From: Motilibacter rhizosphaerae
Lineage (GTDB): Bacteria > Actinomycetota > Actinomycetes > Motilibacterales > Motilibacteraceae
DNA length: 64,000 nucleotides
NCBI RefSeq assembly: GCF_004216915.1
Contig: NZ_SGXD01000004.1
Location: 310,001-374,000 of the forward strand
Reading direction: 5' to 3'
Shown: positions 1 to 64,000 of the stretch, in pieces
Numbering within the stretch: the stretch's first letter is position 1
Layout: every line of letters starts with the position of its first letter
Translations under genes and position numbers: made by a program
Notes under the pieces: generated by a model
What the model was told of the DNA's origin: nothing
Databases searched by the model: none
What the model saw: the letters and a program-made list of their open reading frames with translations, nothing else

Positions 1-2
1 CG

Positions 3-473
3 GAGCAGCTCCCCGTGCCGGACGCGAGCGTCGACGTCGTCATCGCGGCCCAGGCCTGGCACTGGGTCGACCCGGAGCGCGCGGTGCCGGAGGCGGCCCG
101 CGTGCTGCGGCCCGGGGGCGCGCTCGCCCTGCTGTGGAACGTCCGCGACGAGTCCGTCGGGTGGGTCGCCGAGCTCGGCAGGCTCATGGAGCCCGACGTG
201 CGGCAGGACGAGGCCTACGCCCGGCCCGGCGTCGGCGCGCCCTTCGGCCCGGTGGAGCGGTTCGAGGTGCCCTGGCAGCACGAGCTCGCCCCCGGCGACC
301 TCGTCGAGCTCGCCGCCTCGCGCAGCTACGTCATCGCCGCCGCGCCCTCCGACCGCGAGCGCGTCCTGGCCGCGGTGGCCGAGCTGGCCCGGACCGCCCC
401 CGAGCTGGCCGGCCGGGAGCGCGTCGCCCTGCCCTACGTCACCCGCTGCAGCCTCGCCCGGCTGCCGGTCTAG
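3..473 (+). CDS. SAM-dependent class I methyltransferase, C-terminal part
   Basis: The reading frame is open from the window edge, so the start and the SAM-binding glycine loop lie upstream; about 156 residues are visible. The visible part begins in the second half of a Methyltransf_11-type fold: a PDASVDVV strand followed by QAWHWVDPERA and then VLRPGGALALLWN, the usual post-motif II and III pattern of small-molecule methyltransferases. The WHWVDP version is common in actinobacterial proteins annotated only as class I methyltransferases. The substrate cannot be told. It ends against the stop codon of a convergent CDP-alcohol phosphatidyltransferase with no spacer. Confidence 0.8.
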   Translation, partial: EQLPVPDASVDVVIAAQAWHWVDPERAVPEAARVLRPGGALALLWNVRDESVGWVAELGRLMEPDVRQDEAYARPGVGAPFGPVERFEVPWQHELAPGDLVELAASRSYVIAAAPSDRERVLAAVAELARTAPELAGRERVALPYVTRCSLARLPV

Positions 474-1118
474 CTAGCCGCGCAGCTCGCGGCGCGCCCT
501 CAGCAGCAGCTGGGCGCAGCCCGTCGCCCCTCCCGCGACGAGCGCCGCGGCGCCGGCCGTCCCCCAGGCCGGCGCCGGGCCGGGACCCACGGCCGCGCCG
601 ACCGCGAACAGCGCCACGACGACCACGCGGGTCGCCCGCTCCCCCACCGGGTACGCGGGCAGCTCGGTCCCCCCGGCCGCGGCGCGGGCCCGCGCGTACT
701 CCTGGAGGGAGGCGAGCACGAGCGCCGCACCGGCGAGCAGCGGCGGCGCGCCCAGGACGGCGAGCGCGAGCACGAAGCACGCGTCGGTGACCCGGTCCAC
801 CACGGAGTCGAGCAGCCACCCCCACCGCGTCGTCCGCCCGGTGAGCACCGCCACCGCCCCGTCGAGCCCGTCGACGAGGCCGGTGAGACCGGTCAGCGCG
901 GCGCCCGCCAGCGGCCAGGCGGCCCCGGGCAGGCAGGCGACGGGGACGAGCGCGCCGAGCACGAGCCCGGCGAGCGTGACGGCGTCGGGCGGGACGCGGC
1001 GCACGGCGAGCGGCCGGGCCAGCGCGTACGCGACGCGCAGCCAGCCGCGCACCATCCCCGTCGGGACGATGCCGGCGTGGAGCCGCGACCAGGCGGCGAG
1101 GTACTCCTCGAGGGTCAC
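474..1118 (-). CDS. CDP-alcohol phosphatidyltransferase family membrane protein
   Basis: A predicted protein of about 214 residues with several hydrophobic helices and the family signature DGLDGAVA...GWLLDSVVDRVTD, the Asp-rich metal site that moves a phosphatidyl group from a CDP-linked donor to an alcohol acceptor. The Arg of the usual DGxxAR core is a Val here, but the later GxxxDxxxD part is intact. The GTG start at 1118 is the best available because metF ends only 11 bases upstream, so the pair is probably one transcript. The acceptor alcohol (glycerol phosphate, inositol phosphate or other) cannot be decided from the sequence. Confidence 0.75.
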   Translation of the reverse strand: MTLEEYLAAWSRLHAGIVPTGMVRGWLRVAYALARPLAVRRVPPDAVTLAGLVLGALVPVACLPGAAWPLAGAALTGLTGLVDGLDGAVAVLTGRTTRWGWLLDSVVDRVTDACFVLALAVLGAPPLLAGAALVLASLQEYARARAAAGGTELPAYPVGERATRVVVVALFAVGAAVGPGPAPAWGTAGAAALVAGGATGCAQLLLRARRELRG

Positions 1119-1129
1119 CGGCGGCAGCG

Positions 1130-2080
1130 TCAGCGGGAAGCGAGCCCCAGCGCGGCGTACGCCTCGCGCGTCGCCGTCGAGCGGTTGAGCGTGTAGAAGT
1201 GCAGGCCCGGCGCGCCCCCGTCGAGCAGCCGCTGGCCGAGCTCGACCGCGATCTCCACGCCCACCCGGCGGACCCCCTCCGGGTCGCCGTCGACCGCGTG
1301 CAGGCGGGCGGCGAGCTCGTCGGGGAACGCCGCGCCGGACAGCTGCACCATCCGCTGGATCTGCGCGACGTTGGTCACCGGCATCAGCCCGGGGATGACC
1401 GGCAGGCGGCAGCCGAGGGCGTCGAGGCGGTCCACCAGGCGGAAGTAGTCCTCGGCGCGGAAGAAGAACTGGGTGACGGCGTACTCGGCGCCGGCGTCGG
1501 CCTTGCGGACCAGCACCTCGGCGTCCGCCGCGAGGTCGACGGCCTCGGGGTGCTTCTCGGGGAACGCCGCGACCCCGACGGAGAAGTCGCCGAGCGAGCG
1601 GACGAGCTCGACCAGCTCGACGGCGTAGCGCAGGCCCTCCGGGTGCGGCTGCCACTCGGTGCCGGCACCGGCGGGCGGGTCCCCGCGCAGCGCGAGCACG
1701 TTGCGGATGCCGGCGTCGGCGTACTGCCCGATGACGCTGCGCACCTCGGCGCGCGAGGCGCCGACGCAGGTGAGGTGGGCGACCGGCAGCAGCGTGGTGT
1801 CCTCGGCGATGCGCCGGGTGATGCGGACGGTGCGGTCGCGGGTCGACCCGCCGGCGCCGTAGGTGACGGAGACGAACGTCGGCTGCAGCGGCTCGAGCTC
1901 GCGCACGGCGCGGAACAGCTGGCGCTCCCCCTCGTCGGTCTTCGGCGGGAAGAACTCGAAGGAGTACGACGGCCGGCCGGACGCGAGCAGGGCACCCACG
2001 CGCGTGGGCGCGCTGGCGGGGGCGGTGGGAGCAGCAGTCCCGGCGGGCGCGGCAGGCGCGGCATCGAGCGAGGAGGGCAC
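1130..2080 (-). CDS. metF: 5,10-methylenetetrahydrofolate reductase
   Basis: About 316 residues, normal length for bacterial MTHFR. It reduces methylenetetrahydrofolate to 5-methyl-THF for methionine synthesis with FAD. The sequence shows the family hallmarks in order: SFEFFPPKTDEGE near the N-terminus with the catalytic Glu, VTYGAGGS, HLTCVG, LALRGDPP, and QFFF...PVIPGLMPV. The GTG at 2080 is favoured because a TACCCT -10 hexamer lies six bases upstream, typical of leaderless actinobacterial genes. A 20-25 residue low-complexity Ala/Pro tail precedes the fold. It diverges from the prenyltransferase gene; the same neighbourhood (metF next to idsA) occurs in mycobacteria. Confidence 0.93.
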   Translation of the reverse strand: MPSSLDAAPAAPAGTAAPTAPASAPTRVGALLASGRPSYSFEFFPPKTDEGERQLFRAVRELEPLQPTFVSVTYGAGGSTRDRTVRITRRIAEDTTLLPVAHLTCVGASRAEVRSVIGQYADAGIRNVLALRGDPPAGAGTEWQPHPEGLRYAVELVELVRSLGDFSVGVAAFPEKHPEAVDLAADAEVLVRKADAGAEYAVTQFFFRAEDYFRLVDRLDALGCRLPVIPGLMPVTNVAQIQRMVQLSGAAFPDELAARLHAVDGDPEGVRRVGVEIAVELGQRLLDGGAPGLHFYTLNRSTATREAYAALGLASR

Positions 2081-2086
2081 GCACCC

Positions 2087-2092
2087 AGGGTA
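2087..2092 (-). promoter_or_regulatory. -10 hexamer of metF, leaderless arrangement
   Basis: On the minus strand TACCCT is followed by six bases and then the GTG of metF, so transcription would begin at or next to the start codon. No convincing -35 box was found. Confidence 0.45.
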
Positions 2093-2178
2093 GCCAGCGG
2101 GGCGGGGAGCGCTCCCTGGGCGACGAGCACCTCGGGGAGCCCGGATGATCTCGGACTGCCGAGCGCTCCCGCTGCCCC

Positions 2179-2184
2179 TACGCT
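2179..2184 (+). promoter_or_regulatory. Possible -10 hexamer of the carotenoid operon
   Basis: TACGCT fits the actinobacterial TANNNT pattern and would place the transcript start near 2191, about 25 bases before the crtE start. There is no clear -35 element. Confidence 0.3.
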
Positions 2185-2215
2185 CGAAGCGCATCCCCGA
2201 CGCGCTGGAGGTCCC

Positions 2216-3307
2216 GTGGCCCGCTCCCTGCCGACCGCCCTGGACGGTACGGACCTGCTGGCCCGCGTCGAGAAGGCGCTGGCCGAGTTCCTCGACGCGC
2301 AGGCGCCGGCACTGGACGCCGTGGCTCCGGACCTCGCGCCCGTGATGGGCACGGTGCAGGACTTCCTGCTCGACGGCGGGAAGCGGCTGCGGCCCGCCTT
2401 CGCGTACTGGGGGTGGCGGGGCGCCGGCGGGGCCGACGGCGAGGAGGTCGTCCGCGCGGCCTCCGCCCTCGAACTGCTCCACGCCTGCGCGCTCATCCAT
2501 GACGACGTCATGGACGGCAGCGACACCCGTCGCGGCAAGCCCGCCGTGCACCGGCGCTTCGCGGCGCTGCACCGCGGCGAGCGCTGGCAGGGCGTGCCGG
2601 AGCAGTTCGGCACGGCCGCCGCCGTGCTGCTCGGCGACCTGTGCCTCGTCTGGTCCGACACGATGCTCGCCCGCTGCGGCCTGCCGCCCGAAGCGCTGCG
2701 GCGCGCGCAGCCGGTCTACGACACGATGCGCCTCGAGCTCATGGCGGGCCAGTACCTCGACGTGCTCGAGCAGGCCGTCGCCAGCACGGAGGTCGACCGG
2801 GCGCTGCGGGTGGCCCGCTACAAGACCGCGAAGTACACCATCGAGCGCCCGCTGCACCTCGGCGCCAGCCTCGCCGGCGGGGACCAGGCCGTGCTCGACG
2901 CGCTGTCGGCGTACGGCCTGCCGCTGGGCGAGGCCTTCCAGCTGCGCGACGACGTGCTCGGCGTCTTCGGCGACCCGTCGGAGACCGGCAAGCCGGCCGG
3001 CGACGACCTGCGCGAGGGCAAGCGCACGGTGCTCGTGGCCGAGGCGCTCGCGGCCGCGACGCCGCGCCAGGAGGCGGTGGTGGCGAGGCTGCTCGGCGAC
3101 CCGAGGCTCGACGCGGACGGCGTGGCCGCGCTGCGCGAGGTCCTCGTCGACACCGGTGCGCTGGAGGCGACCGAGCAGCGCATCACGCGCAGCCTCGACG
3201 AGGCGCTCGGCGCGCTCGACGCGGCGGCGGGGTCGGGCACGCTCGACGCCACGGCCTGCACCGCGCTGCGCGAGCTGGCCGTCGCCGCCACCGCGCGGAC
3301 GGTCTGA
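2216..3307 (+). CDS. crtE: Geranylgeranyl/polyprenyl diphosphate synthase
   Basis: Trans-prenyltransferase of about 363 residues that condenses isopentenyl diphosphate onto allylic diphosphates. The N-terminal KRLRP (residues 56-60) binds IPP, the first Asp-rich motif DDVMD is at residues 96-100, and the second (LRDDVLGVFGD) is near 245. The GTG at 2216 follows a GGAGG ribosome-binding site with short spacing. It heads a tight operon, with crtI starting one base after its stop, so geranylgeranyl diphosphate for carotenoids is the likely product. The mycobacterial positional homologue is idsA2, hence idsA is an alternative name. Chain length cannot be proved from sequence. Confidence 0.88.
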   Translation: MARSLPTALDGTDLLARVEKALAEFLDAQAPALDAVAPDLAPVMGTVQDFLLDGGKRLRPAFAYWGWRGAGGADGEEVVRAASALELLHACALIHDDVMDGSDTRRGKPAVHRRFAALHRGERWQGVPEQFGTAAAVLLGDLCLVWSDTMLARCGLPPEALRRAQPVYDTMRLELMAGQYLDVLEQAVASTEVDRALRVARYKTAKYTIERPLHLGASLAGGDQAVLDALSAYGLPLGEAFQLRDDVLGVFGDPSETGKPAGDDLREGKRTVLVAEALAAATPRQEAVVARLLGDPRLDADGVAALREVLVDTGALEATEQRITRSLDEALGALDAAAGSGTLDATACTALRELAVAATARTV

Positions 3308-3308
3308 C

Positions 3309-4808
3309 GTGCGCACGCTCAAGGGACCCTCGGACTCCGTCGTCGTCGTCGGCGCCGGGCTCGGCGGCCTGTCCGCCGCGCTGCGCCTCGCCGGCGCCGG
3401 GCGCCGCGTCACCGTCATCGAGCGGGAGGCCGAGCCCGGCGGCCGGGCGGGCGTCCTGCGCGACGCGGGCTGGTCGTTCGACACCGGCCCGACGGTGCTC
3501 ACCATGCCCGAGCTCATCGCCGACGCGCTCGCCTGCGTGGACGAGGAGCTCGAGGACTGGCTCGACCTCGAGCCGGTGCGCCCGCTCTACCGCGCGCGCT
3601 ACGCCGACGGCTCCGTCCTCGACGTGCACGCCGACACCGAGCAGATGGCCGAGGAGATCACGCGCGTCTGCGGCGCGGGCGAGGCAGCGGGCTACCGGCG
3701 CTACGTCGAGTTCGTCTCCGAGCTCTACCGCCTGCAGATCCGGCACTTCATCGACCGCAACATCGACTCGCCGCTCTCGCTGGTCTCCCCCAGCCTGGCC
3801 CGGCTCGTCGCCATCGGCGGCTTCCGCAAGCTCACCCCGAAGGTCGGGCAGTACCTCCAGGACCCCCGCACCCAGCGGGTCTTCTCCTTCCAGTCGATGT
3901 ACGCCGGGCTCGCCCCGCAGGACGCGCTCGCGATCTACGCCGTCATCGCCTACATGGACTCCGTGGCGGGGGTCTACTTCCCGCGCGGCGGCATGCACGC
4001 CGTACCCCGCGCGCTGGCGGGTGCCGCCGAGAAGGCGGGCGTCGAGTTCCGCTACGGCACCACGGTCTCCCGGGTCGAGACCCGCGGGAAGCGGGCGGTC
4101 GCCGTCATCACCGCGGACGGGGAGCGCATCCCCTGCGACGCGCTCGTCCTCAACCCCGACCTGCCCGTCGCCCACCGCGACCTGCTGGGGTCGGTGCCGC
4201 GCCGGGTGGAGCGCCTCTCCTACTCACCGTCCTGCGCGCTGCTGCTCGCGGGGAGCACCGCGACGTACCCCGACCTGGTGCACCACAACATCTTCTTCGG
4301 CGATGCCTGGGAGGGCGTCTTCGACGAGATCATCGACCAGGGCAGGCTGATGAGCGACCCGTCGTTCCTCGTGACCCGCCCGACGGCGAGCGACCCCTCA
4401 CTCGCGCCGGCGGGCAAGGAGTCGTACTACGCGCTGTTCCCGACGCCCAACCTGCGCGCGGGGATCGACTGGCGCGGCGAGGGTCCGCGCTACCGCGACG
4501 CCATGGTCGCCTCGATGGAGTCCCGCGGTCTCAGCGGCTTCGGTGACTCCATCGAGGTCGAGCACCTCACCACCCCGCTCGACTGGGAGGAGCGCGGCAT
4601 GGAGGCCGGGGCGCCCTTCGCCGCCGCCCACACGTTCCTCCAGACCGGTCCGTTCCGGCCGCGCAACACCTGGGGCGACAACGTCGCGTTCGCCGGCAGC
4701 GGGACCCAGCCGGGCGTCGGCGTGCCGATGGTGCTGCTCAGCGGGCGGCTGGCGGCCGAGCGGATCACGGGGCCCGACAGGGCGTACCGGTCGCGGGCGT
4801 GGCGGTGA
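3309..4808 (+). CDS. crtI: Phytoene desaturase (lycopene-forming type)
   Basis: FAD-dependent amine-oxidase-fold enzyme of about 499 residues that introduces double bonds into phytoene. An N-terminal Rossmann motif GAGLGG at residues 15-20 is followed by a conserved Glu (VTVIEREAEPGGRAG), DTGPTVLTMPE, and the family C-terminal FAD motif GSGTQPGVGVPMVLLSG close to the end. The GTG start is one base after the crtE stop and its own stop overlaps crtB, so the three genes are translationally coupled. No lycopene cyclase or later carotenoid gene is in the window, so the end product here is inferred only as far as lycopene. Confidence 0.93.
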   Translation: MRTLKGPSDSVVVVGAGLGGLSAALRLAGAGRRVTVIEREAEPGGRAGVLRDAGWSFDTGPTVLTMPELIADALACVDEELEDWLDLEPVRPLYRARYADGSVLDVHADTEQMAEEITRVCGAGEAAGYRRYVEFVSELYRLQIRHFIDRNIDSPLSLVSPSLARLVAIGGFRKLTPKVGQYLQDPRTQRVFSFQSMYAGLAPQDALAIYAVIAYMDSVAGVYFPRGGMHAVPRALAGAAEKAGVEFRYGTTVSRVETRGKRAVAVITADGERIPCDALVLNPDLPVAHRDLLGSVPRRVERLSYSPSCALLLAGSTATYPDLVHHNIFFGDAWEGVFDEIIDQGRLMSDPSFLVTRPTASDPSLAPAGKESYYALFPTPNLRAGIDWRGEGPRYRDAMVASMESRGLSGFGDSIEVEHLTTPLDWEERGMEAGAPFAAAHTFLQTGPFRPRNTWGDNVAFAGSGTQPGVGVPMVLLSGRLAAERITGPDRAYRSRAWR

Positions 4809-5755
4809 GCCGGCTGCAGCTGCAGGGCGGCGCGCGCGACCTCGACGCCGCCGGCATCACCGACCCCGCGCTGCGCGAGTCCTACGAGGTCTGCCGACGG
4901 CTCAACGCCGAGCACGGCAAGACCTACTACCTCGCGACGCTGCTGCTGCCCTCGCACAAGCGGCCCTACGTGCACGCGCTCTACGGCTTCGCCCGCTACG
5001 CCGACGAGTTCGTCGACTCGCTCACGGACCCGCACCCCGACGCGCTGCTCCCCTGGGCCCAGCGCTTCCTCGCCGACCTCGAGGCAGGCTCCTCGACGGA
5101 CCCCGTGGGGAGCGCCATGGTCGACACCGTGCGCCGCTGGGACATCCCGGTCGAGCACGTGGTCGCGTTCCTCGACTCGATGGCGATGGACCTCACGGTG
5201 ACGTCGTACGCGACGTACGACGACCTCCGCGGCTACATGCACGGCTCGGCGGCGGTCATCGGGCTGGAGATGCTGCCGATCCTCGAGCCGCTCGACGACG
5301 CCGCCGCTCCCGCCGCGGCTGCTCTGGGCGAGGCGTTCCAGCTGAGCAACTTCCTCCGCGACGTCGCCGAGGACCTGCAGCGCGGCCGGGTCTACCTGCC
5401 GCAGGAGGACCTCGACCGCTTCGGCGTCACGCGCGCCGACCTGGCCGTCGCCCCGGCCCTCCCCCACGTGCGCGAGCTCATCGCCTTCGAGGTACGCCGC
5501 TGCCGGGAGATCTACGCCGTCGCCGAGAGCGGCATCGACCACCTGCACCCCACGAGCCGGGACTGCATCAGGACCGCGCTCGTGCTCTACGGCGGCATCC
5601 TCGACGAGATCGAGCGGGTGGACCACGACGTGCTCTCCGCCCGCGTCTCGGTGCCCCTGCCCAAGCGGCTCCGCGTCGCGGTCCCCGGGCTCGTGCGGGC
5701 GGCGGCGGCGCGGCGCGAGGCGCGGTCGTGGCGCCCGCTCCCCGGCGCCGCCTGA
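4799..5755 (+). CDS. crtB: Phytoene synthase
   Basis: Squalene/phytoene synthase family, about 318 residues; it joins two geranylgeranyl diphosphates head to head. Both Asp-rich sites are present: DEFVD near residue 70 and DVAED near 188, the latter inside the signature LRDVAEDLQRGRVYLPQEDL. Two starts are possible: GTG 4799, or GTG 4805, which overlaps the crtI stop as GTGA. Either way translation is coupled to crtI. Last gene of the crtE-crtI-crtB operon. Confidence 0.93.
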   Translation: MAVSRLQLQGGARDLDAAGITDPALRESYEVCRRLNAEHGKTYYLATLLLPSHKRPYVHALYGFARYADEFVDSLTDPHPDALLPWAQRFLADLEAGSSTDPVGSAMVDTVRRWDIPVEHVVAFLDSMAMDLTVTSYATYDDLRGYMHGSAAVIGLEMLPILEPLDDAAAPAAAALGEAFQLSNFLRDVAEDLQRGRVYLPQEDLDRFGVTRADLAVAPALPHVRELIAFEVRRCREIYAVAESGIDHLHPTSRDCIRTALVLYGGILDEIERVDHDVLSARVSVPLPKRLRVAVPGLVRAAAARREARSWRPLPGAA

Positions 5756-5761
5756 GGAGGG

Positions 5762-6331
5762 TCAGGCGACCGAGCCGCCGTCCCGGCGGAGCAGCTCAGC
5801 GACGAGCAGCAGCGCGAGCGACGTCGTGCCGCAGAGCAGCCGCCCGGCGACGGCGTCGTCGACCGCCTCGTCCAGCGCCACCCAGCGCTGCTCCATCCCC
5901 TGCTCGTCGTCCTCGCGCTCGGCCTCGCCCGGTGCGAGTCCCGTGGCGAGGTAGAGCTCGGTGCGCTCCTCGCTCACGCCGGCCGCGGGGGCGACGGTGC
6001 GCAGGTGCCGCCACCGCTCGGCGGACCAGCCGGTCTCCTCGTGCAGCTCGCGCCGCGCGGCCTGCTCCGGGGGCTCGCCCTCCCGGTCCTGGAAGCCCAT
6101 GGGCAGCTGCCACAGGCGCTGCTCGACGGCGGGCCGGAACTGCTCGACGAGCAGCACCTGCCGGTCCTCGCGCAGGGCCACGACCGCCACGCCGCCCGGG
6201 TGGGCGAGGACGTCGTACGCCCGCTCCTCGCCGCCGTCGGGCACGACGGCCCGGCGCACGCCCACCTTCGGCCCGTCGTAGACCGGCTCCGAGCGCACCA
6301 CGTGCTCCGCGTGCTCCTGCTGCTCTGGCAT
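5762..6331 (-). CDS. NUDIX hydrolase, ADP-ribose pyrophosphatase type
   Basis: About 189 residues. The Nudix box is present as GFQDREGEPPEQAARREL followed by HEETGW, the version with one extra residue before the first Glu that is typical of ADP-ribose pyrophosphatases. The upstream VVALREDRQVLLVEQFRPAVEQRLWQLP matches the same subfamily. It probably hydrolyses ADP-ribose or a related nucleoside diphosphate. ATG start. It is convergent with the carotenoid operon with only six bases between the stops. Confidence 0.82.
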   Translation of the reverse strand: MPEQQEHAEHVVRSEPVYDGPKVGVRRAVVPDGGEERAYDVLAHPGGVAVVALREDRQVLLVEQFRPAVEQRLWQLPMGFQDREGEPPEQAARRELHEETGWSAERWRHLRTVAPAAGVSEERTELYLATGLAPGEAEREDDEQGMEQRWVALDEAVDDAVAGRLLCGTTSLALLLVAELLRRDGGSVA

Positions 6332-6418
6332 GGCGCAGCCCCTGCCCGCCCCCGGCCGGCCGCACGCGCGGGGCGGGAGGTCGGACGCGGGGCCAGCGCG
6401 CGGGTCGGCGCGCCGGGG

Positions 6419-6784
6419 TCAGAGCGCGAGCGCCTGGGCGCGCCGCTTGACCTCGGTCCCACGGTTCTCGCGCAGCGCCTGCACGGGGGTGCCGGGCAGC
6501 GAGTCGTCCGGGGTGAACAGCCAGCGCAGGGCCTCGTCGTCGTCGAAGCCCGCGTCGCCGAGCACGGTGATGAGGCCGGGCAGGCCCTTGACCACAGCGC
6601 CGTCGAGGACGAAGGCCGCGGGGACGCTCAGCACGTTGCGCTCGCCGCGGCGGGCGGCCAGCAGGGCGCGGTCCTTGATCAGCGAGCGGACCTTGACCAC
6701 GTCGACGCCGAGCGCCTCGGCGACGTCGGGGACGGTCAGCCAGCTGCTGACGAGGGTGTCGACCTCGGGGGCTGCGTTGCTCAC
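6419..6784 (-). CDS. Rv2175c-family winged-helix DNA-binding protein
   Basis: About 121 residues. An N-terminal helix-turn-helix (WLTVPDVAEALGVDVVKVRSLI) and a C-terminal GLPGLITVLGDAGFDDDEALRWLF are characteristic of the mycobacterial Rv2175c family, a known substrate of the kinase PknL. Here a PknL-type kinase lies 1.3 kb away on the other strand, as in mycobacteria, so regulation by phosphorylation is a reasonable inference. The GTG start is six bases after a TAGAGT hexamer, suggesting a leaderless transcript. Target genes are unknown. Confidence 0.85.
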   Translation of the reverse strand: MSNAAPEVDTLVSSWLTVPDVAEALGVDVVKVRSLIKDRALLAARRGERNVLSVPAAFVLDGAVVKGLPGLITVLGDAGFDDDEALRWLFTPDDSLPGTPVQALRENRGTEVKRRAQALAL

Positions 6785-6790
6785 GGGCGC

Positions 6791-6796
6791 ACTCTA
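6791..6796 (-). promoter_or_regulatory. -10 hexamer of the Rv2175c-type gene, leaderless arrangement
   Basis: TAGAGT on the minus strand, then six bases, then the GTG start. The -35 region is not recognisable. Confidence 0.4.
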
Positions 6797-6830
6797 GCGA
6801 GCCGCGGGGCGGCTGGGCAGGTCGTCACTC

Positions 6831-6860
6831 TTGTCACAATCGCCACAACACTACTAGCGT
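6831..6860 (+). promoter_or_regulatory. Housekeeping promoter of the LysM/transglycosylase gene
   Basis: TTGTCA at 6831-6836 and TAGCGT at 6855-6860 with an 18-base spacer. The transcript would start near 6867 and carry an untranslated leader of about 95 bases before the ATG at 6963; no known riboswitch was recognised in that leader. Confidence 0.5.
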
Positions 6861-6962
6861 GCCCCTCCAGCACCAGGAGCGACACGCCGACACAGCTGTC
6901 GTGACGACGAGCGGCTCGCCGCTCCCCCGCAGCAGGCGGAAGGCCGCCGAGGAAGAGGCACG

Positions 6963-8060
6963 ATGAGCGAGGCCACCCCGGGTCGAGCGGCAGGGCCGCG
7001 CCCGCGGCGAGCCGGCGCGCTGCGCGCGCTCGCGGTGCCGCTGCTCGTCGCGGTGCTCGGGACGGCGGCGGCGCCGGGATGGACGACGGTCCGCGTCCGC
7101 CAGGGCGACACGCTCTCGGCGATCGCGCACCGCTACCACACGAGCGTGGCGCGCCTCGTGCGCGCCAACGACCTCCCCGGCAACGGGCACGTCATCATCG
7201 CGGGCGCCGTGCTGAAGGTGCCCACCGCTGCGGCGCAGGCGAAGATCGCCGCGAAGCGGTCGGCGGGCTCCCGCGCGCACCGCACCACGGCCCGGCGCAC
7301 GACCGTGCGCACCACCACCGTGCGCTCGACCCGGGTGGTCTACGTGCGCTACGTCGTGCGCCCCGGCGACAGCCTGCAGCGGATCGCCCGCCACTACGGG
7401 ACGCCGGCCAGCGCGATCCGGCTGCGCAACTCGCTGCCCGGCGACAGCATGGTGCGGATCGGGCAGGTGCTCCGGATCCCCGTCCACCGCACGACGGCCG
7501 TCCGGACCACGACGCGCACCCCCAGCAGGACGCCGACCCGGCGGAAGGCGACGAGCCGCCCGCTGCGCACCACGGGGTCGAACTCGTTCGCCGGGCGGAC
7601 CTACCCGAGCGAGACCGTGCGCCGCGCCGCGGTCAACCGCGCGAAGCTCGCCTCCCGCTCGCTGCCCTCGCGCGACCGGATGCGCGCCATCATCGCCTCC
7701 ACCGCCCGCAAGCACGGCGTGAGCCCGTCGCTCGCGCTCGCCGTCGCGTACCAGGAGTCGGGGTGGAGCCCGCGCGTCGTGAGCGTCGCCGGGGCCATCG
7801 GGGCACTGCAGGTCATGCCCGCCACCGGGGAGTGGGCGTCCGGCATCGTCGGGCGCCGGCTCAACCTGCTCGACCCGTACGACAACGCCACGGCGGGCGT
7901 CGTCCTGCTGCAGGTGCTGACGCGCACGGCGGCCACCACCGAGCAGGCGGTCGCGGGCTACTACCAGGGGCTCGCCTCGGTGCGCAGCCGCGGGATGTTC
8001 TCCGACACCAAGCAGTACGTCGCGAGCGTGATGGCCCTGCGCGGGAGGTTCGGCGCCTAG
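6963..8060 (+). CDS. Secreted LysM-LysM lytic transglycosylase
   Basis: About 365 residues: a short basic N-terminus and hydrophobic segment (export signal), a LysM domain from about residue 40 (VRQGDTLSAIAHRYHTS), a second LysM from about 127 (VRPGDSLQRIARHYGTP), Thr/Arg-rich basic linkers, then an SLT domain from about 240 with the catalytic Glu in VAYQESGWSP and the downstream GAIGALQVMPATGEW signature. It should bind and cleave peptidoglycan outside the membrane. It lies between the Rv2175c-type gene and the PASTA kinase, both linked to cell-wall signalling, and its stop codon forms part of the kinase -10 box. Confidence 0.9.
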   Translation: MSEATPGRAAGPRPRRAGALRALAVPLLVAVLGTAAAPGWTTVRVRQGDTLSAIAHRYHTSVARLVRANDLPGNGHVIIAGAVLKVPTAAAQAKIAAKRSAGSRAHRTTARRTTVRTTTVRSTRVVYVRYVVRPGDSLQRIARHYGTPASAIRLRNSLPGDSMVRIGQVLRIPVHRTTAVRTTTRTPSRTPTRRKATSRPLRTTGSNSFAGRTYPSETVRRAAVNRAKLASRSLPSRDRMRAIIASTARKHGVSPSLALAVAYQESGWSPRVVSVAGAIGALQVMPATGEWASGIVGRRLNLLDPYDNATAGVVLLQVLTRTAATTEQAVAGYYQGLASVRSRGMFSDTKQYVASVMALRGRFGA

Positions 8061-8063
8061 ACT
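8058..8063 (+). promoter_or_regulatory. -10 hexamer of the PASTA kinase gene, overlapping the previous stop codon
   Basis: TAGACT includes the TAG stop of the transglycosylase gene; six bases then lead to the kinase GTG. This would give the kinase its own leaderless transcript besides read-through. Confidence 0.4.
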
Positions 8064-8069
8064 CCACGG

Positions 8070-9884
8070 GTGGACTCTGCGGTCGCCGACCCGCTGGTCG
8101 GGCAGGTCGTCGACGCGCGCTACCGCGTCGAGCGCCGCGTCGCGAGCGGCGGCATGGCGACCGTCTACGACGCGCTGGACCTGCGGCTCGAGCGCCGCGT
8201 CGCGCTCAAGGTCATGCACCCCTGGCTGACGACGGACCCCGACCTCGTCGCGCGCTTCGGCCGCGAGGCGAAGGCCGCGGCGCGGCTCTCGGCCCCGACC
8301 ATCGTCGCGGTGCTCGACCAGGGCGAGGACGCCGGGCGCGTCTGGCTCGCGATGGAGTACGTCGAGGGCGGCACCCTGCGCGACCTGCTGCGCGAGCGCG
8401 GCCGGCTCGACCCCGCGCAGGCGCTCGACGTGCTGCTGCCGGTGCTCGAGGCGCTGGGCGCTGCGCACGCAGCGCAGTTCGTCCACCGCGACGTCAAGCC
8501 CGAGAACGTCCTGCTGCGCGCGGACGGCGCGGTCAAGGTCGGCGACTTCGGCCTCGTCCGCGCGGTCACCGCGGCGAGCACGACGCGGGCCGACGGCGTC
8601 CTCGGCTCGGTCGGCTACCTCGCGCCGGAGGTCCTCGAGCGCGGGACCGCCGACGAGCGGGTCGACGTCTACGCCGCAGGGGTCGTGCTCTTCGAGGCCC
8701 TCACCGGGGAGCGCCCCTTCGCGGGCGAGACGCCGATCCAGGTGGCCTACCAGCACGTCCACAGCGCGGTGCCGGCGCCGTCCTCGCTGCGGCCGGAGCT
8801 GCCGCCCGCGCTGGACCGGCTCGTGCAGGACGCGACGCGGCGCGACCCGTCCGCCCGGTTCCGCGACGCCGCCGCCATGCTCGCCGCCGCCCGCGCGGTC
8901 CGGGCCTCGCTCGGGGGCCAGGCCACCGAGGTCGTCGCTCCCCGCTCGCCCACGGCGACGCGGCCGGTGCCGCCGCTGCCCGCTGCCCCGCCCGCGGCAC
9001 CCCGCCGCCCCTCCCCCGGTCGCGTACGACGTCGCCGCCGCGCGCTCGCGGCCCTCGTCGTCCTGCTCGCGCTCGTCGGCGCGGGCGCGTGGTGGGGACC
9101 GCTCCGCTACGCGAGCCCGCCGTCGCTGGACAGCCTCCCGACCGCGCAGGCGACGCAGGTCGCGCGCGCCCACGGCTTCGGCGTCGCGGTGGCCGAGCGC
9201 TACGACGACCACGTCCAGCGGGGCCGCGTCATCGACAGCACGCCCCACGACCCGTGGCTGCGGCGCGGCAGCACCCTGCACCTCGTCGTCTCCCGCGGGC
9301 CCGAGGTGCACGACGTCCCGCAGGTGGCGGGCAAGAGCGTCGCGGACGCGCGTGCGGCGATCGCGGCCGCGCACCTCACGGCGGGCGCCGTCAGCGGGGC
9401 GTGGAGCGACACGGTGCCGAAGGGGATGGTCGTCTCGACCACGCCCCCCGCGGGCGAGTCGCAGCGCGCGGGCACCGCCGTCGCCCTCGTCGTGAGCTCG
9501 GGGCCGCGCCCGGTCAAGGTCCCTCGGCTGCTCGGGCTCAGCGCGGACGACGCCACCGCGGCCCTCGCCGCGGTGCGGCTCGAGATCGCGACCAGCAAGG
9601 ACTACAGCCTCACCGTCCCGGACGGCGAGGTGATGAGCCAGGGCACGTCGGCCGGCACCTCGGTGCTGCCCGGCACGACCGTCCCGGTCACCGTCTCGCA
9701 GGGCCCGCCGCTCGTGAAGGTCCCCTCCGTGGTGGGGATGCGCACGGGGGCGGCGCGCGGCCGGCTCGAGGCGGCTGGCTTCCGCGTCACCACCGGCGGG
9801 ATCGACATCCTCGGCCGGGTGCTCTACCAGAGCAAGCACGGCTCGGCGCCGCAGGGCTCGACGGTCCACCTCACCACCACGTGA
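8070..9884 (+). CDS. pknL: PknL-type Ser/Thr protein kinase with four PASTA domains
   Basis: About 604 residues. The N-terminal Hanks kinase domain has a Gly-rich VASGGMATVYDA loop, the ATP-binding Lys near residue 47 (VALKVM), HRDVKPEN near 140, DFGLV near 159 and an APE-type motif (LAPEVL). After a Pro-rich juxtamembrane segment and a basic stretch comes one membrane helix (about 324-345) and then four PASTA repeats, which in this family bind peptidoglycan fragments or lipid II. Proximity to the Rv2175c-type gene supports the PknL assignment. The nfo gene overlaps its stop (GTGA). Confidence 0.9.
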   Translation: MDSAVADPLVGQVVDARYRVERRVASGGMATVYDALDLRLERRVALKVMHPWLTTDPDLVARFGREAKAAARLSAPTIVAVLDQGEDAGRVWLAMEYVEGGTLRDLLRERGRLDPAQALDVLLPVLEALGAAHAAQFVHRDVKPENVLLRADGAVKVGDFGLVRAVTAASTTRADGVLGSVGYLAPEVLERGTADERVDVYAAGVVLFEALTGERPFAGETPIQVAYQHVHSAVPAPSSLRPELPPALDRLVQDATRRDPSARFRDAAAMLAAARAVRASLGGQATEVVAPRSPTATRPVPPLPAAPPAAPRRPSPGRVRRRRRALAALVVLLALVGAGAWWGPLRYASPPSLDSLPTAQATQVARAHGFGVAVAERYDDHVQRGRVIDSTPHDPWLRRGSTLHLVVSRGPEVHDVPQVAGKSVADARAAIAAAHLTAGAVSGAWSDTVPKGMVVSTTPPAGESQRAGTAVALVVSSGPRPVKVPRLLGLSADDATAALAAVRLEIATSKDYSLTVPDGEVMSQGTSAGTSVLPGTTVPVTVSQGPPLVKVPSVVGMRTGAARGRLEAAGFRVTTGGIDILGRVLYQSKHGSAPQGSTVHLTTT

Positions 9885-10735
9885 CGCGGCGCAACCCCGT
9901 CGGCGCGCACATCCGCACGCCGGGCGGACTCGCGCGCGGCGGTCTGGCGTACGCCGACGCCCTGGGCGCCGAGGTCGTCCAGGTCTTCGTCGGCAACCCG
10001 CGCGGCTGGGCCGCGAGCCCCGGCGACCCGGCGCAGGACGAGGCGTTCCGCGCCGGCTGCGCCGAGCGCGGGCTGTCCGTCTTCGTGCACTCGCCGTACC
10101 TCGTCAACTTCGGCTCGCCGACGCCGACGACGCTGGAGGGCAGCCGCCGCATCGTGCGCCACAACCTCGAGCGCGCGGCGCAGATCGGCGCCCGCGGCGT
10201 CGTCGTCCACACCGGGTCGGCGGTCGACGGGACCCCGCGCGACGCGGCGCTGCGCCAGGTGCGCGAGGCGGTGCTGCCGCTGCTCGACGAGCTGGGCGAC
10301 GACGCCCCCGACCTGCTGCTCGAGCCCACGGCCGGCCAGGGGCAGTCGCTGTGCGCGCTCGCGGCGGATCTCGGCCCGTACCTCGACGCGCTGGACCGGC
10401 ACCCCCGCGTCGGCCTCTGCCTCGACACCTGCCACGCGTTCGCCGCCGGCCACGACCTGGCCGCCCGCGGCGGCGCGGCCCGCCTGCTCGACGAGGTGGT
10501 CGCTGTCGCCGGCCCGGGGCGCCTGCGCCTCGTGCACGCCAACGACAGCAAGGACGTGTGCGGCGCGGCGAAGGACCGCCACGAGCGCATCGGCGCCGGG
10601 CACATCGGTGAGGCGCCGTTCCGCGCGCTGCTGCGCCACCCGGCGACGAGGGGCGTGCCGTTCGTCCTCGAGACGCCGGGCGAGCAGGCGGAGAACGCCG
10701 CCGACGTGGCGCTGCTGAAGTCCCTGCGCCGCTGA
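9881..10735 (+). CDS. nfo: Endonuclease IV (AP endonuclease)
   Basis: About 284 residues, the normal length. It cuts DNA 5' of abasic sites using a trinuclear Zn centre in a TIM barrel. The sequence shows GAHIRTPGGL at the N-terminus, VHSPYLVN, GVVVHTGS, LLLEPTAGQG, GLCLDTCHAFAAG and LVHANDSKD, then DRHERIGAGHIG, which together carry the metal-binding His, Glu and Asp residues. The GTG start overlaps the kinase stop, so translation is coupled to pknL although the functions have no obvious link. Confidence 0.93.
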   Translation: MTRRNPVGAHIRTPGGLARGGLAYADALGAEVVQVFVGNPRGWAASPGDPAQDEAFRAGCAERGLSVFVHSPYLVNFGSPTPTTLEGSRRIVRHNLERAAQIGARGVVVHTGSAVDGTPRDAALRQVREAVLPLLDELGDDAPDLLLEPTAGQGQSLCALAADLGPYLDALDRHPRVGLCLDTCHAFAAGHDLAARGGAARLLDEVVAVAGPGRLRLVHANDSKDVCGAAKDRHERIGAGHIGEAPFRALLRHPATRGVPFVLETPGEQAENAADVALLKSLRR

Positions 10736-10770
10736 CCCCTCCTGGGGTCTGAGGGACCACCCCTCTCCCC

Positions 10771-10819
10771 GTGATCATGCACGTCCTGGGCCGGCGCGCC
10801 CCAGGATGTGCATGATCAC
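10771..10819. repeat. Long palindromic repeat, family A, copy 1
   Basis: Two 20-base arms, left GTGATCATGCACGTCCTGGG at 10771-10790 and right at 10800-10819, are complementary except for one G-U pair, with a nine-base loop. A near-identical perfect copy is at 15990-16030. It lies 35 bases after the nfo stop and could act as a terminator, but there is no T-run. Confidence 0.85.
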
Positions 10820-10877
10820 CGCGGAGGGGCGGGCGGGCGACCGCAGGGTCAGCGGGCGGGAGGCCGGGCCGGTGGGG

Positions 10878-10883
10878 TACAGT
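10878..10883 (+). promoter_or_regulatory. -10 hexamer of the DAHP synthase leader transcript
   Basis: TACAGT followed by seven bases and the GTG of the leader peptide, so the leader transcript itself is probably leaderless. No clear -35. Confidence 0.45.
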
Positions 10884-10890
10884 CCTGCCC

Positions 10891-10965
10891 GTGCAGCGAC
10901 AGTTCTATGGCGTCGGCGACGCGCCCGGCTGGGTCCGGGCGGGGCGTCCGGCAGCCGCTGCCTAG
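10891..10965 (+). CDS. Putative aromatic-amino-acid leader peptide for DAHP synthase
   Basis: A 24-codon reading frame with F5, Y6 and W14 (QFYGVGDAPGW in the middle). All three aromatic amino acids made by the pathway appear within ten codons in an otherwise Gly/Ala/Arg-rich peptide, directly upstream of the first enzyme of that pathway and followed by a strong hairpin at 10985-11014. The GTG is seven bases from a TANNNT hexamer. This layout is what a transcription or translation attenuator would look like. Expression of the peptide is inferred, not shown. Confidence 0.6.
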   Translation: MQRQFYGVGDAPGWVRAGRPAAAA

Positions 10966-10984
10966 CCCCGCACACCGACCCCCC

Positions 10985-11014
10985 AAGCCCCGGCGCTCGT
11001 CGAGCCCGGGGCTT
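10985..11014 (+). terminator. Attenuator-like hairpin before the DAHP synthase gene
   Basis: The left arm AAGCCCCGG (10985-10993) plus GCTC (10995-10998) pairs with GAGC (11002-11005) plus CCGGGGCTT (11006-11014): 13 pairs, one bulged C and a three-base loop. It starts 20 bases after the leader-peptide stop. Only CCTCGTGTCC follows, so a classical T-run is missing. Confidence 0.55.
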
Positions 11015-11060
11015 CCTCGTGTCCCGGCGGGCGGGCGCGGAACCCCTGAGAGGACACCCC

Positions 11061-12083
11061 ATGGTCGTGGTCATGGCCCCCGAGGCCACCGAGGAGCACG
11101 TCGCCGCCGTCGTCGAGCGCGTCGAGGCGGCGGGCGGCGAGGCCTTCGTCAGCCGCGGCGTCTCGCGCACCATCGTCGGGCTCATCGGCGACGTCACGGC
11201 GTTCGGCGACCTCGAGCTCCAGGCGCTGCCCGGCGTCAGCGACGTCGTGCGGGTCAGCACGCCGTACAAGCTGGTGAGCCGCGAGCACCACCCCGAGAAG
11301 AGCACGGTCGTCGTCGGCGGCGTGCCGATCGGCCCCGGCACGTTCACCCTCGTCGCCGGTCCGTGCGCGGTCGAGTCGCCCGAGCAGACCCTCGCCGCTG
11401 CGCAGATGGCCAAGGCCGCGGGCGCGACGCTGCTGCGCGGCGGCGCGTACAAGCCGCGGACCTCGCCGTACGCGTTCCAGGGCCTCGGCCAGCGCGGCCT
11501 CGAGATCCTCGCCGACGTGCGCGCGGAGACCGGCCTGCCCGTCGTGACGGAGGTCGTGGACGCGCACGACGTCGAGCTCGTCGCGTCGTACGCCGACATG
11601 CTGCAGATCGGCACCCGCAACGCCGGCAACTTCGGCCTGCTCCAGGCCGTGGGGGCGGCCGGCAAGCCGGTGCTGCTCAAGCGCGGGATGAGCGCCACCA
11701 TCGAGGAGTGGCTCATGGCCGCGGAGTACATCGCCCAGCGCGGCAACCTCGACATCGTGCTCTGCGAGCGGGGCATCCGGACGTTCGAGACCGCGACGCG
11801 GAACACCCTCGACATCGCTGCCGTGCCCGTCGCGCAGGGGCTGAGCCACCTGCCGGTCATGGTCGACCCCTCGCACTCGGGCGGACGGCGCGACCTGGTG
11901 ATCCCGCTGTCGCGCGCGGCGATCGCCGTCGGCGCGGACGGCATCCTCGTCGACGTGCACCCGCACCCGGAGACCGCGCTCTGCGACGGGCCGCAGGCGC
12001 TCGTCGAGTCCGACCTGCGCGCCCTGGCGGCGGTGTGCCGGCAGCTACCGCCCCTGCTGGGCCGCGCGCCGGTCGCGGGCTAG
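11061..12083 (+). CDS. aroF: 3-deoxy-7-phosphoheptulonate synthase, class I-beta
   Basis: About 340 residues. It joins phosphoenolpyruvate and erythrose 4-phosphate in the first step of the shikimate pathway. A ferredoxin-like N-terminal domain (about residues 1-70, VVVMAPEATEEHVAAVVERVEA) is fused to a KDO8P-synthase-like barrel with VAGPCAVES, RGGAYKPRTSPYAFQG, QIGTRNAGNF, LLKRGMSATIEEW and VDPSHSGGRRD. That is the Thermotoga/Bacillus type, unrelated to the class II enzyme at 16066-17406. The N-terminal domain mediates feedback inhibition in relatives. ATG start with a GAGAGGA ribosome-binding site. Probably controlled by the upstream leader peptide and hairpin. Confidence 0.93.
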   Translation: MVVVMAPEATEEHVAAVVERVEAAGGEAFVSRGVSRTIVGLIGDVTAFGDLELQALPGVSDVVRVSTPYKLVSREHHPEKSTVVVGGVPIGPGTFTLVAGPCAVESPEQTLAAAQMAKAAGATLLRGGAYKPRTSPYAFQGLGQRGLEILADVRAETGLPVVTEVVDAHDVELVASYADMLQIGTRNAGNFGLLQAVGAAGKPVLLKRGMSATIEEWLMAAEYIAQRGNLDIVLCERGIRTFETATRNTLDIAAVPVAQGLSHLPVMVDPSHSGGRRDLVIPLSRAAIAVGADGILVDVHPHPETALCDGPQALVESDLRALAAVCRQLPPLLGRAPVAG

Positions 12084-12105
12084 GAGCCGGGGCTAGGAGC
12101 GGAGC

Positions 12106-13590
12106 CTAGGCGGCGGTCGCGGGCTGGGCGCGCTCCACGCGGGCGCGCCCGGCCCGCTTCGCGGCGTACAGCGCCTGGTCGGCGCGGTCGACCAGCGCCT
12201 CGGGCAGCTCGCGCCCGTCCCACTCCGCGGCGCCGGCGGAGAACGTGCGACCCTCCGGCGTGACGCGCGTGAGCCGGCCGAGGAGGACGACCGCCTGCTC
12301 GGCGCTCCTCCCGGGCAGCACGACGAGGAACTCCTCCCCGCCGTAGCGCGCGAGCGTCGCCGACCGCGGCAGCTGCTCGCGCCAGGCGGCGGCGCAGCCC
12401 ACGAGCAGCCGGTCGCCCGCCTGGTGGCCGCGGCTGTCGTTGAACTGCTTGAAGTGGTCCAGGTCGACCATCGCGACGGCCAGCGGTGCGCCGGCCGCGC
12501 GGCACGCGTGCAGGGCGCGGTCCAGCTCGGCGTCGCCGCTGCGCCGGTTGGGCAGCCCGGTGAGAGCGTCCGTGCGCGACAGCCGCTCGAGCCGCACGGC
12601 CTGGTCCTGCAGGCGGCGGAGCAGCCCGGCCATGCGGGCGACGACGAGGAGGAAGAGCACCGCCGAGCTCGCCGCCACCGCCCACCCGTCGAGCGACCGG
12701 CCCAGCGCGAGCTCGACCGCGAGCGTCACCGGGGAGAGCAGGCTGGCGGCGGTGAGCGCCAGCAGCCGGCGCCGCGGGAGGGGCTCGGCCGGCGGGGGCT
12801 GGGGGTCGGTGAGCGCGGCCGCGTCGGGGTGCAGCGCGGCAGCTCCCAGCAGGAGGTACGCCGCGAGGAACGGCAGGCTGGCGGCGAGCGCGAGGACGTC
12901 GCCCCCGCTGTCCCCGAGCTGCGCGAACCAGACGTCGCTCAGCAGCGTCGCGACGAGCCCGCCGAGGAGCATGCGCAGCGACGTGCTCCGCCGGCCGCCT
13001 CCCGCCCAGAGCCGGGCCGCCGTGGCGAGCAGCAGCACGTCCCCGACGGGGTACGCGAGGGAGACCACCGTCCCGAGGCCGGGGTCGGCGTCGGCGAGGG
13101 CGGGCCGCACGACACCGACCCACACGAGCAGGCCGAGCCCGACGGTGAGGACGGCGCTGTCGAGGTGCGCCTCGCGCCCGTGCAGCCCGCCGCGGCGACG
13201 GGCGAGGACCACGAGCGCGGCTGCCAGCAGGGGGTACTGCGCGAGGTAGGCCACGTCCGCCACCGACGGGAACGGCGAGCGGTGGAGCACCGTCAGCAGC
13301 AGCGTCCAGGTCGCGTCCCCCACGGCGGTGGCGAGCATCCCCAGGGCGAGCAGCAGCCAGGTGGAGCGGGCGCGTCGCGGCGAGCGGGCCGCTCGCCACC
13401 CGAGCGCGACGACGGCCGTGGCGTCGACGGTGAGGTACGCGAGCTGGCCGACCAGCGGGCCCCACGCAAGCTGGGCGAGGACGTGGGCGACCACGAGGAG
13501 CACCCCGACGCCGAGGTACGCCCGGTGCGCTCGGTTCGCCTGGTGCACCGGGAGCGCCTGGTGCGCCCCGCTGCCGCCTCTCCCCCTCAC
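12106..13590 (-). CDS. Membrane-bound diguanylate cyclase (GGDEF)
   Basis: About 494 residues: eight to ten hydrophobic segments fill the first 310 residues, then a short coiled linker (RLQDQAVRLERLSRTDALTGLPNRR) and a GGDEF domain with an active GGEEF at residues 417-421, so it should make cyclic di-GMP. The inhibitory RxxD I-site expected just before the active site reads RSAT, so product inhibition at that site is probably absent. The GTG start has a GGGGAGG close upstream. It diverges from the SpoIIE/B12 operon across a 106-base spacer. The membrane part is a candidate sensor but is not a family I can name. Confidence 0.87.
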   Translation of the reverse strand: MRGRGGSGAHQALPVHQANRAHRAYLGVGVLLVVAHVLAQLAWGPLVGQLAYLTVDATAVVALGWRAARSPRRARSTWLLLALGMLATAVGDATWTLLLTVLHRSPFPSVADVAYLAQYPLLAAALVVLARRRGGLHGREAHLDSAVLTVGLGLLVWVGVVRPALADADPGLGTVVSLAYPVGDVLLLATAARLWAGGGRRSTSLRMLLGGLVATLLSDVWFAQLGDSGGDVLALAASLPFLAAYLLLGAAALHPDAAALTDPQPPPAEPLPRRRLLALTAASLLSPVTLAVELALGRSLDGWAVAASSAVLFLLVVARMAGLLRRLQDQAVRLERLSRTDALTGLPNRRSGDAELDRALHACRAAGAPLAVAMVDLDHFKQFNDSRGHQAGDRLLVGCAAAWREQLPRSATLARYGGEEFLVVLPGRSAEQAVVLLGRLTRVTPEGRTFSAGAAEWDGRELPEALVDRADQALYAAKRAGRARVERAQPATAA

Positions 13591-13659
13591 GCCTCCCCCA
13601 TCGGCGGTGCCCGGGCGCCCTTGACCCCTCCTCGTGCGGGTGACCCCGACCGGCCGAGA

Positions 13660-13688
13660 TCGACAAAGCGGGCGCGGCTGCCTAGCGT
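13660..13688 (+). promoter_or_regulatory. Strong housekeeping-type promoter of the SpoIIE/B12 operon
   Basis: TCGACA at 13660-13665, a 17-base spacer and TAGCGT at 13683-13688, with the ATG at 13697. The transcript should start at or next to the ATG. This is the clearest -35/-10 pair among the leaderless genes in the window. Confidence 0.6.
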
Positions 13689-13696
13689 GGGGGGCG

Positions 13697-14998
13697 ATGG
13701 CTGATTCGCCAAGGCAACAGTCCCTCCCGGTCACCCTCCCGGGAGCGGCGACGTCACCCGGCGAGGGGCTCCCCGGGCTGCCCTCCGAGCTGCGGACCGA
13801 CGTCGAGGCCGCCCTCACCGAGGCGCTGCTCGCCGAGCGCGAGCGCTCGTCGTTCCTCTCGGAGGCCAGCAGGGCGCTCGCGGGCTCGCTCAACCTCTCG
13901 CGCACGATCGCCCGCACCCTGCACCTGCTCGTCCCGCGCTTCACCGACGACGCGCGCGTCGTGCTCGTCACCGGGCGCTCGGCCCGCGTGTCGCTGCTGC
14001 GGGCCGACGGGGAGTCCCACGGCCTGGACCCGGTGGTCCTGCCGAGCATCCCCAGCGACGTCGAGCACGTGCTGCGCAGCGGCCGGCACCTGCGCGCGGG
14101 CACCGCGCTGCACCTGCCGCTGGTCGCGCGCGGCACGGCGTTCGGGACCGTCACGCTGCGCACTGCACCCGAGGACGAGGGCGCGCTCGCCGTGCTCGAG
14201 GAGCTCGTCGGCCGGGCGGCTCTCGCGCTGGACGCGGCGCGCCTCTACGGCGAGCGGAGCTCCGTCGCCAGCGTGCTCCAGGCGAGCCTGCGCCCACCGC
14301 GGCTCCCCGCTGTGCCCGGTGTGCGCCTGGCGGCCCGCTACCGCGCCGCGCTCGAGCACAGCGAGCTCGGCGGCGACTTCTACGACGTGCACGGCGCGGG
14401 CGACGACTGGACCGTCGTCGTCGGCGACGTCTGCGGCAAGGGCGTCGAAGCCGCGGTGCTCACCGGCCAGTCCCGCCAGTCCGTCCGCACGGCGGGGCTC
14501 GTCGACCGCGACCCCGCCCGCGTGCTCGCGCTGCTCAACGACGTGCTCGTCGGCTCCGAGATCGACCCCGGCAAGTTCGTCACCGCGGTGGCCGCGCGGC
14601 TGCGCCCCCTGGCCGCCGGGGGGCTGCGCGTCGACCTCGCCAGCGCCGGCCACCCGTTCCCGCTCCACCTCGGCCCCGGCGGCGTGCGCGCCGTGCCGGT
14701 GACCGGCATCGTCGCGGGGGCGTTCCCGGGGGCGGCGTACGACCGGCAGACGCTCGTCCTCGCGCCCGGCGAGACCCTGCTCCTGCTGACCGACGGCGTG
14801 CTCGAGGCCCGTGGGCGCGACGGCGACTTCGGCGAGGAGCGGCTCCAGCGACTGCTCGACCAGCTCGCCCGCCGCCCCGGTGGCCGCCACCCCGACGCCG
14901 TCGTCGACACCGTGCTCGAGGGCGTGCTCACCCACCTCGACGGCCGCCCGCACGACGACATCGCGCTGCTCGCCCTGCAGGCCGGCGACGGCGCGTGA
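13697..14998 (+). CDS. GAF-SpoIIE (PP2C-type) Ser/Thr phosphatase
   Basis: About 433 residues. A GAF-like domain (roughly 60-185) is followed by a SpoIIE/RsbU phosphatase domain (about 200-430) that keeps the metal-binding motifs LGGDFYDV, VVGDVCGKGVEAA, LLTDGVLEAR and PHDDIALLAL. Enzymes of this family dephosphorylate STAS-domain anti-sigma antagonists and so release alternative sigma factors. No STAS or anti-sigma gene is adjacent. The next gene, a B12-binding protein, overlaps its stop (GTGA), which makes it the likely signal-receiving partner. Confidence 0.9.
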   Translation: MADSPRQQSLPVTLPGAATSPGEGLPGLPSELRTDVEAALTEALLAERERSSFLSEASRALAGSLNLSRTIARTLHLLVPRFTDDARVVLVTGRSARVSLLRADGESHGLDPVVLPSIPSDVEHVLRSGRHLRAGTALHLPLVARGTAFGTVTLRTAPEDEGALAVLEELVGRAALALDAARLYGERSSVASVLQASLRPPRLPAVPGVRLAARYRAALEHSELGGDFYDVHGAGDDWTVVVGDVCGKGVEAAVLTGQSRQSVRTAGLVDRDPARVLALLNDVLVGSEIDPGKFVTAVAARLRPLAAGGLRVDLASAGHPFPLHLGPGGVRAVPVTGIVAGAFPGAAYDRQTLVLAPGETLLLLTDGVLEARGRDGDFGEERLQRLLDQLARRPGGRHPDAVVDTVLEGVLTHLDGRPHDDIALLALQAGDGA

Positions 14999-15993
14999 CG
15001 GGCGAGGCCGAGCGCTACCTCGACCTGCTCGGCCGTCCCGACCGCGCGGCCGCCGTGCGCCTCGCGCTCGACCTCGTCGAGCAGGGCGTCCCGGCGGCCG
15101 AGGTGCTGACCGGGCTCGTCTGCCGAGGCCAGGAGCAGGTCGGTCGGCTCTGGCAGGCCGCGAGCTGGGACGTCGCCCGCGAGCACGCGGCGACCGCGGT
15201 CAGCGACGCGGTCGTCAGCGCCGTCGGACTGGCGGCGCCGCCGCGGACGCGCACGGCGGGCAGGGTCATCGTCTGCTGCGTCGAGGCCGAGTGGCACGCG
15301 CTGCCGGCGCGGATCGTCGCCGAGGTGCTCGAGCTCGCCGGCTGGGACGTCACCTTCCTCGGCGCCTCCGTGCCGCCGGCGCACCTCGCGCAGTACCTCC
15401 ACGACACCGGGCCCGACGCCGTGGCGCTGAGCTGCTCGCTCGCCTCCGCCCTGCCGCGTGCCCGCCGCATGGTCGAGGCGTGCCGCGAGGCGGGGGTGCC
15501 CGTCCTCGTCGGGGGCCGTGGGTTCGGGCCGGACGACCTGCGCGCCCGGCGGATCGGCGCCAACGCCTGGGCGGCGGACGCCGCGGGCGCCGTCGCCGTG
15601 CTGCAGGGCTGGGCGCCGTTCGCGAGCCCACCGCCGCCGGTCGCGTCGGCCTGGCTCGACGAGCACGCCCGGCTGGCCGAGGCGCGTCCGGCGGTGCTGG
15701 AGGGGGCGCTCACCGCTCTCGCGGGGGCGCCGTGGACCAGCGCGTACGGCGCGGAGCAGTGGGAGCGGACCCGCGAGGACCTGGGCCACCTGGTCGACTT
15801 CCTCGCCGCGACCCTCTACGTCGACGACGAGCGCATCCTCGCGGACTACCTCGCCTGGTGCCGGGAGGTGCTCACGGCCCGCGGAGTGCCGTACGCCGCG
15901 CTGCTCGCCGGGCTCCGGGCGGTGCGCGACGCCCTGCCCGTCGGGCTGGACCACGCCGCGGCCCTGCTCACCGCGGCCATCCCTCTGGCGTGA
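14995..15993 (+). CDS. Stand-alone B12-binding protein with CarH-type light-sensing signature
   Basis: About 332 residues. An N-terminal helical bundle contains W53-x9-E63-H64, the W-x9-EH signature that in CarH/LitR photoreceptors caps the adenosyl group of coenzyme B12. A Rossmann-type B12 domain follows with E99-x-H101-x-x-P104, whose His would be the lower cobalt ligand, and LSCS and VGGRGFG strands. There is no MerR DNA-binding domain. The His that follows the Trp in Thermus CarH is Gln54 here. The C-terminal 100 residues are helical and unrecognised. Translationally coupled to the SpoIIE phosphatase. Light or B12 sensing is inferred. Confidence 0.8.
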   Translation: MTGEAERYLDLLGRPDRAAAVRLALDLVEQGVPAAEVLTGLVCRGQEQVGRLWQAASWDVAREHAATAVSDAVVSAVGLAAPPRTRTAGRVIVCCVEAEWHALPARIVAEVLELAGWDVTFLGASVPPAHLAQYLHDTGPDAVALSCSLASALPRARRMVEACREAGVPVLVGGRGFGPDDLRARRIGANAWAADAAGAVAVLQGWAPFASPPPPVASAWLDEHARLAEARPAVLEGALTALAGAPWTSAYGAEQWERTREDLGHLVDFLAATLYVDDERILADYLAWCREVLTARGVPYAALLAGLRAVRDALPVGLDHAAALLTAAIPLA

Positions 15994-16030
15994 TCATGCA
16001 CGTCCTGGGGCCCAGGACGTGCATGATCAC
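15990..16030. repeat. Long palindromic repeat, family A, copy 2
   Basis: Perfect 20-base arms (15990-16009 and 16011-16030) around one central base. It overlaps the stop codon of the B12 protein and sits between two convergent genes, where it could end transcription from both sides. Confidence 0.88.
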
Positions 16031-16065
16031 GGGGGACTGCGGGAGTCAGTGCCGCCGTGACGGAG

Positions 16066-17406
16066 TCAGTGCTGCGCGAGCATCTCCGCGACGAGGAACG
16101 CCAGCTCGAGCGACTGCTGGTGGTTGAGCCGCGGGTCGCACGCGGTCTCGTAGCGCAGCACGAGGTCGGGCTCGGCCAGGCCGCTGGCGCCACCGATGCA
16201 CTCGGTGACGTCGTCGCCGGTGAGCTCCACGTGCACGCCGCCGGGGACGGTCCCCAGGCCGCGGTGGACCTCGAAGAACCCGCGCACCTCGTCGACGACG
16301 TCGTCGAAGCGCCGCGTCTTCACCCCGGCGGCCTCGATCGTGTTGCCGTGCATGGGGTCGCAGACCCACAGCACCTGCGCGCCGCTCGCGGTGACCTTCT
16401 CGACCAGCGGCGGCAGCGCCTCGCGGATCCGGCCGGCACCCATGCGCGTGATGAAGGTGAGCCGCCCGGGCTCCCGGTCGGGGTCGAGCCGGTCGATGAG
16501 GGCCAGCGCGTCGTCGGCCGAGGTCGTCGGGCCGAGCTTCACCCCGATGGGGTTGCGGACGCGCGCGGCGAGGTCGACGTGCGCGCCGTCGAGCTGCCGG
16601 GTGCGCTCACCGACCCAGACGAAGTGCGCCGAGGTGTCGTAGGGCAGCCCGGTGCGGGAGTCGATGCGGGTGAGCGCGCGCTCGTACTCGATGAGCAGGG
16701 CCTCGTGCGAGGTCCAGAAGTCGACCCGGCGCAGCGACTCGGAGTCCGCGCCCACCGCCTGGAGGAACTCGATCGCGCGGTCGATCTCGCCGGCGAGCTG
16801 CTCGTAGCGCGCAGTCGCCCCGCCGTCGCGCAGGAAGCCCTGGTTCCAGGCGTGCACCTGGCGCAGGTCGGCGAACCCGCCCTGGGTGAAGGCGCGGACG
16901 AGGTTCAGCGTCGCGGCGGAGGTGTTGTAGACCTGCAGCAGGCGTCGGGGGTCCGGGACGCGCGAGTCCTCCGTGAACTCCAGCCCGTTGACCGCGTCGC
17001 CGCGGTAGGCCGGGAGCACCACGCCGTCGCGGGACTCGTTGCCCGAGGAGCGCGGCTTCGCGAACTGCCCCGCGATGCGCCCGACCTTGACCACCGGCAC
17101 GCTCGCGCCGTAGGTCAGCACGACCGCCATCTGCAGCATCGTCTTGAGCTTGGCCCGGATGGCGTCGGCGGTCGCGCCCGCGAAGGTCTCCGCGCAGTCC
17201 CCGCCCTGCAGCCAGAACGCCTCACCGCGCGCCGCCGCGGCCGCCTGCGCCTTGAGCGCGTCGCACTCCGCGGCGAACACGAGCGGGGGCAGCGTGCGCA
17301 GCTCGCGCTCCACGGCGCCCAGCGCCGCACGGTCCGGCCACTCCGGCTGCTGGGCCGCGGGGAGCTCGGGCAGGTCCAGCGCCGGCTGGGGCGAGGGGGT
17401 GCTCAC
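16066..17406 (-). CDS. aroG: 3-deoxy-7-phosphoheptulonate synthase, class II
   Basis: About 446 residues, the size of plant-like and mycobacterial class II DAHP synthases. Signatures visible are FWLQGGDCAETF, KVGRIAGQFAKPRS, SHEALLIEYERALTR, HFVWVGERTRQLDGAHV, LGPTTSADDALALI and VWVCDPMHGNT, followed by a His-rich HVELTGDDVTEC. It catalyses the same reaction as the class I-beta enzyme 4 kb away but shares no recognisable sequence with it. The GTG start is eight bases after a TACGCT hexamer. In mycobacteria the class II gene sits near pknL, as here. Confidence 0.94.
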   Translation of the reverse strand: MSTPSPQPALDLPELPAAQQPEWPDRAALGAVERELRTLPPLVFAAECDALKAQAAAAARGEAFWLQGGDCAETFAGATADAIRAKLKTMLQMAVVLTYGASVPVVKVGRIAGQFAKPRSSGNESRDGVVLPAYRGDAVNGLEFTEDSRVPDPRRLLQVYNTSAATLNLVRAFTQGGFADLRQVHAWNQGFLRDGGATARYEQLAGEIDRAIEFLQAVGADSESLRRVDFWTSHEALLIEYERALTRIDSRTGLPYDTSAHFVWVGERTRQLDGAHVDLAARVRNPIGVKLGPTTSADDALALIDRLDPDREPGRLTFITRMGAGRIREALPPLVEKVTASGAQVLWVCDPMHGNTIEAAGVKTRRFDDVVDEVRGFFEVHRGLGTVPGGVHVELTGDDVTECIGGASGLAEPDLVLRYETACDPRLNHQQSLELAFLVAEMLAQH

Positions 17407-17414
17407 GAGGGTCC

Positions 17415-17420
17415 AGCGTA
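17415..17420 (-). promoter_or_regulatory. -10 hexamer of the class II DAHP synthase gene
   Basis: TACGCT on the minus strand eight bases before the GTG start, consistent with a leaderless or nearly leaderless transcript. Confidence 0.4.
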
Positions 17421-17442
17421 CCGACCCGCGCGAGCGCGCCGG

Positions 17443-18696
17443 TCAGGTCTCGCGTGCCCGGAGCACCGCGACGCACTCGACGTGCGAGGTCATGGGGAAC
17501 AGATCGAACGCGCGCAGCCCCGCCAGCTCGTAGCCCGCCTCCGCGAAGGTCGCGAGGTCACGGGCCAGCGCGGCCGGGTCGCAGGCGACGTACGCGACGG
17601 TGCGCGGCGCGAGCCGGGCCACCGCCTCGACGACCGGCCGGCGCGCGCCGGTGCGGGGCGGGTCGAGCACGACGAGGTCGGCGCGCTCCAGCGCCAGCCA
17701 CCCGGGCTTCGCGAGGACCTTCTCCACCGAGCCGGCCTCGATGCGGACGTGCGCGTGCTCGTGGAGGTTGCGCCGCGCGTCGGCGGCGGCGCGCTTGTCC
17801 CCCTCGACCGCGACCACGCGCCCGTCCTCGCCCACCAGCGGCGCGAGCGCGCCGGCGAAGAGCCCCGCCCCGGCGTACAGGTCGACGACGGTGTCACCCG
17901 CCCGCGGCCGCAGGGCCTCGACGACGGCGGCGACGAGGGTGTCGGCGGCGCCCGGGTGCACCTGCCAGAAGCCGGCCGCGGAGACCCGCCAGTCGCGCCC
18001 GGCAGCGTGCTCGCGCACCCACGACCGCCCGCGCAGCGGGGACTCGTCGCCGACGACGAGCGTGGAGGTCACCCCCGGCAGACCGGGTACGCGCGGCCGC
18101 CTCGTCCCCGCGGGCTCGACGAGCAGCGTGCGGTCGCCGGTCGACGACGCGACGACCTCGACCTCGGCGGCACCGGGCCAGGTGACGCCGGTGGCGCCGA
18201 CCTCGTCGACGCCGGGAGCGGCGATGGGGCAGGCAGCGACCTGCACGAGGTCGTGGGAGCGGTGCTTGCGCAGCGCGAGCCGCCCCTCCGCGTCGACCGC
18301 GAAGCGCACCCTGGTGCGCCAGCCGAGACCGTCCTCGTCACCGGGGACCGCCTCGACGACGACCTCGCGGTCGAGCCCGGCGAGCCGGACGAGCTGCTCG
18401 CGCACGGCGGCGGCCTTCAGCCCGCGCTGCGCGGGCAGCGAGGCGTGCTGCCAGTCGCAGCCTCCGCAGAGCCCGGGCCGGGCGTACGCGCACGGCGGCT
18501 CGACCCGGTCGGGCGAGGGGCGCAGCACCTCCACGGCGTCGGCGCGGAGGAACCGCTCGCCGTCGTCGGTGATGCGGGCGCGCACCCGCTCCCCCGGCAG
18601 GGCGTGGCGGACGAACACGACGCGGCCGTCGGGGTGGCGCGCCACGCAGGACCCCCCGTGGGCGACGCGCTCGACCTCGAGCTCGAGCGTCGTCAC
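17443..18696 (-). CDS. 23S rRNA/tRNA uracil-5 methyltransferase family, TRAM domain (RlmD/TrmA type)
   Basis: About 417 residues. An N-terminal TRAM domain (LELEVERVAHGGSCVAR) is followed by the cysteine cluster C...CGGCDWQH that holds a 4Fe-4S centre, and then a SAM-dependent fold with VVDLYAGAGLFAG, LDPPRTG and the catalytic Cys in YVACDPAALARDL, ending in FDLFPMTSHVECVAVL. It methylates a uracil in structured RNA; which one cannot be told. The GTG start overlaps the APC permease stop (GTGA). The pair matches mycobacterial Rv2689c-Rv2690c. Confidence 0.9.
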   Translation of the reverse strand: MTTLELEVERVAHGGSCVARHPDGRVVFVRHALPGERVRARITDDGERFLRADAVEVLRPSPDRVEPPCAYARPGLCGGCDWQHASLPAQRGLKAAAVREQLVRLAGLDREVVVEAVPGDEDGLGWRTRVRFAVDAEGRLALRKHRSHDLVQVAACPIAAPGVDEVGATGVTWPGAAEVEVVASSTGDRTLLVEPAGTRRPRVPGLPGVTSTLVVGDESPLRGRSWVREHAAGRDWRVSAAGFWQVHPGAADTLVAAVVEALRPRAGDTVVDLYAGAGLFAGALAPLVGEDGRVVAVEGDKRAAADARRNLHEHAHVRIEAGSVEKVLAKPGWLALERADLVVLDPPRTGARRPVVEAVARLAPRTVAYVACDPAALARDLATFAEAGYELAGLRAFDLFPMTSHVECVAVLRARET

Positions 18697-20768
18697 GCGT
18701 CGGACTTCAGCGTCGGGACGTCGGCAGGCGCGTCGACCAGCGGCTGCTCGCCCGGGTAGCGGGTGGGCGGCGCGATGACGCCGGCCGCGATCGCGGCCTT
18801 GACGCGTGCCTTGTGGGCCTCGATGACGCGGGCCTCGAGCTCCTCGGAGGAGCGCAGCTGCCACGGGACGCTGATGACCATCACGCCCGGGGTGAACAGC
18901 AGCCGTGTCTTGAGCCGCAGCGCGCTCTGGTTGTGGAGCAGCTGCTCCCACCAGTGGCCGACGACGTACTCCGGGATGTAGACGGCGACGACGTCGCGCG
19001 GGCTGGAGCGGCGCACCGAGCGGACGTAGCGCACGACCGGTGCGGTGATCTCGCGGAAGGGGCTGTCGAGGACCTTGAGCGGCACCGGGATGCCGCGCCG
19101 GTCCCACTCGGTCTGCAGCGCGTGCGTCTCGTCCGGGTCGACGCTCACCGTCACGGCCTCGAGGGTCGAGGGCCGGACCGCGCGGGCGTAGTTCAGCGCA
19201 CGCAGCGTCGGCTTGTGGATCTTCGACACGAGGACCATCGCGTGCGTCCGCGCGGGGAGCGTGACCTCCTCGTCGGGGTCGGGCTCGAGCTCGCGCGACA
19301 CCGACTCGTAGTGCGAGTTGATCTTGCGCATGAGCAGGAAGATGACCGGCATCGCGACGACGACGATCCACGCCCCGGCGAGGAACTTCGTGACGAGCAC
19401 GATGACGAGCACGGTGCCCGTGCAGGCCGCCCCGATCGCGTTGATGATGCGCGAGGTCCGCATGGTGCGGCGGACAGCCGGGTCGGTCTCGAGCGGGATC
19501 GTGCGGTTCCAGTGCCGCACCATCCCCGTCTGGCCGAGGGTGAAGCTGCAGAACACCCCGAGGATGTAGAGCTGGATCAGCCGGGTCACCGAGGCGTCGA
19601 AGCTGACGATGAGCAGGATCGCGAAGCCGGCGAGAACGAGGATGCCGTTGGAGAACACCAGCCGGTCGCCGCGGGTGTGCAGCTGGCGCGGCAGGAAGCG
19701 GTCCTGGGCCAGCACCGAGCCGAGCAGCGGGAAGCCGTTGAAGGCGGTGTTGGCCGCGAGGATGAGGATCGCGGCGGCGAAGGCGAGCAGCAGGTAGTAG
19801 AGGACGTTCTCGCCGAAGACCGCGGAGCCGACCTGCGCGATGACCGTGCGCTGCACGTCGGTCTTGCAGTCGAAGCCGCGCAGGTCGCAGGCGCGCAGCG
19901 GGTCGACGTAGTGCACCTTGCTCAGCACCGCGAGCGCGGTGATGCCGCCGAACATCGTGATCGACAGCGTCGCCATCATGAGCAGCGTCTTGCGGGCGTT
20001 CTCGATCTTCGGCTTCTTGAACGCCGGGACGCCGTTGGCGATCGCCTCGACGCCGGTGAGCGCCGTGCAGCCGGAGGAGAACGCGCGCAGCACGAAGAAC
20101 ACCAGCGCGAAGCCGGAGAGGTGGCTGACCTCCGGGGCGATCGAGTAGTGCGCGCTCTCGGCGACCGGGCGGGAGCCGAACGCCGTGCGCAGCAGGCCGG
20201 TCCCGACCAGGGCGAGCACGAGGACGATGAACGCGTACGTCGGGGTGGCGAACGCCGCGCCCGACTCCTTGAGCCCGCGCAGGTTGAGCGAGGTCAGCAG
20301 CAGCACGAACAGCACGGCGAGGACGACGCGGTGCGGGTCGAGGCCCGGGAACGCCGAGATGATGTTGTCGACGCCGGAGGAGACCGACACCGCGACCGTG
20401 AGGACGTAGTCGACGAGCAGCGCGCTCGCGACCGTCAGGCCCGCGGTGCGCCCGATGTTCTTGCTGGCGACCTCGTAGTCCCCGCCGCCCGTCGGGTACG
20501 CCCGGACGAGCTGCCGGTAGGACGCGACGACGACGAGGAGCAGCAGCACGACCGCGAGCGCGAGCCACGGCAGCAGGTAGAGGTAGGCCAGTCCGCCGAT
20601 GGCGAGCAGGACGAGGACCTCCTGCGTCGCGTACGCGACCGAGGAGAGCATGTCGCTGGCGAAGACGGGCAGCGCGATCCGCTTGGGCAGGAGCGTCTCG
20701 CCCAGCCGGTCGCTGCGCAGCGCCCGCCCGAGGAGGAGGCGCTTGGACAGGTCGGGGAGGACGGCCAC
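18693..20768 (-). CDS. APC-superfamily amino acid/cation permease
   Basis: About 691 residues: roughly twelve membrane helices over the first 470 residues and a soluble C-terminal domain of about 200 residues. The N-terminal ALPVFASDMLSSVAYATQE resembles the conserved first helix of APC transporters. It is next to two TrkA-type potassium-binding proteins on the opposite strand, as in mycobacteria (Rv2690c beside ceoB/ceoC), so a role in potassium or cation-coupled uptake is suggested by context only. The GTG at 20768 is chosen over one 24 bases further upstream because TACCAT lies eight bases before it. Confidence 0.82.
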   Translation of the reverse strand: MAVLPDLSKRLLLGRALRSDRLGETLLPKRIALPVFASDMLSSVAYATQEVLVLLAIGGLAYLYLLPWLALAVVLLLLVVVASYRQLVRAYPTGGGDYEVASKNIGRTAGLTVASALLVDYVLTVAVSVSSGVDNIISAFPGLDPHRVVLAVLFVLLLTSLNLRGLKESGAAFATPTYAFIVLVLALVGTGLLRTAFGSRPVAESAHYSIAPEVSHLSGFALVFFVLRAFSSGCTALTGVEAIANGVPAFKKPKIENARKTLLMMATLSITMFGGITALAVLSKVHYVDPLRACDLRGFDCKTDVQRTVIAQVGSAVFGENVLYYLLLAFAAAILILAANTAFNGFPLLGSVLAQDRFLPRQLHTRGDRLVFSNGILVLAGFAILLIVSFDASVTRLIQLYILGVFCSFTLGQTGMVRHWNRTIPLETDPAVRRTMRTSRIINAIGAACTGTVLVIVLVTKFLAGAWIVVVAMPVIFLLMRKINSHYESVSRELEPDPDEEVTLPARTHAMVLVSKIHKPTLRALNYARAVRPSTLEAVTVSVDPDETHALQTEWDRRGIPVPLKVLDSPFREITAPVVRYVRSVRRSSPRDVVAVYIPEYVVGHWWEQLLHNQSALRLKTRLLFTPGVMVISVPWQLRSSEELEARVIEAHKARVKAAIAAGVIAPPTRYPGEQPLVDAPADVPTLKSDA

Positions 20769-20776
20769 GGTGCTCG

Positions 20777-20782
20777 ATGGTA
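20777..20782 (-). promoter_or_regulatory. -10 hexamer of the APC permease gene
   Basis: TACCAT on the minus strand eight bases before the preferred GTG start; the -35 is unclear. Confidence 0.35.
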
Positions 20783-20895
20783 AGGGCCACACGGCCGGGG
20801 CGTGGTCCGGCGGCGCCCGCGCTGGGCTAGGGTCGGGGACCGGTGGCGAGCAGCGCGACGGCCCGCGGGGGCGGCTGCGAGCCGGGAGGACCTCC

Positions 20896-21561
20896 GTGCA
20901 CTACGTGATCATGGGTTGCGGCCGGGTCGGCGCCACGCTGGCGCACAGCCTGGAGGACGCGGGCCACACCGTCGCGATCATCGACCGCAAGAGCGACGCC
21001 TTCCGCCGGCTCGGGACGCACTTCGCCGGCAAGCGCGTGGCGGGCGAGGGCTTCGACCGCGACGTCCTGCTGGACGCGGGCATCGAGGACGCCGCCGCCT
21101 TCGCCGCGGTGAGCAGCGGCGACAACTCCAACATCCTCGCCGCGCGCGTCGCGCGGGAGACCTTCGGCGTCGACCACGTCGTCGCCCGCATCTACGACCC
21201 CGGCCGCGCCGCGGTCTACCAGCGGCTCGGCATCCCCACGGTCGCGACCGTGCGCTGGACCTCGGACCAGGTCCTGCGCCGGCTGCTGCCGGCGGGCTCC
21301 GAGGTGGAGTACCGCGACCCCACGGGCACCGTGGAGCTGGCCGAGATGGCGTTCGCCGCGAGCTGGATCGGCGCTCCGCTCGTCCGGCTCGAGGAGGCGT
21401 CGGGCGCGCGCATCGCGTTCCTCACCCGCTTCGGCGAGGGCCTGCTCCCGACGCCCGAGACGGTGCTCCAGGACGGCGACCTCGTGCACGCCCTGGTCCG
21501 CGGCGCCGACCGCGCGAACGTCGAGGCGGTCTTCGCCGCCGGTCCCGAGAAGGAGGGCTGA
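20896..21561 (+). CDS. ceoB: TrkA-type NAD-binding potassium transport regulator (first copy)
   Basis: About 221 residues: an RCK-N Rossmann domain (MGCGRVGATLAHSLEDAGHTVAIIDRK, GxGxxG near residue 7) and a C-terminal RCK-C domain (IGAPLVRLEEASGARIAFL, DGDLVHALV). Proteins of this family gate or regulate potassium channels and transporters on binding nucleotides. A GGGAGGA ribosome-binding site precedes the GTG at 20896. It is followed after four bases by a second copy, the usual ceoB-ceoC pair of actinobacteria. Confidence 0.88.
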   Translation: MHYVIMGCGRVGATLAHSLEDAGHTVAIIDRKSDAFRRLGTHFAGKRVAGEGFDRDVLLDAGIEDAAAFAAVSSGDNSNILAARVARETFGVDHVVARIYDPGRAAVYQRLGIPTVATVRWTSDQVLRRLLPAGSEVEYRDPTGTVELAEMAFAASWIGAPLVRLEEASGARIAFLTRFGEGLLPTPETVLQDGDLVHALVRGADRANVEAVFAAGPEKEG

Positions 21562-21565
21562 CGCC

Positions 21566-22243
21566 GTGCGCGTCGCAGTCGCCGGAGCAGGCAGTGTGGG
21601 CCGCTCGATCGCCCGCGAGCTGCTCGACAACGGCCACCAGGTGCTGCTGCTCGACCGCGAGCCGAGCGCCGTCAACCCCGAGCTGGTCCCCGAGGCCGAG
21701 TGGCTGCTCGCCGACGCCTGCGAGATGAGCTCGCTCGACGAGGCGGGCCTGCAGCGCTGCGACGTCGTCGTCGCCGCGACCGGCGACGACAAGGCCAACC
21801 TCGTCGTCGCGCTCATCGCCAAGACGGAGTTCGCCGTGCCGCGCACGGTGGCCCGCGTGAACAACCCGAAGAACGAGTGGATGTTCGACGAGGCGTGGGG
21901 CGTCGACGTCGCGGTCTCGACGCCGCGGCTCATGACCGCGCTCGTCGAGGAGGCCGTGAGCGTCGGCGACATCGTGCGGATCATGACGTTCCAGCAGTCC
22001 GGGACCGACCTCGTCGAGCTGACGATGCCCGAGGACTCGCCCTACGTCGGGTCGCGGGTCGGGGACGTCCCGTGGCCCGGCGACACCGTGCTCGTCGCCA
22101 TCGTCCGCGAGGGCCGCCCCATCGCCCCGACCGCGGACGACCCGCTCGAGGCGCGCGACGAGCTGCTCTTCGTGACGAGCTCGGAGATCGGCGAGGACCT
22201 CGAGCGCGTCCTCGCGCCTCACGGCCGCTCGGCGTCCGCCTGA
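21566..22243 (+). CDS. ceoC: TrkA-type NAD-binding potassium transport regulator (second copy)
   Basis: About 225 residues with the same layout as its neighbour: RCK-N (VAVAGAGSVGRSIARELLDNGHQVLLLDRE) and RCK-C (DSPYVGSRVGDVPWPGDTVLVAIVREG). ATGDDKANLVVALIAK and RVNNPKNEWMFDEAWGVDVAVS are typical of actinobacterial TrkA. GTG start four bases after the ceoB stop. Its last 25 bases overlap the convergent DUF3159 gene. Confidence 0.88.
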   Translation: MRVAVAGAGSVGRSIARELLDNGHQVLLLDREPSAVNPELVPEAEWLLADACEMSSLDEAGLQRCDVVVAATGDDKANLVVALIAKTEFAVPRTVARVNNPKNEWMFDEAWGVDVAVSTPRLMTALVEEAVSVGDIVRIMTFQQSGTDLVELTMPEDSPYVGSRVGDVPWPGDTVLVAIVREGRPIAPTADDPLEARDELLFVTSSEIGEDLERVLAPHGRSASA

Positions 22244-22962
22244 CCCTCGCCCGCGAGCGCGTGCGGCTCGTCCTGCGGGGTCTCCCCCGTGGTGCCCTCG
22301 GCGCCGTCCTCGGGGCCGGCGCTGCGCTGCGCGGCGGCCTCCCGGGCCGCGCGGTAGCCGCCAGCGGGGCGCACGATGCGCAGCGTGGCGAGCAGCACCA
22401 GGGCGTACAGCGGGACGCCGAGCAGCACGTTGGCGGTGCCCAGCGCGTCGACGCGGTCGGCGAGGTAGAACGGCAGCTGCACGCCGAGGCGCAGCGCGAA
22501 CATCCCCGCCCACAGCCAGGTGGCGAGCGAGTACGCCCGCACCCGGTCCGGGCGCTGGCGCCACTCGGTCGTCCCCTCGCCGAGCAGCGTCCCGCCGAAG
22601 AAGCCGAGGACCGGCCAGCGCGCCAGCGCCGACCCGGCGTAGACGACCGCGAAGGCGCCGTTGCGGACGAGGCCGGGGGCGTAGAAGTCGCGGGCGCTGC
22701 CCGTCCACCAGGCGACGCCGGCGCTGACGAGCACGCCCAGCAGGCCGCTCAGCGCGTACTGCACCGTGCCGCGGGCCGCGAGGCGCACCGCCGCGAGCAG
22801 CAGCGCGCTGCCGACGGCGACGACGAGGCTCGGCGTGAGGTGGTGCCCGCCGAGGGTGTAGACGAGGACGAACAGCGTCCCCGGGAGCGCGGACTCGACC
22901 AGGCCGCGGGGGCCGCCGATGGCGGCGGCGAGGTCGAGGCGCTGCGGGTCGGGACCCGTCAC
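22219..22962 (-). CDS. DUF3159 membrane protein
   Basis: About 247 residues with five or six hydrophobic helices; AAIGGPRGLVESALPGTLFVLVYTLGG and ARDFYAPGLVRNGAF, followed by AYAGSALARWPVLGF-like sequence, identify the actinobacterial DUF3159 family (Rv2693c-like). A charged, Glu-rich tail follows the last helix. The GTG start overlaps the stop of the OB-fold gene (GTGA), and the 3' end overlaps the convergent TrkA gene by 25 bases. Function is unknown. Confidence 0.8.
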   Translation of the reverse strand: MTGPDPQRLDLAAAIGGPRGLVESALPGTLFVLVYTLGGHHLTPSLVVAVGSALLLAAVRLAARGTVQYALSGLLGVLVSAGVAWWTGSARDFYAPGLVRNGAFAVVYAGSALARWPVLGFFGGTLLGEGTTEWRQRPDRVRAYSLATWLWAGMFALRLGVQLPFYLADRVDALGTANVLLGVPLYALVLLATLRIVRPAGGYRAAREAAAQRSAGPEDGAEGTTGETPQDEPHALAGEGQADAERP

Positions 22963-23342
22963 CGAGTCTGGGCGCGGAGCTCGTAGACGGGGTTGAACAT
23001 CACGCGGCGCCCGGCGTCGATGGCGACGCGGCCGGTGGCGCGCACGGCCCGGCCCGGGTCGATGCCGGGGATCCGGCGGCGCCCGAGCCACACGACGTGC
23101 AGCGTGGCGGTCCCGTCGTAGACCTCGGCCTCGAGGGCGGGGACCCCGGCCCGGGGACGCAGGGTGACGGTGCGCAGGGTGCCCTCGACGGTGACGAGCT
23201 GGCGGTCGGTGCAGCGGGCGATGGAGTGGCAGCCGTGCTTCTCGACCGTCTCGCGCAGGGCCTGCGCCTCCACCTCCTCGTCGCTGGCGGTGAGGCGCTC
23301 GATCGCCCGACGCAGGAGCCCGCTCTTGGCGGTGGTGGCCAT
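22959..23342 (-). CDS. OB-fold nucleic-acid-binding protein (Rv2694c type)
   Basis: About 127 residues. An N-terminal helical region with CHSIARCTDRQLVTVEGTL leads into a small five-stranded OB fold: LRTVTLRPRAGVPALEAEVYDG, then TLHVVWLGRRRIPGIDPGRAVRATGRV. It resembles RecG/anticodon-type OB domains and is conserved beside DUF3159 and DUF3710 in actinobacteria. The ligand is unknown. ATG start ten bases after the DUF3710 stop. Confidence 0.75.
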   Translation of the reverse strand: MATTAKSGLLRRAIERLTASDEEVEAQALRETVEKHGCHSIARCTDRQLVTVEGTLRTVTLRPRAGVPALEAEVYDGTATLHVVWLGRRRIPGIDPGRAVRATGRVAIDAGRRVMFNPVYELRAQTR

Positions 23343-23351
23343 GGGTCCAGG

Positions 23352-24116
23352 CTACTCGTCGCCGGCGGCGTCCGGGGCGGGTACGCCGGGGTCCTGCGGG
23401 ACGGGAACGACGCCCGCGGGGAGCGCGAGGGGCAGCGGGTCGCGCGGCGCCATGGGCTCGCGCCCGCGCACCACGACGGTGTCGCGGAACACGTCCTCGA
23501 GGACCGCCGCGGCGCCCTCCTCCATCGCGCCGCGGCCGGAGACCACGCCGCGGAGGAACCAGCGCGGGCCGTCGACGCCGATGAAGCGCAGCGGCTGGAA
23601 GCCCTGGCTGCCGTCGGGCAGCTGCGCGGGCAGCGCGGCCCGCAGCTCGGTGCCGAAGGGCCCGTCGCCCTCCTCGACGCCCGCGCCCTGCTCCTGCAGG
23701 CTGGCGAGCAGCTCGCCGCGCACCTCGTCCCAGATGCCCTCGGTGCGCGGTGCCGCGAAGGCGCGCACCTCGAGCCCGCTCTCGCCGTCGAGGAAGGTCG
23801 CGCCCTCGACGGTCCCGGCCTGCTCGTCGACCTGGAGCTGGAGCTCGACGCCCTCGCGCCCGGCGAGCCAGACGGAGCCCAGCGAGATCCGGCGGCCGCC
23901 GTCGGAGGGGTCCTCGACCTCGGAGGCGTCGAACGGCCCGTCGACGCGCCACCCGGACGGGCGTACCGCCGGCGCGCCGCCGGCAGCAGCGGGCGCGTCG
24001 TCCGCTGGCGCCTCCAGCTCCTCGCCCTGCTCCGCACCCTGCGACTGGGGGGCCACGAGCGCGCCGTCGCGCTCCTCGGCGTCCTCGGAGCCGGACCTCT
24101 TGCGTCGACCGAACAC
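23352..24116 (-). CDS. DUF3710 family protein
   Basis: About 254 residues, soluble. A charged, disordered first 60 residues (MFGRRKRSGSEDAEERDG) precede a conserved core, GPFDASEVEDPSDGGRRISLGSVWLAG and RFIGVDGPRWFLRGVVSGRGA, that matches actinobacterial DUF3710 (Rv2696c-like). GTG start. It lies six bases after the dUTPase gene, in the same order as in mycobacteria. No function can be assigned. Confidence 0.8.
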   Translation of the reverse strand: MFGRRKRSGSEDAEERDGALVAPQSQGAEQGEELEAPADDAPAAAGGAPAVRPSGWRVDGPFDASEVEDPSDGGRRISLGSVWLAGREGVELQLQVDEQAGTVEGATFLDGESGLEVRAFAAPRTEGIWDEVRGELLASLQEQGAGVEEGDGPFGTELRAALPAQLPDGSQGFQPLRFIGVDGPRWFLRGVVSGRGAMEEGAAAVLEDVFRDTVVVRGREPMAPRDPLPLALPAGVVPVPQDPGVPAPDAAGDE

Positions 24117-24122
24117 CTGGAG

Positions 24123-24689
24123 TCAGATCCCTTCGAGTGCAGCGGCAGCGCCGCTGGCGGGGGTAGGAGCGTCAGCGCCGCCGGAGAGGGCCGCGGAGCC
24201 GCCGGTCGAGCCGAAGCCGCCGGCACCGCGCGCCGCGCCGGGCAGGCGCTCGACCGCGACGAAGCGGACGCGCTCGACGCGCTGGACGACGAGCTGGGCG
24301 ACCCGGTCGCCGCGCTGCAGGTGCACCGGCGTGCGCGGGTCGAGGTTGACGAGCACGACCTGCACCTCCCCGCGGTAGCCGGCGTCGATCGTGCCCGGGG
24401 CGTTGACGAGCGAGACCCCGCAGCGGGCCGCGAGGCCGCTGCGCGGGTGGACGAAGGCGGCGTAGCCCTCGGGCAGCGCGAGCGCGACGCCCGTCGGCAC
24501 CACCGCGCGCTCGCCCGGGGCGAGCGTGACGTCGACGCGGGTCACGAGGTCGGCGCCGGCGTCGCCCGGGTGCGCGTACGCCGGGGCGGGCAGCCCGGGG
24601 TCGAGCTGCTGCAGCAGCACAGGCACCTCGTCGCCGACGAGCCCGTCGAGCCCAGGGACCACCTGCGCGCCTCCCCCTGCTGTGCCCAC
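24123..24689 (-). CDS. dut: dUTP diphosphatase (dUTPase)
   Basis: Trimeric dUTPase of about 188 residues that hydrolyses dUTP to dUMP. All five family motifs are visible: [29 protein letters not shown] (with the catalytic Asp), [10 protein letters not shown] and the C-terminal Gly-rich [11 protein letters not shown]. Compared with typical 150-residue enzymes it has about 20 extra N-terminal and 20 extra C-terminal low-complexity residues. The GTG at 24689 is favoured by a TAGCGT hexamer six bases before it. Confidence 0.94.
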
Positions 24690-24695
24690 GGGAGC

Positions 24696-24701
24696 ACGCT
24701 A
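24696..24701 (-). promoter_or_regulatory. -10 hexamer of dut, leaderless arrangement
   Basis: TAGCGT on the minus strand six bases before the GTG. The divergent DUF3093 gene has TGCAAT (24717-24722) six bases before its own GTG, so two leaderless promoters may lie back to back within 40 bases. Confidence 0.42.
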
Positions 24702-24728
24702 CCGGCCCGCGCGTGCTGCAATGGACGC

Positions 24729-25193
24729 GTGCCCCCGACCAGCGCGTACCAGGAGCGGCTGAGCGCTCCGCCGACCGTGTGGCTCGCGTGCGCGGTCGTC
24801 CTGCTCGGGATCCTCCCGGTGACCGTGGCCGTCATGCCGCTGGCGGCAGCGGGCGCCGTCACGGTCGTCGTGCTCGTCCTCGCCGCCCTGGCGCTGCGGC
24901 GCTGGGAGCCGGAGGTCGTCGTCGCCGGCGGCGAGCTGCGGGCCGGGCGGGCGCGGATCCCGCTCGCGCTCATCGGGCCGGCCGAACCGCTCGACGCGGC
25001 ACGCGCCGCGCTCCTGCGCGGGCCGGGCATCGAGCCGCGGGCGTTCCACCTGCTGCGGCCCTGGACGACGACGGCGGTGCTGGTGCCGGTGCTCGACCCC
25101 GAGGACCCCACGCCCTACTGGTACGTCTCGACGCGCCGCCCCGAGCGGCTGGCCGAGGTCCTCGACGGGGTGCGCGCGGCGCACGAGGGCTAG
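24729..25193 (+). CDS. DUF3093 membrane protein
   Basis: About 154 residues: two adjacent hydrophobic helices (about 17-55) and a C-terminal soluble part with PYWYVSTRRPERLAEVL, the diagnostic end of DUF3093 (Rv2698-like). Divergent from dut, as in mycobacteria. GTG start. Function unknown. Confidence 0.8.
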   Translation: MPPTSAYQERLSAPPTVWLACAVVLLGILPVTVAVMPLAAAGAVTVVVLVLAALALRRWEPEVVVAGGELRAGRARIPLALIGPAEPLDAARAALLRGPGIEPRAFHLLRPWTTTAVLVPVLDPEDPTPYWYVSTRRPERLAEVLDGVRAAHEG

Positions 25194-25209
25194 GAGACGG
25201 CACGGAGGG

Positions 25210-26010
25210 CTAGGAGCCCGCGCGCCAGACCTTGCCCTCGAGGTCCTCCTGGATCCGGGCCGCGAGCCCGCGCGTGGCCTTGCTGTTGACGAGGGCGCCG
25301 GCCGCGGCGCCGCTGAGCAGCGGGCCGAGCGTGGTGACGCCCCGGGCGGCGCGGCCCATCATCCGCTTGCGGATCTGCGCCTTCGCCGCGGTGCCGAGGG
25401 TGCTGGCCATCCACTTGGGGTCGGTGGGGTCGATGCCGCGGCCCTGCGCCCAGGACGAGACGTACTGCTGGGTGCGCTCGACCGCGGTGCCGCGCGGCAC
25501 GACCCCGTGCAGGGCGTGGAGCTCGGCGACGAGCTTGACCTCGACGGCCGCGACGGCGAGCGTCTCGGCGGCGAGCTCGACCGGCCCGCTGAGCAGCAGG
25601 CTCGGGGGCGCGGCCCACGAGGCGGCCGCCACGGCTCCCCCGGCGGCGCCGAGCAGGCCGGTGGTGCGGGAGGCCCCGCGCACGAGGGCCGCCGCGATGG
25701 CGCGGTCGTCCAGCCCCGGGTGGTGGGCGCGCAGCGTCTCGCGGTCGCGCAGCGGCAGGCGCGGCGCGACGTCGAGCAGCGTGTCGACGAGCCACCGCCC
25801 GCCGACGACGGCGCGGCCCCCGGCCTGGCGCGCGGAGCCGGCGAGCGCCCCCGCGACGTCGGCCAGCTGGCGGGCGCGCTCGCCGCGGTCCTCGCTCTGC
25901 GAGCCGGCGAGGCGCGCGAGCCGCTCCGGCAGCCCGTCGCCGTGCTGCTCGTCGGGGCTCTCCACGCGGGGCTGGTCCTCGGCGCGGGAGGCCCGCTTCG
26001 TCAGGCGCAC
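25210..26010 (-). CDS. EcsC-like hypothetical protein
   Basis: About 266 residues with a charged N-terminal third and Ala/Gly-rich helices behind it. The C-terminal part (RTQQYVSSWAQGRGIDP, then AKAQIRKRMMGRAARGVTTLGPLLSGAAAGALVNSKATRGLA) resembles the EcsC family, whose role is unclear. Two in-frame GTG starts are possible, at 26010 and 26025; the second lies inside the end of the upstream DUF4193 gene, and both are part of an 11-base direct repeat. The assignment is tentative. Confidence 0.55.
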   Translation of the reverse strand: MRLTKRASRAEDQPRVESPDEQHGDGLPERLARLAGSQSEDRGERARQLADVAGALAGSARQAGGRAVVGGRWLVDTLLDVAPRLPLRDRETLRAHHPGLDDRAIAAALVRGASRTTGLLGAAGGAVAAASWAAPPSLLLSGPVELAAETLAVAAVEVKLVAELHALHGVVPRGTAVERTQQYVSSWAQGRGIDPTDPKWMASTLGTAAKAQIRKRMMGRAARGVTTLGPLLSGAAAGALVNSKATRGLAARIQEDLEGKVWRAGS

Positions 26011-26015
26011 GTGGG

Positions 26016-26312
26016 TCAGGCGCACTCGGTGCAGATCAGCTGGTTGCCGTCCTCCTTGGCCAGCTGGCTCTGGTGGTGCACGAGGAAGCAGCTCGAGCAG
26101 GTGAACTCGTCCGCGCGGCGCGGGATCACCTGGACGCTGAGCTCCTCGTTGGAGAGGTCGGCGCCGGGGAGCTCCAGGGACTCGGCGAGGTCCGCCTCGT
26201 CGATGTCGACGACGGCGCCGCCCTTGTCGTTGCGCCGGGCCTTGAGCTCCTCGATGCTGTCCTCGCCGACCTCGTCGTCGGTCTTGCGCGGCTGGTCGTA
26301 GTCGGTTGCCAT
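26016..26312 (-). CDS. DUF4193 zinc-ribbon protein
   Basis: About 98 residues. An acidic N-terminal half (MATDYDQPRKTDDEVGEDS) is followed by a C-terminal zinc ribbon CSSC...CTEC, with the conserved FTCSSCFLVHHQSQLA typical of actinobacterial DUF4193 (Rv2699c-like). The ATG is preceded by a GAGGGG ribosome-binding site. Small, probably nucleic-acid or RNA-polymerase associated by analogy with other acidic zinc-ribbon proteins; that is only a guess. Confidence 0.85.
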   Translation of the reverse strand: MATDYDQPRKTDDEVGEDSIEELKARRNDKGGAVVDIDEADLAESLELPGADLSNEELSVQVIPRRADEFTCSSCFLVHHQSQLAKEDGNQLICTECA

Positions 26313-26553
26313 GGTCCCCTCGGCCTCCCCTGGCGGCCTGCGTGCGGGCCACCTGCGTCGTGCGGCTGCCCTTCGGGCCTCCGTGCGGTTCCGCCAACGT
26401 CCCCGGCCCGCGTTTTGTGCCCGGCCGGCGACGCGCGTACCCCGTCGAGGGTGGGATGGTGCCACACCCGGGTGACAGGGTGGTACACACCGCACGCCCC
26501 TGCGTGTCCGCGCACGCCCGCTGGACGACCCCGACACCCCGAGGAGGAGCCGC

Positions 26554-27069
26554 GTGCCCGTCTACGCGCTCGACGACCTGGTGCCCGAGATCTCGCCCGA
26601 CGCGTACGTCGCGCCCGAGGCCGTCGTCATCGGCGCCGTCCGCATCGGCGCGGGCAGCAGCGTCTGGCCGGGGGCCGTGCTCCGCGGCGACTACGGCACC
26701 ATCACCGTCGGGGAGCGGACCTCGGTGCAGGACGGTGCGGTCGTGCACGTCGCGTCGGGCACGTCCACGAGCATCGGGTCGGAGTGCACCATCGGCCACG
26801 TCGCCCACCTCGAGGGGTGCGTCGTCGAGGACGGCTGCCTGCTCGGGTCGGGCTGCGTCGTCCTCCCCGGAGCCGTGGTGCGCGCCGGGGCGCTCGTCGG
26901 CGCGGGGGCCGTCGTGCCGCAGGGGCTCGAGGTGCCGCCCCGCGCGATGGCGCTCGGGGTCCCCGCCCGCATCCGGCCCGACGCCGTGGCCCCGGGGGCG
27001 TTCGCGGAGGGGGTCAGGGCGTACGTCGAGAACGGCCGGCGCCACGCGCGCGGGCTGCGGAGGCTGTGA
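26554..27069 (+). CDS. Gamma-class carbonic anhydrase-like hexapeptide-repeat protein
   Basis: About 171 residues of left-handed beta-helix repeats. DAYVAPEAVVIGAVRIGAGS, WPGAVLRGDYGTITVG, SVQDGAVVHV and the His in IGHVAHLEG follow the gamma carbonic anhydrase/YrdA pattern that binds a metal between subunits of a trimer. Whether it is an active anhydrase or an acyltransferase-like relative cannot be told. The GTG start has a strong GGAGGAG ribosome-binding site. Confidence 0.85.
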   Translation: MPVYALDDLVPEISPDAYVAPEAVVIGAVRIGAGSSVWPGAVLRGDYGTITVGERTSVQDGAVVHVASGTSTSIGSECTIGHVAHLEGCVVEDGCLLGSGCVVLPGAVVRAGALVGAGAVVPQGLEVPPRAMALGVPARIRPDAVAPGAFAEGVRAYVENGRRHARGLRRL

Positions 27070-27238
27070 GGACTCCGCAGGTCCGCTGAGCGCCACCTGT
27101 GAGGTTGGTGACGAACAGGTGGATGCACCCGCTACCTGCTTGTCAGGAGCGGGTCGCGGCGGGCAGTCTGACCGCGCCGGCCCCGGGGGGCCGGCGGACC
27201 GGCCCACCGCGGCGCCGGGCCGGAGGAGGAGGTGGACG

Positions 27239-27490
27239 ATGGGCGAGTTCGTCAGCGGCCTGCGGGAGCGGGCCACCGGCACGGCGCAGTCGCTCGCAGC
27301 CGCACGCGACACCGGCGACGACTACGCGGTCGAGGTGCACACGGCCGAGCTGCTCGACCTCACCCGGCTCGCCTCCGAGCACGGGGTGGACCTGCGCTCC
27401 CTCGTCCCGGACGAGCTCGGCGGGGTGCTCATCGACCTGACGGCGCACGAGCCCGGCGCCCGCGACCTCGCGGAGCCGACGGCCTGCTGA
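27239..27490 (+). CDS. Small hypothetical protein
   Basis: About 83 residues, helical and acidic, beginning MGEFVSGLRERATGTAQSLAAARDTGDDYAVEVH. The ATG is preceded by a strong GGAGGAGGAGG ribosome-binding site, which argues that it is a real gene. Family not recognised. The 169 bases upstream contain no other gene and no clear promoter. Confidence 0.6.
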   Translation: MGEFVSGLRERATGTAQSLAAARDTGDDYAVEVHTAELLDLTRLASEHGVDLRSLVPDELGGVLIDLTAHEPGARDLAEPTAC

Positions 27491-27497
27491 GCCGCCC

Positions 27498-27516
27498 GCC
27501 GGACCGCGGGTCCGGC
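27498..27516. terminator. Hairpin between convergent genes
   Basis: GCCGGACC (27498-27505) and GGTCCGGC (27509-27516) form a perfect eight-base stem with a three-base loop between the small hypothetical gene and suhB; it reaches into the suhB stop codon. No T-run on either side. Confidence 0.5.
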
Positions 27517-28322
27517 TAGTCGCTGTCGGCGCCGAGGCGCTCGAGCTCCGCGGCGAGCGCGTCGAACAGCGGGCGCGGCGCGGCGACGGTGAGCTCCGGG
27601 GAGTCCGTCGCCCCGCGCAGCCCCGCGACGTGGACGCCGGCCTCGCGCGCGACGAGGGCGGCAGCCGCGGTGTCCCAGCGGTTCACCCCGCGCTCGTAGT
27701 ACGCGTCGAAGCGCCCTGCCGCCACGCCGCACACGTCGAGGGCGGCGGAGCCGTTGCGCCGGATGTCGCGCACGAGCGGCAGGAGGCCCGCGACCACGGC
27801 GCCCTGGGCGCGCCGGCGCTCCGCGGCGTACCCGAAGCCGGTCGCGACGAGCGCGCGGTCGAGCGCCACGTCCGGCGTGGCGCGCAGCCGCCGTCGGCCC
27901 TCGGCGGTCTCGACGAAGCCGCCCCCGCCGAGCGTCGCGCTGTAGACCTCGCCGAGCAGCGGCGCGGCCACGACGCCCGCGACGACCTGCCCGTCGAGCT
28001 CGGCGGCGATGCTCACCGACCACTGCGGCAGGCCGTAGAGGTAGTTGACGGTCCCGTCGATGGGGTCGATGACCCAGACGACCCCGCTCGTGCCGGCGCT
28101 GTCCGCGCCCTCCTCGCCGAAGAAGCCGTCCTCCGGGCGCTCGGCGCGCACGGTGTCGACGACGAGGCGCTCGGAGGCCCGGTCCATCTCGGTCACGGGG
28201 TCGGTGGGCGTGGACTTCGAGAGCACGCGCAGGTCGGCCGGGCGGTCCTCGACCAGGAAGCGCGTGGCGGCCGCGGCGGCCCGCAGGGCGGTGGCGAGCA
28301 GGTCCTCGGGAGCGGGGGTCAC
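27516..28322 (-). CDS. suhB: Inositol-1-monophosphatase family protein
   Basis: About 268 residues. It carries the metal-dependent phosphatase motifs FFGEEG, DPIDGTVNYLYG and WDTAAAALVAREAG in the right order. It should remove phosphate from inositol phosphate or a related sugar phosphate. Its GTG overlaps the stop of the LacI regulator gene (GTGA), so it is translated from the regulator transcript. suhB is part of the conserved actinobacterial block ending here, and the sugar island follows directly. Confidence 0.9.
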   Translation of the reverse strand: MTPAPEDLLATALRAAAAATRFLVEDRPADLRVLSKSTPTDPVTEMDRASERLVVDTVRAERPEDGFFGEEGADSAGTSGVVWVIDPIDGTVNYLYGLPQWSVSIAAELDGQVVAGVVAAPLLGEVYSATLGGGGFVETAEGRRRLRATPDVALDRALVATGFGYAAERRRAQGAVVAGLLPLVRDIRRNGSAALDVCGVAAGRFDAYYERGVNRWDTAAAALVAREAGVHVAGLRGATDSPELTVAAPRPLFDALAAELERLGADSD

Positions 28323-29377
28323 GACCCCATCCTCGCGGTCGCCCGCGAGCGGCGCGGGCGCGGGGTGGCAGGCCGTGGAGCCGGCCCGCAGCTCGCGCGC
28401 TCGTGGAACTCCGGGGGCAGCAGCCGCACCGAGGGCTGGGCCCGCCCCTCGAGCTGGTCGAGGACCATCTCCACGGCGAGCTCCCCGATGGTGGCGGCCG
28501 GGATCTCCACCGCGCTGAGCGGGACCGGGAACGACACCGCGACGTCGGCGGGGCACAGCGCGACGACGGAGAGGTCCTCCGGCACCCGGCGCCCGCGCGC
28601 GGAGAGGACGGAGAGCAGCGGGGCCAGGGCCGCCTCGTTGTGGACGACGAGGGCGGAGAGCCCCGGCAGCTCGGACTCCACCCGGTCGAGCCACGCGGCG
28701 ACCCCGGCGAAGGACGGCTCGCAGGCGTGGGCGACGGCCCGGACGCCCTCCTCCTCGGCGGCCTGCTGGTAGCCGCGCAGGAAGCGCGTCGCGAAGCTCG
28801 TCCCCCGGTCGTAGACCGCGGGCGAGGGCCCCAGCAGGGCGAGGGCGCGGTGCCCGTGCTCGGCGAGGTGCCGGGCGAGCACGCGGCCGGCGGCGGCGAA
28901 GTCGAGGTCGACGCACCCGAGGCCGCGCGGGTCGTCCGGGAGCCCGATGAGCACGGCCGGCTGGCGCAGCCCCCGCAGCACCTCGACGCGCGGGTCCTGC
29001 GCCTCCACGTCCATGACGATGAGGGCGTCGACGAGCCCCGAGCCCGAGACGCGCTGCAGGCCCCCCGCGCCCTCGTCCTGCGTCATGAGCAGCACGTCGT
29101 GGTCGTGGGTCCGCGCGGTCACGACCACGCCCGAGGCGAACTGCATGATGACGGGCACGATGACGTCGCGGCGCAGCGGCACGACCAGGGCGAGCGCGCT
29201 CGAGCGGTTGCTGGCGAGGGCCCGCGCACTGGCCTGCGGGTGGTAGCCGAGCGAGCTGATGCTGCGCTCGACCCGCTCCCGGGTCGTCGCGCTGATGGGG
29301 CGCTTGCCGGACAGGACGTAGGAGACGGTGCTGACGGACACTCCTGCGTCCTTCGCCACGTCCGAGATCGTCACCAC
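28319..29377 (-). CDS. LacI-family transcriptional repressor of the xyloside island
   Basis: About 352 residues. The N-terminal helix-turn-helix with hinge (TISDVAKDAGVSVSTVSYVL, followed by SGKRPISATTRERV) is followed by a periplasmic-binding-protein-like core (ALALVVPLRRDVIVP, LVDALIVMDVEAQDP, HRALALLG). Two adjacent GTG codons (29377 and 29374) could start it. Palindromic operators of the LacI type occur at the promoter of the uptake operon (34861-34887), and the gene follows the glycosidase, so it very probably represses the island until an oligosaccharide binds. The effector is unknown. Confidence 0.87.
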   Translation of the reverse strand: MVTISDVAKDAGVSVSTVSYVLSGKRPISATTRERVERSISSLGYHPQASARALASNRSSALALVVPLRRDVIVPVIMQFASGVVVTARTHDHDVLLMTQDEGAGGLQRVSGSGLVDALIVMDVEAQDPRVEVLRGLRQPAVLIGLPDDPRGLGCVDLDFAAAGRVLARHLAEHGHRALALLGPSPAVYDRGTSFATRFLRGYQQAAEEEGVRAVAHACEPSFAGVAAWLDRVESELPGLSALVVHNEAALAPLLSVLSARGRRVPEDLSVVALCPADVAVSFPVPLSAVEIPAATIGELAVEMVLDQLEGRAQPSVRLLPPEFHERASCGPAPRPATPRPRRSRATARMGS

Positions 29378-29408
29378 GCTGCGCCCGCCCCTCTCGCGGG
29401 CTCCGACA

Positions 29409-31634
29409 CTAGCCAAGCCGGTCCAGGGGCGCGACCGTCCCGTCGAGCTCCACGGCGCGCCACCCGGCCGCACCCTCCGCCCGGAGGCCGTCGGGGAGGA
29501 CCGTCACCACGGCCGCGGTGGCGCCCGCCGTGTCGACGACGCGCAGCTGCGTCCCCTCCGCCGGCTGGTTCAGCAGCAGCGTGAGGCCGTCGGCGTACGC
29601 GTAGTCGGGGCGGTCCTCGCGCGCGCCCAGGGGCAGCACGGCGCCGGGGCGCACCAGCACCGGCAGGCTGTCGTACCCGTGCACCTCGCGCCGCCAGCCC
29701 GGCCCCTCCACGCGCTCGCCGGTCAGCAGGGAGACCCAGCTGCCCGCAGGGACGTAGTAGTCGACGACGCCGTCCTCGGAGAAGACGGGGGCGACCAGCA
29801 GGTCGGGGCCGAGCATGTACTGCCGGTCGAGGTACGTGCAGGCCGGGTCGTCCGGGAACTCCAGCGCCATCGCTCGGAGCACGGGGGTGCCGCGCTCGTG
29901 CGCCGTCACGGCCGCGCCGTAGAGGTACGGCATCAGCCGGTTCTTCAGCCGCGCGAAGCGGCGCAGCACGGCGACCGACTCGTCGTCGACGAGCCACGGG
30001 ACGCGGTAGGACCCGCTGCCGTGCAGCCGGCTGTGGCTCGAGAGCAGCCCGAACGCGACCCAGCGCTTGAAGACGCCCGCGTCCGGCGTGCCCTCGAAGC
30101 CGCCGATGTCGTGGCTCCAGAAGCCGAAGCCGCTGAGGCCCAGCGAGAGACCCCCGCGCAGGCTCTCCGCCATCGACTCGTACGTCGAGGAGCTGTCCCC
30201 GCCCCAGTGCACGGGGAACTGCTGGCCCCCGACCGTGGCAGAGCGGGCGAAGACGACCGCCCCGCCCTCCCCGTGCCGCCGCTGGAGCAGGTCGAAGACC
30301 GTCTCGTTGTAGAGCACGGAGTAGGCGTTGTGCATGCGCTGCGGGTCCGAGCCGTCGTGCCACACGACGTCCGTGGGGATCCGCTCCCCGAAGTCGGTCT
30401 TGAAGCACTCGACGCCCATGTCGAGCAGGGCGGAGAGCTTGTCGGCGTACCAAGCGCGGGCGGCGGGGTTGGTGAAGTCGACGAGCGCCATGCCCGCCTG
30501 CCACCAGTCCCACTGCCAGACGCTCCCGTCCGCCCGCTCCACCAGGTAGCCGAGGCGACGGCCCTCCTCGAAGAGCACGGAGCGCTGCGCGATGTACGGG
30601 TTGATCCAGACGCTGATGCGCAGCCCCCGGTCGCGGAAGCGCTGGAGCATCCCCTCGGGGTCGGGGAAGACCCGGCTGTCCCAGACGAAGTCGCTCCAGT
30701 TGAACTCCCGCATCCAGTAGCAGTCGAAGTGGAAGACGCTCAGCGGGATCTCCCGCTCGGCCATCCCGTCCACGAACCGGTTGACCGTCTCCTCGTCGTA
30801 GTCGGTCGTGAACGACGTGCTCAGCCACAGCCCGAACGACCAGGCGGGCGGCAGGGCGGGCCGACCGACGAGGGCGGTGTAGCGCTCGAGCACGGCCGCA
30901 GGGGTCGGCCCGTCCACGACGTAGTAGCGCAGGGTCTGCCCCTCCACGCTGAACTGCGTGGCGTTGGTGTTCTCGCTGGCGACCTCGAACGACACCCCGC
31001 CGAGGTCGCCCACCAGCACGCCGTACCCGCGGTCCGAGAGGTAGAACGGCACGCTCTTGTACGCCTGCTCGCTCGCCGTGCCGGGGTCGGCGTTCCAGCT
31101 CTCGACGACCTGGCCGTTCTTGACGAGCGCGGTGAAGCGCTCACCGAAGCCGTAGACGGCCTCCCCGACCCCGAGCGAGAGCCGGCCGACCATGTGGTGC
31201 GCACCCTCGGGCGTCTCGACGAAGCCGAGGGACTTCGCGGCGCTCGTCGTCAGCACGCGGCCGCCCGAGAGGAACTCGAGCTGCCAGGGCGCTCCGCGGG
31301 TGATGCGGGCGGTCAGGCTGCCGCTGCGGAGCTCGGCGTCCTTGTCGCCCACGCGCACCTCGGGGTCGGCGCCGTCGCTCGCCACCGTGACGTGCGGCCC
31401 GCGGTCCAGGGCTCCGGCGTGGTGGGTGACCTCGACTCCGATGACCCCCGGCAGCGGTGCGGTGAGGTGGACGGTGAGCAGCCCGACGTTGAGCACCGAT
31501 CCGCGGTGCTCGATGCGGCGCAGGGGCGCGTGGACGAGCAGCCCGTCCGCCACCTCGGTGATGTCGTACGCCTCGGCGGCGTACTGCGGTCTCATCCCCT
31601 CCCGCACGAACCACATGCCGTCGGTGATCTTCAT
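29409..31634 (-). CDS. yicI: Alpha-xylosidase, glycoside hydrolase family 31
   Basis: About 741 residues, close to the 772 of E. coli YicI. The nucleophile lies in CFKTDFGERIPTDVVWHDG (Asp near residue 414) and the acid/base in HWGGDSSSTYESM (Asp near 480), both at almost the YicI positions. FHFDCYWMREFNWSDFVWD is the YicI-type substrate loop that favours alpha-xylosides such as isoprimeverose. There is no signal peptide, so it acts in the cytoplasm on oligosaccharides taken up by the adjacent transporter. ATG start. Confidence 0.9.
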   Translation of the reverse strand: MKITDGMWFVREGMRPQYAAEAYDITEVADGLLVHAPLRRIEHRGSVLNVGLLTVHLTAPLPGVIGVEVTHHAGALDRGPHVTVASDGADPEVRVGDKDAELRSGSLTARITRGAPWQLEFLSGGRVLTTSAAKSLGFVETPEGAHHMVGRLSLGVGEAVYGFGERFTALVKNGQVVESWNADPGTASEQAYKSVPFYLSDRGYGVLVGDLGGVSFEVASENTNATQFSVEGQTLRYYVVDGPTPAAVLERYTALVGRPALPPAWSFGLWLSTSFTTDYDEETVNRFVDGMAEREIPLSVFHFDCYWMREFNWSDFVWDSRVFPDPEGMLQRFRDRGLRISVWINPYIAQRSVLFEEGRRLGYLVERADGSVWQWDWWQAGMALVDFTNPAARAWYADKLSALLDMGVECFKTDFGERIPTDVVWHDGSDPQRMHNAYSVLYNETVFDLLQRRHGEGGAVVFARSATVGGQQFPVHWGGDSSSTYESMAESLRGGLSLGLSGFGFWSHDIGGFEGTPDAGVFKRWVAFGLLSSHSRLHGSGSYRVPWLVDDESVAVLRRFARLKNRLMPYLYGAAVTAHERGTPVLRAMALEFPDDPACTYLDRQYMLGPDLLVAPVFSEDGVVDYYVPAGSWVSLLTGERVEGPGWRREVHGYDSLPVLVRPGAVLPLGAREDRPDYAYADGLTLLLNQPAEGTQLRVVDTAGATAAVVTVLPDGLRAEGAAGWRAVELDGTVAPLDRLG

Positions 31635-31659
31635 GGCAGACCTCTCTCGGTGGGCGCGG

Positions 31660-32547
31660 CTACTTCACCGCGCCCGCGGTCACACCGCGGGCGAGGGTCC
31701 GCTGGAAGAGCAGGAAGAACAGGATCGCGGGGATGATGCCCAGCAGCGCCGACGCGCTCGATGTCGTCGCGTCCATCATGCGGTCGCCCTGCAGGACACC
31801 GAGCGCCACGGGGACCGTCTGCTTGTCGTTGCTGATGAGCAGGACCAGGGGCAGGAAGAACTCGTTCCACGTCCAGATGAAGAAGAACGTGAACAGCACG
31901 GCGAGCGTGGGCCGGCTCACCGGGACGACGACGTTCCACAGCAGCCGGAACGTCCCTGCGCCGTCGATGCGCGCGGCCTCGAGGATCTCGCGCGGGAACT
32001 GGCTGAAGACGCTGGAGAGCAGGTAGGTGCCGAAGGCGCTCTGGATCACCGAGAAGACGATGATGACGCTGATCCGGCTGTCGTAGAGCCCGAGCTGCTT
32101 GCTGAAGTAGTACAGCGGGTAGGCCAGGGCCTCCTGCGGCAGGGTGTTGGCGACCATGAACAGCACGAGCAGCCACAGCCGGCCACGGACGCGGCCGATG
32201 CCCAGCGCGTACGCGTTGAGCAGGGAGAGGACGACCGCGGCCACCGCCACCGAACCGCTGATGAGCAGGCTGTTCCAGAGCTTCTGCGTGTAGTCGACGC
32301 GCTTCCAGAAGTCGACGATGCCCTGCAGATGGACGCCGTGCGGCAGGGCGAGCGGACCCGCGCCCGCGTACTCGGCCGGTGTCTTCAGCGCGTTCATCGT
32401 CACGATGACGAAGGGCAGGAGGACCGCGAGCAGGGCGAGCAGGAGCCCGCCGAGGAGCAGCCGCGCTCCGGGACCGCGCCGGGGCGGCCGCCGCTGCTCC
32501 TGCCGGGCTCTCGGGGACGTGGCCGGACGGGTGGCGAGGGCGGTCAC
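31660..32547 (-). CDS. ABC sugar transporter permease (MalG-type, CUT1)
   Basis: About 295 residues with six membrane helices; the EAA loop reads EAARIDGAGTFRLLWNVVVPVSRP. The long Arg/Pro-rich N-terminal tail is cytoplasmic. The GTG overlaps the stop of the MalF-type permease (GTGA). Pairs with that permease to import an oligosaccharide. Confidence 0.92.
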   Translation of the reverse strand: MTALATRPATSPRARQEQRRPPRRGPGARLLLGGLLLALLAVLLPFVIVTMNALKTPAEYAGAGPLALPHGVHLQGIVDFWKRVDYTQKLWNSLLISGSVAVAAVVLSLLNAYALGIGRVRGRLWLLVLFMVANTLPQEALAYPLYYFSKQLGLYDSRISVIIVFSVIQSAFGTYLLSSVFSQFPREILEAARIDGAGTFRLLWNVVVPVSRPTLAVLFTFFFIWTWNEFFLPLVLLISNDKQTVPVALGVLQGDRMMDATTSSASALLGIIPAILFFLLFQRTLARGVTAGAVK

Positions 32548-33488
32548 GCGTCCCCTCCCTGCTCGCTGCGGGCCTGGTAGCGGAGGAACACCGCGGAGAT
32601 CGCGATGATGACGACGGTGAGGACGGTGGCGATGGCCGAGCCGTAGCCGACGTCAGCCTTCTCGAAGAAGTTCTGGTAGGCGAAGTACGACGGCACGATC
32701 GTCGCGTCGCCAGGCCCTCCGCGCGTCAGCACGAAGATCTGCGGGAAGACCTTGAGCGCGGCGATGGTGGTCGTCAGCGTGACGACGAAGACCTCCGGCT
32801 TGATCAGGTGGATCGTGATGAGCCGGAAGCGCTGGAACCACGAGGCGCCGTCGAGCTGAGCGGCCTCGTGCAGCTCCGGGTCGACCCGGGCCAGACCGGC
32901 CATGAAGATCACGAGCGGGTAGCCGAGCTGGAACCACACCATGACGGCCATGACCGTCGCCAGTGCCGTGGACGGATCACCGAGCCAGTCGTGGGACAGG
33001 CTGCCCAGTCCCACCTTCTGCAAGGCCGCGTCGAGCGCGCCGTCGTCGGGATGGACGATCCAGCCCCACACGACACCGGCGACCGCGACGGGCAGCACCT
33101 GGGGGAGGTAGAACCCGGCGCGGAAGGCCGCCGAGGTCCGCTCCCCGAACCGCTTGCTCACCACGTCGAACAGCACGCTCGCGAGCAGCAGCCCGAGGGC
33201 GGTGGGGATGACGACCATGGCCACGATGATCGCGAGGCTGTGGCGGAACGACGCCCAGAACGTCGCGTCCCGGAAGAGCCGCTCGTAGTTGCTCAGCCCC
33301 GTCCACTCGGGGGTGCCCACGCCGGTCCAGGACGTGAAGCTGGTCCAGGTGTTCATCAGCAGCGGCAGGACGATGACCGCCGTGAAGAGGACGAGGCCGG
33401 GCAGGAGGAACCACCCGTGGCCCCGCTCCCCCACGGCGCCCTTCGAGCGACGTCGCGGCCTGCTCGGGGCTGGACTGGTGGCGCTCAT
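32544..33488 (-). CDS. ABC sugar transporter permease (MalF-type, CUT1)
   Basis: About 314 residues, six membrane helices; the EAA loop is EAAQLDGASWFQRFRLITIHLIKP. No ATP-binding subunit is encoded in this operon, which is usual for actinobacterial CUT1 systems that share one MsiK-type ATPase encoded elsewhere. It starts 14 bases after the binding-protein gene. Confidence 0.92.
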   Translation of the reverse strand: MSATSPAPSRPRRRSKGAVGERGHGWFLLPGLVLFTAVIVLPLLMNTWTSFTSWTGVGTPEWTGLSNYERLFRDATFWASFRHSLAIIVAMVVIPTALGLLLASVLFDVVSKRFGERTSAAFRAGFYLPQVLPVAVAGVVWGWIVHPDDGALDAALQKVGLGSLSHDWLGDPSTALATVMAVMVWFQLGYPLVIFMAGLARVDPELHEAAQLDGASWFQRFRLITIHLIKPEVFVVTLTTTIAALKVFPQIFVLTRGGPGDATIVPSYFAYQNFFEKADVGYGSAIATVLTVVIIAISAVFLRYQARSEQGGDA

Positions 33489-33502
33489 GCCCGGCCTCCC
33501 CC

Positions 33503-34819
33503 TCAGCCCTTGACCTTGGCGAGGTTCTGGTCGTACGGCCCCTCGATGCCGCTGAGGAACTTGCTGACGCTGCCGCTGCGGATGAGGTTCTGCGTCTGCG
33601 CGACCAGGACGTCGTAGTAGCCCGGCGCTGGCCAGTCGGGGTAGAACGCGAGGCCGTCACTGCTGGCGAGCTGGTTGTAGTCCTCGATCAGCTTCTTGTT
33701 CTTCGGGTCGGTGATCTTCGCCGGGTCGGCCGCCACGGGCACGCCGCCGTTGTTGCCCAGCAGGTCCTGGATCTCCGGACGCATCGTGATGTCGATGAAG
33801 TCGTAGGCCAGCTGCTTGGCCTTCGAGTTCTTCGGCACGACCCAGAGGTTGCCGCTCGAGCCGGGCGCGAGCGTGTTGCCGGGGAAGAGGAACGTGTCCC
33901 ACTGGAACTTCTTGATCTCCTGGGTGAAGCGGCCGTACCACCAGGAGCCGGAGATCATGATCGGGTACTTCGCGTTCTCGAACGAGACGCCCATGTCCTC
34001 GGCCTTGATGCTCGTGGAGTCCTTGCTGATGAAGCCCTTCTTCACCCAGTCGGCGAACGTCTGCGCACCCGAGGTCCACTCGGGACCCTTGAAGTCGACC
34101 TTCTTCGTGTAGGTCTGGTACGCGTTGACCCAGTCGCGGTCCGCCTTGCTCAGCGCGAGCTCGTAGACGATCTGCTGGGCGGGGTACTCCGCACCGCCCA
34201 CCGCCAGCGGGGTGACGCCCTTGGACTTGAACGCGGCCATGACGCTCTCGAAGTCGGCCAGGGTCTTGGGGACCTGCAGACCGTACTTCGCGAACATGTC
34301 CTTGTTGTAGTAGACCTCGACGAACTCGGCGTAGTTCGGGACGCCGAACCACTTGCCGGAGCCCATCACGCCCTTGGCGTCGTACTTCGCGGTCGTCTGC
34401 AGGCCGGTGTTGAGCTTCTTGTCCCAGCCGCGCTTCGTGGCCTCCGCGGTGAGGTCGGTGAGGAGTCCCTGCGACGACAGCAGTCCGGCCGTCGCGTTGC
34501 CCTTGTTGTACTCCATGATGTCGGGTCCGCCGTCGGAGTTCAGGACCATCTGCGCGGTCTGCTGGATCTGCTCGAAGCCCTTCTCCTCGAACTTCACCGT
34601 CACCCCGGGGTGCTCCTGCTGGAAGACCTTGATGGCCTGGTTCCAGGCGACGCCCATGGCGCTCGTCGGACCCTCGTAGTGCCACAGCTTCAGCGTCTTC
34701 GGCTGCGAGCTCGGCGATCCTCCCCCGTTCCCTCCGCCGCTCCCCCCGCACGCGGCGAGCGCGAGCGGGGCGGCGGCGAGGACGGCGAGCAGGCGGCGGC
34801 GCTGCCACGTACGCGGCAT
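33503..34819 (-). CDS. Sugar-binding lipoprotein of the ABC transporter
   Basis: About 438 residues. Basic N-terminus, hydrophobic core and lipobox LALAAC near residue 23, then a Gly/Ser-rich linker and a family 1 solute-binding fold (KTLKLWHYEGPTSAMGVAWN, PDIMEYNKGNATAGLL). The lipid-anchored receptor delivers the oligosaccharide to the two permeases. First gene of the operon. The promoter with tandem palindromic operators lies directly upstream. Confidence 0.93.
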   Translation of the reverse strand: MPRTWQRRRLLAVLAAAPLALAACGGSGGGNGGGSPSSQPKTLKLWHYEGPTSAMGVAWNQAIKVFQQEHPGVTVKFEEKGFEQIQQTAQMVLNSDGGPDIMEYNKGNATAGLLSSQGLLTDLTAEATKRGWDKKLNTGLQTTAKYDAKGVMGSGKWFGVPNYAEFVEVYYNKDMFAKYGLQVPKTLADFESVMAAFKSKGVTPLAVGGAEYPAQQIVYELALSKADRDWVNAYQTYTKKVDFKGPEWTSGAQTFADWVKKGFISKDSTSIKAEDMGVSFENAKYPIMISGSWWYGRFTQEIKKFQWDTFLFPGNTLAPGSSGNLWVVPKNSKAKQLAYDFIDITMRPEIQDLLGNNGGVPVAADPAKITDPKNKKLIEDYNQLASSDGLAFYPDWPAPGYYDVLVAQTQNLIRSGSVSKFLSGIEGPYDQNLAKVKG

Positions 34820-34860
34820 GACTTCTCCTTCGGACGGGGTCCCAGCCCCTCGGGCGAGTG

Positions 34861-34887
34861 TCGAAGCGGTTCGTCGAAGCGCTTCGA
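34861..34887. promoter_or_regulatory. Tandem LacI-type operators
   Basis: A perfect 14-base palindrome TCGAAGCGCTTCGA (34874-34887) abuts a related imperfect one, TCGAAGCGGTTCG (34861-34873). They cover the predicted transcript start and early leader of the sugar operon, where a bound repressor would block initiation. The central CG is usual for LacI-family sites. Confidence 0.8.
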
Positions 34888-34895
34888 TGAGGGAG

Positions 34896-34925
34896 AAGGT
34901 AGCCCTGCTGCCACCGCGGGATCAA
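34896..34925 (-). promoter_or_regulatory. Promoter of the sugar uptake operon
   Basis: On the minus strand TTGATC (34925-34920), an 18-base spacer, then TACCTT (34901-34896). The operators follow immediately downstream. Confidence 0.55.
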
Positions 34926-34962
34926 GTCACGAACAGGTCACGACGCCGCGGCCCCCAGCAAC

Positions 34963-35011
34963 GAACAAGGGCACCCAGTGCGGCTCCGACGCGTACTGGG
35001 TGCCCCTGTTC
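34963..35011. repeat. 49-base hairpin repeat, family B, copy 1
   Basis: Arms GAACAAGGGCACCCAGT and ACTGGGTGCCCCTGTTC flank a 15-base loop; one mismatch in the stem. Almost identical to copy 2, which starts 75 bases later. Confidence 0.85.
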
Positions 35012-35037
35012 AGAGCGAGGGCGCGCCCCGCACGAAT

Positions 35038-35086
35038 GAACAAGGGCACCCAGTGCGGCTCCGACGCGTCCTGGGTGCCCTTGTTC
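35038..35086. repeat. 49-base hairpin repeat, family B, copy 2
   Basis: Perfect 16-base arms (GAACAAGGGCACCCAG and its complement) with a 17-base loop. It differs from copy 1 at two bases. It lies 30 bases beyond the hemH stop and before the sugar-operon promoter, so it may also stop hemH transcription. Confidence 0.87.
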
Positions 35087-35115
35087 ACGAAGGACGGGCG
35101 AGAGGGAGAGCGGGC

Positions 35116-36186
35116 TCAGTCCTGGCCGCAGAGCGCGGGCTTGTAGCCCCGCAGGTTGGCGCAGCAGCCCACCGGGCACCTGTCCGGCCACGGTCCCACG
35201 GCCGAGAGCGCCACGCGCTCCACGTCCTCCCCCGCCTCGGTGGCGGCGCGCTCGCGGACCAGGTCGACCAGCCCGGCCACGAACTCCGGGTCGGTCCCGA
35301 CGGTCGCCGCCCGGGCGTACGGCAGCCCCAGCTCCTGGGCCGTCTCCGCTGCCTCGGTGTCGAGGTCGAACTTGACCTCCATGTGGTCGCTGACGAACCC
35401 GATCGGCACGACGACCACGCCCGGGACGCCCTGCGCGTGCAGCTCGCGCAGGTCGTCGTTGACGTCCGGCTCGAGCCAGGGCTGCGACGGCGGGCCGGAG
35501 CGCGAGCAGTAGACGAGCTCCCACGGCACCCGACGCCCGGTCTCGTCCTCGACGCCGGCGACGACGAGCGAGGCGACCGCGCGGTGCTGGCGCACGTACA
35601 TCTGCTCGCCCGGGCCACCGCTGACGTCGTTCATCGCGGTGGGGATGGAGTGCGTGACGAAGCGCAGCACGGAGCCCGCGGGCACCTCGCCGAGCGCGTC
35701 GATGACCGCCCGGACCGTCGGTCGCACGAACCCCGGCGAGTCGAAGTAGTGGCGCAGCTTGTCGATGCGCGGCGCGCGGTCCCCCAGGGGCTCGACGGCG
35801 GCGGCGAGGTCCTCGCGGTACTGCCGGCACCCGCTGTACGACGAGTACGCGCTGGTGACCACCGCGAGCACGCGCTGCACGCCCGCGTCGGCGAGCTCCG
35901 CGACCGTGTCGCCGAGGTACGGGCCCCAGTTGCGGTTCCCCCAGTGCACCGGCAGGTCGACGCCCTGCCGCGCGAGCTCCTCCTCGAGCGCCGCGATCAG
36001 CGCGCGGTTCTGCTCGTTGATCGGCGAGACGCCCCCGAAGTGCTGGTAGTGCTCGGCAACGCCGAGCAGGCGCTCGCGGGGGATCCCGCGCCCCCGGGTG
36101 ACGTTCTCGAGGAACGGCATGACGTCGTCGGGCCCCTCGGGGCCGCCGAAGGAGACGAGGAGGAGGGCGTCGTACGGTCCGTGCAC
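35116..36186 (-). CDS. hemH: Ferrochelatase (coproporphyrin type) with C-terminal iron-sulfur cysteines
   Basis: About 356 residues. [62 protein letters not shown] and [16 protein letters not shown] are family signatures, the last containing the metal-insertion His and Glu region. The C-terminus keeps a Cys cluster CPVGCC...C, which with C near residue 115-160 forms the 2Fe-2S site of actinobacterial enzymes. In actinobacteria the substrate is coproporphyrin III, so cpfC is the modern name. GTG start. Confidence 0.93.
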
Positions 36187-36287
36187 GCGAGGAGTCTGCC
36201 AAGCCCGGCCGCCCGCCGCCTCCCGACCGCCTCCCGATCGCCTCGGGACCGAGCGGAACTCGCGCGACTCCTGTCGGTGGCGCCACC

Positions 36288-36293
36288 TACGCT
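36288..36293 (+). promoter_or_regulatory. -10 hexamer of the MFS transporter gene
   Basis: TACGCT, seven bases, then GTG; leaderless arrangement. No good -35. Confidence 0.38.
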
Positions 36294-36300
36294 GCGGCGC

Positions 36301-37548
36301 GTGGTCCTCGGCACGCGCTACCGGCAGCTGCTCCGCACGCCGGGCGCGCTCGGCTTCAGCGGCGCGGGCATCCTCGCCCGCGCGCCGATGTCGATGGAGG
36401 GCCTCGCCGTCGTCTTCCTCGTCCACGCCGCCACCGGCTCGTACGCCGCGGCGGGCCTCGCGACGGGTGCCCTCAGCCTCGGCAGCGCGGTCGGCGCCCC
36501 GGTCCTCGCCCGGCTCTCCGACCGGCGCGGGCAGGCGTGGGTGCTGCGCCGCGCGCCGTTCTGGCGCACGGGCTGCTACGCGCTGCTGCTGCTCGCGGTC
36601 CACCTCGGTGCCCCGGACCCGGTCCTCCCGGTCGTCGCGGGGCTCGCCGGGCTGGGGACCGCGCAGCCCGGCGCCCTGGTCCGGGCGCGCTGGGCGCACC
36701 TGCTGGCGGACCAGCCGTCCCTGCTGCACACGGCGTTCTCGCTGGAGTCCGCGCTCGACGAGCTGCTCTTCATCGTCGGGCCGCCACTCGTCACCCTCGT
36801 CGCGACGCAGGGCTCGCCCACCGCCGGCCTGCTCGTGCCCGCCGCGGGGCTGCTGACCGGCGCGCTGCTGCTCGCGGCGCAGGGCGGCACCGCACCGCCG
36901 CCGGCGCCGCGCGAGCGGGGCGTGCACCACCCGCGGGTCCTCACGGGGCCGCTCGCGCTGCTCGCCGGGACCTACGTCCTGCTCGGCGGCGTCTTCGGCA
37001 GCGTCGAGGTCACGACCGTCGCCTTCGCCCGCGAGCAGGGCTCGCCGGGTGCCGCCGGCGGCATCCTCGCGGCGTACGCCGTGAGCAGCATGCTCGCCGG
37101 GCTCGCCTGGGGCGCGCTGCCGCACACCGAGGACGCCTCCCGGCGCTTCGCGCTCGTCGGGCTCGTCTTCGGCGTGCTCACGCTGGGCTACCCGCTCGCC
37201 TCCTCGACGGGCGGGCTGGCGGTGCTGCTCTGCCTGTCCGGGTTCGCGATCTCGCCGCTGCTCGTCACCGGGCTCGCGCTGGTCGACCGGGTGGCCGCGC
37301 CGGGGACCCGGACCGAGGCGATGACGTGGACCACGACCGGGCTCATCGTCGGGGTCTCGCTGTCCGGCGCCCTCGCCGGCGCGGTCATCGACGCCGCGGG
37401 CGCTCACCGGGCGCTGCTCGTGTGCTCCGCCTGCGGGCTGCTCGCCGGGCTCGCCGCCGTGCTCGGGGCGCGGCCGCTCGGGGAGGCGGCACGACACCCC
37501 GCGGCCCGGGCGGGTGCAGCGCCGGGGGCCCCGTCCGTGGCAGGCTGA
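36301..37548 (+). CDS. MFS transporter
   Basis: About 415 residues with twelve predicted membrane helices and the loop 2-3 motif [15 protein letters not shown] of the major facilitator superfamily. It resembles drug or sugar exporters of the SetA/YfcJ type, but the substrate is unknown. The GTG at 36301 is the first start inside the hydrophobic protein and follows a TACGCT hexamer. Divergent from hemH across 114 bases. Confidence 0.85.
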
Positions 37549-37580
37549 CGCATCATCGCCCACTGCTAGAGGAGGCCGCG

Positions 37581-38558
37581 ATGCTGGACCTGCGGCTCGT
37601 CGGGGTCTCCGACGACGGCTCCGCCCTGCTGCTCGCCGACGCCGAGGGCGGGTCCTACCGCCTGGCCGTGGACGAGGCGGTCGGCGCGGCCGTGCGCGGG
37701 GACCGCTCCCGCCTCGGGCAGCTCCAGATCGACACGGGCGAGCTGCGCCCGCGCGACATCCAGACCCGCGTCCGCGCGGGCGCCTCCCCCGAGATGCTCT
37801 CCACCCAGTCGGGGATGCCGCTCGACCGCGTGCGCCGCTACGCCGGCCCGGTCCTCGCCGAGCGCGAGCACGTGGCCCGCCAGGCGCAGCGCGCGACCGC
37901 CCGGCTCTCCATCCGCTCGGAGGGCCCCGCCCCTGCGCTGTACGACGCGGTCGAGACGCGCCTGCGCGACGCCGGCATCGACGTCGGGCTGGCGCGCTGG
38001 GACGCGTGGCGCCGCGAGGACGGCAGCTGGACCGTCGAGGTCGTCCACCCCGTCGCGCACGCCCTCGCCAAGGCGGTCGGCGCCGGGCCCGCGCGGGCGC
38101 ACTTCGTCCTCGACGCCACGACCCGCACCGCGGTCGCCGACGACGACGCGGCGCGCTGGCTGCTCGGCGAGGAGCCCGAGCTGCGCGCGCCGTTCGTGCC
38201 GCGCCTGGCGCCGGCGCCGGCCGAGCAGCCCGCGCGCGTCGTCGTCGAGGAGCCCGTCGTCGACCTGCGCGGCGAGGCCGGCGACGAGCCGGTGGTCGAC
38301 GACGGCGACGAGGTCCCGGACAGCGCCGAGGACGGCGCGGCTGCCGACGACGAGCAGAGCGCCCAGCAGGGCGACGAGCAGGGCCGCCGCCGCGACCGCC
38401 GGGCCGAGCGGCGCGCCCGCCGGGCCGCGCCGCGGACCGACGTGCTGCACGGCCAGACCGACCGCCAGGCCCTCGCCGACGGCGTGCGCCCCGGCGCCCG
38501 CGCCGCGGTCCCCAGCTGGGACGAGATCCTCTTCGGCTCCGGCCGCCAGCAGCCCTGA
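37581..38558 (+). CDS. sepH: SepH, FtsZ-interacting cell division protein
   Basis: About 325 residues. The N-terminal DUF3071 domain ([19 protein letters not shown] to about residue 175) contains the helix-turn-helix-like [18 protein letters not shown], which in Streptomyces SepH binds FtsZ. A long acidic then basic disordered tail follows, ending with a conserved short motif [10 protein letters not shown]. Strong GAGGAGG ribosome-binding site before the ATG. SepH stimulates FtsZ assembly at division septa in actinobacteria. Confidence 0.92.
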
Positions 38559-38592
38559 CCCCGCTCCTCCCGCCCGGCGGCTGAACGCCCGG

Positions 38593-38644
38593 GGCGTCCG
38601 GCCCGTACTCCTCCCGCTCCGGTGTATCACCGGGCCGGGACGCC
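38593..38644 (+). terminator. Hairpin downstream of sepH
   Basis: GGCGTCCGGCCCG (38593-38605) pairs with CGGGCCGGGACGCC (38631-38644) with one bulged base and a 25-base loop. No T-run follows. It could end sepH transcription. Confidence 0.4.
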
Positions 38645-38688
38645 GCTCCTCCTCGTGAGCCGCCCGCACCGGGCACGGAGGAGGAGCG

Positions 38689-38832
38689 ATGGACCAGGCA
38701 CGGCAGCAGGAGGGGACCGCCGTCCTGCCCCGCTCCACCACCGCGGGCCCGCCGTCCGCCGACCTCGTGGCCCTCGGCCTCGTCGTCCGCCGGATCCGGC
38801 AGCGCCGCCGCCCGCTCGTGCGCCGGCTCTGA
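38689..38832 (+). CDS. Small basic hypothetical protein (47 residues)
   Basis: An ATG preceded by GGAGGAGGAG at good spacing opens a 47-residue frame ([16 protein letters not shown]..., ending [14 protein letters not shown]). It fills most of the gap between sepH and the sigma factor gene. The C-terminal third is very basic, so it might bind nucleic acid or membrane. No family recognised. Support is the ribosome-binding site and position only. Confidence 0.45.
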
Positions 38833-38932
38833 GGAGCGCGACGGGGGGCGGGTACGGGGGTCCCGCTCCCCGGTCGCACTACGCTCGTGCCACCCCCGCA
38901 CGGGGGGCACGACGCCAGCAGGAGGTCTCGAC

Positions 38933-39505
38933 GTGGCCAGCGGTGCAGCGGCGCCCGTCGGTGTCCTGGTCCGGGCCGCGGCCGAGGGCGACGCGGCGGC
39001 GTGGGACGCCATCGTGGAGCGCTTCGCCCGGCTCGTCTGGGGCGTGGCGCGCGCGCACCGGCTCAGCGCCAGCGACGCCGCCGACGTCTCGCAGACGGTC
39101 TGGCTGCGCCTGGTCGAGCACCTCGGCCGGCTGCGCGAGCCGGAGGCGCTCGCCGGCTGGATCGCGACGACCGCCCGCAACGAGTCGCTGCGCCTGCTGC
39201 GCCAGGGCGGCCGCGAGCTCGTCGACGAGGAGATCGAGCAGCGGGTCGACGGCACCGGGTCGGTGCCCGGCCCCGAGGGCCGGCTGCTCGAGGCCGAGCG
39301 CCAGCACGCCGTCTGGAGCGCCGTCGAGCGGCTCTCCCCGCGCTGCCGCTCGCTGCTGGAAGTGCTCGCGACCGAGCCGGAGACGAGCTACGCCGACATC
39401 TCGGGCCGCCTGGCCATGCCCATCGGCAGCATCGGCCCCACCCGCAGCCGCTGCCTCCAGCACCTGCGCCGCGAGCTCGGGCCGAGCGGCGTGCTCGAGG
39501 CCTAG
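38933..39505 (+). CDS. ECF-type RNA polymerase sigma factor
   Basis: About 190 residues. Region 2 ([41 protein letters not shown]) and region 4 ([53 protein letters not shown]) are clear. No anti-sigma factor is adjacent in the same operon; the RskA-type gene downstream is convergent and belongs with the next sigma factor. AGGAGG ribosome-binding site, GTG start, possible -10 TACGCT at 38880-38885. Confidence 0.88.
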
Positions 39506-39528
39506 GTCTCCTGCCCGGTCAGAGCCGG

Positions 39529-40239
39529 TCAGACCGTCAGGACGACGACCGGCGGCAGCGTCGGGCGCTCGGACCCGCCTGCCGGCTCGACGGTGACCGC
39601 GAGGGCCTTCGCCCCGGTGACCTGCTTGACGAGCGCACCCCCGGACCCCGAGTCCATGAGCCCCGCCGGGCGCGGGCTGCCCGCGCTCGGGACGACCCAC
39701 AACTCGTAGACCCGCCCCGACGGCGGAGCGGCGGCGCCGCGCATCCGCACGACCGCCCTCCCCCCGGCGACGTCGAGCGTCGCGCTCCCCCCACCACGCA
39801 GCGCGACCTCGCGGCTCACCTCCGGGTGGGCGATGATCGCGGCGATCTGCGCCTCGCGCTGCCGGCTCTCGTGCAGCTGCACGCCCAGCACCGCCGAGAG
39901 GGCGGCGGCCGCGAGCACGACGACGGCGGCCGCGAGGGCGAGCGGGCGCCGCCACCAGGCGAGCGCGACCGGGGCGGAGACCGCGGTCACCACCGGCGGC
40001 AGCTGGCGGGTGCGGGCGACCTGGGCGAGCACGGCGGACTTCAGGTGCGCCGGCGGCCGGACGTACGCCGTGGCCGCGACCCGTGCCGCCGCGGCCCGCA
40101 TGCCCGGGACCTCGGCCTGGCAGTCGGGGCAGGCGGCGAGGTGGCGCTCGAAGGCCTCGCGCTCCCCCGGGTCCAGCGCGTCGAGGACGTACGCGCCGAC
40201 CAGCGCGTGCGCGTCCTCCTGCGTCGTCTGCTCGCTCAC
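39529..40239 (-). CDS. rskA: RskA-type anti-sigma factor
   Basis: About 236 residues: an N-terminal zinc anti-sigma domain (ALVGAYVLDALDPGEREAFERHLAACPDC, the HxxxCxxC site), one membrane helix near residues 95-118 and an extracytoplasmic RskA domain (YELWVVPSAGSPRPAGLM). It should hold the sigma factor encoded just upstream at the membrane until proteolysed. The GTG overlaps the sigma factor stop (GTGA). Confidence 0.92.
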   Translation of the reverse strand: MSEQTTQEDAHALVGAYVLDALDPGEREAFERHLAACPDCQAEVPGMRAAAARVAATAYVRPPAHLKSAVLAQVARTRQLPPVVTAVSAPVALAWWRRPLALAAAVVVLAAAALSAVLGVQLHESRQREAQIAAIIAHPEVSREVALRGGGSATLDVAGGRAVVRMRGAAAPPSGRVYELWVVPSAGSPRPAGLMDSGSGGALVKQVTGAKALAVTVEPAGGSERPTLPPVVVLTV

Positions 40240-40838
40240 GACTCCACCCCCAGGCAGTCCCTCAGCTTCACGAGTCCGTCCCGGAGCCGCGCCTTCACCG
40301 TGCCGAGCGGCGAGCCGAGCAGCTCGGCCACCTCCCGGTACGTCAGTCCCTTCCAGTAGGCCAGCTCGATCGCCTCGTGCTGCAGCCCGGTCAGCCCGCC
40401 GAGGCAGCGCCGGACCTGCTCGTGCTCGAGGCGGAGCTCGACGGCCTCGGCCACCTCGTCGTGGGGCACCCCGATGTCGCGCAGCCCGACGCGTTGGTCG
40501 CGCTCGCCCGCGGCCTGCTCGCTGCGCACGCGGTCCACCGAGCGGCGGTGCGCGATCGTCAGCGCCCAGGACACGACGGTGCCCCGCCCGGCCTCGTAGC
40601 GCGCCGCCTGCCGCCAGACCTCGACGAGCACCTCCTGGGCGACCTCCTCGGCCTGCGCCGGATCGCGCACCACGCGGCGCGCGACGCCGAGCACGCGGGG
40701 CGCCAGGGCGTCGTAGAGCAGGGCGAAGGCCGCCTCGTCGCCGCGGGCGACCGCGGTGACGAGGTCCTCCAGGACCGCGGCGCCCTCGGCGCGCCCCTGG
40801 GAGGGGCGGACGAGCCGCAGCGGGACGGGGTCGCTCAC
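40236..40838 (-). CDS. sigK: ECF sigma factor, SigK type
   Basis: About 200 residues. Region 2 (AFALLYDALAPRVLGVARRVVRDPAQAEEVAQEVLVEVWRQAARYE) and region 4 (LTGLQHEAIELAYWKGLTYREVAELLGSPLGTVKARLRDGLVKLRD) match SigK. Coupled by GTGA overlap to the RskA-type anti-sigma gene, the standard SigK-RskA pair. GAGGAGG ribosome-binding site, GTG start. A shorter product than the maximal open frame is chosen for that site. Confidence 0.92.
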   Translation of the reverse strand: MSDPVPLRLVRPSQGRAEGAAVLEDLVTAVARGDEAAFALLYDALAPRVLGVARRVVRDPAQAEEVAQEVLVEVWRQAARYEAGRGTVVSWALTIAHRRSVDRVRSEQAAGERDQRVGLRDIGVPHDEVAEAVELRLEHEQVRRCLGGLTGLQHEAIELAYWKGLTYREVAELLGSPLGTVKARLRDGLVKLRDCLGVES

Positions 40839-40912
40839 GCGTCCTCCTCGTTCGGGCGCCCCGGTCGGGGTCCGCCTGTGCTTCGGAGCCCTTGCCCGTC
40901 CGGACGGGTCAC

Positions 40913-41566
40913 CTACGCCTCCTGCGCGTCGAAGGGCAGCGGCTCCGCGGGCAGCCCGCGCCCGCCGCGGTGGGCGGTGAGCCCGCGCAGGTGGTGGCGC
41001 CGGCAGAGCACCTCGTAGCCCACCCGGCCCGCGTCGGCCCGGGTGTCGCCCACGACCACCTGCTCGCCCTCGAGGACCATCTCGCCGCCGACCGTGCGCG
41101 CGTTGTGGGTGCCCCGCCGGCCGCACCAGCACAGCGCCTCGACCTGGAGCACCTCGACCCGGTCGGCGAGCTCCAGCAGGCGCTGGGAGCCGGGGAACAG
41201 CCGGGTCCGGAAGTCGGTGGTGAGCCCGAACGCGAAGACGTCCAGGCCGAGGTCGTCGACCACCCGGGCGAGCTGCTCGACCTGCTCCGGGGAGTAGAAC
41301 ATCGCCTCGTCGCAGATGAGGAAGTCGACCCGCGCGCCGGCGCTGAGCTCGCGGACGAGCAGCAGCCGGAAGTCGAGCTCGGGGGTCACCTCGGTCGCGG
41401 GGACGGCGAGGCCGAGCCGGCTGGAGATGCGCCCCTCCCCCGCGCGGTCGTGCGCGGTGAACGCCCGGCCGACGCGGCCGCGCGCCTGGTGGTTGTGCGC
41501 CATCTGCAGGGCGAGCGTCGACTTGCCGCAGTCCATGGTGCCGGTGAAGAAGACGAGCTCGGGCAT
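40913..41566 (-). CDS. tdk: Thymidine kinase
   Basis: Type II thymidine kinase of about 217 residues that phosphorylates thymidine for salvage. Walker A GTMDCGKST is at residues 9-17, Walker B is FLICDEAMF, and the lid region has a zinc site with WCGRRG and LCRRHH. GLTTDFRTRLFPGSQRLLELAD is the usual nucleoside-binding segment. ATG start. Confidence 0.93.
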   Translation of the reverse strand: MPELVFFTGTMDCGKSTLALQMAHNHQARGRVGRAFTAHDRAGEGRISSRLGLAVPATEVTPELDFRLLLVRELSAGARVDFLICDEAMFYSPEQVEQLARVVDDLGLDVFAFGLTTDFRTRLFPGSQRLLELADRVEVLQVEALCWCGRRGTHNARTVGGEMVLEGEQVVVGDTRADAGRVGYEVLCRRHHLRGLTAHRGGRGLPAEPLPFDAQEA

Positions 41567-41585
41567 CGTGCGGGGCTCCTCGCCG

Positions 41586-42713
41586 CTAGGCCGTGGTCAC
41601 GAGCAGGGGGACGCGCCGCTCCTCGGCGGAGCGCGAGCCGTGGACGCCGACCAGCGCCGACTCGTACGGCTCGGCGGCGCTCGCGAGCAGGCCCGCGCGC
41701 CCGCGGGCGGCGGCGACGACGTCCCCGACGACGGGCAGCAGCTCGGGGCGGACCGGACCGAACCAGCCCTCCTCGACCGCCTCCTCGCGGCTGCGCACGT
41801 CGGCGCGCTCGCCGAGCACCTCCCGCCAGGTGGCGAGGACGTCGGCGGCGGCGCCCGGCACGGCGTACGCGTAGCGCGCCCGCGCCTCGCCCCCGAGCTC
41901 CGCGACCCCCTCGCGCAGGACGGCCCCGTCGCCGTCGAGGTCGACGGACGCCTCCCGGTCGAGGTCGAGCATCCCGTGGTCGGCGGTGACGAGGAGCAGC
42001 GCGCCCGGCGGCAGGCCCTCGACCAGCTGCCGCACGAGCAGGTCGACGTGGGCGAGCTGGAGGGCCCACGCCTCCGACCCGCACCCGGCGCGGTGCCCGG
42101 TGGCGTCGAGGTCGCCGTCATAGGCGTAGACGAGGGTGCGGTCCCCCGCCTCGAGGGCCGCGAGGGCGGCCGCCGCCCGCTCCCCCGCCGTCGCGGCCGG
42201 GACGAGCTCGGCCCCCCGGAGCGCGGCGCGGGTCAGCCCGCTGCCCGCGAAGGCGCCCGGCACCACGGCGTACGGCGTGACGCCGGCGGCGCGCGCTCGC
42301 TCGAAGGCGGTGGAGTGCGGCTGCCAGGCCAGCGGGTCGGCCTCGTCGCGCCAGCGCAGCAGCGAGAGCAGCGGGCCGCCGCCGGGCGGACGCACCCGCA
42401 GCCCGAGCAGGCCGTGCGCCCCGGGCAGCAGCCCGGTGCCGAGCGAGGCGATGCTCGTGGCGGTGGTCGAGGGGAAGCCCGCCTCGAGCGCACCCCCGCG
42501 CGCCACCAGCGCCGCCAGTGCCGGGTAGCGGGCCGGGTCGGGCTCGACCGCCGCCCGCAGGAGCAGGTCGCCGAGGCCGTCGACGAGCAGGACGCACGCG
42601 CGGCGCGCTGCCGGCAGCGGGAGGACGGGCTCCTCCGCGCCCGGCACGCCGAGCGCGGCGAGCACCCCCGGCAGGACGTCGGCGAGAGCGCCCAGACCAG
42701 GCGGCAGGGTCAC
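41586..42713 (-). CDS. Alkaline phosphatase superfamily phosphodiesterase/nucleotide pyrophosphatase
   Basis: About 375 residues of the type I phosphodiesterase fold. LLVDGLGDLLL supplies the first metal Asp, GFPSTTATSIASLGTGLLPG the catalytic Thr, YAYDGDLDATGH and LLVTADHGMLDL the remaining metal ligands. No signal peptide, so it is cytoplasmic. The GTG overlaps the DUF5998 stop. In actinobacteria this gene and DUF5998 are usually together; the substrate is unknown. Confidence 0.85.
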   Translation of the reverse strand: MTLPPGLGALADVLPGVLAALGVPGAEEPVLPLPAARRACVLLVDGLGDLLLRAAVEPDPARYPALAALVARGGALEAGFPSTTATSIASLGTGLLPGAHGLLGLRVRPPGGGPLLSLLRWRDEADPLAWQPHSTAFERARAAGVTPYAVVPGAFAGSGLTRAALRGAELVPAATAGERAAAALAALEAGDRTLVYAYDGDLDATGHRAGCGSEAWALQLAHVDLLVRQLVEGLPPGALLLVTADHGMLDLDREASVDLDGDGAVLREGVAELGGEARARYAYAVPGAAADVLATWREVLGERADVRSREEAVEEGWFGPVRPELLPVVGDVVAAARGRAGLLASAAEPYESALVGVHGSRSAEERRVPLLVTTA

Positions 42714-43294
42714 GCGCGGGAGGCGACGCGCACCGTGGCGGCGGAGAGCGCGCGGGCGAAGACGAGGGCCTGCCGCACCGCGTCCTCGCCGTCGGCCGTG
42801 GCGCTGATGCGCAGCGACAGGTCGTCGGCGGTCACGGTCCCGGTGTAGCCGTGGTCGGCCTCGCAGTCGGGGTCGGAGCAGCCGGCCGGCTCGAGGTCGA
42901 CGCGGCCGACCGCGCCCCAGCCCAGCGTGACCGTGACCTCCTCGGGCAGCGCGCCGGGGCGGTAGCGGTCCGGGGCGTCGACGACGCGGGTGACGACCAC
43001 GCTGGCGATGCCGGAGAGCGGCACCGCCTCGGTCGAGCTGGTGGCGACGGGCGGGCGCTGCGCGTCGGTCGAGTCGTCGGTGTGGCTCACGAGCAGCCGG
43101 GTCGGGGTGAGCGCGAGCACGGTGACGTGGCGGCGCACCTCGTCGCCGTCGAACGTCGTCTCCTGCTGCACGAGCGCCGCCTCGATCTGCTCGCCGGCCA
43201 GCGCGGTCTCCACCGTGTCGAGCACGAGCTCGGGGTAGTAGCCGGCGTGCTGCACCAGCTGGCGCATGTGCGTGAGGGCGGTCGTCTCTGCCAT
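42710..43294 (-). CDS. DUF5998 family protein
   Basis: About 194 residues, beginning MAETTALTHMRQLVQHAGYYPELVLDTVETALAGE, with QQETTFDGDEVRRHVTVLALTPTRLLVSHTDD and the short Cys pair CSDPDCEADHGYTG typical of the family. It has a beta-rich PH-like appearance. ATG start. Function unknown; conserved next to the phosphodiesterase-like gene. Confidence 0.82.
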   Translation of the reverse strand: MAETTALTHMRQLVQHAGYYPELVLDTVETALAGEQIEAALVQQETTFDGDEVRRHVTVLALTPTRLLVSHTDDSTDAQRPPVATSSTEAVPLSGIASVVVTRVVDAPDRYRPGALPEEVTVTLGWGAVGRVDLEPAGCSDPDCEADHGYTGTVTADDLSLRISATADGEDAVRQALVFARALSAATVRVASRA

Positions 43295-43405
43295 GGCCCC
43301 GATCCTCCCACCGCTGCGTACGGGCCGTCCGGCGAGCCGGTGCGCGGCGCAGGCCGCGGATGGAGGATCATGGGCCGGCGGACTTCAGGGAAACAGGAGC
43401 GGGAC

Positions 43406-43780
43406 ATGCAGCTGACGATCGATCCGAACGACGACATCAACGACGTGCTCCGCGTGGTCGCCGCGCTGTTCGACGTCACCCTCGAGGTCGTCGACAGCGC
43501 CGGAGCGGCCGACGCCGGTGCCGCCGAGCCGGCCGAGGAGCCCGCGCCCGCCGAGGAGGCGCCGGAGCAGCCGGCCCCCCGCGGCCGCCGCCGAGCGGCG
43601 AGCGGCACGGGCAGCGGCACCGGTCGCGGGCGACGGGCCGCCCGCGAGGCCGCAGCGCCGGCGCGCGGCATCGACAGCAGCGCGGTGCGCAGCTGGGCGC
43701 GCGAGAACGGCTACCAGGTGAGTGACCGCGGGCGGATCTCCGGCGAGGTCATCGCGGCGTACCAGGCTGCGCAGGGCTAG
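43406..43780 (+). CDS. Lsr2-like protein lacking the usual oligomerisation domain
   Basis: About 124 residues. The last 40 (GIDSSAVRSWARENGYQVSDRGRISGEVIAAY) are the Lsr2 C-terminal AT-hook-like domain with the RGR motif that inserts into the minor groove. The first 30 residues (MQLTIDPNDDINDVLRVVAALFDVTLEVV) are not the Lsr2 dimerisation domain, and the middle is an acidic then Arg/Gly-rich linker. It may therefore bind DNA without bridging it, or pair through another surface. AGGAG ribosome-binding site. Confidence 0.8.
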   Translation: MQLTIDPNDDINDVLRVVAALFDVTLEVVDSAGAADAGAAEPAEEPAPAEEAPEQPAPRGRRRAASGTGSGTGRGRRAAREAAAPARGIDSSAVRSWARENGYQVSDRGRISGEVIAAYQAAQG

Positions 43781-43806
43781 CAGCCCGCCTCCTCAGCGGC
43801 CCGCGC

Positions 43807-46485
43807 TCAGGCCAGGCGGCGCGGTCCGACGTCCTCGCGGGCGTCGGGCCGCTCCAGCCAGACGACGGCGCGCAGCACGGACGTCCCGCCCCCGCTCGCG
43901 AGCACCGGGTCGAGCACGAGCTCCCCGACCTCGGGCAGGTCGTCCTTGAGCGCGGCGACCCGCGCGACGAGGTCCTCGACCGCGGCGAGGTCCACCGGCG
44001 TGCTGCCCCGGTGGCCGGTCAGCAGCGGCAGGGCCTTCACCCCGCGCACCATGTCGGCGACGTCGGTGCTCGTCAGCGGCGGGAACCGGTAGGTCCGGTC
44101 GCCCAGCAGCTCGCTCGCGACGCCGCCCACGCCGAAGCTCACCGTCGGCCCGAACAGCGGGTCCTCGAGCGCCTGCACCACGACGGGGACCCCGACGGGG
44201 GCCATGCGCTGGAGGATCGCGTCGCGCACGGCGCCCTCCCCCAGGGAGGTGCGCAGCTCGCTCCACGCCCGGACGAGCGCGGAGGAGTCCGCGAGGTCGA
44301 GGCGCACGTCGGAGAGGTCGGGGCGCGAGCGCAGCGCCGGGACAGCGGTCTTGAGCACGACCGGGTAGCCGAGGCGGCGCGCGGCGGCCACCGCCTCGCC
44401 CACCGTCGAGACGAAGACCGTCGGCTCCACCCGCACGCCGTAGCACGCGAGCAGCCGGGCGGCGTCGTCGTGGGCCAGGCGCACGCGCCCGTCACCGTCC
44501 GCAGCGGCGAGCCGCGCCTCGACGAGCTCGCGTGCGCCCGCCGCGTCGACGTCCAGCTCCGCCACCGTCCCGCGCGGCTTGCGCCGCCAGGCGGCGTAGC
44601 GCGAGGCGGCGACCAGGGCGCGGACCGCCTCCTCGGGCGTCGGGTACGACGGGACCGACCCCCGCGGCGGCAGCGCGCCGTCGGGCTCGCCGCGCAGCTG
44701 CTCGGGGACGCCGCGGATGCCGAGGAAGGTCGAGACCGTGGTCTTGCCGTAGCGCTGGGCGGCGGAGGCGACGACCGCGGCGACGTCCTGGCCGGGCGTG
44801 ACGAGCGGCGGCATGAACACCGCGACGACGCTGTCGACGTCGTCGCGGGCGTAGACCTGCTCGACGGCGGCGGCGAACTCCTCGGCGGTCGCCTCGGGGC
44901 GGACCGAGCACGGCGCGCCGGCGAGCTGCATCCGCCACGACTCGAGCGCATCGGCGGTGAGCAGGCCGAGGGCGTCGCTGTTGCCGACGACCGCGACGCG
45001 GTCGCCCTCCGGCAGCGGCTGCGTCGCGACGAGCTGCCCGACGTCGAACAGCTGGGAGATCGACTCGACGCGGATCACGCCGGCCTGGCGGAAGAGCGCG
45101 TCGACGGCCTCGCGCGGGACCCGGCTCTCGCGTACGGAGTGGCCGACGGGGACGCCCTGGGAGGCCCGGCCGGAGCGCAGCGCCACCACCGGCTTCAGCG
45201 CGGCGAGGCGGCGGGCGAGCCGGGTGAACTTGCGCGGGTTGCCGATGGACTCGAGGTAGAGCAGGACCGAGCTCGTCGAGACGTCGTCCTGCCAGTACTG
45301 CAGCAGGTCGTTGACGCTGACGTCGGCGCGGTTGCCGGCCGAGACGAAGGTCGAGAGCCCGAGGCCGCGCGCGGCGGCCGCGTCCAGGATGGCGAGCCCG
45401 AGCGCGCCGGCCTGGCTGAACATCCCGATGCGCCCGGTGGCCGGGGCGACGGGGGCGAGCGAGGCGTTGAGCCGCACCGCGGGGTCGGTGTTGACCACGC
45501 CGAACGAGCTCGGGCCGACCACCCGCATGCCGTGCGAGCGGGCGAGCCGCACGAGGTCGCGCTGGCGGCGGCGGCCCTCCTCCGCGCCGTCCTCGCCGAA
45601 GCCGACCGACAGCACGACGAGCCCGCGCACGCCCTTCTGCGCGCAGTCGAGGACGACCGCGCCGACCGCCTCGGCCGGCACCGCGACGATGGCGAGGTCG
45701 ACCTCGCCGGGGACGTCGAGGACGGTGGGGTACGCCGGGCGCCCGGCCACCTCGAGGGCTCCGGGGTTGACCACGCTGAGCTCGCCGGAGAACCCCGCCG
45801 CCTCGAGGTTGGCGAGCACCGTGCGCCCGACGGTGCGGTAGGCCCGGCTCGCGCCGACGACCGCGACGTGGCGCGGGAAGAGCAGCCGCAGGATCGACTG
45901 CGCCTCGGCCCGGTGCTCGCGCGAGCGCATGACGGCGAGGGAGTTCTCCGTCGGCGTGAGGTCGAAGTCGACCGCGACGACGCCGTCGTCGTAGTCGCGC
46001 GCCACGCGGTAGCCCGCGTCCTCGAAGACCTTGATCATGCGCGTGTTGGTGGGCAGCGTCTCGGCGAAGAACCGGGTGATGCCCCGGTCGCGGGCAGCGG
46101 CGGCGATGTGCTCGAGCAGCACGCTGCCGAGCCCGCGCCCCTGGTGGGAGTCGGCGATGTTGAAGGCGACCTCGGCCTGCGAGGCGTTGATCTTGTCGTA
46201 GCGCACGACGCCGACGATGTCCTCGCCGATGACCGCCACGAGCGCCACGCGGTCGCGGTGGTCGACGTGGGTGAAGCGGTGGAGGTCGCGCTGCGAGAGG
46301 TGGGGGTACGGCGCGAAGAACCGCGCGTAGACCGACTCCTCGGACTGGGCGTCGTGGAAGCGCGCGAGAGCGTCCGCGTCGCTGGGCCGGATCGGCCGCA
46401 GGTGCGCGGTACCGCCGTCGCCGAGCACGACGTCGGCCTCCCACGAGGCGGGGTACGCCGCCGCCGAGCCGTCCTCGTCCACCAC
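43807..46485 (-). CDS. GNAT acetyltransferase fused to NDP-forming acyl-CoA synthetase (Pat type)
   Basis: About 892 residues. The order is an N-terminal GNAT domain (about 20-180, with NIADSHQGRGLGSVLLEH acetyl-CoA loop), a CoA-binding domain (HVAVVGASRAYRTVGRTVLANL), two flavodoxin-like succinyl-CoA ligase domains (GMFSQAGALGLAILD) and an ATP-grasp domain near the C-terminus (PVVLKTAVPALRSR). Proteins of this architecture acetylate lysines, often on acetyl-CoA synthetase; the catalytic His of the synthetase part is not obvious. GTG start six bases after TAGCGT, so probably leaderless. Confidence 0.88.
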   Translation of the reverse strand: MVDEDGSAAAYPASWEADVVLGDGGTAHLRPIRPSDADALARFHDAQSEESVYARFFAPYPHLSQRDLHRFTHVDHRDRVALVAVIGEDIVGVVRYDKINASQAEVAFNIADSHQGRGLGSVLLEHIAAAARDRGITRFFAETLPTNTRMIKVFEDAGYRVARDYDDGVVAVDFDLTPTENSLAVMRSREHRAEAQSILRLLFPRHVAVVGASRAYRTVGRTVLANLEAAGFSGELSVVNPGALEVAGRPAYPTVLDVPGEVDLAIVAVPAEAVGAVVLDCAQKGVRGLVVLSVGFGEDGAEEGRRRQRDLVRLARSHGMRVVGPSSFGVVNTDPAVRLNASLAPVAPATGRIGMFSQAGALGLAILDAAAARGLGLSTFVSAGNRADVSVNDLLQYWQDDVSTSSVLLYLESIGNPRKFTRLARRLAALKPVVALRSGRASQGVPVGHSVRESRVPREAVDALFRQAGVIRVESISQLFDVGQLVATQPLPEGDRVAVVGNSDALGLLTADALESWRMQLAGAPCSVRPEATAEEFAAAVEQVYARDDVDSVVAVFMPPLVTPGQDVAAVVASAAQRYGKTTVSTFLGIRGVPEQLRGEPDGALPPRGSVPSYPTPEEAVRALVAASRYAAWRRKPRGTVAELDVDAAGARELVEARLAAADGDGRVRLAHDDAARLLACYGVRVEPTVFVSTVGEAVAAARRLGYPVVLKTAVPALRSRPDLSDVRLDLADSSALVRAWSELRTSLGEGAVRDAILQRMAPVGVPVVVQALEDPLFGPTVSFGVGGVASELLGDRTYRFPPLTSTDVADMVRGVKALPLLTGHRGSTPVDLAAVEDLVARVAALKDDLPEVGELVLDPVLASGGGTSVLRAVVWLERPDAREDVGPRRLA

Positions 46486-46491
46486 GCCTTC

Positions 46492-46497
46492 ACGCTA
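46492..46497 (-). promoter_or_regulatory. -10 hexamer of the GNAT/acyl-CoA synthetase gene
   Basis: TAGCGT on the minus strand six bases before the GTG; leaderless arrangement. Confidence 0.42.
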
Positions 46498-46574
46498 CCG
46501 GCGCGGCGCGGTGAGAGGATGTGCCGGGCCCGCGCGCGGCCACCAGGAGACGCACGAAGGAGCACGTACTCGGC

Positions 46575-49022
46575 ATGGCCCGTGGCAGCCGCACCCCCAC
46601 GCCCCCGCCCGACGTGCCCGAGCGCATCCTCGACGTCGACGTCGCCCAGGAGATGCAGGGCTCGTTCCTGGAGTACGCCTACAGCGTCATCTACTCCCGC
46701 GCGCTGCCCGACGCCCGCGACGGGCTCAAGCCCGTGCACCGCCGGATCGTCTACCAGATGGGCGAGATGGGGCTGCGCCCCGACCGCGGCCACGTGAAGA
46801 GCGCGCGCGTCGTCGGCGACGTCATGGGCCGGCTGCACCCGCACGGCGACGGCGCGATCTACGACGCCCTCGTCCGCATGGCGCAGCCGTTCAGCATGCG
46901 GCTCCCGCTCGTCGACGGGCACGGCAACTTCGGCTCGCTCGACGCGGGTCCGGCGGCGATGCGCTACACCGAGTGCCGCCCCGACCAGCCGGCGATGCTG
47001 CTGCTCGAGGGCATCGACGAGGACACGGTCGACTTCCGGCCCAACTACGACGGCCAGGAGCGCGAGCCCGAGGTCCTCCCCGCGGCCTTCCCGAACCTGC
47101 TCGTCAACGGCGCGTCCGGCATCGCGGTCGGCATGGCGACCAACATGGCGCCGCACAACCTCGGTGAGGTCATCGCGGCTGCGCGCCACCTGCTGGCCCA
47201 CCCGGACGCGACCCTCGACGACCTCATGCGCTTCGTGCCCGGCCCCGACCTCCCGACCGGCGGCAAGATCGTCGGGCTCGAGGGGGTGCGCGAGGCGTAC
47301 GAGACGGGGCGCGGGACCTTCCGCACCCGGGCCACCGCGCGGGTCGAGAGCATCACCGCGCGGCGCAAGGGCATCGTCGTCACCGAGCTGCCGTGGGGCG
47401 TCGGGCCCGAGCGCGTGAAGGAGAAGATCGGCGAGCTCGTCCGCGCCAAGAAGCTCCAGGGCATCAGCGACGTCGAGGACCTCACCGACGCCAGGAACGG
47501 CACCAGGCTCGTCATCGAGGTGAAGAACGGCTTCGTCCCCGAGGCGGTGCTGGAGCAGCTCTACCGCCTGACGCCCATGGAGGAGTCCTTCGGCGTCAAC
47601 AACGTCGCGCTCGTCGAGGGCCAGCCGCGCACCCTCGGGCTGCGCGAGCTGCTCCGCGTCTACGTCGAGCACCGGCTGCAGGTCGTCCGGCGCCGCTCCG
47701 AGTTCCGCCGGCGCAAGCGCGAGGAGCGCCTGCACCTCGTGCTCGGCCTGCTCGTCGCGATCGTCGACATCGACGAGGTCATCGCCATCGTCCGCAGCTC
47801 CGACGACACGGCGATGGCGCGCACCCGGCTCATGCAGGTCTTCGACCTCTCCGAGGTGCAGGCGAACTACATCCTCGAGATGCCGCTGCGCCGGCTCACC
47901 CGCTTCTCGCTGCTCGAGCTGGAGTCCGAGCGCGACCAGCTGCAGGCCGAGATCGCCGAGCTGACCGCGATCCTCGACGACGAGGGCCGGCTGCGGACCC
48001 TGGTGTCCGACGAGCTCGCCGAGGTCGCGAAGACCCACGGCACGCCCCGCCGTACGGTCCTGCTCGAGGCCTCCGGCACCTCGGTGCGCTCCTCGACCCC
48101 CCTCGAGGTCGCCGACGACCCGTGCTTCGTGCTGCTCTCGAGCGCGGGGCTGCTGGCGCGGACGACCTCGCGCGAGCCGCTGGCCACCGAGGGCGACCGG
48201 GTGCGCCACGACGCGCTCGTCGCGGCCGCCCCCAGCACGGCGCGCGGCGAGGTCGGTGCCGTCACCTCGCTCGGCCGGCTGCTGCGCCTCCCCGTCCTCG
48301 ACCTGCCCGCGCTGCCCCCGACCGCAGGGCTCCCCTCGCTCGCGGGCGGCGCGCCGGTCAGCGAGCTGCTCGCGCTCGAGCCGCACGAGCGGGTGCTCGG
48401 CCTCTGCTCGCTGTCGCCCGACTCGCCCGGACTGGCGCTCGGCACCGCGGCCGGCGTGGTGAAGCGGGTCGTGCCGGACTACCCGGCGACCCAGGACGCC
48501 TTCCCGCTGCTGCGCCTCGACGACGGTGACCGGGTCGTCGGCGCGGTCGAGCTCGCGACGGGCCGGGAGGACCTCGTCTTCGTCACGAGCGACGCCCAGC
48601 TGCTCCGCTTCGGCGCGGACGGCGTACGCCCGCAGGGCCGCGCGGGCGGCGGCATCGCGGGTGTGCGCCTGGCGCCCCGGCAGTCCGTCGTGTTCTTCGG
48701 CGCGGTCGATCCCGAGGTCGACGCCGTCGTGGTGACGCTCGCGTCGTCGAGCGGCGCGCTGCCCGGCACGGGGGGCTCGGTCAAGGTGACGCCGTACGCC
48801 GAGTACCCCGCCAAGGGCCGCGCGACGGGCGGCGTGCGCGCGCACCGGTTCCTGCGCGGCGAGGACGCCCTGGTGCTCGCCTGGGTCGGCCCCGCCCCCG
48901 CCCGGGCCGCCTCCTCGGCCGGCGTCCCGCTCGAGCTGCCCGCACCCGACCCGCGGCGCGACGGCTCCGGCCTGCCCAGCGACGTCGCCGCGGTCGGCGG
49001 CCTGCCGCTCGGCGCCCGCTGA
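46575..49022 (+). CDS. parC: Type IIA topoisomerase A subunit (ParC/GyrA-like)
   Basis: About 815 residues. [40 protein letters not shown] and the DNA-cleaving Tyr near residue 131 (AAMRYTE) define the breakage-reunion domain; [19 protein letters not shown] and a six-bladed C-terminal wrap domain follow. A ParE-like partner is at 53994-56084. The neighbourhood of SigA resembles the Streptomyces parC/parE loci, and these are most likely a decatenating topoisomerase IV. The ATG at 46575 is chosen; an AAGGAG lies 12 bases upstream. Confidence 0.9.
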
Positions 49023-50641
49023 TGGGCTACCTCGACGTCTCGCACGTCGCGTACGCCCTCCCCGACGGCCGCCCGCTCTTCGACGACGTGAGCTTCCGCG
49101 TCGCCGACGGCGCGAAGACCGCGCTCGTCGGCGCCAACGGCACGGGCAAGACCACCCTGCTGCGGATCATCGCGGGCGACCTCGCGCCGATCGCCGGCAG
49201 CGCGGTCTGCCAGGGCGGGCTGGGCGTCATGCGCCAGTTCATCGGCTCGGTCCGCGACGACACCGACGTGCGCGGCCTGCTGCTCTCGGTCTCCCCGCCG
49301 GCGCTGCGCGAGGCCGGCGAGCGGCTCGACGCCACCGAGCTCGCGATGATGGAGCGCGACGACGAGCCGACCCAGCTGCGCTACGCCCAGGCTCTCGCCG
49401 ACTGGGGCGACGCCGGCGGCTACGACGCCGAGGTCCTCTGGGACGTCTGCACGACGGCCGCGCTGGGCATGCCGTTCACCTCCTGCGGCCACCGCCTCGT
49501 GGCCACTCTGTCCGGCGGCGAGCAGAAGCGGCTCGTGCTCGAGGCGCTGCTGCGCGGGCCCGAGGAGGTGCTCCTGCTCGACGAGCCGGACAACTACCTC
49601 GACGTGCCCGGCAAGCGCTGGCTCGAGCAGGCGCTGCGCGACTCCCCGAAGACCGTGCTGTTCGTCAGCCACGACCGCGAGCTGCTGCACGCGAGCGCGA
49701 CCCGCGTCGTGACGATCGAGGCCCACGGCGCGTGGGTGCACGGCGGCGGCTTCACGACGTACGCCGAGGCCCGGCAGGCGCGCCGCGAGCGGCTCGAGGA
49801 GCTGCACAAGCGCTGGGACGAGGAGCACGAGCGGCTCCGCCAGCTCGTCTTCCGGCTGCGCGAGCAGGCGCGGATCAGCCCGGACATGGCGAGCCGCTAC
49901 TCCGCGATGCAGACGCGGCTGGAGAAGTTCGAGGCGGCGGGCCGGCCGCCCGAGCAGGTGGTGGACCAGAAGGTCACGATGCGGCTGCGCGGCGGCCGCA
50001 CGGGGACCCGCGCGGTCATGGCCGAGGGGCTCGAGCTCACCGGCCTCATGCAGCCCTTCGACGCGGAGGTGTTCTTCGGCGAGCGGGTCGCGGTGCTCGG
50101 TTCCAACGGCTCCGGCAAGTCGCACTTCCTGCGCCTGCTCGGCGGGCAGCCCGTCGCGCACACCGGCTCGCTCCGGCTCGGCGCCCGCGTGGTGCCCGGG
50201 CTGTTCGCCCAGACCCACGCGCACCCGGAGCTCGTCGGCCGCACGCTCGTCGACGTGCTGCACCGCGGCGAGGGCGACCGCGCCGGGCTCGACCTGCGCG
50301 CCTCGATGAGCGTGCTGCGCCGCTACGGACTGCAGCAGCAGGCCGAGCAGGCGTTCGACGCGCTCTCGGGCGGCCAGCAGGCCCGCTTCCAGGTGCTGCT
50401 GCTCGAGCTCTCCGGCTGCACGCTGCTGCTGCTCGACGAGCCCACCGACAACCTCGACCTCGAGTCCGCCGAGGCCCTCGAGGAGGGGCTCGAGGGGTTC
50501 GAGGGCACGGTCGTCGCGGTCACCCACGACCGGTGGTTCGCCCGCGGCTTCGACCGCTACCTCGTCTTCGGCTCGGACGGCCGGGTCTACGAGGCGCCCG
50601 AGCCCGTGTGGGACGAGACCCGGGTGCAGCGCGCCCGCTAG
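49022..50641 (+). CDS. ABC-F family ATP-binding protein
   Basis: About 539 residues with two ABC modules and no membrane domain: Walker A GANGTGKTT and LGSNGSGKS, signatures LSGGEQKR and LSGGQQAR, Walker B LLLLDEP twice. The charged linker between modules (about 240-300) is the P-site tRNA interaction motif region of the ABC-F family. It may act on the ribosome, as translation factors or antibiotic-resistance proteins of this family do. The ATG overlaps the parC stop by one base. Confidence 0.9.
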   Translation: MGYLDVSHVAYALPDGRPLFDDVSFRVADGAKTALVGANGTGKTTLLRIIAGDLAPIAGSAVCQGGLGVMRQFIGSVRDDTDVRGLLLSVSPPALREAGERLDATELAMMERDDEPTQLRYAQALADWGDAGGYDAEVLWDVCTTAALGMPFTSCGHRLVATLSGGEQKRLVLEALLRGPEEVLLLDEPDNYLDVPGKRWLEQALRDSPKTVLFVSHDRELLHASATRVVTIEAHGAWVHGGGFTTYAEARQARRERLEELHKRWDEEHERLRQLVFRLREQARISPDMASRYSAMQTRLEKFEAAGRPPEQVVDQKVTMRLRGGRTGTRAVMAEGLELTGLMQPFDAEVFFGERVAVLGSNGSGKSHFLRLLGGQPVAHTGSLRLGARVVPGLFAQTHAHPELVGRTLVDVLHRGEGDRAGLDLRASMSVLRRYGLQQQAEQAFDALSGGQQARFQVLLLELSGCTLLLLDEPTDNLDLESAEALEEGLEGFEGTVVAVTHDRWFARGFDRYLVFGSDGRVYEAPEPVWDETRVQRAR

Positions 50642-53379
50642 CCCTTCTTCGCCGGCGGTGCAGCCGGCGTGGGCACCGGCACCACCGTCACGCTGACGGG
50701 GGCGGAGGTCACCGGAGGCCCGGCGGCCGGTGTCGTCGTCACCGTGAGGACCACCGAGGTCGTGAACCGGTAGCGCAGGCTGCCCGTGCCGTCGGCGCGG
50801 ACCGCGACGCGCGTCGGCGTGCCCGCGGTCCCGGCGGGGGCGCCCGCCGGCACGGCGGTCACGACCGCGACCGTCCCGGGCACCAGCCCGCGGAGCGCGA
50901 GGGCGAGCGTGGTCCCGGCGCGGACCCGGCCCTTCACCGGCAGCGCCAGCGAGGGGTACGCCGCGACCTCCGCCGACGCCCGCCCGGCGTCGGAGCGGGC
51001 GACCGCGTTGGTGGCGGTGACGACGGCGGACAGGGTCCCGGGCGCCAGTCCGCTGAGCGGCAGGGTCGTCCGGTCCGGCGCCACGGTGACCGTGCGGCCG
51101 GCGACGGCCACGGTGTAGCCGGTCAGCGGCGCTCCGCCGTCGCTCGTCGGCGGGGTCCAGGACACGACCGCGGTCCCGTCGGGCCCGGGGGTGACGGTCA
51201 CGGAGGGCGCGGACGGCGCGACGGCCGCGTCGACCGTGACGCTGGCCGAGGTCGCCGCCCCGCTCACCGCGCGGAAGTCCGAGGAGGTCGTCACGGGGAC
51301 GTCGGTCGTCCACGTCCCCGCGGCGCTGGCGGTCCCCTCGGCCACGGGCGCCCAGCCGGCGGTCCCGTCGAGCGGCTCGGACTCCAGCCGGACAGCGGCG
51401 CCGGGGACCAGACCGGTGAAGCGGAAGCGGGCTGCCGTCCCCGCCAGCACCAGGCTGTCGTCGCTCGCGAGCGCGGGGGTCACCGCGCCGGTGCGGCTCG
51501 CGCCGGTGCCGCCGTCGAGCGTGAGGGTGGAGGTCCCGGCCGGGGTGCGCACCAGGACCGAGAGCCCACCCTGTCCCACGGAGGCGGACGCGCTGGCGGC
51601 ACCGGCGCCCGTGCTGGCCGCGCGCGGGGCGAGGACCGTGACCCAGGACAGGTCGGTGCCGCTCGCCGTCGCGCGCAGCGAGGGCGCTGCGGTGATCGAG
51701 CCGTAGGCCGGCGACACCCAGCCGCGGTACGGCGAGCGGCTCCCGGAGACGCTGCTCAGCGGTGCGCCGCCGCCCGCGAACAGCACGTCGAGGTTCCCGC
51801 CGCTGCCCGTCGTCGAGGCGGCGTCCGCACCGAGCGAGACGCTGTGGCCCGGCGCCAGCGTGAACTGCTGGCCCGCCGTGACCGTCCGCGAGCTGTGCAG
51901 CCGGTCCCAGACGACCAGCGCGTCCTCCTGGCGGTCGTACGCGACGGTCCGGGTGATCGTCACCCCGGCGTACCCGCGGTCCGTGGTGGTGGCGACATCG
52001 ACCCCGTCGGTGCTGGCGGCCTGGAGCGGCGGCGTCCCCTGGCTCGTGCGCGCGGCTCCGGAGACCACCACGACGTTGTGCGCGGCGTGGGAGATGACGA
52101 AGGAGCGCATGGGGCCGTACTGGTAGCGGTACTGGCCCGGGTCGAGCACGAGCGGCGTCCCGTGCGAGTAGAGCGTGAGCGACGTGGCGTCGTCGTGGGC
52201 GTGCGGGATGCCGCTGCGACGCCCGGCGCGCAGCGAGTAGAACGTCTCGTCGGTCAGCGGGCGGCTCCCCGAGCCCCAGCCCGAGCGACCGAAGACGTAG
52301 CCACCGGCGTACGCCCCGAAGACCGACGCCGGCTGCGGGCCCGTGGCACCCAGCGTCGCCGCGAACTCCGCGGGCGTGCCGCGCAGCAGCGTCGGCGACA
52401 CGAGGTCCGGGCTGGAGTCGCCGAGGGACTCGATCCGCCCGTCGGGCCGGGTCGCGGCCGCGATGAAGGCGGGGACGGCGGCGAGCCGCCCGACCCACGA
52501 GGGGGTCCCGGCGCCGCCGCGGCGCAGCCGCTCGGCCGCGTCGAGGAACCAGCCGTAGTCCTCGAGGGCGTACTCCGGGGCGGCCTCGCCGTCCGAGCCG
52601 TCGGCCTTGACCAGCCGCGCGGCGAGCGCGGCCATGCGCCCCGCGGCGAGGGACTTCGTCCTGGGCCAGCGCAGCGCGGCGCCGAGCGCGTAGAGCCCCA
52701 TCGACTGGTGGAGCGAGACGTTGTTGGAGCCCTGGTAGTGCCGGGAGCTCGACAGGTAGGTCACGTGCGTCTTGAGCGCCGCCACCAGCCACGGGGCCGA
52801 GCCCTGCGGGCCCGCCGCGGCGCAGGTCAGCACGAGCGCGCGGTAGCCCTGCTGGATGGAGCCGGACCAGGCGAGCGCCTGCGTGCGTCCGCCCGGGGGG
52901 TTGTCGTGCACCCAGTCCTGGAGCACGGCATAGAACCGGCTCACCATGGCGGCGTTGCCGGTGCGGACGCCCTCGCGCAGCAGCGGCAGCAGCCAGAACA
53001 GGCTGTGCATGTGCTCGTCGCCCGAGCTGTCGAGGGTGCTCACCGGCCGCCACGAGGGGTCCTTGGTGAGCCGGAACCAGCCGTAGTGGCCGATGACGAC
53101 GTGCCCGCGCATGAGGTCCGCGGCCTGGGCGGCGTCGCGGCGTGACGCGCGGCCGAAGGAGAGGTCGCACTGGGCGGCGGCGGCCGCGGTGTCGATGACC
53201 GGGGCCGGCGGGGTGACGGGGGTGCCCGGGGCCGCGGGGGTCCCCGGCGCCGCTGGCGTCGAGGGGCTCGCTCCGGGCGACGGCGCTGGCGTGTCGGCGC
53301 GGCCCGGGGCCGGGGCGAGCACCCCCACCGCGAGGGCGACGGCGGCGAGGACGGCGGACCTGCGGGTGGTGCGCGACAC
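50638..53379 (-). CDS. Secreted heparinase II/III-like polysaccharide lyase with fibronectin III domain
   Basis: About 913 residues. The N-terminal signal peptide ends near ADTPAP (residue 29), then a Pro/Thr/Ala linker, an alpha-helical toroid (RHYQGSNNVSLHQSMGLYALG) and a heparinase II/III beta domain with IPHAHDDATSLTLYSHGTPL, VLDPGQYRYQYG and the HNVVVVSG strand. A fibronectin III domain covers roughly 715-805, with a final beta-rich Ala/Thr/Val segment. It should act outside the cell on an acidic polysaccharide. The stop overlaps the ABC-F gene by four bases. Base composition matches the neighbours. Confidence 0.8.
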   Translation of the reverse strand: MSRTTRRSAVLAAVALAVGVLAPAPGRADTPAPSPGASPSTPAAPGTPAAPGTPVTPPAPVIDTAAAAAQCDLSFGRASRRDAAQAADLMRGHVVIGHYGWFRLTKDPSWRPVSTLDSSGDEHMHSLFWLLPLLREGVRTGNAAMVSRFYAVLQDWVHDNPPGGRTQALAWSGSIQQGYRALVLTCAAAGPQGSAPWLVAALKTHVTYLSSSRHYQGSNNVSLHQSMGLYALGAALRWPRTKSLAAGRMAALAARLVKADGSDGEAAPEYALEDYGWFLDAAERLRRGGAGTPSWVGRLAAVPAFIAAATRPDGRIESLGDSSPDLVSPTLLRGTPAEFAATLGATGPQPASVFGAYAGGYVFGRSGWGSGSRPLTDETFYSLRAGRRSGIPHAHDDATSLTLYSHGTPLVLDPGQYRYQYGPMRSFVISHAAHNVVVVSGAARTSQGTPPLQAASTDGVDVATTTDRGYAGVTITRTVAYDRQEDALVVWDRLHSSRTVTAGQQFTLAPGHSVSLGADAASTTGSGGNLDVLFAGGGAPLSSVSGSRSPYRGWVSPAYGSITAAPSLRATASGTDLSWVTVLAPRAASTGAGAASASASVGQGGLSVLVRTPAGTSTLTLDGGTGASRTGAVTPALASDDSLVLAGTAARFRFTGLVPGAAVRLESEPLDGTAGWAPVAEGTASAAGTWTTDVPVTTSSDFRAVSGAATSASVTVDAAVAPSAPSVTVTPGPDGTAVVSWTPPTSDGGAPLTGYTVAVAGRTVTVAPDRTTLPLSGLAPGTLSAVVTATNAVARSDAGRASAEVAAYPSLALPVKGRVRAGTTLALALRGLVPGTVAVVTAVPAGAPAGTAGTPTRVAVRADGTGSLRYRFTTSVVLTVTTTPAAGPPVTSAPVSVTVVPVPTPAAPPAKKG

Positions 53380-53385
53380 CGCACG

Positions 53386-53391
53386 AGTATC
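53386..53391 (-). promoter_or_regulatory. -10-like hexamer of the heparinase-like gene
   Basis: GATACT on the minus strand six bases before the GTG start; leaderless arrangement possible. Confidence 0.33.
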
Positions 53392-53510
53392 CGCGCCCCC
53401 GCGACGGGGTACGACCCCGCCACGCCGATCGATACCGATCCGGGACCTTCCGGGTCGGATGCGACACCCGCCGGCCGACCGCGGGCGCAGGCGCGAGACC
53501 AGGAGGACGT

Positions 53511-53987
53511 GTGGGAGCAGTGGGCAGGATCGTGGCTGGGGCGGCGGCGGGTGCGGCGGGCACGACGGTGCTCAACGCCGTGACGTACCTCGACATGGCG
53601 GTACGCGCGCGCCCGGCGAGCAGCACCCCCGAGGACACGGTGGAGGCCCTCGCCTCCCGCGCCGGGGTGCAGGTGCCGGGTGACGAGGACACCCGCCAGG
53701 CGCGGCTCGCGGGGCTCGGCCCGCTGAGCGGGATCGTCACCGGCGTCGGGGTGGGGGCGCTCGGCGGCCTGCTGCTCGGCGGCGCGGCCCGCCGCGGGGC
53801 CGGCGCGGCGCTCGTCAGCGGGGTCGCCATCGGCGCCGGGGCGATGCTCGCGACCGACGGCAGCATGACCGCGCTGGGCGTCACCGACCCGCGCACCTGG
53901 GACGCGACGAGCTGGGTCTCCGACGCGGTCCCCCACGCGGCGTACGGCGTGGCCACCGCCGCGGTGCTGCGCGCGCTGCTGCGCTGA
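53511..53987 (+). CDS. Hypothetical membrane protein
   Basis: About 158 residues, Gly/Ala rich: hydrophobic segments near residues 4-25, 70-95 and 100-115, and a final helix near 145. GTG start preceded by AGGAGG. Resembles short actinobacterial proteins without assigned function. Convergent with the topoisomerase B subunit gene, seven bases from it. Divergent from the secreted lyase-like gene. Confidence 0.65.
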   Translation: MGAVGRIVAGAAAGAAGTTVLNAVTYLDMAVRARPASSTPEDTVEALASRAGVQVPGDEDTRQARLAGLGPLSGIVTGVGVGALGGLLLGGAARRGAGAALVSGVAIGAGAMLATDGSMTALGVTDPRTWDATSWVSDAVPHAAYGVATAAVLRALLR

Positions 53988-53993
53988 CGCGGC

Positions 53994-56084
<2,091 letters not shown>

Positions 56085-56091
56085 GCGGGCA

Positions 56092-56097
56092 AGGCTA
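56092..56097 (-). promoter_or_regulatory. -10 hexamer of parE, leaderless arrangement
   Basis: TAGCCT on the minus strand seven bases before the GTG start. Confidence 0.42.
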
Positions 56098-56260
56098 ACC
56101 CGCGCGACGCGCCGATCTGCGGATGGCGAACACGTCCGGCGGGAGGTGGGATCCGAACGTAGCGTGGTAGGACGAGAGCACGGGTCGCAGCGCCGGGACC
56201 CGTGATCGACGCCCGTACCGCCAGCGCGGCGGTGGGGCACGACGAAGGAGACGAGGGACC

Positions 56261-56488
56261 GTGACCACCACCCTTGCCCACGAGGCCCTCACCGCGGCCG
56301 ACCGGTGCGACCGCTGCGGCGCCCAGGCGTACGTCCGGGTGACCCTGGAGAGCGGCGGCGAGCTGCTCTTCTGCGCCCACCACGGGCGGGAGCACGCGGA
56401 CCGGCTGCGCCAGGTGGCCAGTGACATCCAGGACGAGTCGGGCAAGCTCGGCTCCACGCCTGCGAGCGCCCCCCTCGAGGAGCGCTAG
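56261..56488 (+). CDS. DUF7455 small zinc-site protein
   Basis: About 75 residues: TAADRCDRCGAQAYVRVTLESGG, ELLFCAHHGREHADRL, giving a CxxC...CxHH putative zinc site. The family is always found near the principal sigma factor gene in actinobacteria, as here. AAGGAG ribosome-binding site, GTG start. Function unknown. Confidence 0.85.
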   Translation: MTTTLAHEALTAADRCDRCGAQAYVRVTLESGGELLFCAHHGREHADRLRQVASDIQDESGKLGSTPASAPLEER

Positions 56489-56543
56489 GAGCGGCGCGGG
56501 AGGGCTCCCCTCCCCGGCCGAGGGCCAGCAGCACGACGACGAA

Positions 56544-56576
56544 GGGCCCCGCACCTGCCGAGCAGGTGCGGGGCCC
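56544..56576. terminator. Bidirectional hairpin terminator between DUF7455 and sigA
   Basis: A perfect 15-base stem (56544-56558 with 56562-56576) around a three-base loop lies between the convergent genes. Among the clearest hairpins in the window; it lacks a long T-run. Confidence 0.75.
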
Positions 56577-56593
56577 TCGTCGTGGGACCCTGC

Positions 56594-56627
56594 TGGTCGC
56601 GGGACCGGGCTGGTCGCGGGACCGGGC
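56594..56627. repeat. Tandem 17-base repeat at the end of sigA
   Basis: Two perfect copies of TGGTCGCGGGACCGGGC, 56594-56610 and 56611-56627, the last base reaching into the sigA stop codon. Confidence 0.8.
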
Positions 56628-58213
56628 TAGTCGAGGTAGTCGCGCAGGACCTGCGAGCGCGACGGGTGGCGCAGCTTCGACATCGTCTTGCTCTCGATCT
56701 GCCGGATGCGCTCGCGCGTCACGCCGTAGACCTTGCCGATCTCGTCCAGCGTCTTCGGCTGGCCGTCGGTGAGCCCGAAGCGCATGGACACGACGCCGGC
56801 CTCCCGCTCCGAGAGGGTGTCGAGCACGGAGTGCAGCTGCTCCTGGAGCAGCGTGAACGACACGGCCTCGGCGGGGACGACCGCCTCGGAGTCCTCGATG
56901 AGGTCGCCGAACTCGCTGTCGCCGTCCTCGCCGAGCGGGGTGTGCAGCGAGATGGGCTCACGGCCGTACTTCTGGACCTCGACGACCTTCTCGGGCGTCA
57001 TGTCGAGCTCCTTGGCGAGCTCCTCCGGCGTGGGCTCCCGGCCGAGGTCCTGGAGCATCTGGCGCTGCACGCGGGCCAGCTTGTTGATGACCTCGACCAT
57101 GTGCACCGGGATGCGGATGGTGCGCGCCTGGTCGGCCATGGCGCGGGTGATGGCCTGGCGGATCCACCACGTCGCGTAGGTCGAGAACTTGTAGCCCTTG
57201 GTGTAGTCGAACTTCTCGACCGCGCGGATGAGCCCGAGGTTGCCCTCCTGGATGAGGTCCAGGAAGAGCATGCCGCGGCCGGTGTAGCGCTTGGCGAGCG
57301 AGACGACGAGGCGCAGGTTGGCCTCGAGCAGGTGGTTCTTGGCGCGGCGGCCGTCGTTGGCGATCCACTCGAGCTCGCGGCGCAGCTTGACCGGCAGCTT
57401 GTCGCCGGAGCCGAGCCGCTCCTCGGCGAACAGCCCCGCCTCGATGCGCTTGGCGAGCTCGACCTCCTGCTCGGCGTTGAGGAGGGCGACCTTGCCGATC
57501 TGCTTGAGGTAGTCCTTGACCGGGTCGGCGGTGGCGCCGGCGGTCGCGACCTGCTGGGCGGGCTCGTCGTCGTCGGTGACCGAGAGGACGAACGCCTCGC
57601 TCTCCGGCTCGGCCGCGGGGGCCGCGGCAGCCTCCGGAGCGGCGGGGGCGGCGACGGCCGCGGGGGTGGCGGCGTCGGCCGGCTCGTCCTCGGCCGCGTC
57701 GTCCTCGACGACGGCGACCACGGCCTCGTCCTCGACGACGACCTCGGCCTCGAGGTCGACGGCGACGTCCTCGAGGTCGGCGATGTCCTCGAGCTCGACG
57801 GCCTCGTCGCCCTCGGCGACCTCGGCGACGACGGCCTTCTTCGCGGCGCGCTTGGCGGGCGCCTTCGGGCCCGCGCCGTCGCCGTCCACCGGCGCGGCCT
57901 GCAGCGGCGCCGCCTTGCGCGGGCGCTTCGGCTCGGCGTCGGGGAGGGCGGAGGTCGCGGTGGCGCGGCGGGCGGCCGCGGCAGCCACGGCGCGCCGCTT
58001 GACCGGAGCGGGAGCGGGGTCGAGGGCCACGACGACACCTTCCTCGGCCAGGGCCCGGAGCACCGCCTTCACCCGCGAGACCTCGATGCGGCCCTCGCAC
58101 GCGTCGCGGACGGCAGCCGCGGAGACCGTGCCCGTGGTGCGGCCCTGCAGCAGCAGCTGCTGGACCTCGGGGACGGCGAACTCGGGCGGGAGCGGGCGGG
58201 GCGGGACCGACAC
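56627..58213 (-). CDS. sigA: Principal RNA polymerase sigma factor (HrdB/SigA)
   Basis: About 528 residues. An N-terminal region 1.1-like part, then a long Ala/Glu-rich acidic stretch (about 105-225) that is unusually expanded, then regions 1.2 ([31 protein letters not shown]), 2 ([44 protein letters not shown], then [16 protein letters not shown]), 3, and 4 with the helix-turn-helix [18 protein letters not shown]. It directs housekeeping transcription. GTG start. The 215 bases upstream to the next gene contain no further gene. Confidence 0.95.
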
Positions 58214-58428
58214 CTACGACCTCTCGACGGGGGGAAGCGGCACGTGCTGCCGGGCGGGTCGCAGCGGCGGCAACGTCCCATTGTGGCACGCGCGGCGCGG
58301 CCGGGACAGGCCGAGACGAGGCCGGGCGCACCGCAGCGGGGACCGCCGGTCAGGGCGACCGGCGACCGCCAGCGTACGCGCTCGCGGGACCCTGCTCCGG
58401 GGAGCGGCCGTCGCGGGGGTGCCCGGGC

Positions 58429-60153
58429 TCAGAGCCGCACGCCGAGCACGGTGACGTCGTCGCGGCGCGCCGGCACCGGCACGCCGGCGGCGACGACGAC
58501 GTCGAGCAGGGCGTCGAGCGAGGGGTCGGTGGCGCGCACCGCGGCACCGCCGGCGCCCACCACCAGCGCGTCGAGGCCGGCGCCGATGCCGCCCTCCCGG
58601 GTCTCGACGAGCCCGTCGCTGAAGACGACCACCGCGTCACCGCGGCCGAGCGGGAGCACCCGCTCGGCGCGGCCCTCCGGCATCCCGAGCGGCGTGCTGT
58701 CCTCGATGACGGAGAGCAGCTCGGCGCGGCCGTCGGCGCGCACGGCGAGCACCGGGGGGTGGCCCGCCGAGGTCGCGGTGATCGTGCCCGCCACGGGGTC
58801 GACCACGGCGTAGACCAGCGTGACGATCTGGTCCACCTCCTCCGTGGCGGAGAAGACCCGGTCGAGCCCCTGGAGCACGACGCGGGGCGAGGGGTCGGTG
58901 AAGGCGAGCGCGCGCAGGGCCGAGCGCACCCGGCCCATCCCGGCCGCGGCGCGCACCCCCTTGCCCATGACGTCGCCGAGGACGACCGCGAGCCGCCCGT
59001 CGGGGAGCACGAACGCGTCGTACCAGTCGCCGCCCACGCTCGTCGTGTCGTTGCGCCCGACCGGCCCCAGGGCCGCGGGGAGGTAGCGGGCGGCGAGCTC
59101 GACGCCGGGCACGACGGGGAGCCGCGCGGGGAGCAGGCTGCGCTGGAGGGCCTGGGCCGTCGAGTGCTCGCGGTCGTAGAGCAGCGCGCGCTCCACGGCG
59201 AGCGCCACGTGCCCGCCGAGCGCCTCGAGGGACACGCGCTCCTCGGGCGGCAGCGTGCGGCTCTCACCGAAGGCGACCCGGAGCACGCCGAGGTTGCCGG
59301 TGACCGTCGTGAGCGGCAGCCAGGCCCAGGAGTGCTCCCCCGCCGCCGTGACGCTCGGCCCGACCTCCGCGGGGTCGAGGCCCACCGCGGCGAGCCCCTC
59401 CACCGAGGAGACGTAGACCGCGCGGCCGGTGCGGGTCGCGACCGCCGTGGGCGTGCGCGCGTCGGAGGGCACGCGCAGCGGCAGCGGGCCGCCGCCGAGG
59501 ACGGGGAGGCCGGAGCCCGAGACGTACGCGACCTGCTCGGCCTCGGCGACGGCGAGGCTCGCGCCGACCGCGCCGAACCCCTCGCGCATCTCCTCGGCGA
59601 GCACCGTCCCGACGTCGGCGAGCGTGAGCGCCTTCGCCAGGCGCGTGGTGACCGTGAGCAGCCGCTCCCCCCGGCGGTACGCCGCGCGCAGCGCGTCCTC
59701 CATGCGCCGCCGCGCGGTGACGTCGGAGACGAACACCGCGACCCCGACGACCCGGCCCTCCGAGCGGACGGGGAACCACTGCGACTGCCAGCGGGTGCGC
59801 GAGCCGTCCCCTGTGATGAGGACGAAGTCGTCGTCGTGCACGCTCGCGCCGTCGAGGACGACCCGGCGCAGCACGGCCTCGACCGCGAGGCCGAGGTCGC
59901 CGAGCAGCTCGCTGGGGCGCCGGCCGAGGTGCGCCTCGATGGGGTGGCCGTTGGCCGAGGCCAGCACCCGGTTGATCCGGCGGTAGCGCAGGTCAGCGTC
60001 GTAGAGCGCGAAGCCCAGCGGCGCCTCGCGCACGAGCGTGTCGAGCAGCGCCGAGTCGGTGAGGTCGAGCGCAGCGGCAGCCGCGGCCGCCGCCGACGTC
60101 CCCGTCACCTGGCCCTCGCTGGCCACCGCCCACCCCCGCTCCGCTGCGTGCAC
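58429..60153 (-). CDS. PAS-GAF-SpoIIE Ser/Thr phosphatase
   Basis: About 574 residues: PAS (about 35-150, REAPLGFALYDADLRYRRIN, WFPVRSEGRVVGVAVFVSDVTARR), GAF (about 165-320) and a SpoIIE/RsbU PP2C domain with VGGDWYDAFVLPDGRLAVVLGDVMGKG, VFSDGLVETREGG and RRDDVTVLGV metal motifs. A sensor-coupled phosphatase that probably acts on an anti-sigma antagonist elsewhere. GTG starts at 60153 and 60126 are both possible. A second copy of this phosphatase type is at 13697-14998, with GAF but no PAS. Confidence 0.9.
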   Translation of the reverse strand: MHAAERGWAVASEGQVTGTSAAAAAAAALDLTDSALLDTLVREAPLGFALYDADLRYRRINRVLASANGHPIEAHLGRRPSELLGDLGLAVEAVLRRVVLDGASVHDDDFVLITGDGSRTRWQSQWFPVRSEGRVVGVAVFVSDVTARRRMEDALRAAYRRGERLLTVTTRLAKALTLADVGTVLAEEMREGFGAVGASLAVAEAEQVAYVSGSGLPVLGGGPLPLRVPSDARTPTAVATRTGRAVYVSSVEGLAAVGLDPAEVGPSVTAAGEHSWAWLPLTTVTGNLGVLRVAFGESRTLPPEERVSLEALGGHVALAVERALLYDREHSTAQALQRSLLPARLPVVPGVELAARYLPAALGPVGRNDTTSVGGDWYDAFVLPDGRLAVVLGDVMGKGVRAAAGMGRVRSALRALAFTDPSPRVVLQGLDRVFSATEEVDQIVTLVYAVVDPVAGTITATSAGHPPVLAVRADGRAELLSVIEDSTPLGMPEGRAERVLPLGRGDAVVVFSDGLVETREGGIGAGLDALVVGAGGAAVRATDPSLDALLDVVVAAGVPVPARRDDVTVLGVRL

Positions 60154-60291
60154 CCCTGCACAGCCGGCACTCCTCCCGCTGCGGGCACGCAGCCCGCACC
60201 GACGACGCCGGTCCCGCGTCGTGCCGTCACGCTAGCGCTTCGCGGCCGTCCGGACGCGCGATGCGACCGGATGCCCCCGTACGGCGGACGC

Positions 60292-60696
60292 TCAGCGGTC
60301 CTCCTCGCCCGCCTTCACGGCGAGGACGGGGCACGGGGCGTCGAGCAGGATGCGCTGCGCGTTGCTGCCGAGGATGAGCTTGCCGACCGGGGTGCGGCGG
60401 CGCAGCCCGATGACGATGACGTCGGCGCCGACCTCCTCGGCGATGGCGATGAGCTCCTCGGAGGCGTCGTGGCCGCGCACGAGCGTGCGCACCTCGTGCT
60501 CGATGCCGGCGGCGCTGAGCGCCTCGCCCACGCGCGCGAGCTCCTCCTCGTAGCCGCCCCCGGGCGCGTCCGAGGGCGCGTCGGGGACCGAGCTCACCAC
60601 GACGAGGCGCTCGCGCTGGGCGCGGGCGTCCTCGGCAGCGCGGCGCAGCGCCGCACGGCCCTCGGGCTTCGGCACGTAGCCGACCACGATCGTCAC
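60292..60696 (-). CDS. Universal stress protein (UspA family)
   Basis: About 134 residues of a single Usp domain: VTIVVGYVPKPEGRAALRRAAEDA at the N-terminus, ADVIVIGLRRRTPVGKLILGSNAQ near the end, resembling ATP-binding members. GTG with GGAGGAGAG ribosome-binding site. An 11-base palindrome overlapping a possible -10 lies about 50 bases upstream. Confidence 0.85.
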   Translation of the reverse strand: MTIVVGYVPKPEGRAALRRAAEDARAQRERLVVVSSVPDAPSDAPGGGYEEELARVGEALSAAGIEHEVRTLVRGHDASEELIAIAEEVGADVIVIGLRRRTPVGKLILGSNAQRILLDAPCPVLAVKAGEEDR

Positions 60697-60745
60697 CGCA
60701 CGCTCTCCTCCCTGCGGGCCGCCCGCAGCGCGCCCGGCCCTCGCG

Positions 60746-60772
60746 GACCGGTAGCGGGAGACGCTACCGGTC
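60746..60772. promoter_or_regulatory. Inverted repeat in the uspA promoter region
   Basis: GACCGGTAGCG and CGCTACCGGTC form perfect 11-base arms with a five-base centre. On the minus strand the palindrome includes TAGCGT, a candidate -10, so a regulator binding here would block uspA. Alternatively it is an RNA hairpin. Confidence 0.5.
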
Positions 60773-60862
60773 GGCTCCCGGCCGCGCCCGGACCGCTCCT
60801 CGCGGAGGGGCGGTCCGGGCACGGCGAGCCGCGGGGCCACGTCCGGGGGGCGCCGGCCCTCG

Positions 60863-61099
60863 TCAGGAGGCGCCGCGCCCGGTCTCCTGCTGGAGCCGGT
60901 CGATCTGCTCGCTCGCCTCCGCCTTCGTCAGCCCCTCGGGGGCCTCCTCGCCCGCCTCCCGCGCGAGCGTCCCGAGGTAGCTCTCCTGGGCCCCCGTCGC
61001 GGGCTCGCCCCCGGTCACCCAGTCCTCCGGGTCCTTCTCCGCCGAGCGCGCCGCGGCGTCCCCGGTCGGCCCGCTGGTCCCTGCTGCTCCTGCTGCCAC
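60863..61099 (-). CDS. DUF3072 family small protein
   Basis: About 78 residues. The C-terminal DPEDWVTGGEPATGAQESYL followed by GTLAREAGEEAPEGLTKAEA matches DUF3072, a short actinobacterial family found with stress genes. GTG start at 61099 with AGGAGGGG just upstream; longer frames beginning further out are rejected for lack of a site. A 10-base inverted repeat lies at 61142-61172 in its leader. Confidence 0.8.
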   Translation of the reverse strand: MAAGAAGTSGPTGDAAARSAEKDPEDWVTGGEPATGAQESYLGTLAREAGEEAPEGLTKAEASEQIDRLQQETGRGAS

Positions 61100-61235
61100 T
61101 GCCCCTCCTGGTGGGTGCGTCGTGCTCGTCGTGGTGCCCGTGCGGGCGGACGCCGGGCGGCGGTCCGCCCGCTCCAGCTGACTACCCGCGGCCCGGCGTG
61201 CGTACACCTGTTCGACACCCGCTCGGGTGGAGCTG

Positions 61236-61265
61236 CTGGACGCGCCGTGACCCGTCCGTTACGGT
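61236..61265 (+). promoter_or_regulatory. Possible promoter of the rpf transcript
   Basis: CTGGAC at 61236-61241, an 18-base spacer and TACGGT at 61260-61265. It would place the transcript start just upstream of the riboswitch. Confidence 0.4.
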
Positions 61266-61295
61266 TGGCCTGCCCCACCTGTCGGCGGGGCCCTC

Positions 61296-61475
61296 GCGCC
61301 GCGCCGAGTCCTGCCCGGGCACGAGGCCACGTCCCACGGGCAGGAGCGGGGGACCCACTTCCCGGGTCCCGAGGTCGTCGCGCGAGCGGCGGCAGAGGGG
61401 TCCTTGGGGTGAAGCCGCGACCAGCGGCCGGGAGCAGTTCTCCTCCCGAACCCGACAGCTGACCTCGCAGGCGCG
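61296..61475 (+). ncRNA. c-di-AMP riboswitch (ydaO/yuaA type)
   Basis: The conserved ydaO blocks are present in order: GGGGGACCCACTTCCCGGGT, then GGTCCTTGGGGTGAAGCCGC, then CTCCTCCCGAACCCGACAGC and TGACCTCGCAGGCG; GCGCC at 61296-61300 can pair with GGCGC at 61470-61474 as the closing stem. It lies 14 bases before the rpf start. In actinobacteria this RNA controls resuscitation-promoting factor genes. Boundaries are approximate. Confidence 0.9.
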
Positions 61476-61488
61476 CCGGAGAGCACAC

Positions 61489-62154
61489 GTGCGTCCTTCG
61501 CGTCCCCTGCGCGCCTACACCGGCCGCCACCGCGCCCCCGTCGCGTCCCCCGCCTCCCGCCTCGCTCCCCCGGCCGTCGCCGTGGCCGCCGGCCTGGGCA
61601 TCGCGGGAGCGACGCTCGCCGCGGGCGGCACCGCCAGCGCGGCGACCCGCAGCGTCTCCTCCCGGGCCGCCAGCGCGACCGTGCACCACACCCCGCTGCT
61701 GTCGCTGCACTCGCACGGGTCCGCGGTGCGCTACCTCCAGTCGCGGCTCGGCATCGCCGTCGACGGCCGCTTCGGCGTCCGCACCCAGGCCGCCGTGCGG
61801 GCCTTCCAGCGCAGCCACGGCCTGCGCGCCACCGGCGTGGCCGACAAGTGGACCTGGCGCACGCTGCCCAAGGTCAAGCACGTGTCGCGCGACGAGGTGC
61901 GCCCCTCCACCGGTGCCGAGGGCCTCAACTGGGCCGCGCTCGCGCGCTGCGAGGCGGGCGGCAACCCGAGGGCCGTCAACGCGGCGGGCTACTACGGGCT
62001 CTACCAGTTCGACCTCGGCACGTGGCGCGGCGTGGGCGGCTCCGGCCTGCCGACGGACGCGAGCGCCGAGGAGCAGACCTACCGCGCGCAGCTGCTCTTC
62101 AAGCGCCGCGGCGCCAGCCCCTGGCCCACCTGCGGGCACCTGCTCTACAGCTGA
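61489..62154 (+). CDS. rpf: Resuscitation-promoting factor-type lysozyme-like protein with peptidoglycan-binding domain
   Basis: About 221 residues: N-terminal signal or anchor, a PG_binding_1 domain (HGSAVRYLQSRLGIAVDGRFG to about residue 125) and a C-terminal Rpf transglycosylase domain with the catalytic Glu in LARCEAGGN and GYYGLYQFDLGTWRGVGG. Cys residues near the start and end of that domain can form the family disulfide. It should cleave peptidoglycan to promote regrowth or remodelling. The GTG at 61489 follows CGGAGAG and the c-di-AMP riboswitch. Confidence 0.92.
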   Translation: MRPSRPLRAYTGRHRAPVASPASRLAPPAVAVAAGLGIAGATLAAGGTASAATRSVSSRAASATVHHTPLLSLHSHGSAVRYLQSRLGIAVDGRFGVRTQAAVRAFQRSHGLRATGVADKWTWRTLPKVKHVSRDEVRPSTGAEGLNWAALARCEAGGNPRAVNAAGYYGLYQFDLGTWRGVGGSGLPTDASAEEQTYRAQLLFKRRGASPWPTCGHLLYS

Positions 62155-62185
62155 GCGGGCTCGCGCCCGGCCGGGTCCTCTCCCC

Positions 62186-63487
62186 CTACGCGGGGGCGGT
62201 CCGCCAGGGACTGGCGTACGCGACGGCGCGACCGCGCGGCGTCCAGCCGGCCGCGTGCGCCCGGGCCTCCCGGTCGTCGTCCTGGGCCGGGTCGACCACG
62301 CGGACGACGACCCAGCCCGGCCGGCCGGGGGCGGCGGGCGCCCGCAGGTCGAGCTCGGCGTCGAGCGGCGTCCCGCAGGTCAGCGGGAGCACGGCCCGCA
62401 CCTCGGGGAGCAGCTCACCGGCACCCGGCACCAGCACCTGCACCTCCAGCGGGCGGCCGTGCCAGGCCGGTCCGCGGTCGACGTCGAGCCGGAGCCTGCC
62501 CCCGGTCCCGTCCGGCGGCAGGGTCCCGCCCATCCCGACGCCGTCGAGGGTGGCGTCCAGCCGGAGGCCGGAGAGCCGCGTTGCGTACGTCCGCCGCGCC
62601 AGCAGCGCCTCCGCCACCCCGCTGCGGCTGTGCTCGCGCACCCAGAGCCCGGCACGCCCGCGGCCCTCGACCGTCCCCCAGCCGGTGCCGTGCTCGTCAG
62701 TCACCCCGACGAGCCCCGGCTGCCACCCCGCGTCGTGCACGGCGAGCAGCGGCGAGGGCAGCCCGTCGGCCACGCCCTCGAACAGGTAGTCCTCCCCGCG
62801 GTTGAACAGCTCGAGCGTCACCATGCGGGGGACGAGCCGCGGGTCGAGCGCGAAGCCGTCCAACCTGCCGGGCTCGCGGCCCGGGTGGTTGAAGCCGAAG
62901 AGCGGGCCCGGGCCACCGGATGGGGCAGCCCTGCGAGCGGTCGCCTCGACCTGCGCGTGCAGCCAGTCGTGCAGGACGCGGGTCCCGCCGGGGAGCGCGA
63001 CCCCCGTCATCTGCTCCGAGAACCACACGTTGACGTGGCCGAGCCACGGCTCGGTCCACTCGAAGCCGCGGACCGCGGTGAACGAGCCCGGCTCGTCGGC
63101 GGCGTCGGCCAGCGCCGCGGTGCGCGACCAGCCGGCGGCGTCCATGCTCGGCGGTGCGGTCCGGTAGCGGGAGACCGCGTCCGGCGGCAGTCCCGCGGGC
63201 AGGGGGGACGTGCGCGGGAGCGAGACGTGGTCGGTGAGCGCCGCGACATCCAGACCCGCGCGCTGCATGGAGGCGTACGCGTCCTCCGGCCGCCCCGCTC
63301 CGTCGGAGAGCAGGGTGTGGTTGTGCAGGTCGGCGTGGACGACCGCGAGCCCCTCGCGCCCCGGCAGCTGCGAGCGCCGGGCCGCTCCCGTCGCGCCGGG
63401 GAGGTCGCTGCCCTGGCCCTGCGCGACGGCCAGCGTGGGCCGTCCGCTCGCGACGACCAGGGCAGCAGGGGGCGGGAGCACGCTCAC
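62186..63487 (-). CDS. PHP-domain hydrolase (CehA/McbA family)
   Basis: About 433 residues. The PHP metal-binding motifs are HADLHNHTLLSDG, AALTDHVSL, FNHPGRE and others typical of CehA/McbA-type metallohydrolases. A long N-terminal part (about 45 residues) precedes the fold. Starts from GTG 63487, but an internal start before the HADLHNH motif is possible. Substrate unknown. Convergent with the rpf gene. Confidence 0.8.
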   Translation of the reverse strand: MSVLPPPAALVVASGRPTLAVAQGQGSDLPGATGAARRSQLPGREGLAVVHADLHNHTLLSDGAGRPEDAYASMQRAGLDVAALTDHVSLPRTSPLPAGLPPDAVSRYRTAPPSMDAAGWSRTAALADAADEPGSFTAVRGFEWTEPWLGHVNVWFSEQMTGVALPGGTRVLHDWLHAQVEATARRAAPSGGPGPLFGFNHPGREPGRLDGFALDPRLVPRMVTLELFNRGEDYLFEGVADGLPSPLLAVHDAGWQPGLVGVTDEHGTGWGTVEGRGRAGLWVREHSRSGVAEALLARRTYATRLSGLRLDATLDGVGMGGTLPPDGTGGRLRLDVDRGPAWHGRPLEVQVLVPGAGELLPEVRAVLPLTCGTPLDAELDLRAPAAPGRPGWVVVRVVDPAQDDDREARAHAAGWTPRGRAVAYASPWRTAPA

Positions 63488-63557
63488 CCCGGCAACCTAG
63501 GGCCTGGCGCTCGCGCCGCTGCGAGCGGCCCTCGGGCAGTGCACCCAGGACGACGGG

Positions 63558-63944
63558 TCAGCGCCCGGCGCGGGCGACGAGGTCGCGGACGTCCTCGGGC
63601 AGGACGCCCTTGGCCCGGCCGGCGAGACTGCCGCCGCTCTCGAGGTCGACGACGCGGAAGACCGTACGCGCGACCCGCGCCGCCCGCAGCGCGTCGAGGC
63701 TCGCCCGCTCGGCCAGCTGCGCGACGAAGTCGTCCGCGACGAGGGGCTCGGCGGAGGGCTCGGGGTCGCGGTGCAGGTGGGCGGCGAGGTCCGGGGGCAG
63801 CCGCTCGACCAGCGCGGTCGCGACGGTGTCGGGGACGCGCTCGGCGAGGACGCACAGCGTGGTCCGCGTCGCGCGGTCGGCGTCCTCGGGGGACGCGAAG
63901 CGCCCCCGCAGCTGCACGAGGCGCGTGAGCTGGTCGTAGTGCAT
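63558..63944 (-). CDS. DUF2267 family protein
   Basis: About 128 residues, beginning MHYDQLTRLVQLRGRFASPEDADRATRTTLCVLAERVP, with the helical DUF2267 pattern seen in small actinobacterial stress proteins. ATG start. Function unknown. The 56 bases to the window edge show nothing. Confidence 0.78.
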   Translation of the reverse strand: MHYDQLTRLVQLRGRFASPEDADRATRTTLCVLAERVPDTVATALVERLPPDLAAHLHRDPEPSAEPLVADDFVAQLAERASLDALRAARVARTVFRVVDLESGGSLAGRAKGVLPEDVRDLVARAGR

Positions 63945-64000
63945 GGCGTCCCCCCGGCCGGCCTTCCGCGACGTCGAGCCTCGGCGCTCGACAGCTGCTT

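Follow-up and report, generated by a model that had tools for sequence, protein, structure and literature searches.

A photocobilin gene overlapping a SpoIIE phosphatase gene in Motilibacter rhizosphaerae: a candidate light input to partner switching

A two-gene unit in a 64,000-nucleotide stretch of the Motilibacter rhizosphaerae genome (contig NZ_SGXD01000004.1, positions 310,001 to 374,000 of the forward strand; hereafter the window) encodes a GAF-SpoIIE phosphatase and a B12 protein that is almost certainly a photocobilin. Gene-order evidence added by the present work shows that the SpoIIE-photocobilin unit, in many cases extended by a STAS gene, has been kept as an operon across the class Actinomycetes. 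The reading favored here, with a probability of roughly 0.6, is that the photocobilin gates the co-encoded phosphatase as its light-responsive output enzyme and thereby feeds a partner switch; restraint in the dark and activation in the light are the tentatively proposed direction.

The gene pair and the domains of its products

The phosphatase gene extends from an ATG at 13697 to position 14998 on the forward strand (433 aa), and the photocobilin gene from a GTG at 14995 to 15993 on the same strand (332 aa). The two share a 4-bp GTGA stop/start overlap (14995-14998), a -4 spacing also present in relatives, which suggests translational coupling. Both reading frames and the overlap agree with a first-pass annotation made from the sequence, the start of which (13660) lies upstream of the phosphatase ATG. 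The GTG start is supported by the alignment of photocobilin residue 6 with residue 8 of the solved homologue. A GGDEF diguanylate cyclase gene with an N-terminal hydrophobic region (12106-13548, reverse strand; Pfam GGDEF E=2.2e-34) diverges from the phosphatase gene at a distance of ~150 bp, and the phosphatase, photocobilin, and cyclase genes may share a common control region; promoter and terminator scans gave no result.

Several other features of the surroundings were observed. The carotenoid genes reported nearby are indeed present as a CrtI-like (3309-4808) and a CrtB-like (4799-5755) open reading frame, recognized by eye from their translated N-termini, at ~3.3-5.8 kb. The region is flanked by two DAHP synthases that belong to separate Pfam classes (DAHP_synth_1 and class II DAHP_synth_2; 11061-12083 and 16066-17406). 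A near-perfect palindrome (TGATCATGCACGTCCTGG followed by its reverse complement) is present twice in the window (15991-16029 and 10772-10818; 0 expected by chance). The former copy lies between two convergent genes, where it overlaps the stop codon of the photocobilin gene, and the repeat may be a bidirectional terminator that lacks a T run.

The closest match of the B12 protein in a phmmer search of the PDB is the dark state of SasPcob (8J2W; E=8.1e-75, residues 6-314), followed by the SasPcob light state (8J2X) and then by AbDPcob (8J2Y; E=3e-56), and the match to CarH (E=1e-6) is confined to the B12 module. The top five Foldseek hits are all photocobilin structures, the best again being 8J2W (E=1.1e-20, 46% identity over 336 columns). 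An AlphaFold2 model of the protein (mean pLDDT 81.7) is helical from residue 219 to the end; its whole-chain TM-score of only 0.53 marks the relative domain placement in this model, built from a shallow alignment, as unreliable. Assignment to CarH/LitR was rejected, with no MerR domain in a Pfam scan and an NCBIfam CarH score of 38 bits against a cut-off of 400. The earlier description of a light-sensing type of B12 domain lacking a DNA-binding domain is upheld, while the label "stand-alone CarH-type" gives way to that of a photocobilin, with homology to 8J2W, 8J2X, and 8J2Y along almost the entire protein.

All domains of the photocobilin lie on the forward strand. A four-helix-bundle cap (residues 5-76, 15007-15222; Pfam B12-binding_2, E=9.6e-10) carries W53 and E63-H64, and a Rossmann cobalamin-binding domain (residues 89-197, 15259-15585; Pfam B12-binding, E=2.6e-20) carries the lower axial His101. 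The C-terminal 100 residues, previously left unassigned, are recognizable from the 8J2W alignment and the Foldseek ranking as a bilin-binding globin domain; this phycobilisome-like globin, predicted to bind bilin, spans approximately residues 219-332 (15649-15990) as delimited by the alignment to the 8J2W biliverdin domain and the modeled helices, and the Pfam Phycobilisome match to the same region is weak (E=0.019, below the cut-off).

Residue conservation was counted over 69 photocobilin relatives. The adenosyl-pocket signature is almost invariant (W53 in 68/69, E63 in 69/69, and H64 in 67/69), as are the lower axial H101 (67/69) and E99 of the same motif; these residues, together with Q54 and P104, are all present in the window protein as previously claimed. 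In SasPcob, biliverdin is held by Asp270 and Trp296 (PMC10979010), and the equivalents by alignment are D262 (52/69 relatives) and W288 (68/69). Position 54, directly after the Trp, is Gln in both the window protein and SasPcob and is His in 0/69 relatives, and the light state of SasPcob is a monomer with water/hydroxide-ligated Co(III) cobalamin rather than a bis-His adduct (PMC10979010). Gln54 thus fits the photocobilin norm and is no argument against light sensing; the suggestion that it might alter the photochemistry holds relative to CarH but not among photocobilins.

The window photocobilin probably binds biliverdin in addition to cobalamin. A search for PF01126-type haem oxygenases found none in the window genome, which does encode a CobO adenosyltransferase. 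Biliverdin is not required for light sensing, since a photocobilin loaded with adenosylcobalamin (AdoCbl) only responds to green light (PMC10979010). Across the class, PF01126 occurs in 33/62 photocobilin genomes (29/62 are without it) versus 125/332 of the remaining genomes (Fisher p=0.02, uncorrected for phylogeny). Haem oxygenase was rejected as a required companion given this weak co-occurrence, and the association was left out as support.

The partner was correctly recognized as a phosphatase of the partner-switch type. Its SpoIIE match covers residues 236-428 (E=1.8e-40), preceded by a weak N-terminal GAF_2 match, and the PPM catalytic residues D227, D244, D366, D420, and D421 are invariant in 51 aligned phosphatase relatives. 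SpoIIE was matched by 51/51 scanned photocobilin-paired phosphatases, many of which also contain GAF. When the SpoIIE proteins of the data set are ranked by similarity to the window phosphatase, those paired with a photocobilin in other genomes come first, and nearly all of them score above every paralogue encoded in the window genome, as expected if both genes were inherited together.

Conservation of the operon in actinomycetes

Photocobilin relatives (E<1e-25) were found in 62/394 genomes of the class. The locus set was assembled from the regions around these matches, the window, and 11 Lentzea loci, with genes called by a codon-usage model, and comprises 76 loci with a callable photocobilin gene, 65 of them non-Lentzea. 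In 66/76 actinomycete photocobilin loci the gene directly preceding the photocobilin gene, in the same orientation, encodes SpoIIE, and 41 of these 66 pairs have the exact 4-bp overlap, so the check proposed in the first-pass annotation, whether the pair is conserved across actinomycetes, returned a positive answer. The pair occurs in 10/14 sampled families and 18/23 genera (including locus L089, which has one intervening gene). With 18 SpoIIE genes in the 4.3 Mb of the window genome, chance adjacency is expected at well under 1% per locus. The photocobilin and the phosphatase are likely to be functionally paired.

The neighborhoods also contain other partner-switch components. Of the 65 non-Lentzea loci, 36 have a STAS gene no more than four genes away (directly downstream in 25), and 16 have an RsbW-like HATPase gene within the same distance. 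A scan of the four-gene neighborhood found neither a STAS nor an RsbW-like kinase gene beside the window pair; STAS proteins, RsbW-like ATPases (HATPase_c_2), and one SigB/F/G-type sigma factor are encoded in the window genome. No SpoIIE-photocobilin fusions were found, and the long open frames that were examined split into separate genes. At two loci (L092:5265-7482 and L094:5491-7708), a single SpoIIE gene precedes two photocobilin genes in tandem, and a STAS gene comes next.

The pair, put forward in the first-pass annotation as a candidate for an undescribed system, cannot be called one. Photocobilins were defined by Zhang et al. (2024; PMC10979010), who called the role of the stand-alone ones less clear and predicted STAS, SpoIIE, and PP2C-like phosphatases as potential interaction partners of SasPcob. 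The literature searched contained nothing experimental on a photocobilin-controlled SpoIIE beyond this 2024 prediction, and no report of a conserved operon with STAS.

Proposed light control of the phosphatase and alternative readings

In the proposed mechanism, the photocobilin would bind adenosylcobalamin, and probably biliverdin, and form a head-to-tail dimer in the dark. Light would cleave the Co-C bond, leading to loss of adenosine and to a monomeric state in which the helix bearing E63/H64 is rearranged, and the co-translated GAF-SpoIIE phosphatase would read this dimer-to-monomer change by direct contact. By analogy with the published photocobilin-regulated diguanylate cyclase (DGC), the phosphatase would be restrained in the dark and activated in the light, whereupon it would dephosphorylate a STAS anti-anti-sigma factor, which would then capture an RsbW-like kinase and release a stress-type sigma factor. 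Light control of phosphatase activity with a partner-switch output is considered reasonably likely. The direction of the effect, with light as the activating signal, is little better than a guess, because the effect of SasPcob in the published test had opposite signs with and without biliverdin (PMC10979010). The broader proposal, that photocobilins contact a separate SpoIIE protein to form a class-wide two-subunit, light-gated phosphatase conveying light into actinobacterial partner-switch sigma regulation, is given a slightly better than even chance.

A different output is suggested by the cyclase gene at 12106-13548. The photocobilin could sense light but signal mainly through cyclic-di-GMP via this divergent enzyme, or through both enzymes, with the SpoIIE overlap reflecting mere co-expression. 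Activation of a DGC by a photocobilin in the light has been shown both in cis and in trans (PMC10979010). The characterized fusion AbDPcob is itself a diguanylate cyclase, and in trans SasPcob stimulates a foreign DGC (PMC10979010). Photocobilin loci lacking SpoIIE often adjoin GGDEF or GGDEF-EAL genes (L047, L072, L073, and L076), and GGDEF genes recur upstream of photocobilin relatives outside the class. In a genome of the same genus, the sole photocobilin (L047:5057-6025) is divergent (37% identity), has Leu at the position of the biliverdin-contacting Asp, and adjoins a GGDEF-EAL gene rather than SpoIIE. However, the window is the only one of the SpoIIE-paired loci with a GGDEF gene within four genes, and SpoIIE pairing is nearly universal in the class, making a primarily cyclic-di-GMP output unlikely. 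Overall, the photocobilin resembles a light-sensing module that is coupled to either partner switching or cyclic-di-GMP metabolism, and the GGDEF gene diverging from the window pair makes a double output possible.

Other arrangements were observed as well. At L071 (1083-3118), a locus without SpoIIE, genes for an RsbW-like HATPase and a KaiC-like ATPase follow the photocobilin gene, and at L073 (233-5137) a gene for a 1634-aa CheB-CheR-PAS-GGDEF-EAL protein overlaps the photocobilin gene by 4 bp. The divergent relatives at L078, L081, and L082 lie behind a metallo-beta-lactamase-fold gene close to groES/groEL. His64 is lost in the latter two, L081 also lacking His101 and the biliverdin Asp, and both of these relatives may be light-blind.

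Two further readings question light itself as the signal. The pair might instead sense cobalamin status or redox, such that the phosphatase would respond to the AdoCbl-bound versus the empty or hydroxocobalamin-bound state, with light sensitivity as a mere by-product. AdoCbl binding alone lowers the activity of AbDPcob relative to the apo protein (PMC10979010), and the lack of PF01126 in the window genome and in the 29 photocobilin genomes noted above indicates that the bilin antenna may be dispensable; yet the near invariance of the light-responsive adenosyl pocket (W53, E63-H64) and of W288 on the bilin side renders this explanation improbable. Far less probable still is that the B12 protein serves as a corrinoid methyl carrier (MtaC/MtbC-like) and not as a sensor. 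NCBIfam does return corrinoid proteins, but only at 38 bits against cut-offs of 215-350, while the photocobilin match is full-length and includes the globin domain; given these weak scores and the absence of any recurrent methyltransferase neighbor at photocobilin loci, the methyl-carrier role was rejected.

The phosphatase gene conserved upstream and the STAS gene that frequently follows name a likely partner, and an assay, for stand-alone photocobilins. If the favored reading of a light-gated phosphatase is correct, many soil actinobacteria would feed visible light directly into the control of stress or developmental sigma factors, and a phosphatase gated by green and red light would be of use in optogenetics.

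Comparison with known systems

The closest known protein is SasPcob from Saccharothrix syringae (PDB 8J2W/8J2X), which has the same domain order and length as the window protein at ~49% identity and shares its W-x9-EH and ExH motifs, the biliverdin Asp and Trp, and the Gln after the Trp. The 20 nearest relatives of SasPcob in the locus set all have SpoIIE upstream (20/20; L089 with an intervening gene). Compared with SasPcob, the window pair has no adjacent STAS gene and its genome no PF01126 haem oxygenase. AbDPcob (PDB 8J2Y) has the same photocobilin fold, with light controlling an attached enzyme, but its output is a fused GGDEF domain and its biliverdin Asp is replaced by His, whereas the Asp is kept in the window protein. 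CarH/LitR proteins (TtCarH, PDB 5C8A/5C8D) have the B12-binding module and adenosyl-pocket signature in common with the window protein, which differs by its remote similarity (E=1e-6), the absence of a MerR domain, the extra globin domain, and Gln54 in place of His132, the residue of the bis-His light adduct in TtCarH. With the RsbU/SpoIIE PPM phosphatases, the window phosphatase shares the GAF-SpoIIE architecture and the catalytic Asp residues, and its relatives the proximity of STAS and RsbW-like genes; in contrast to these phosphatases, its input appears to be a separate photocobilin subunit.
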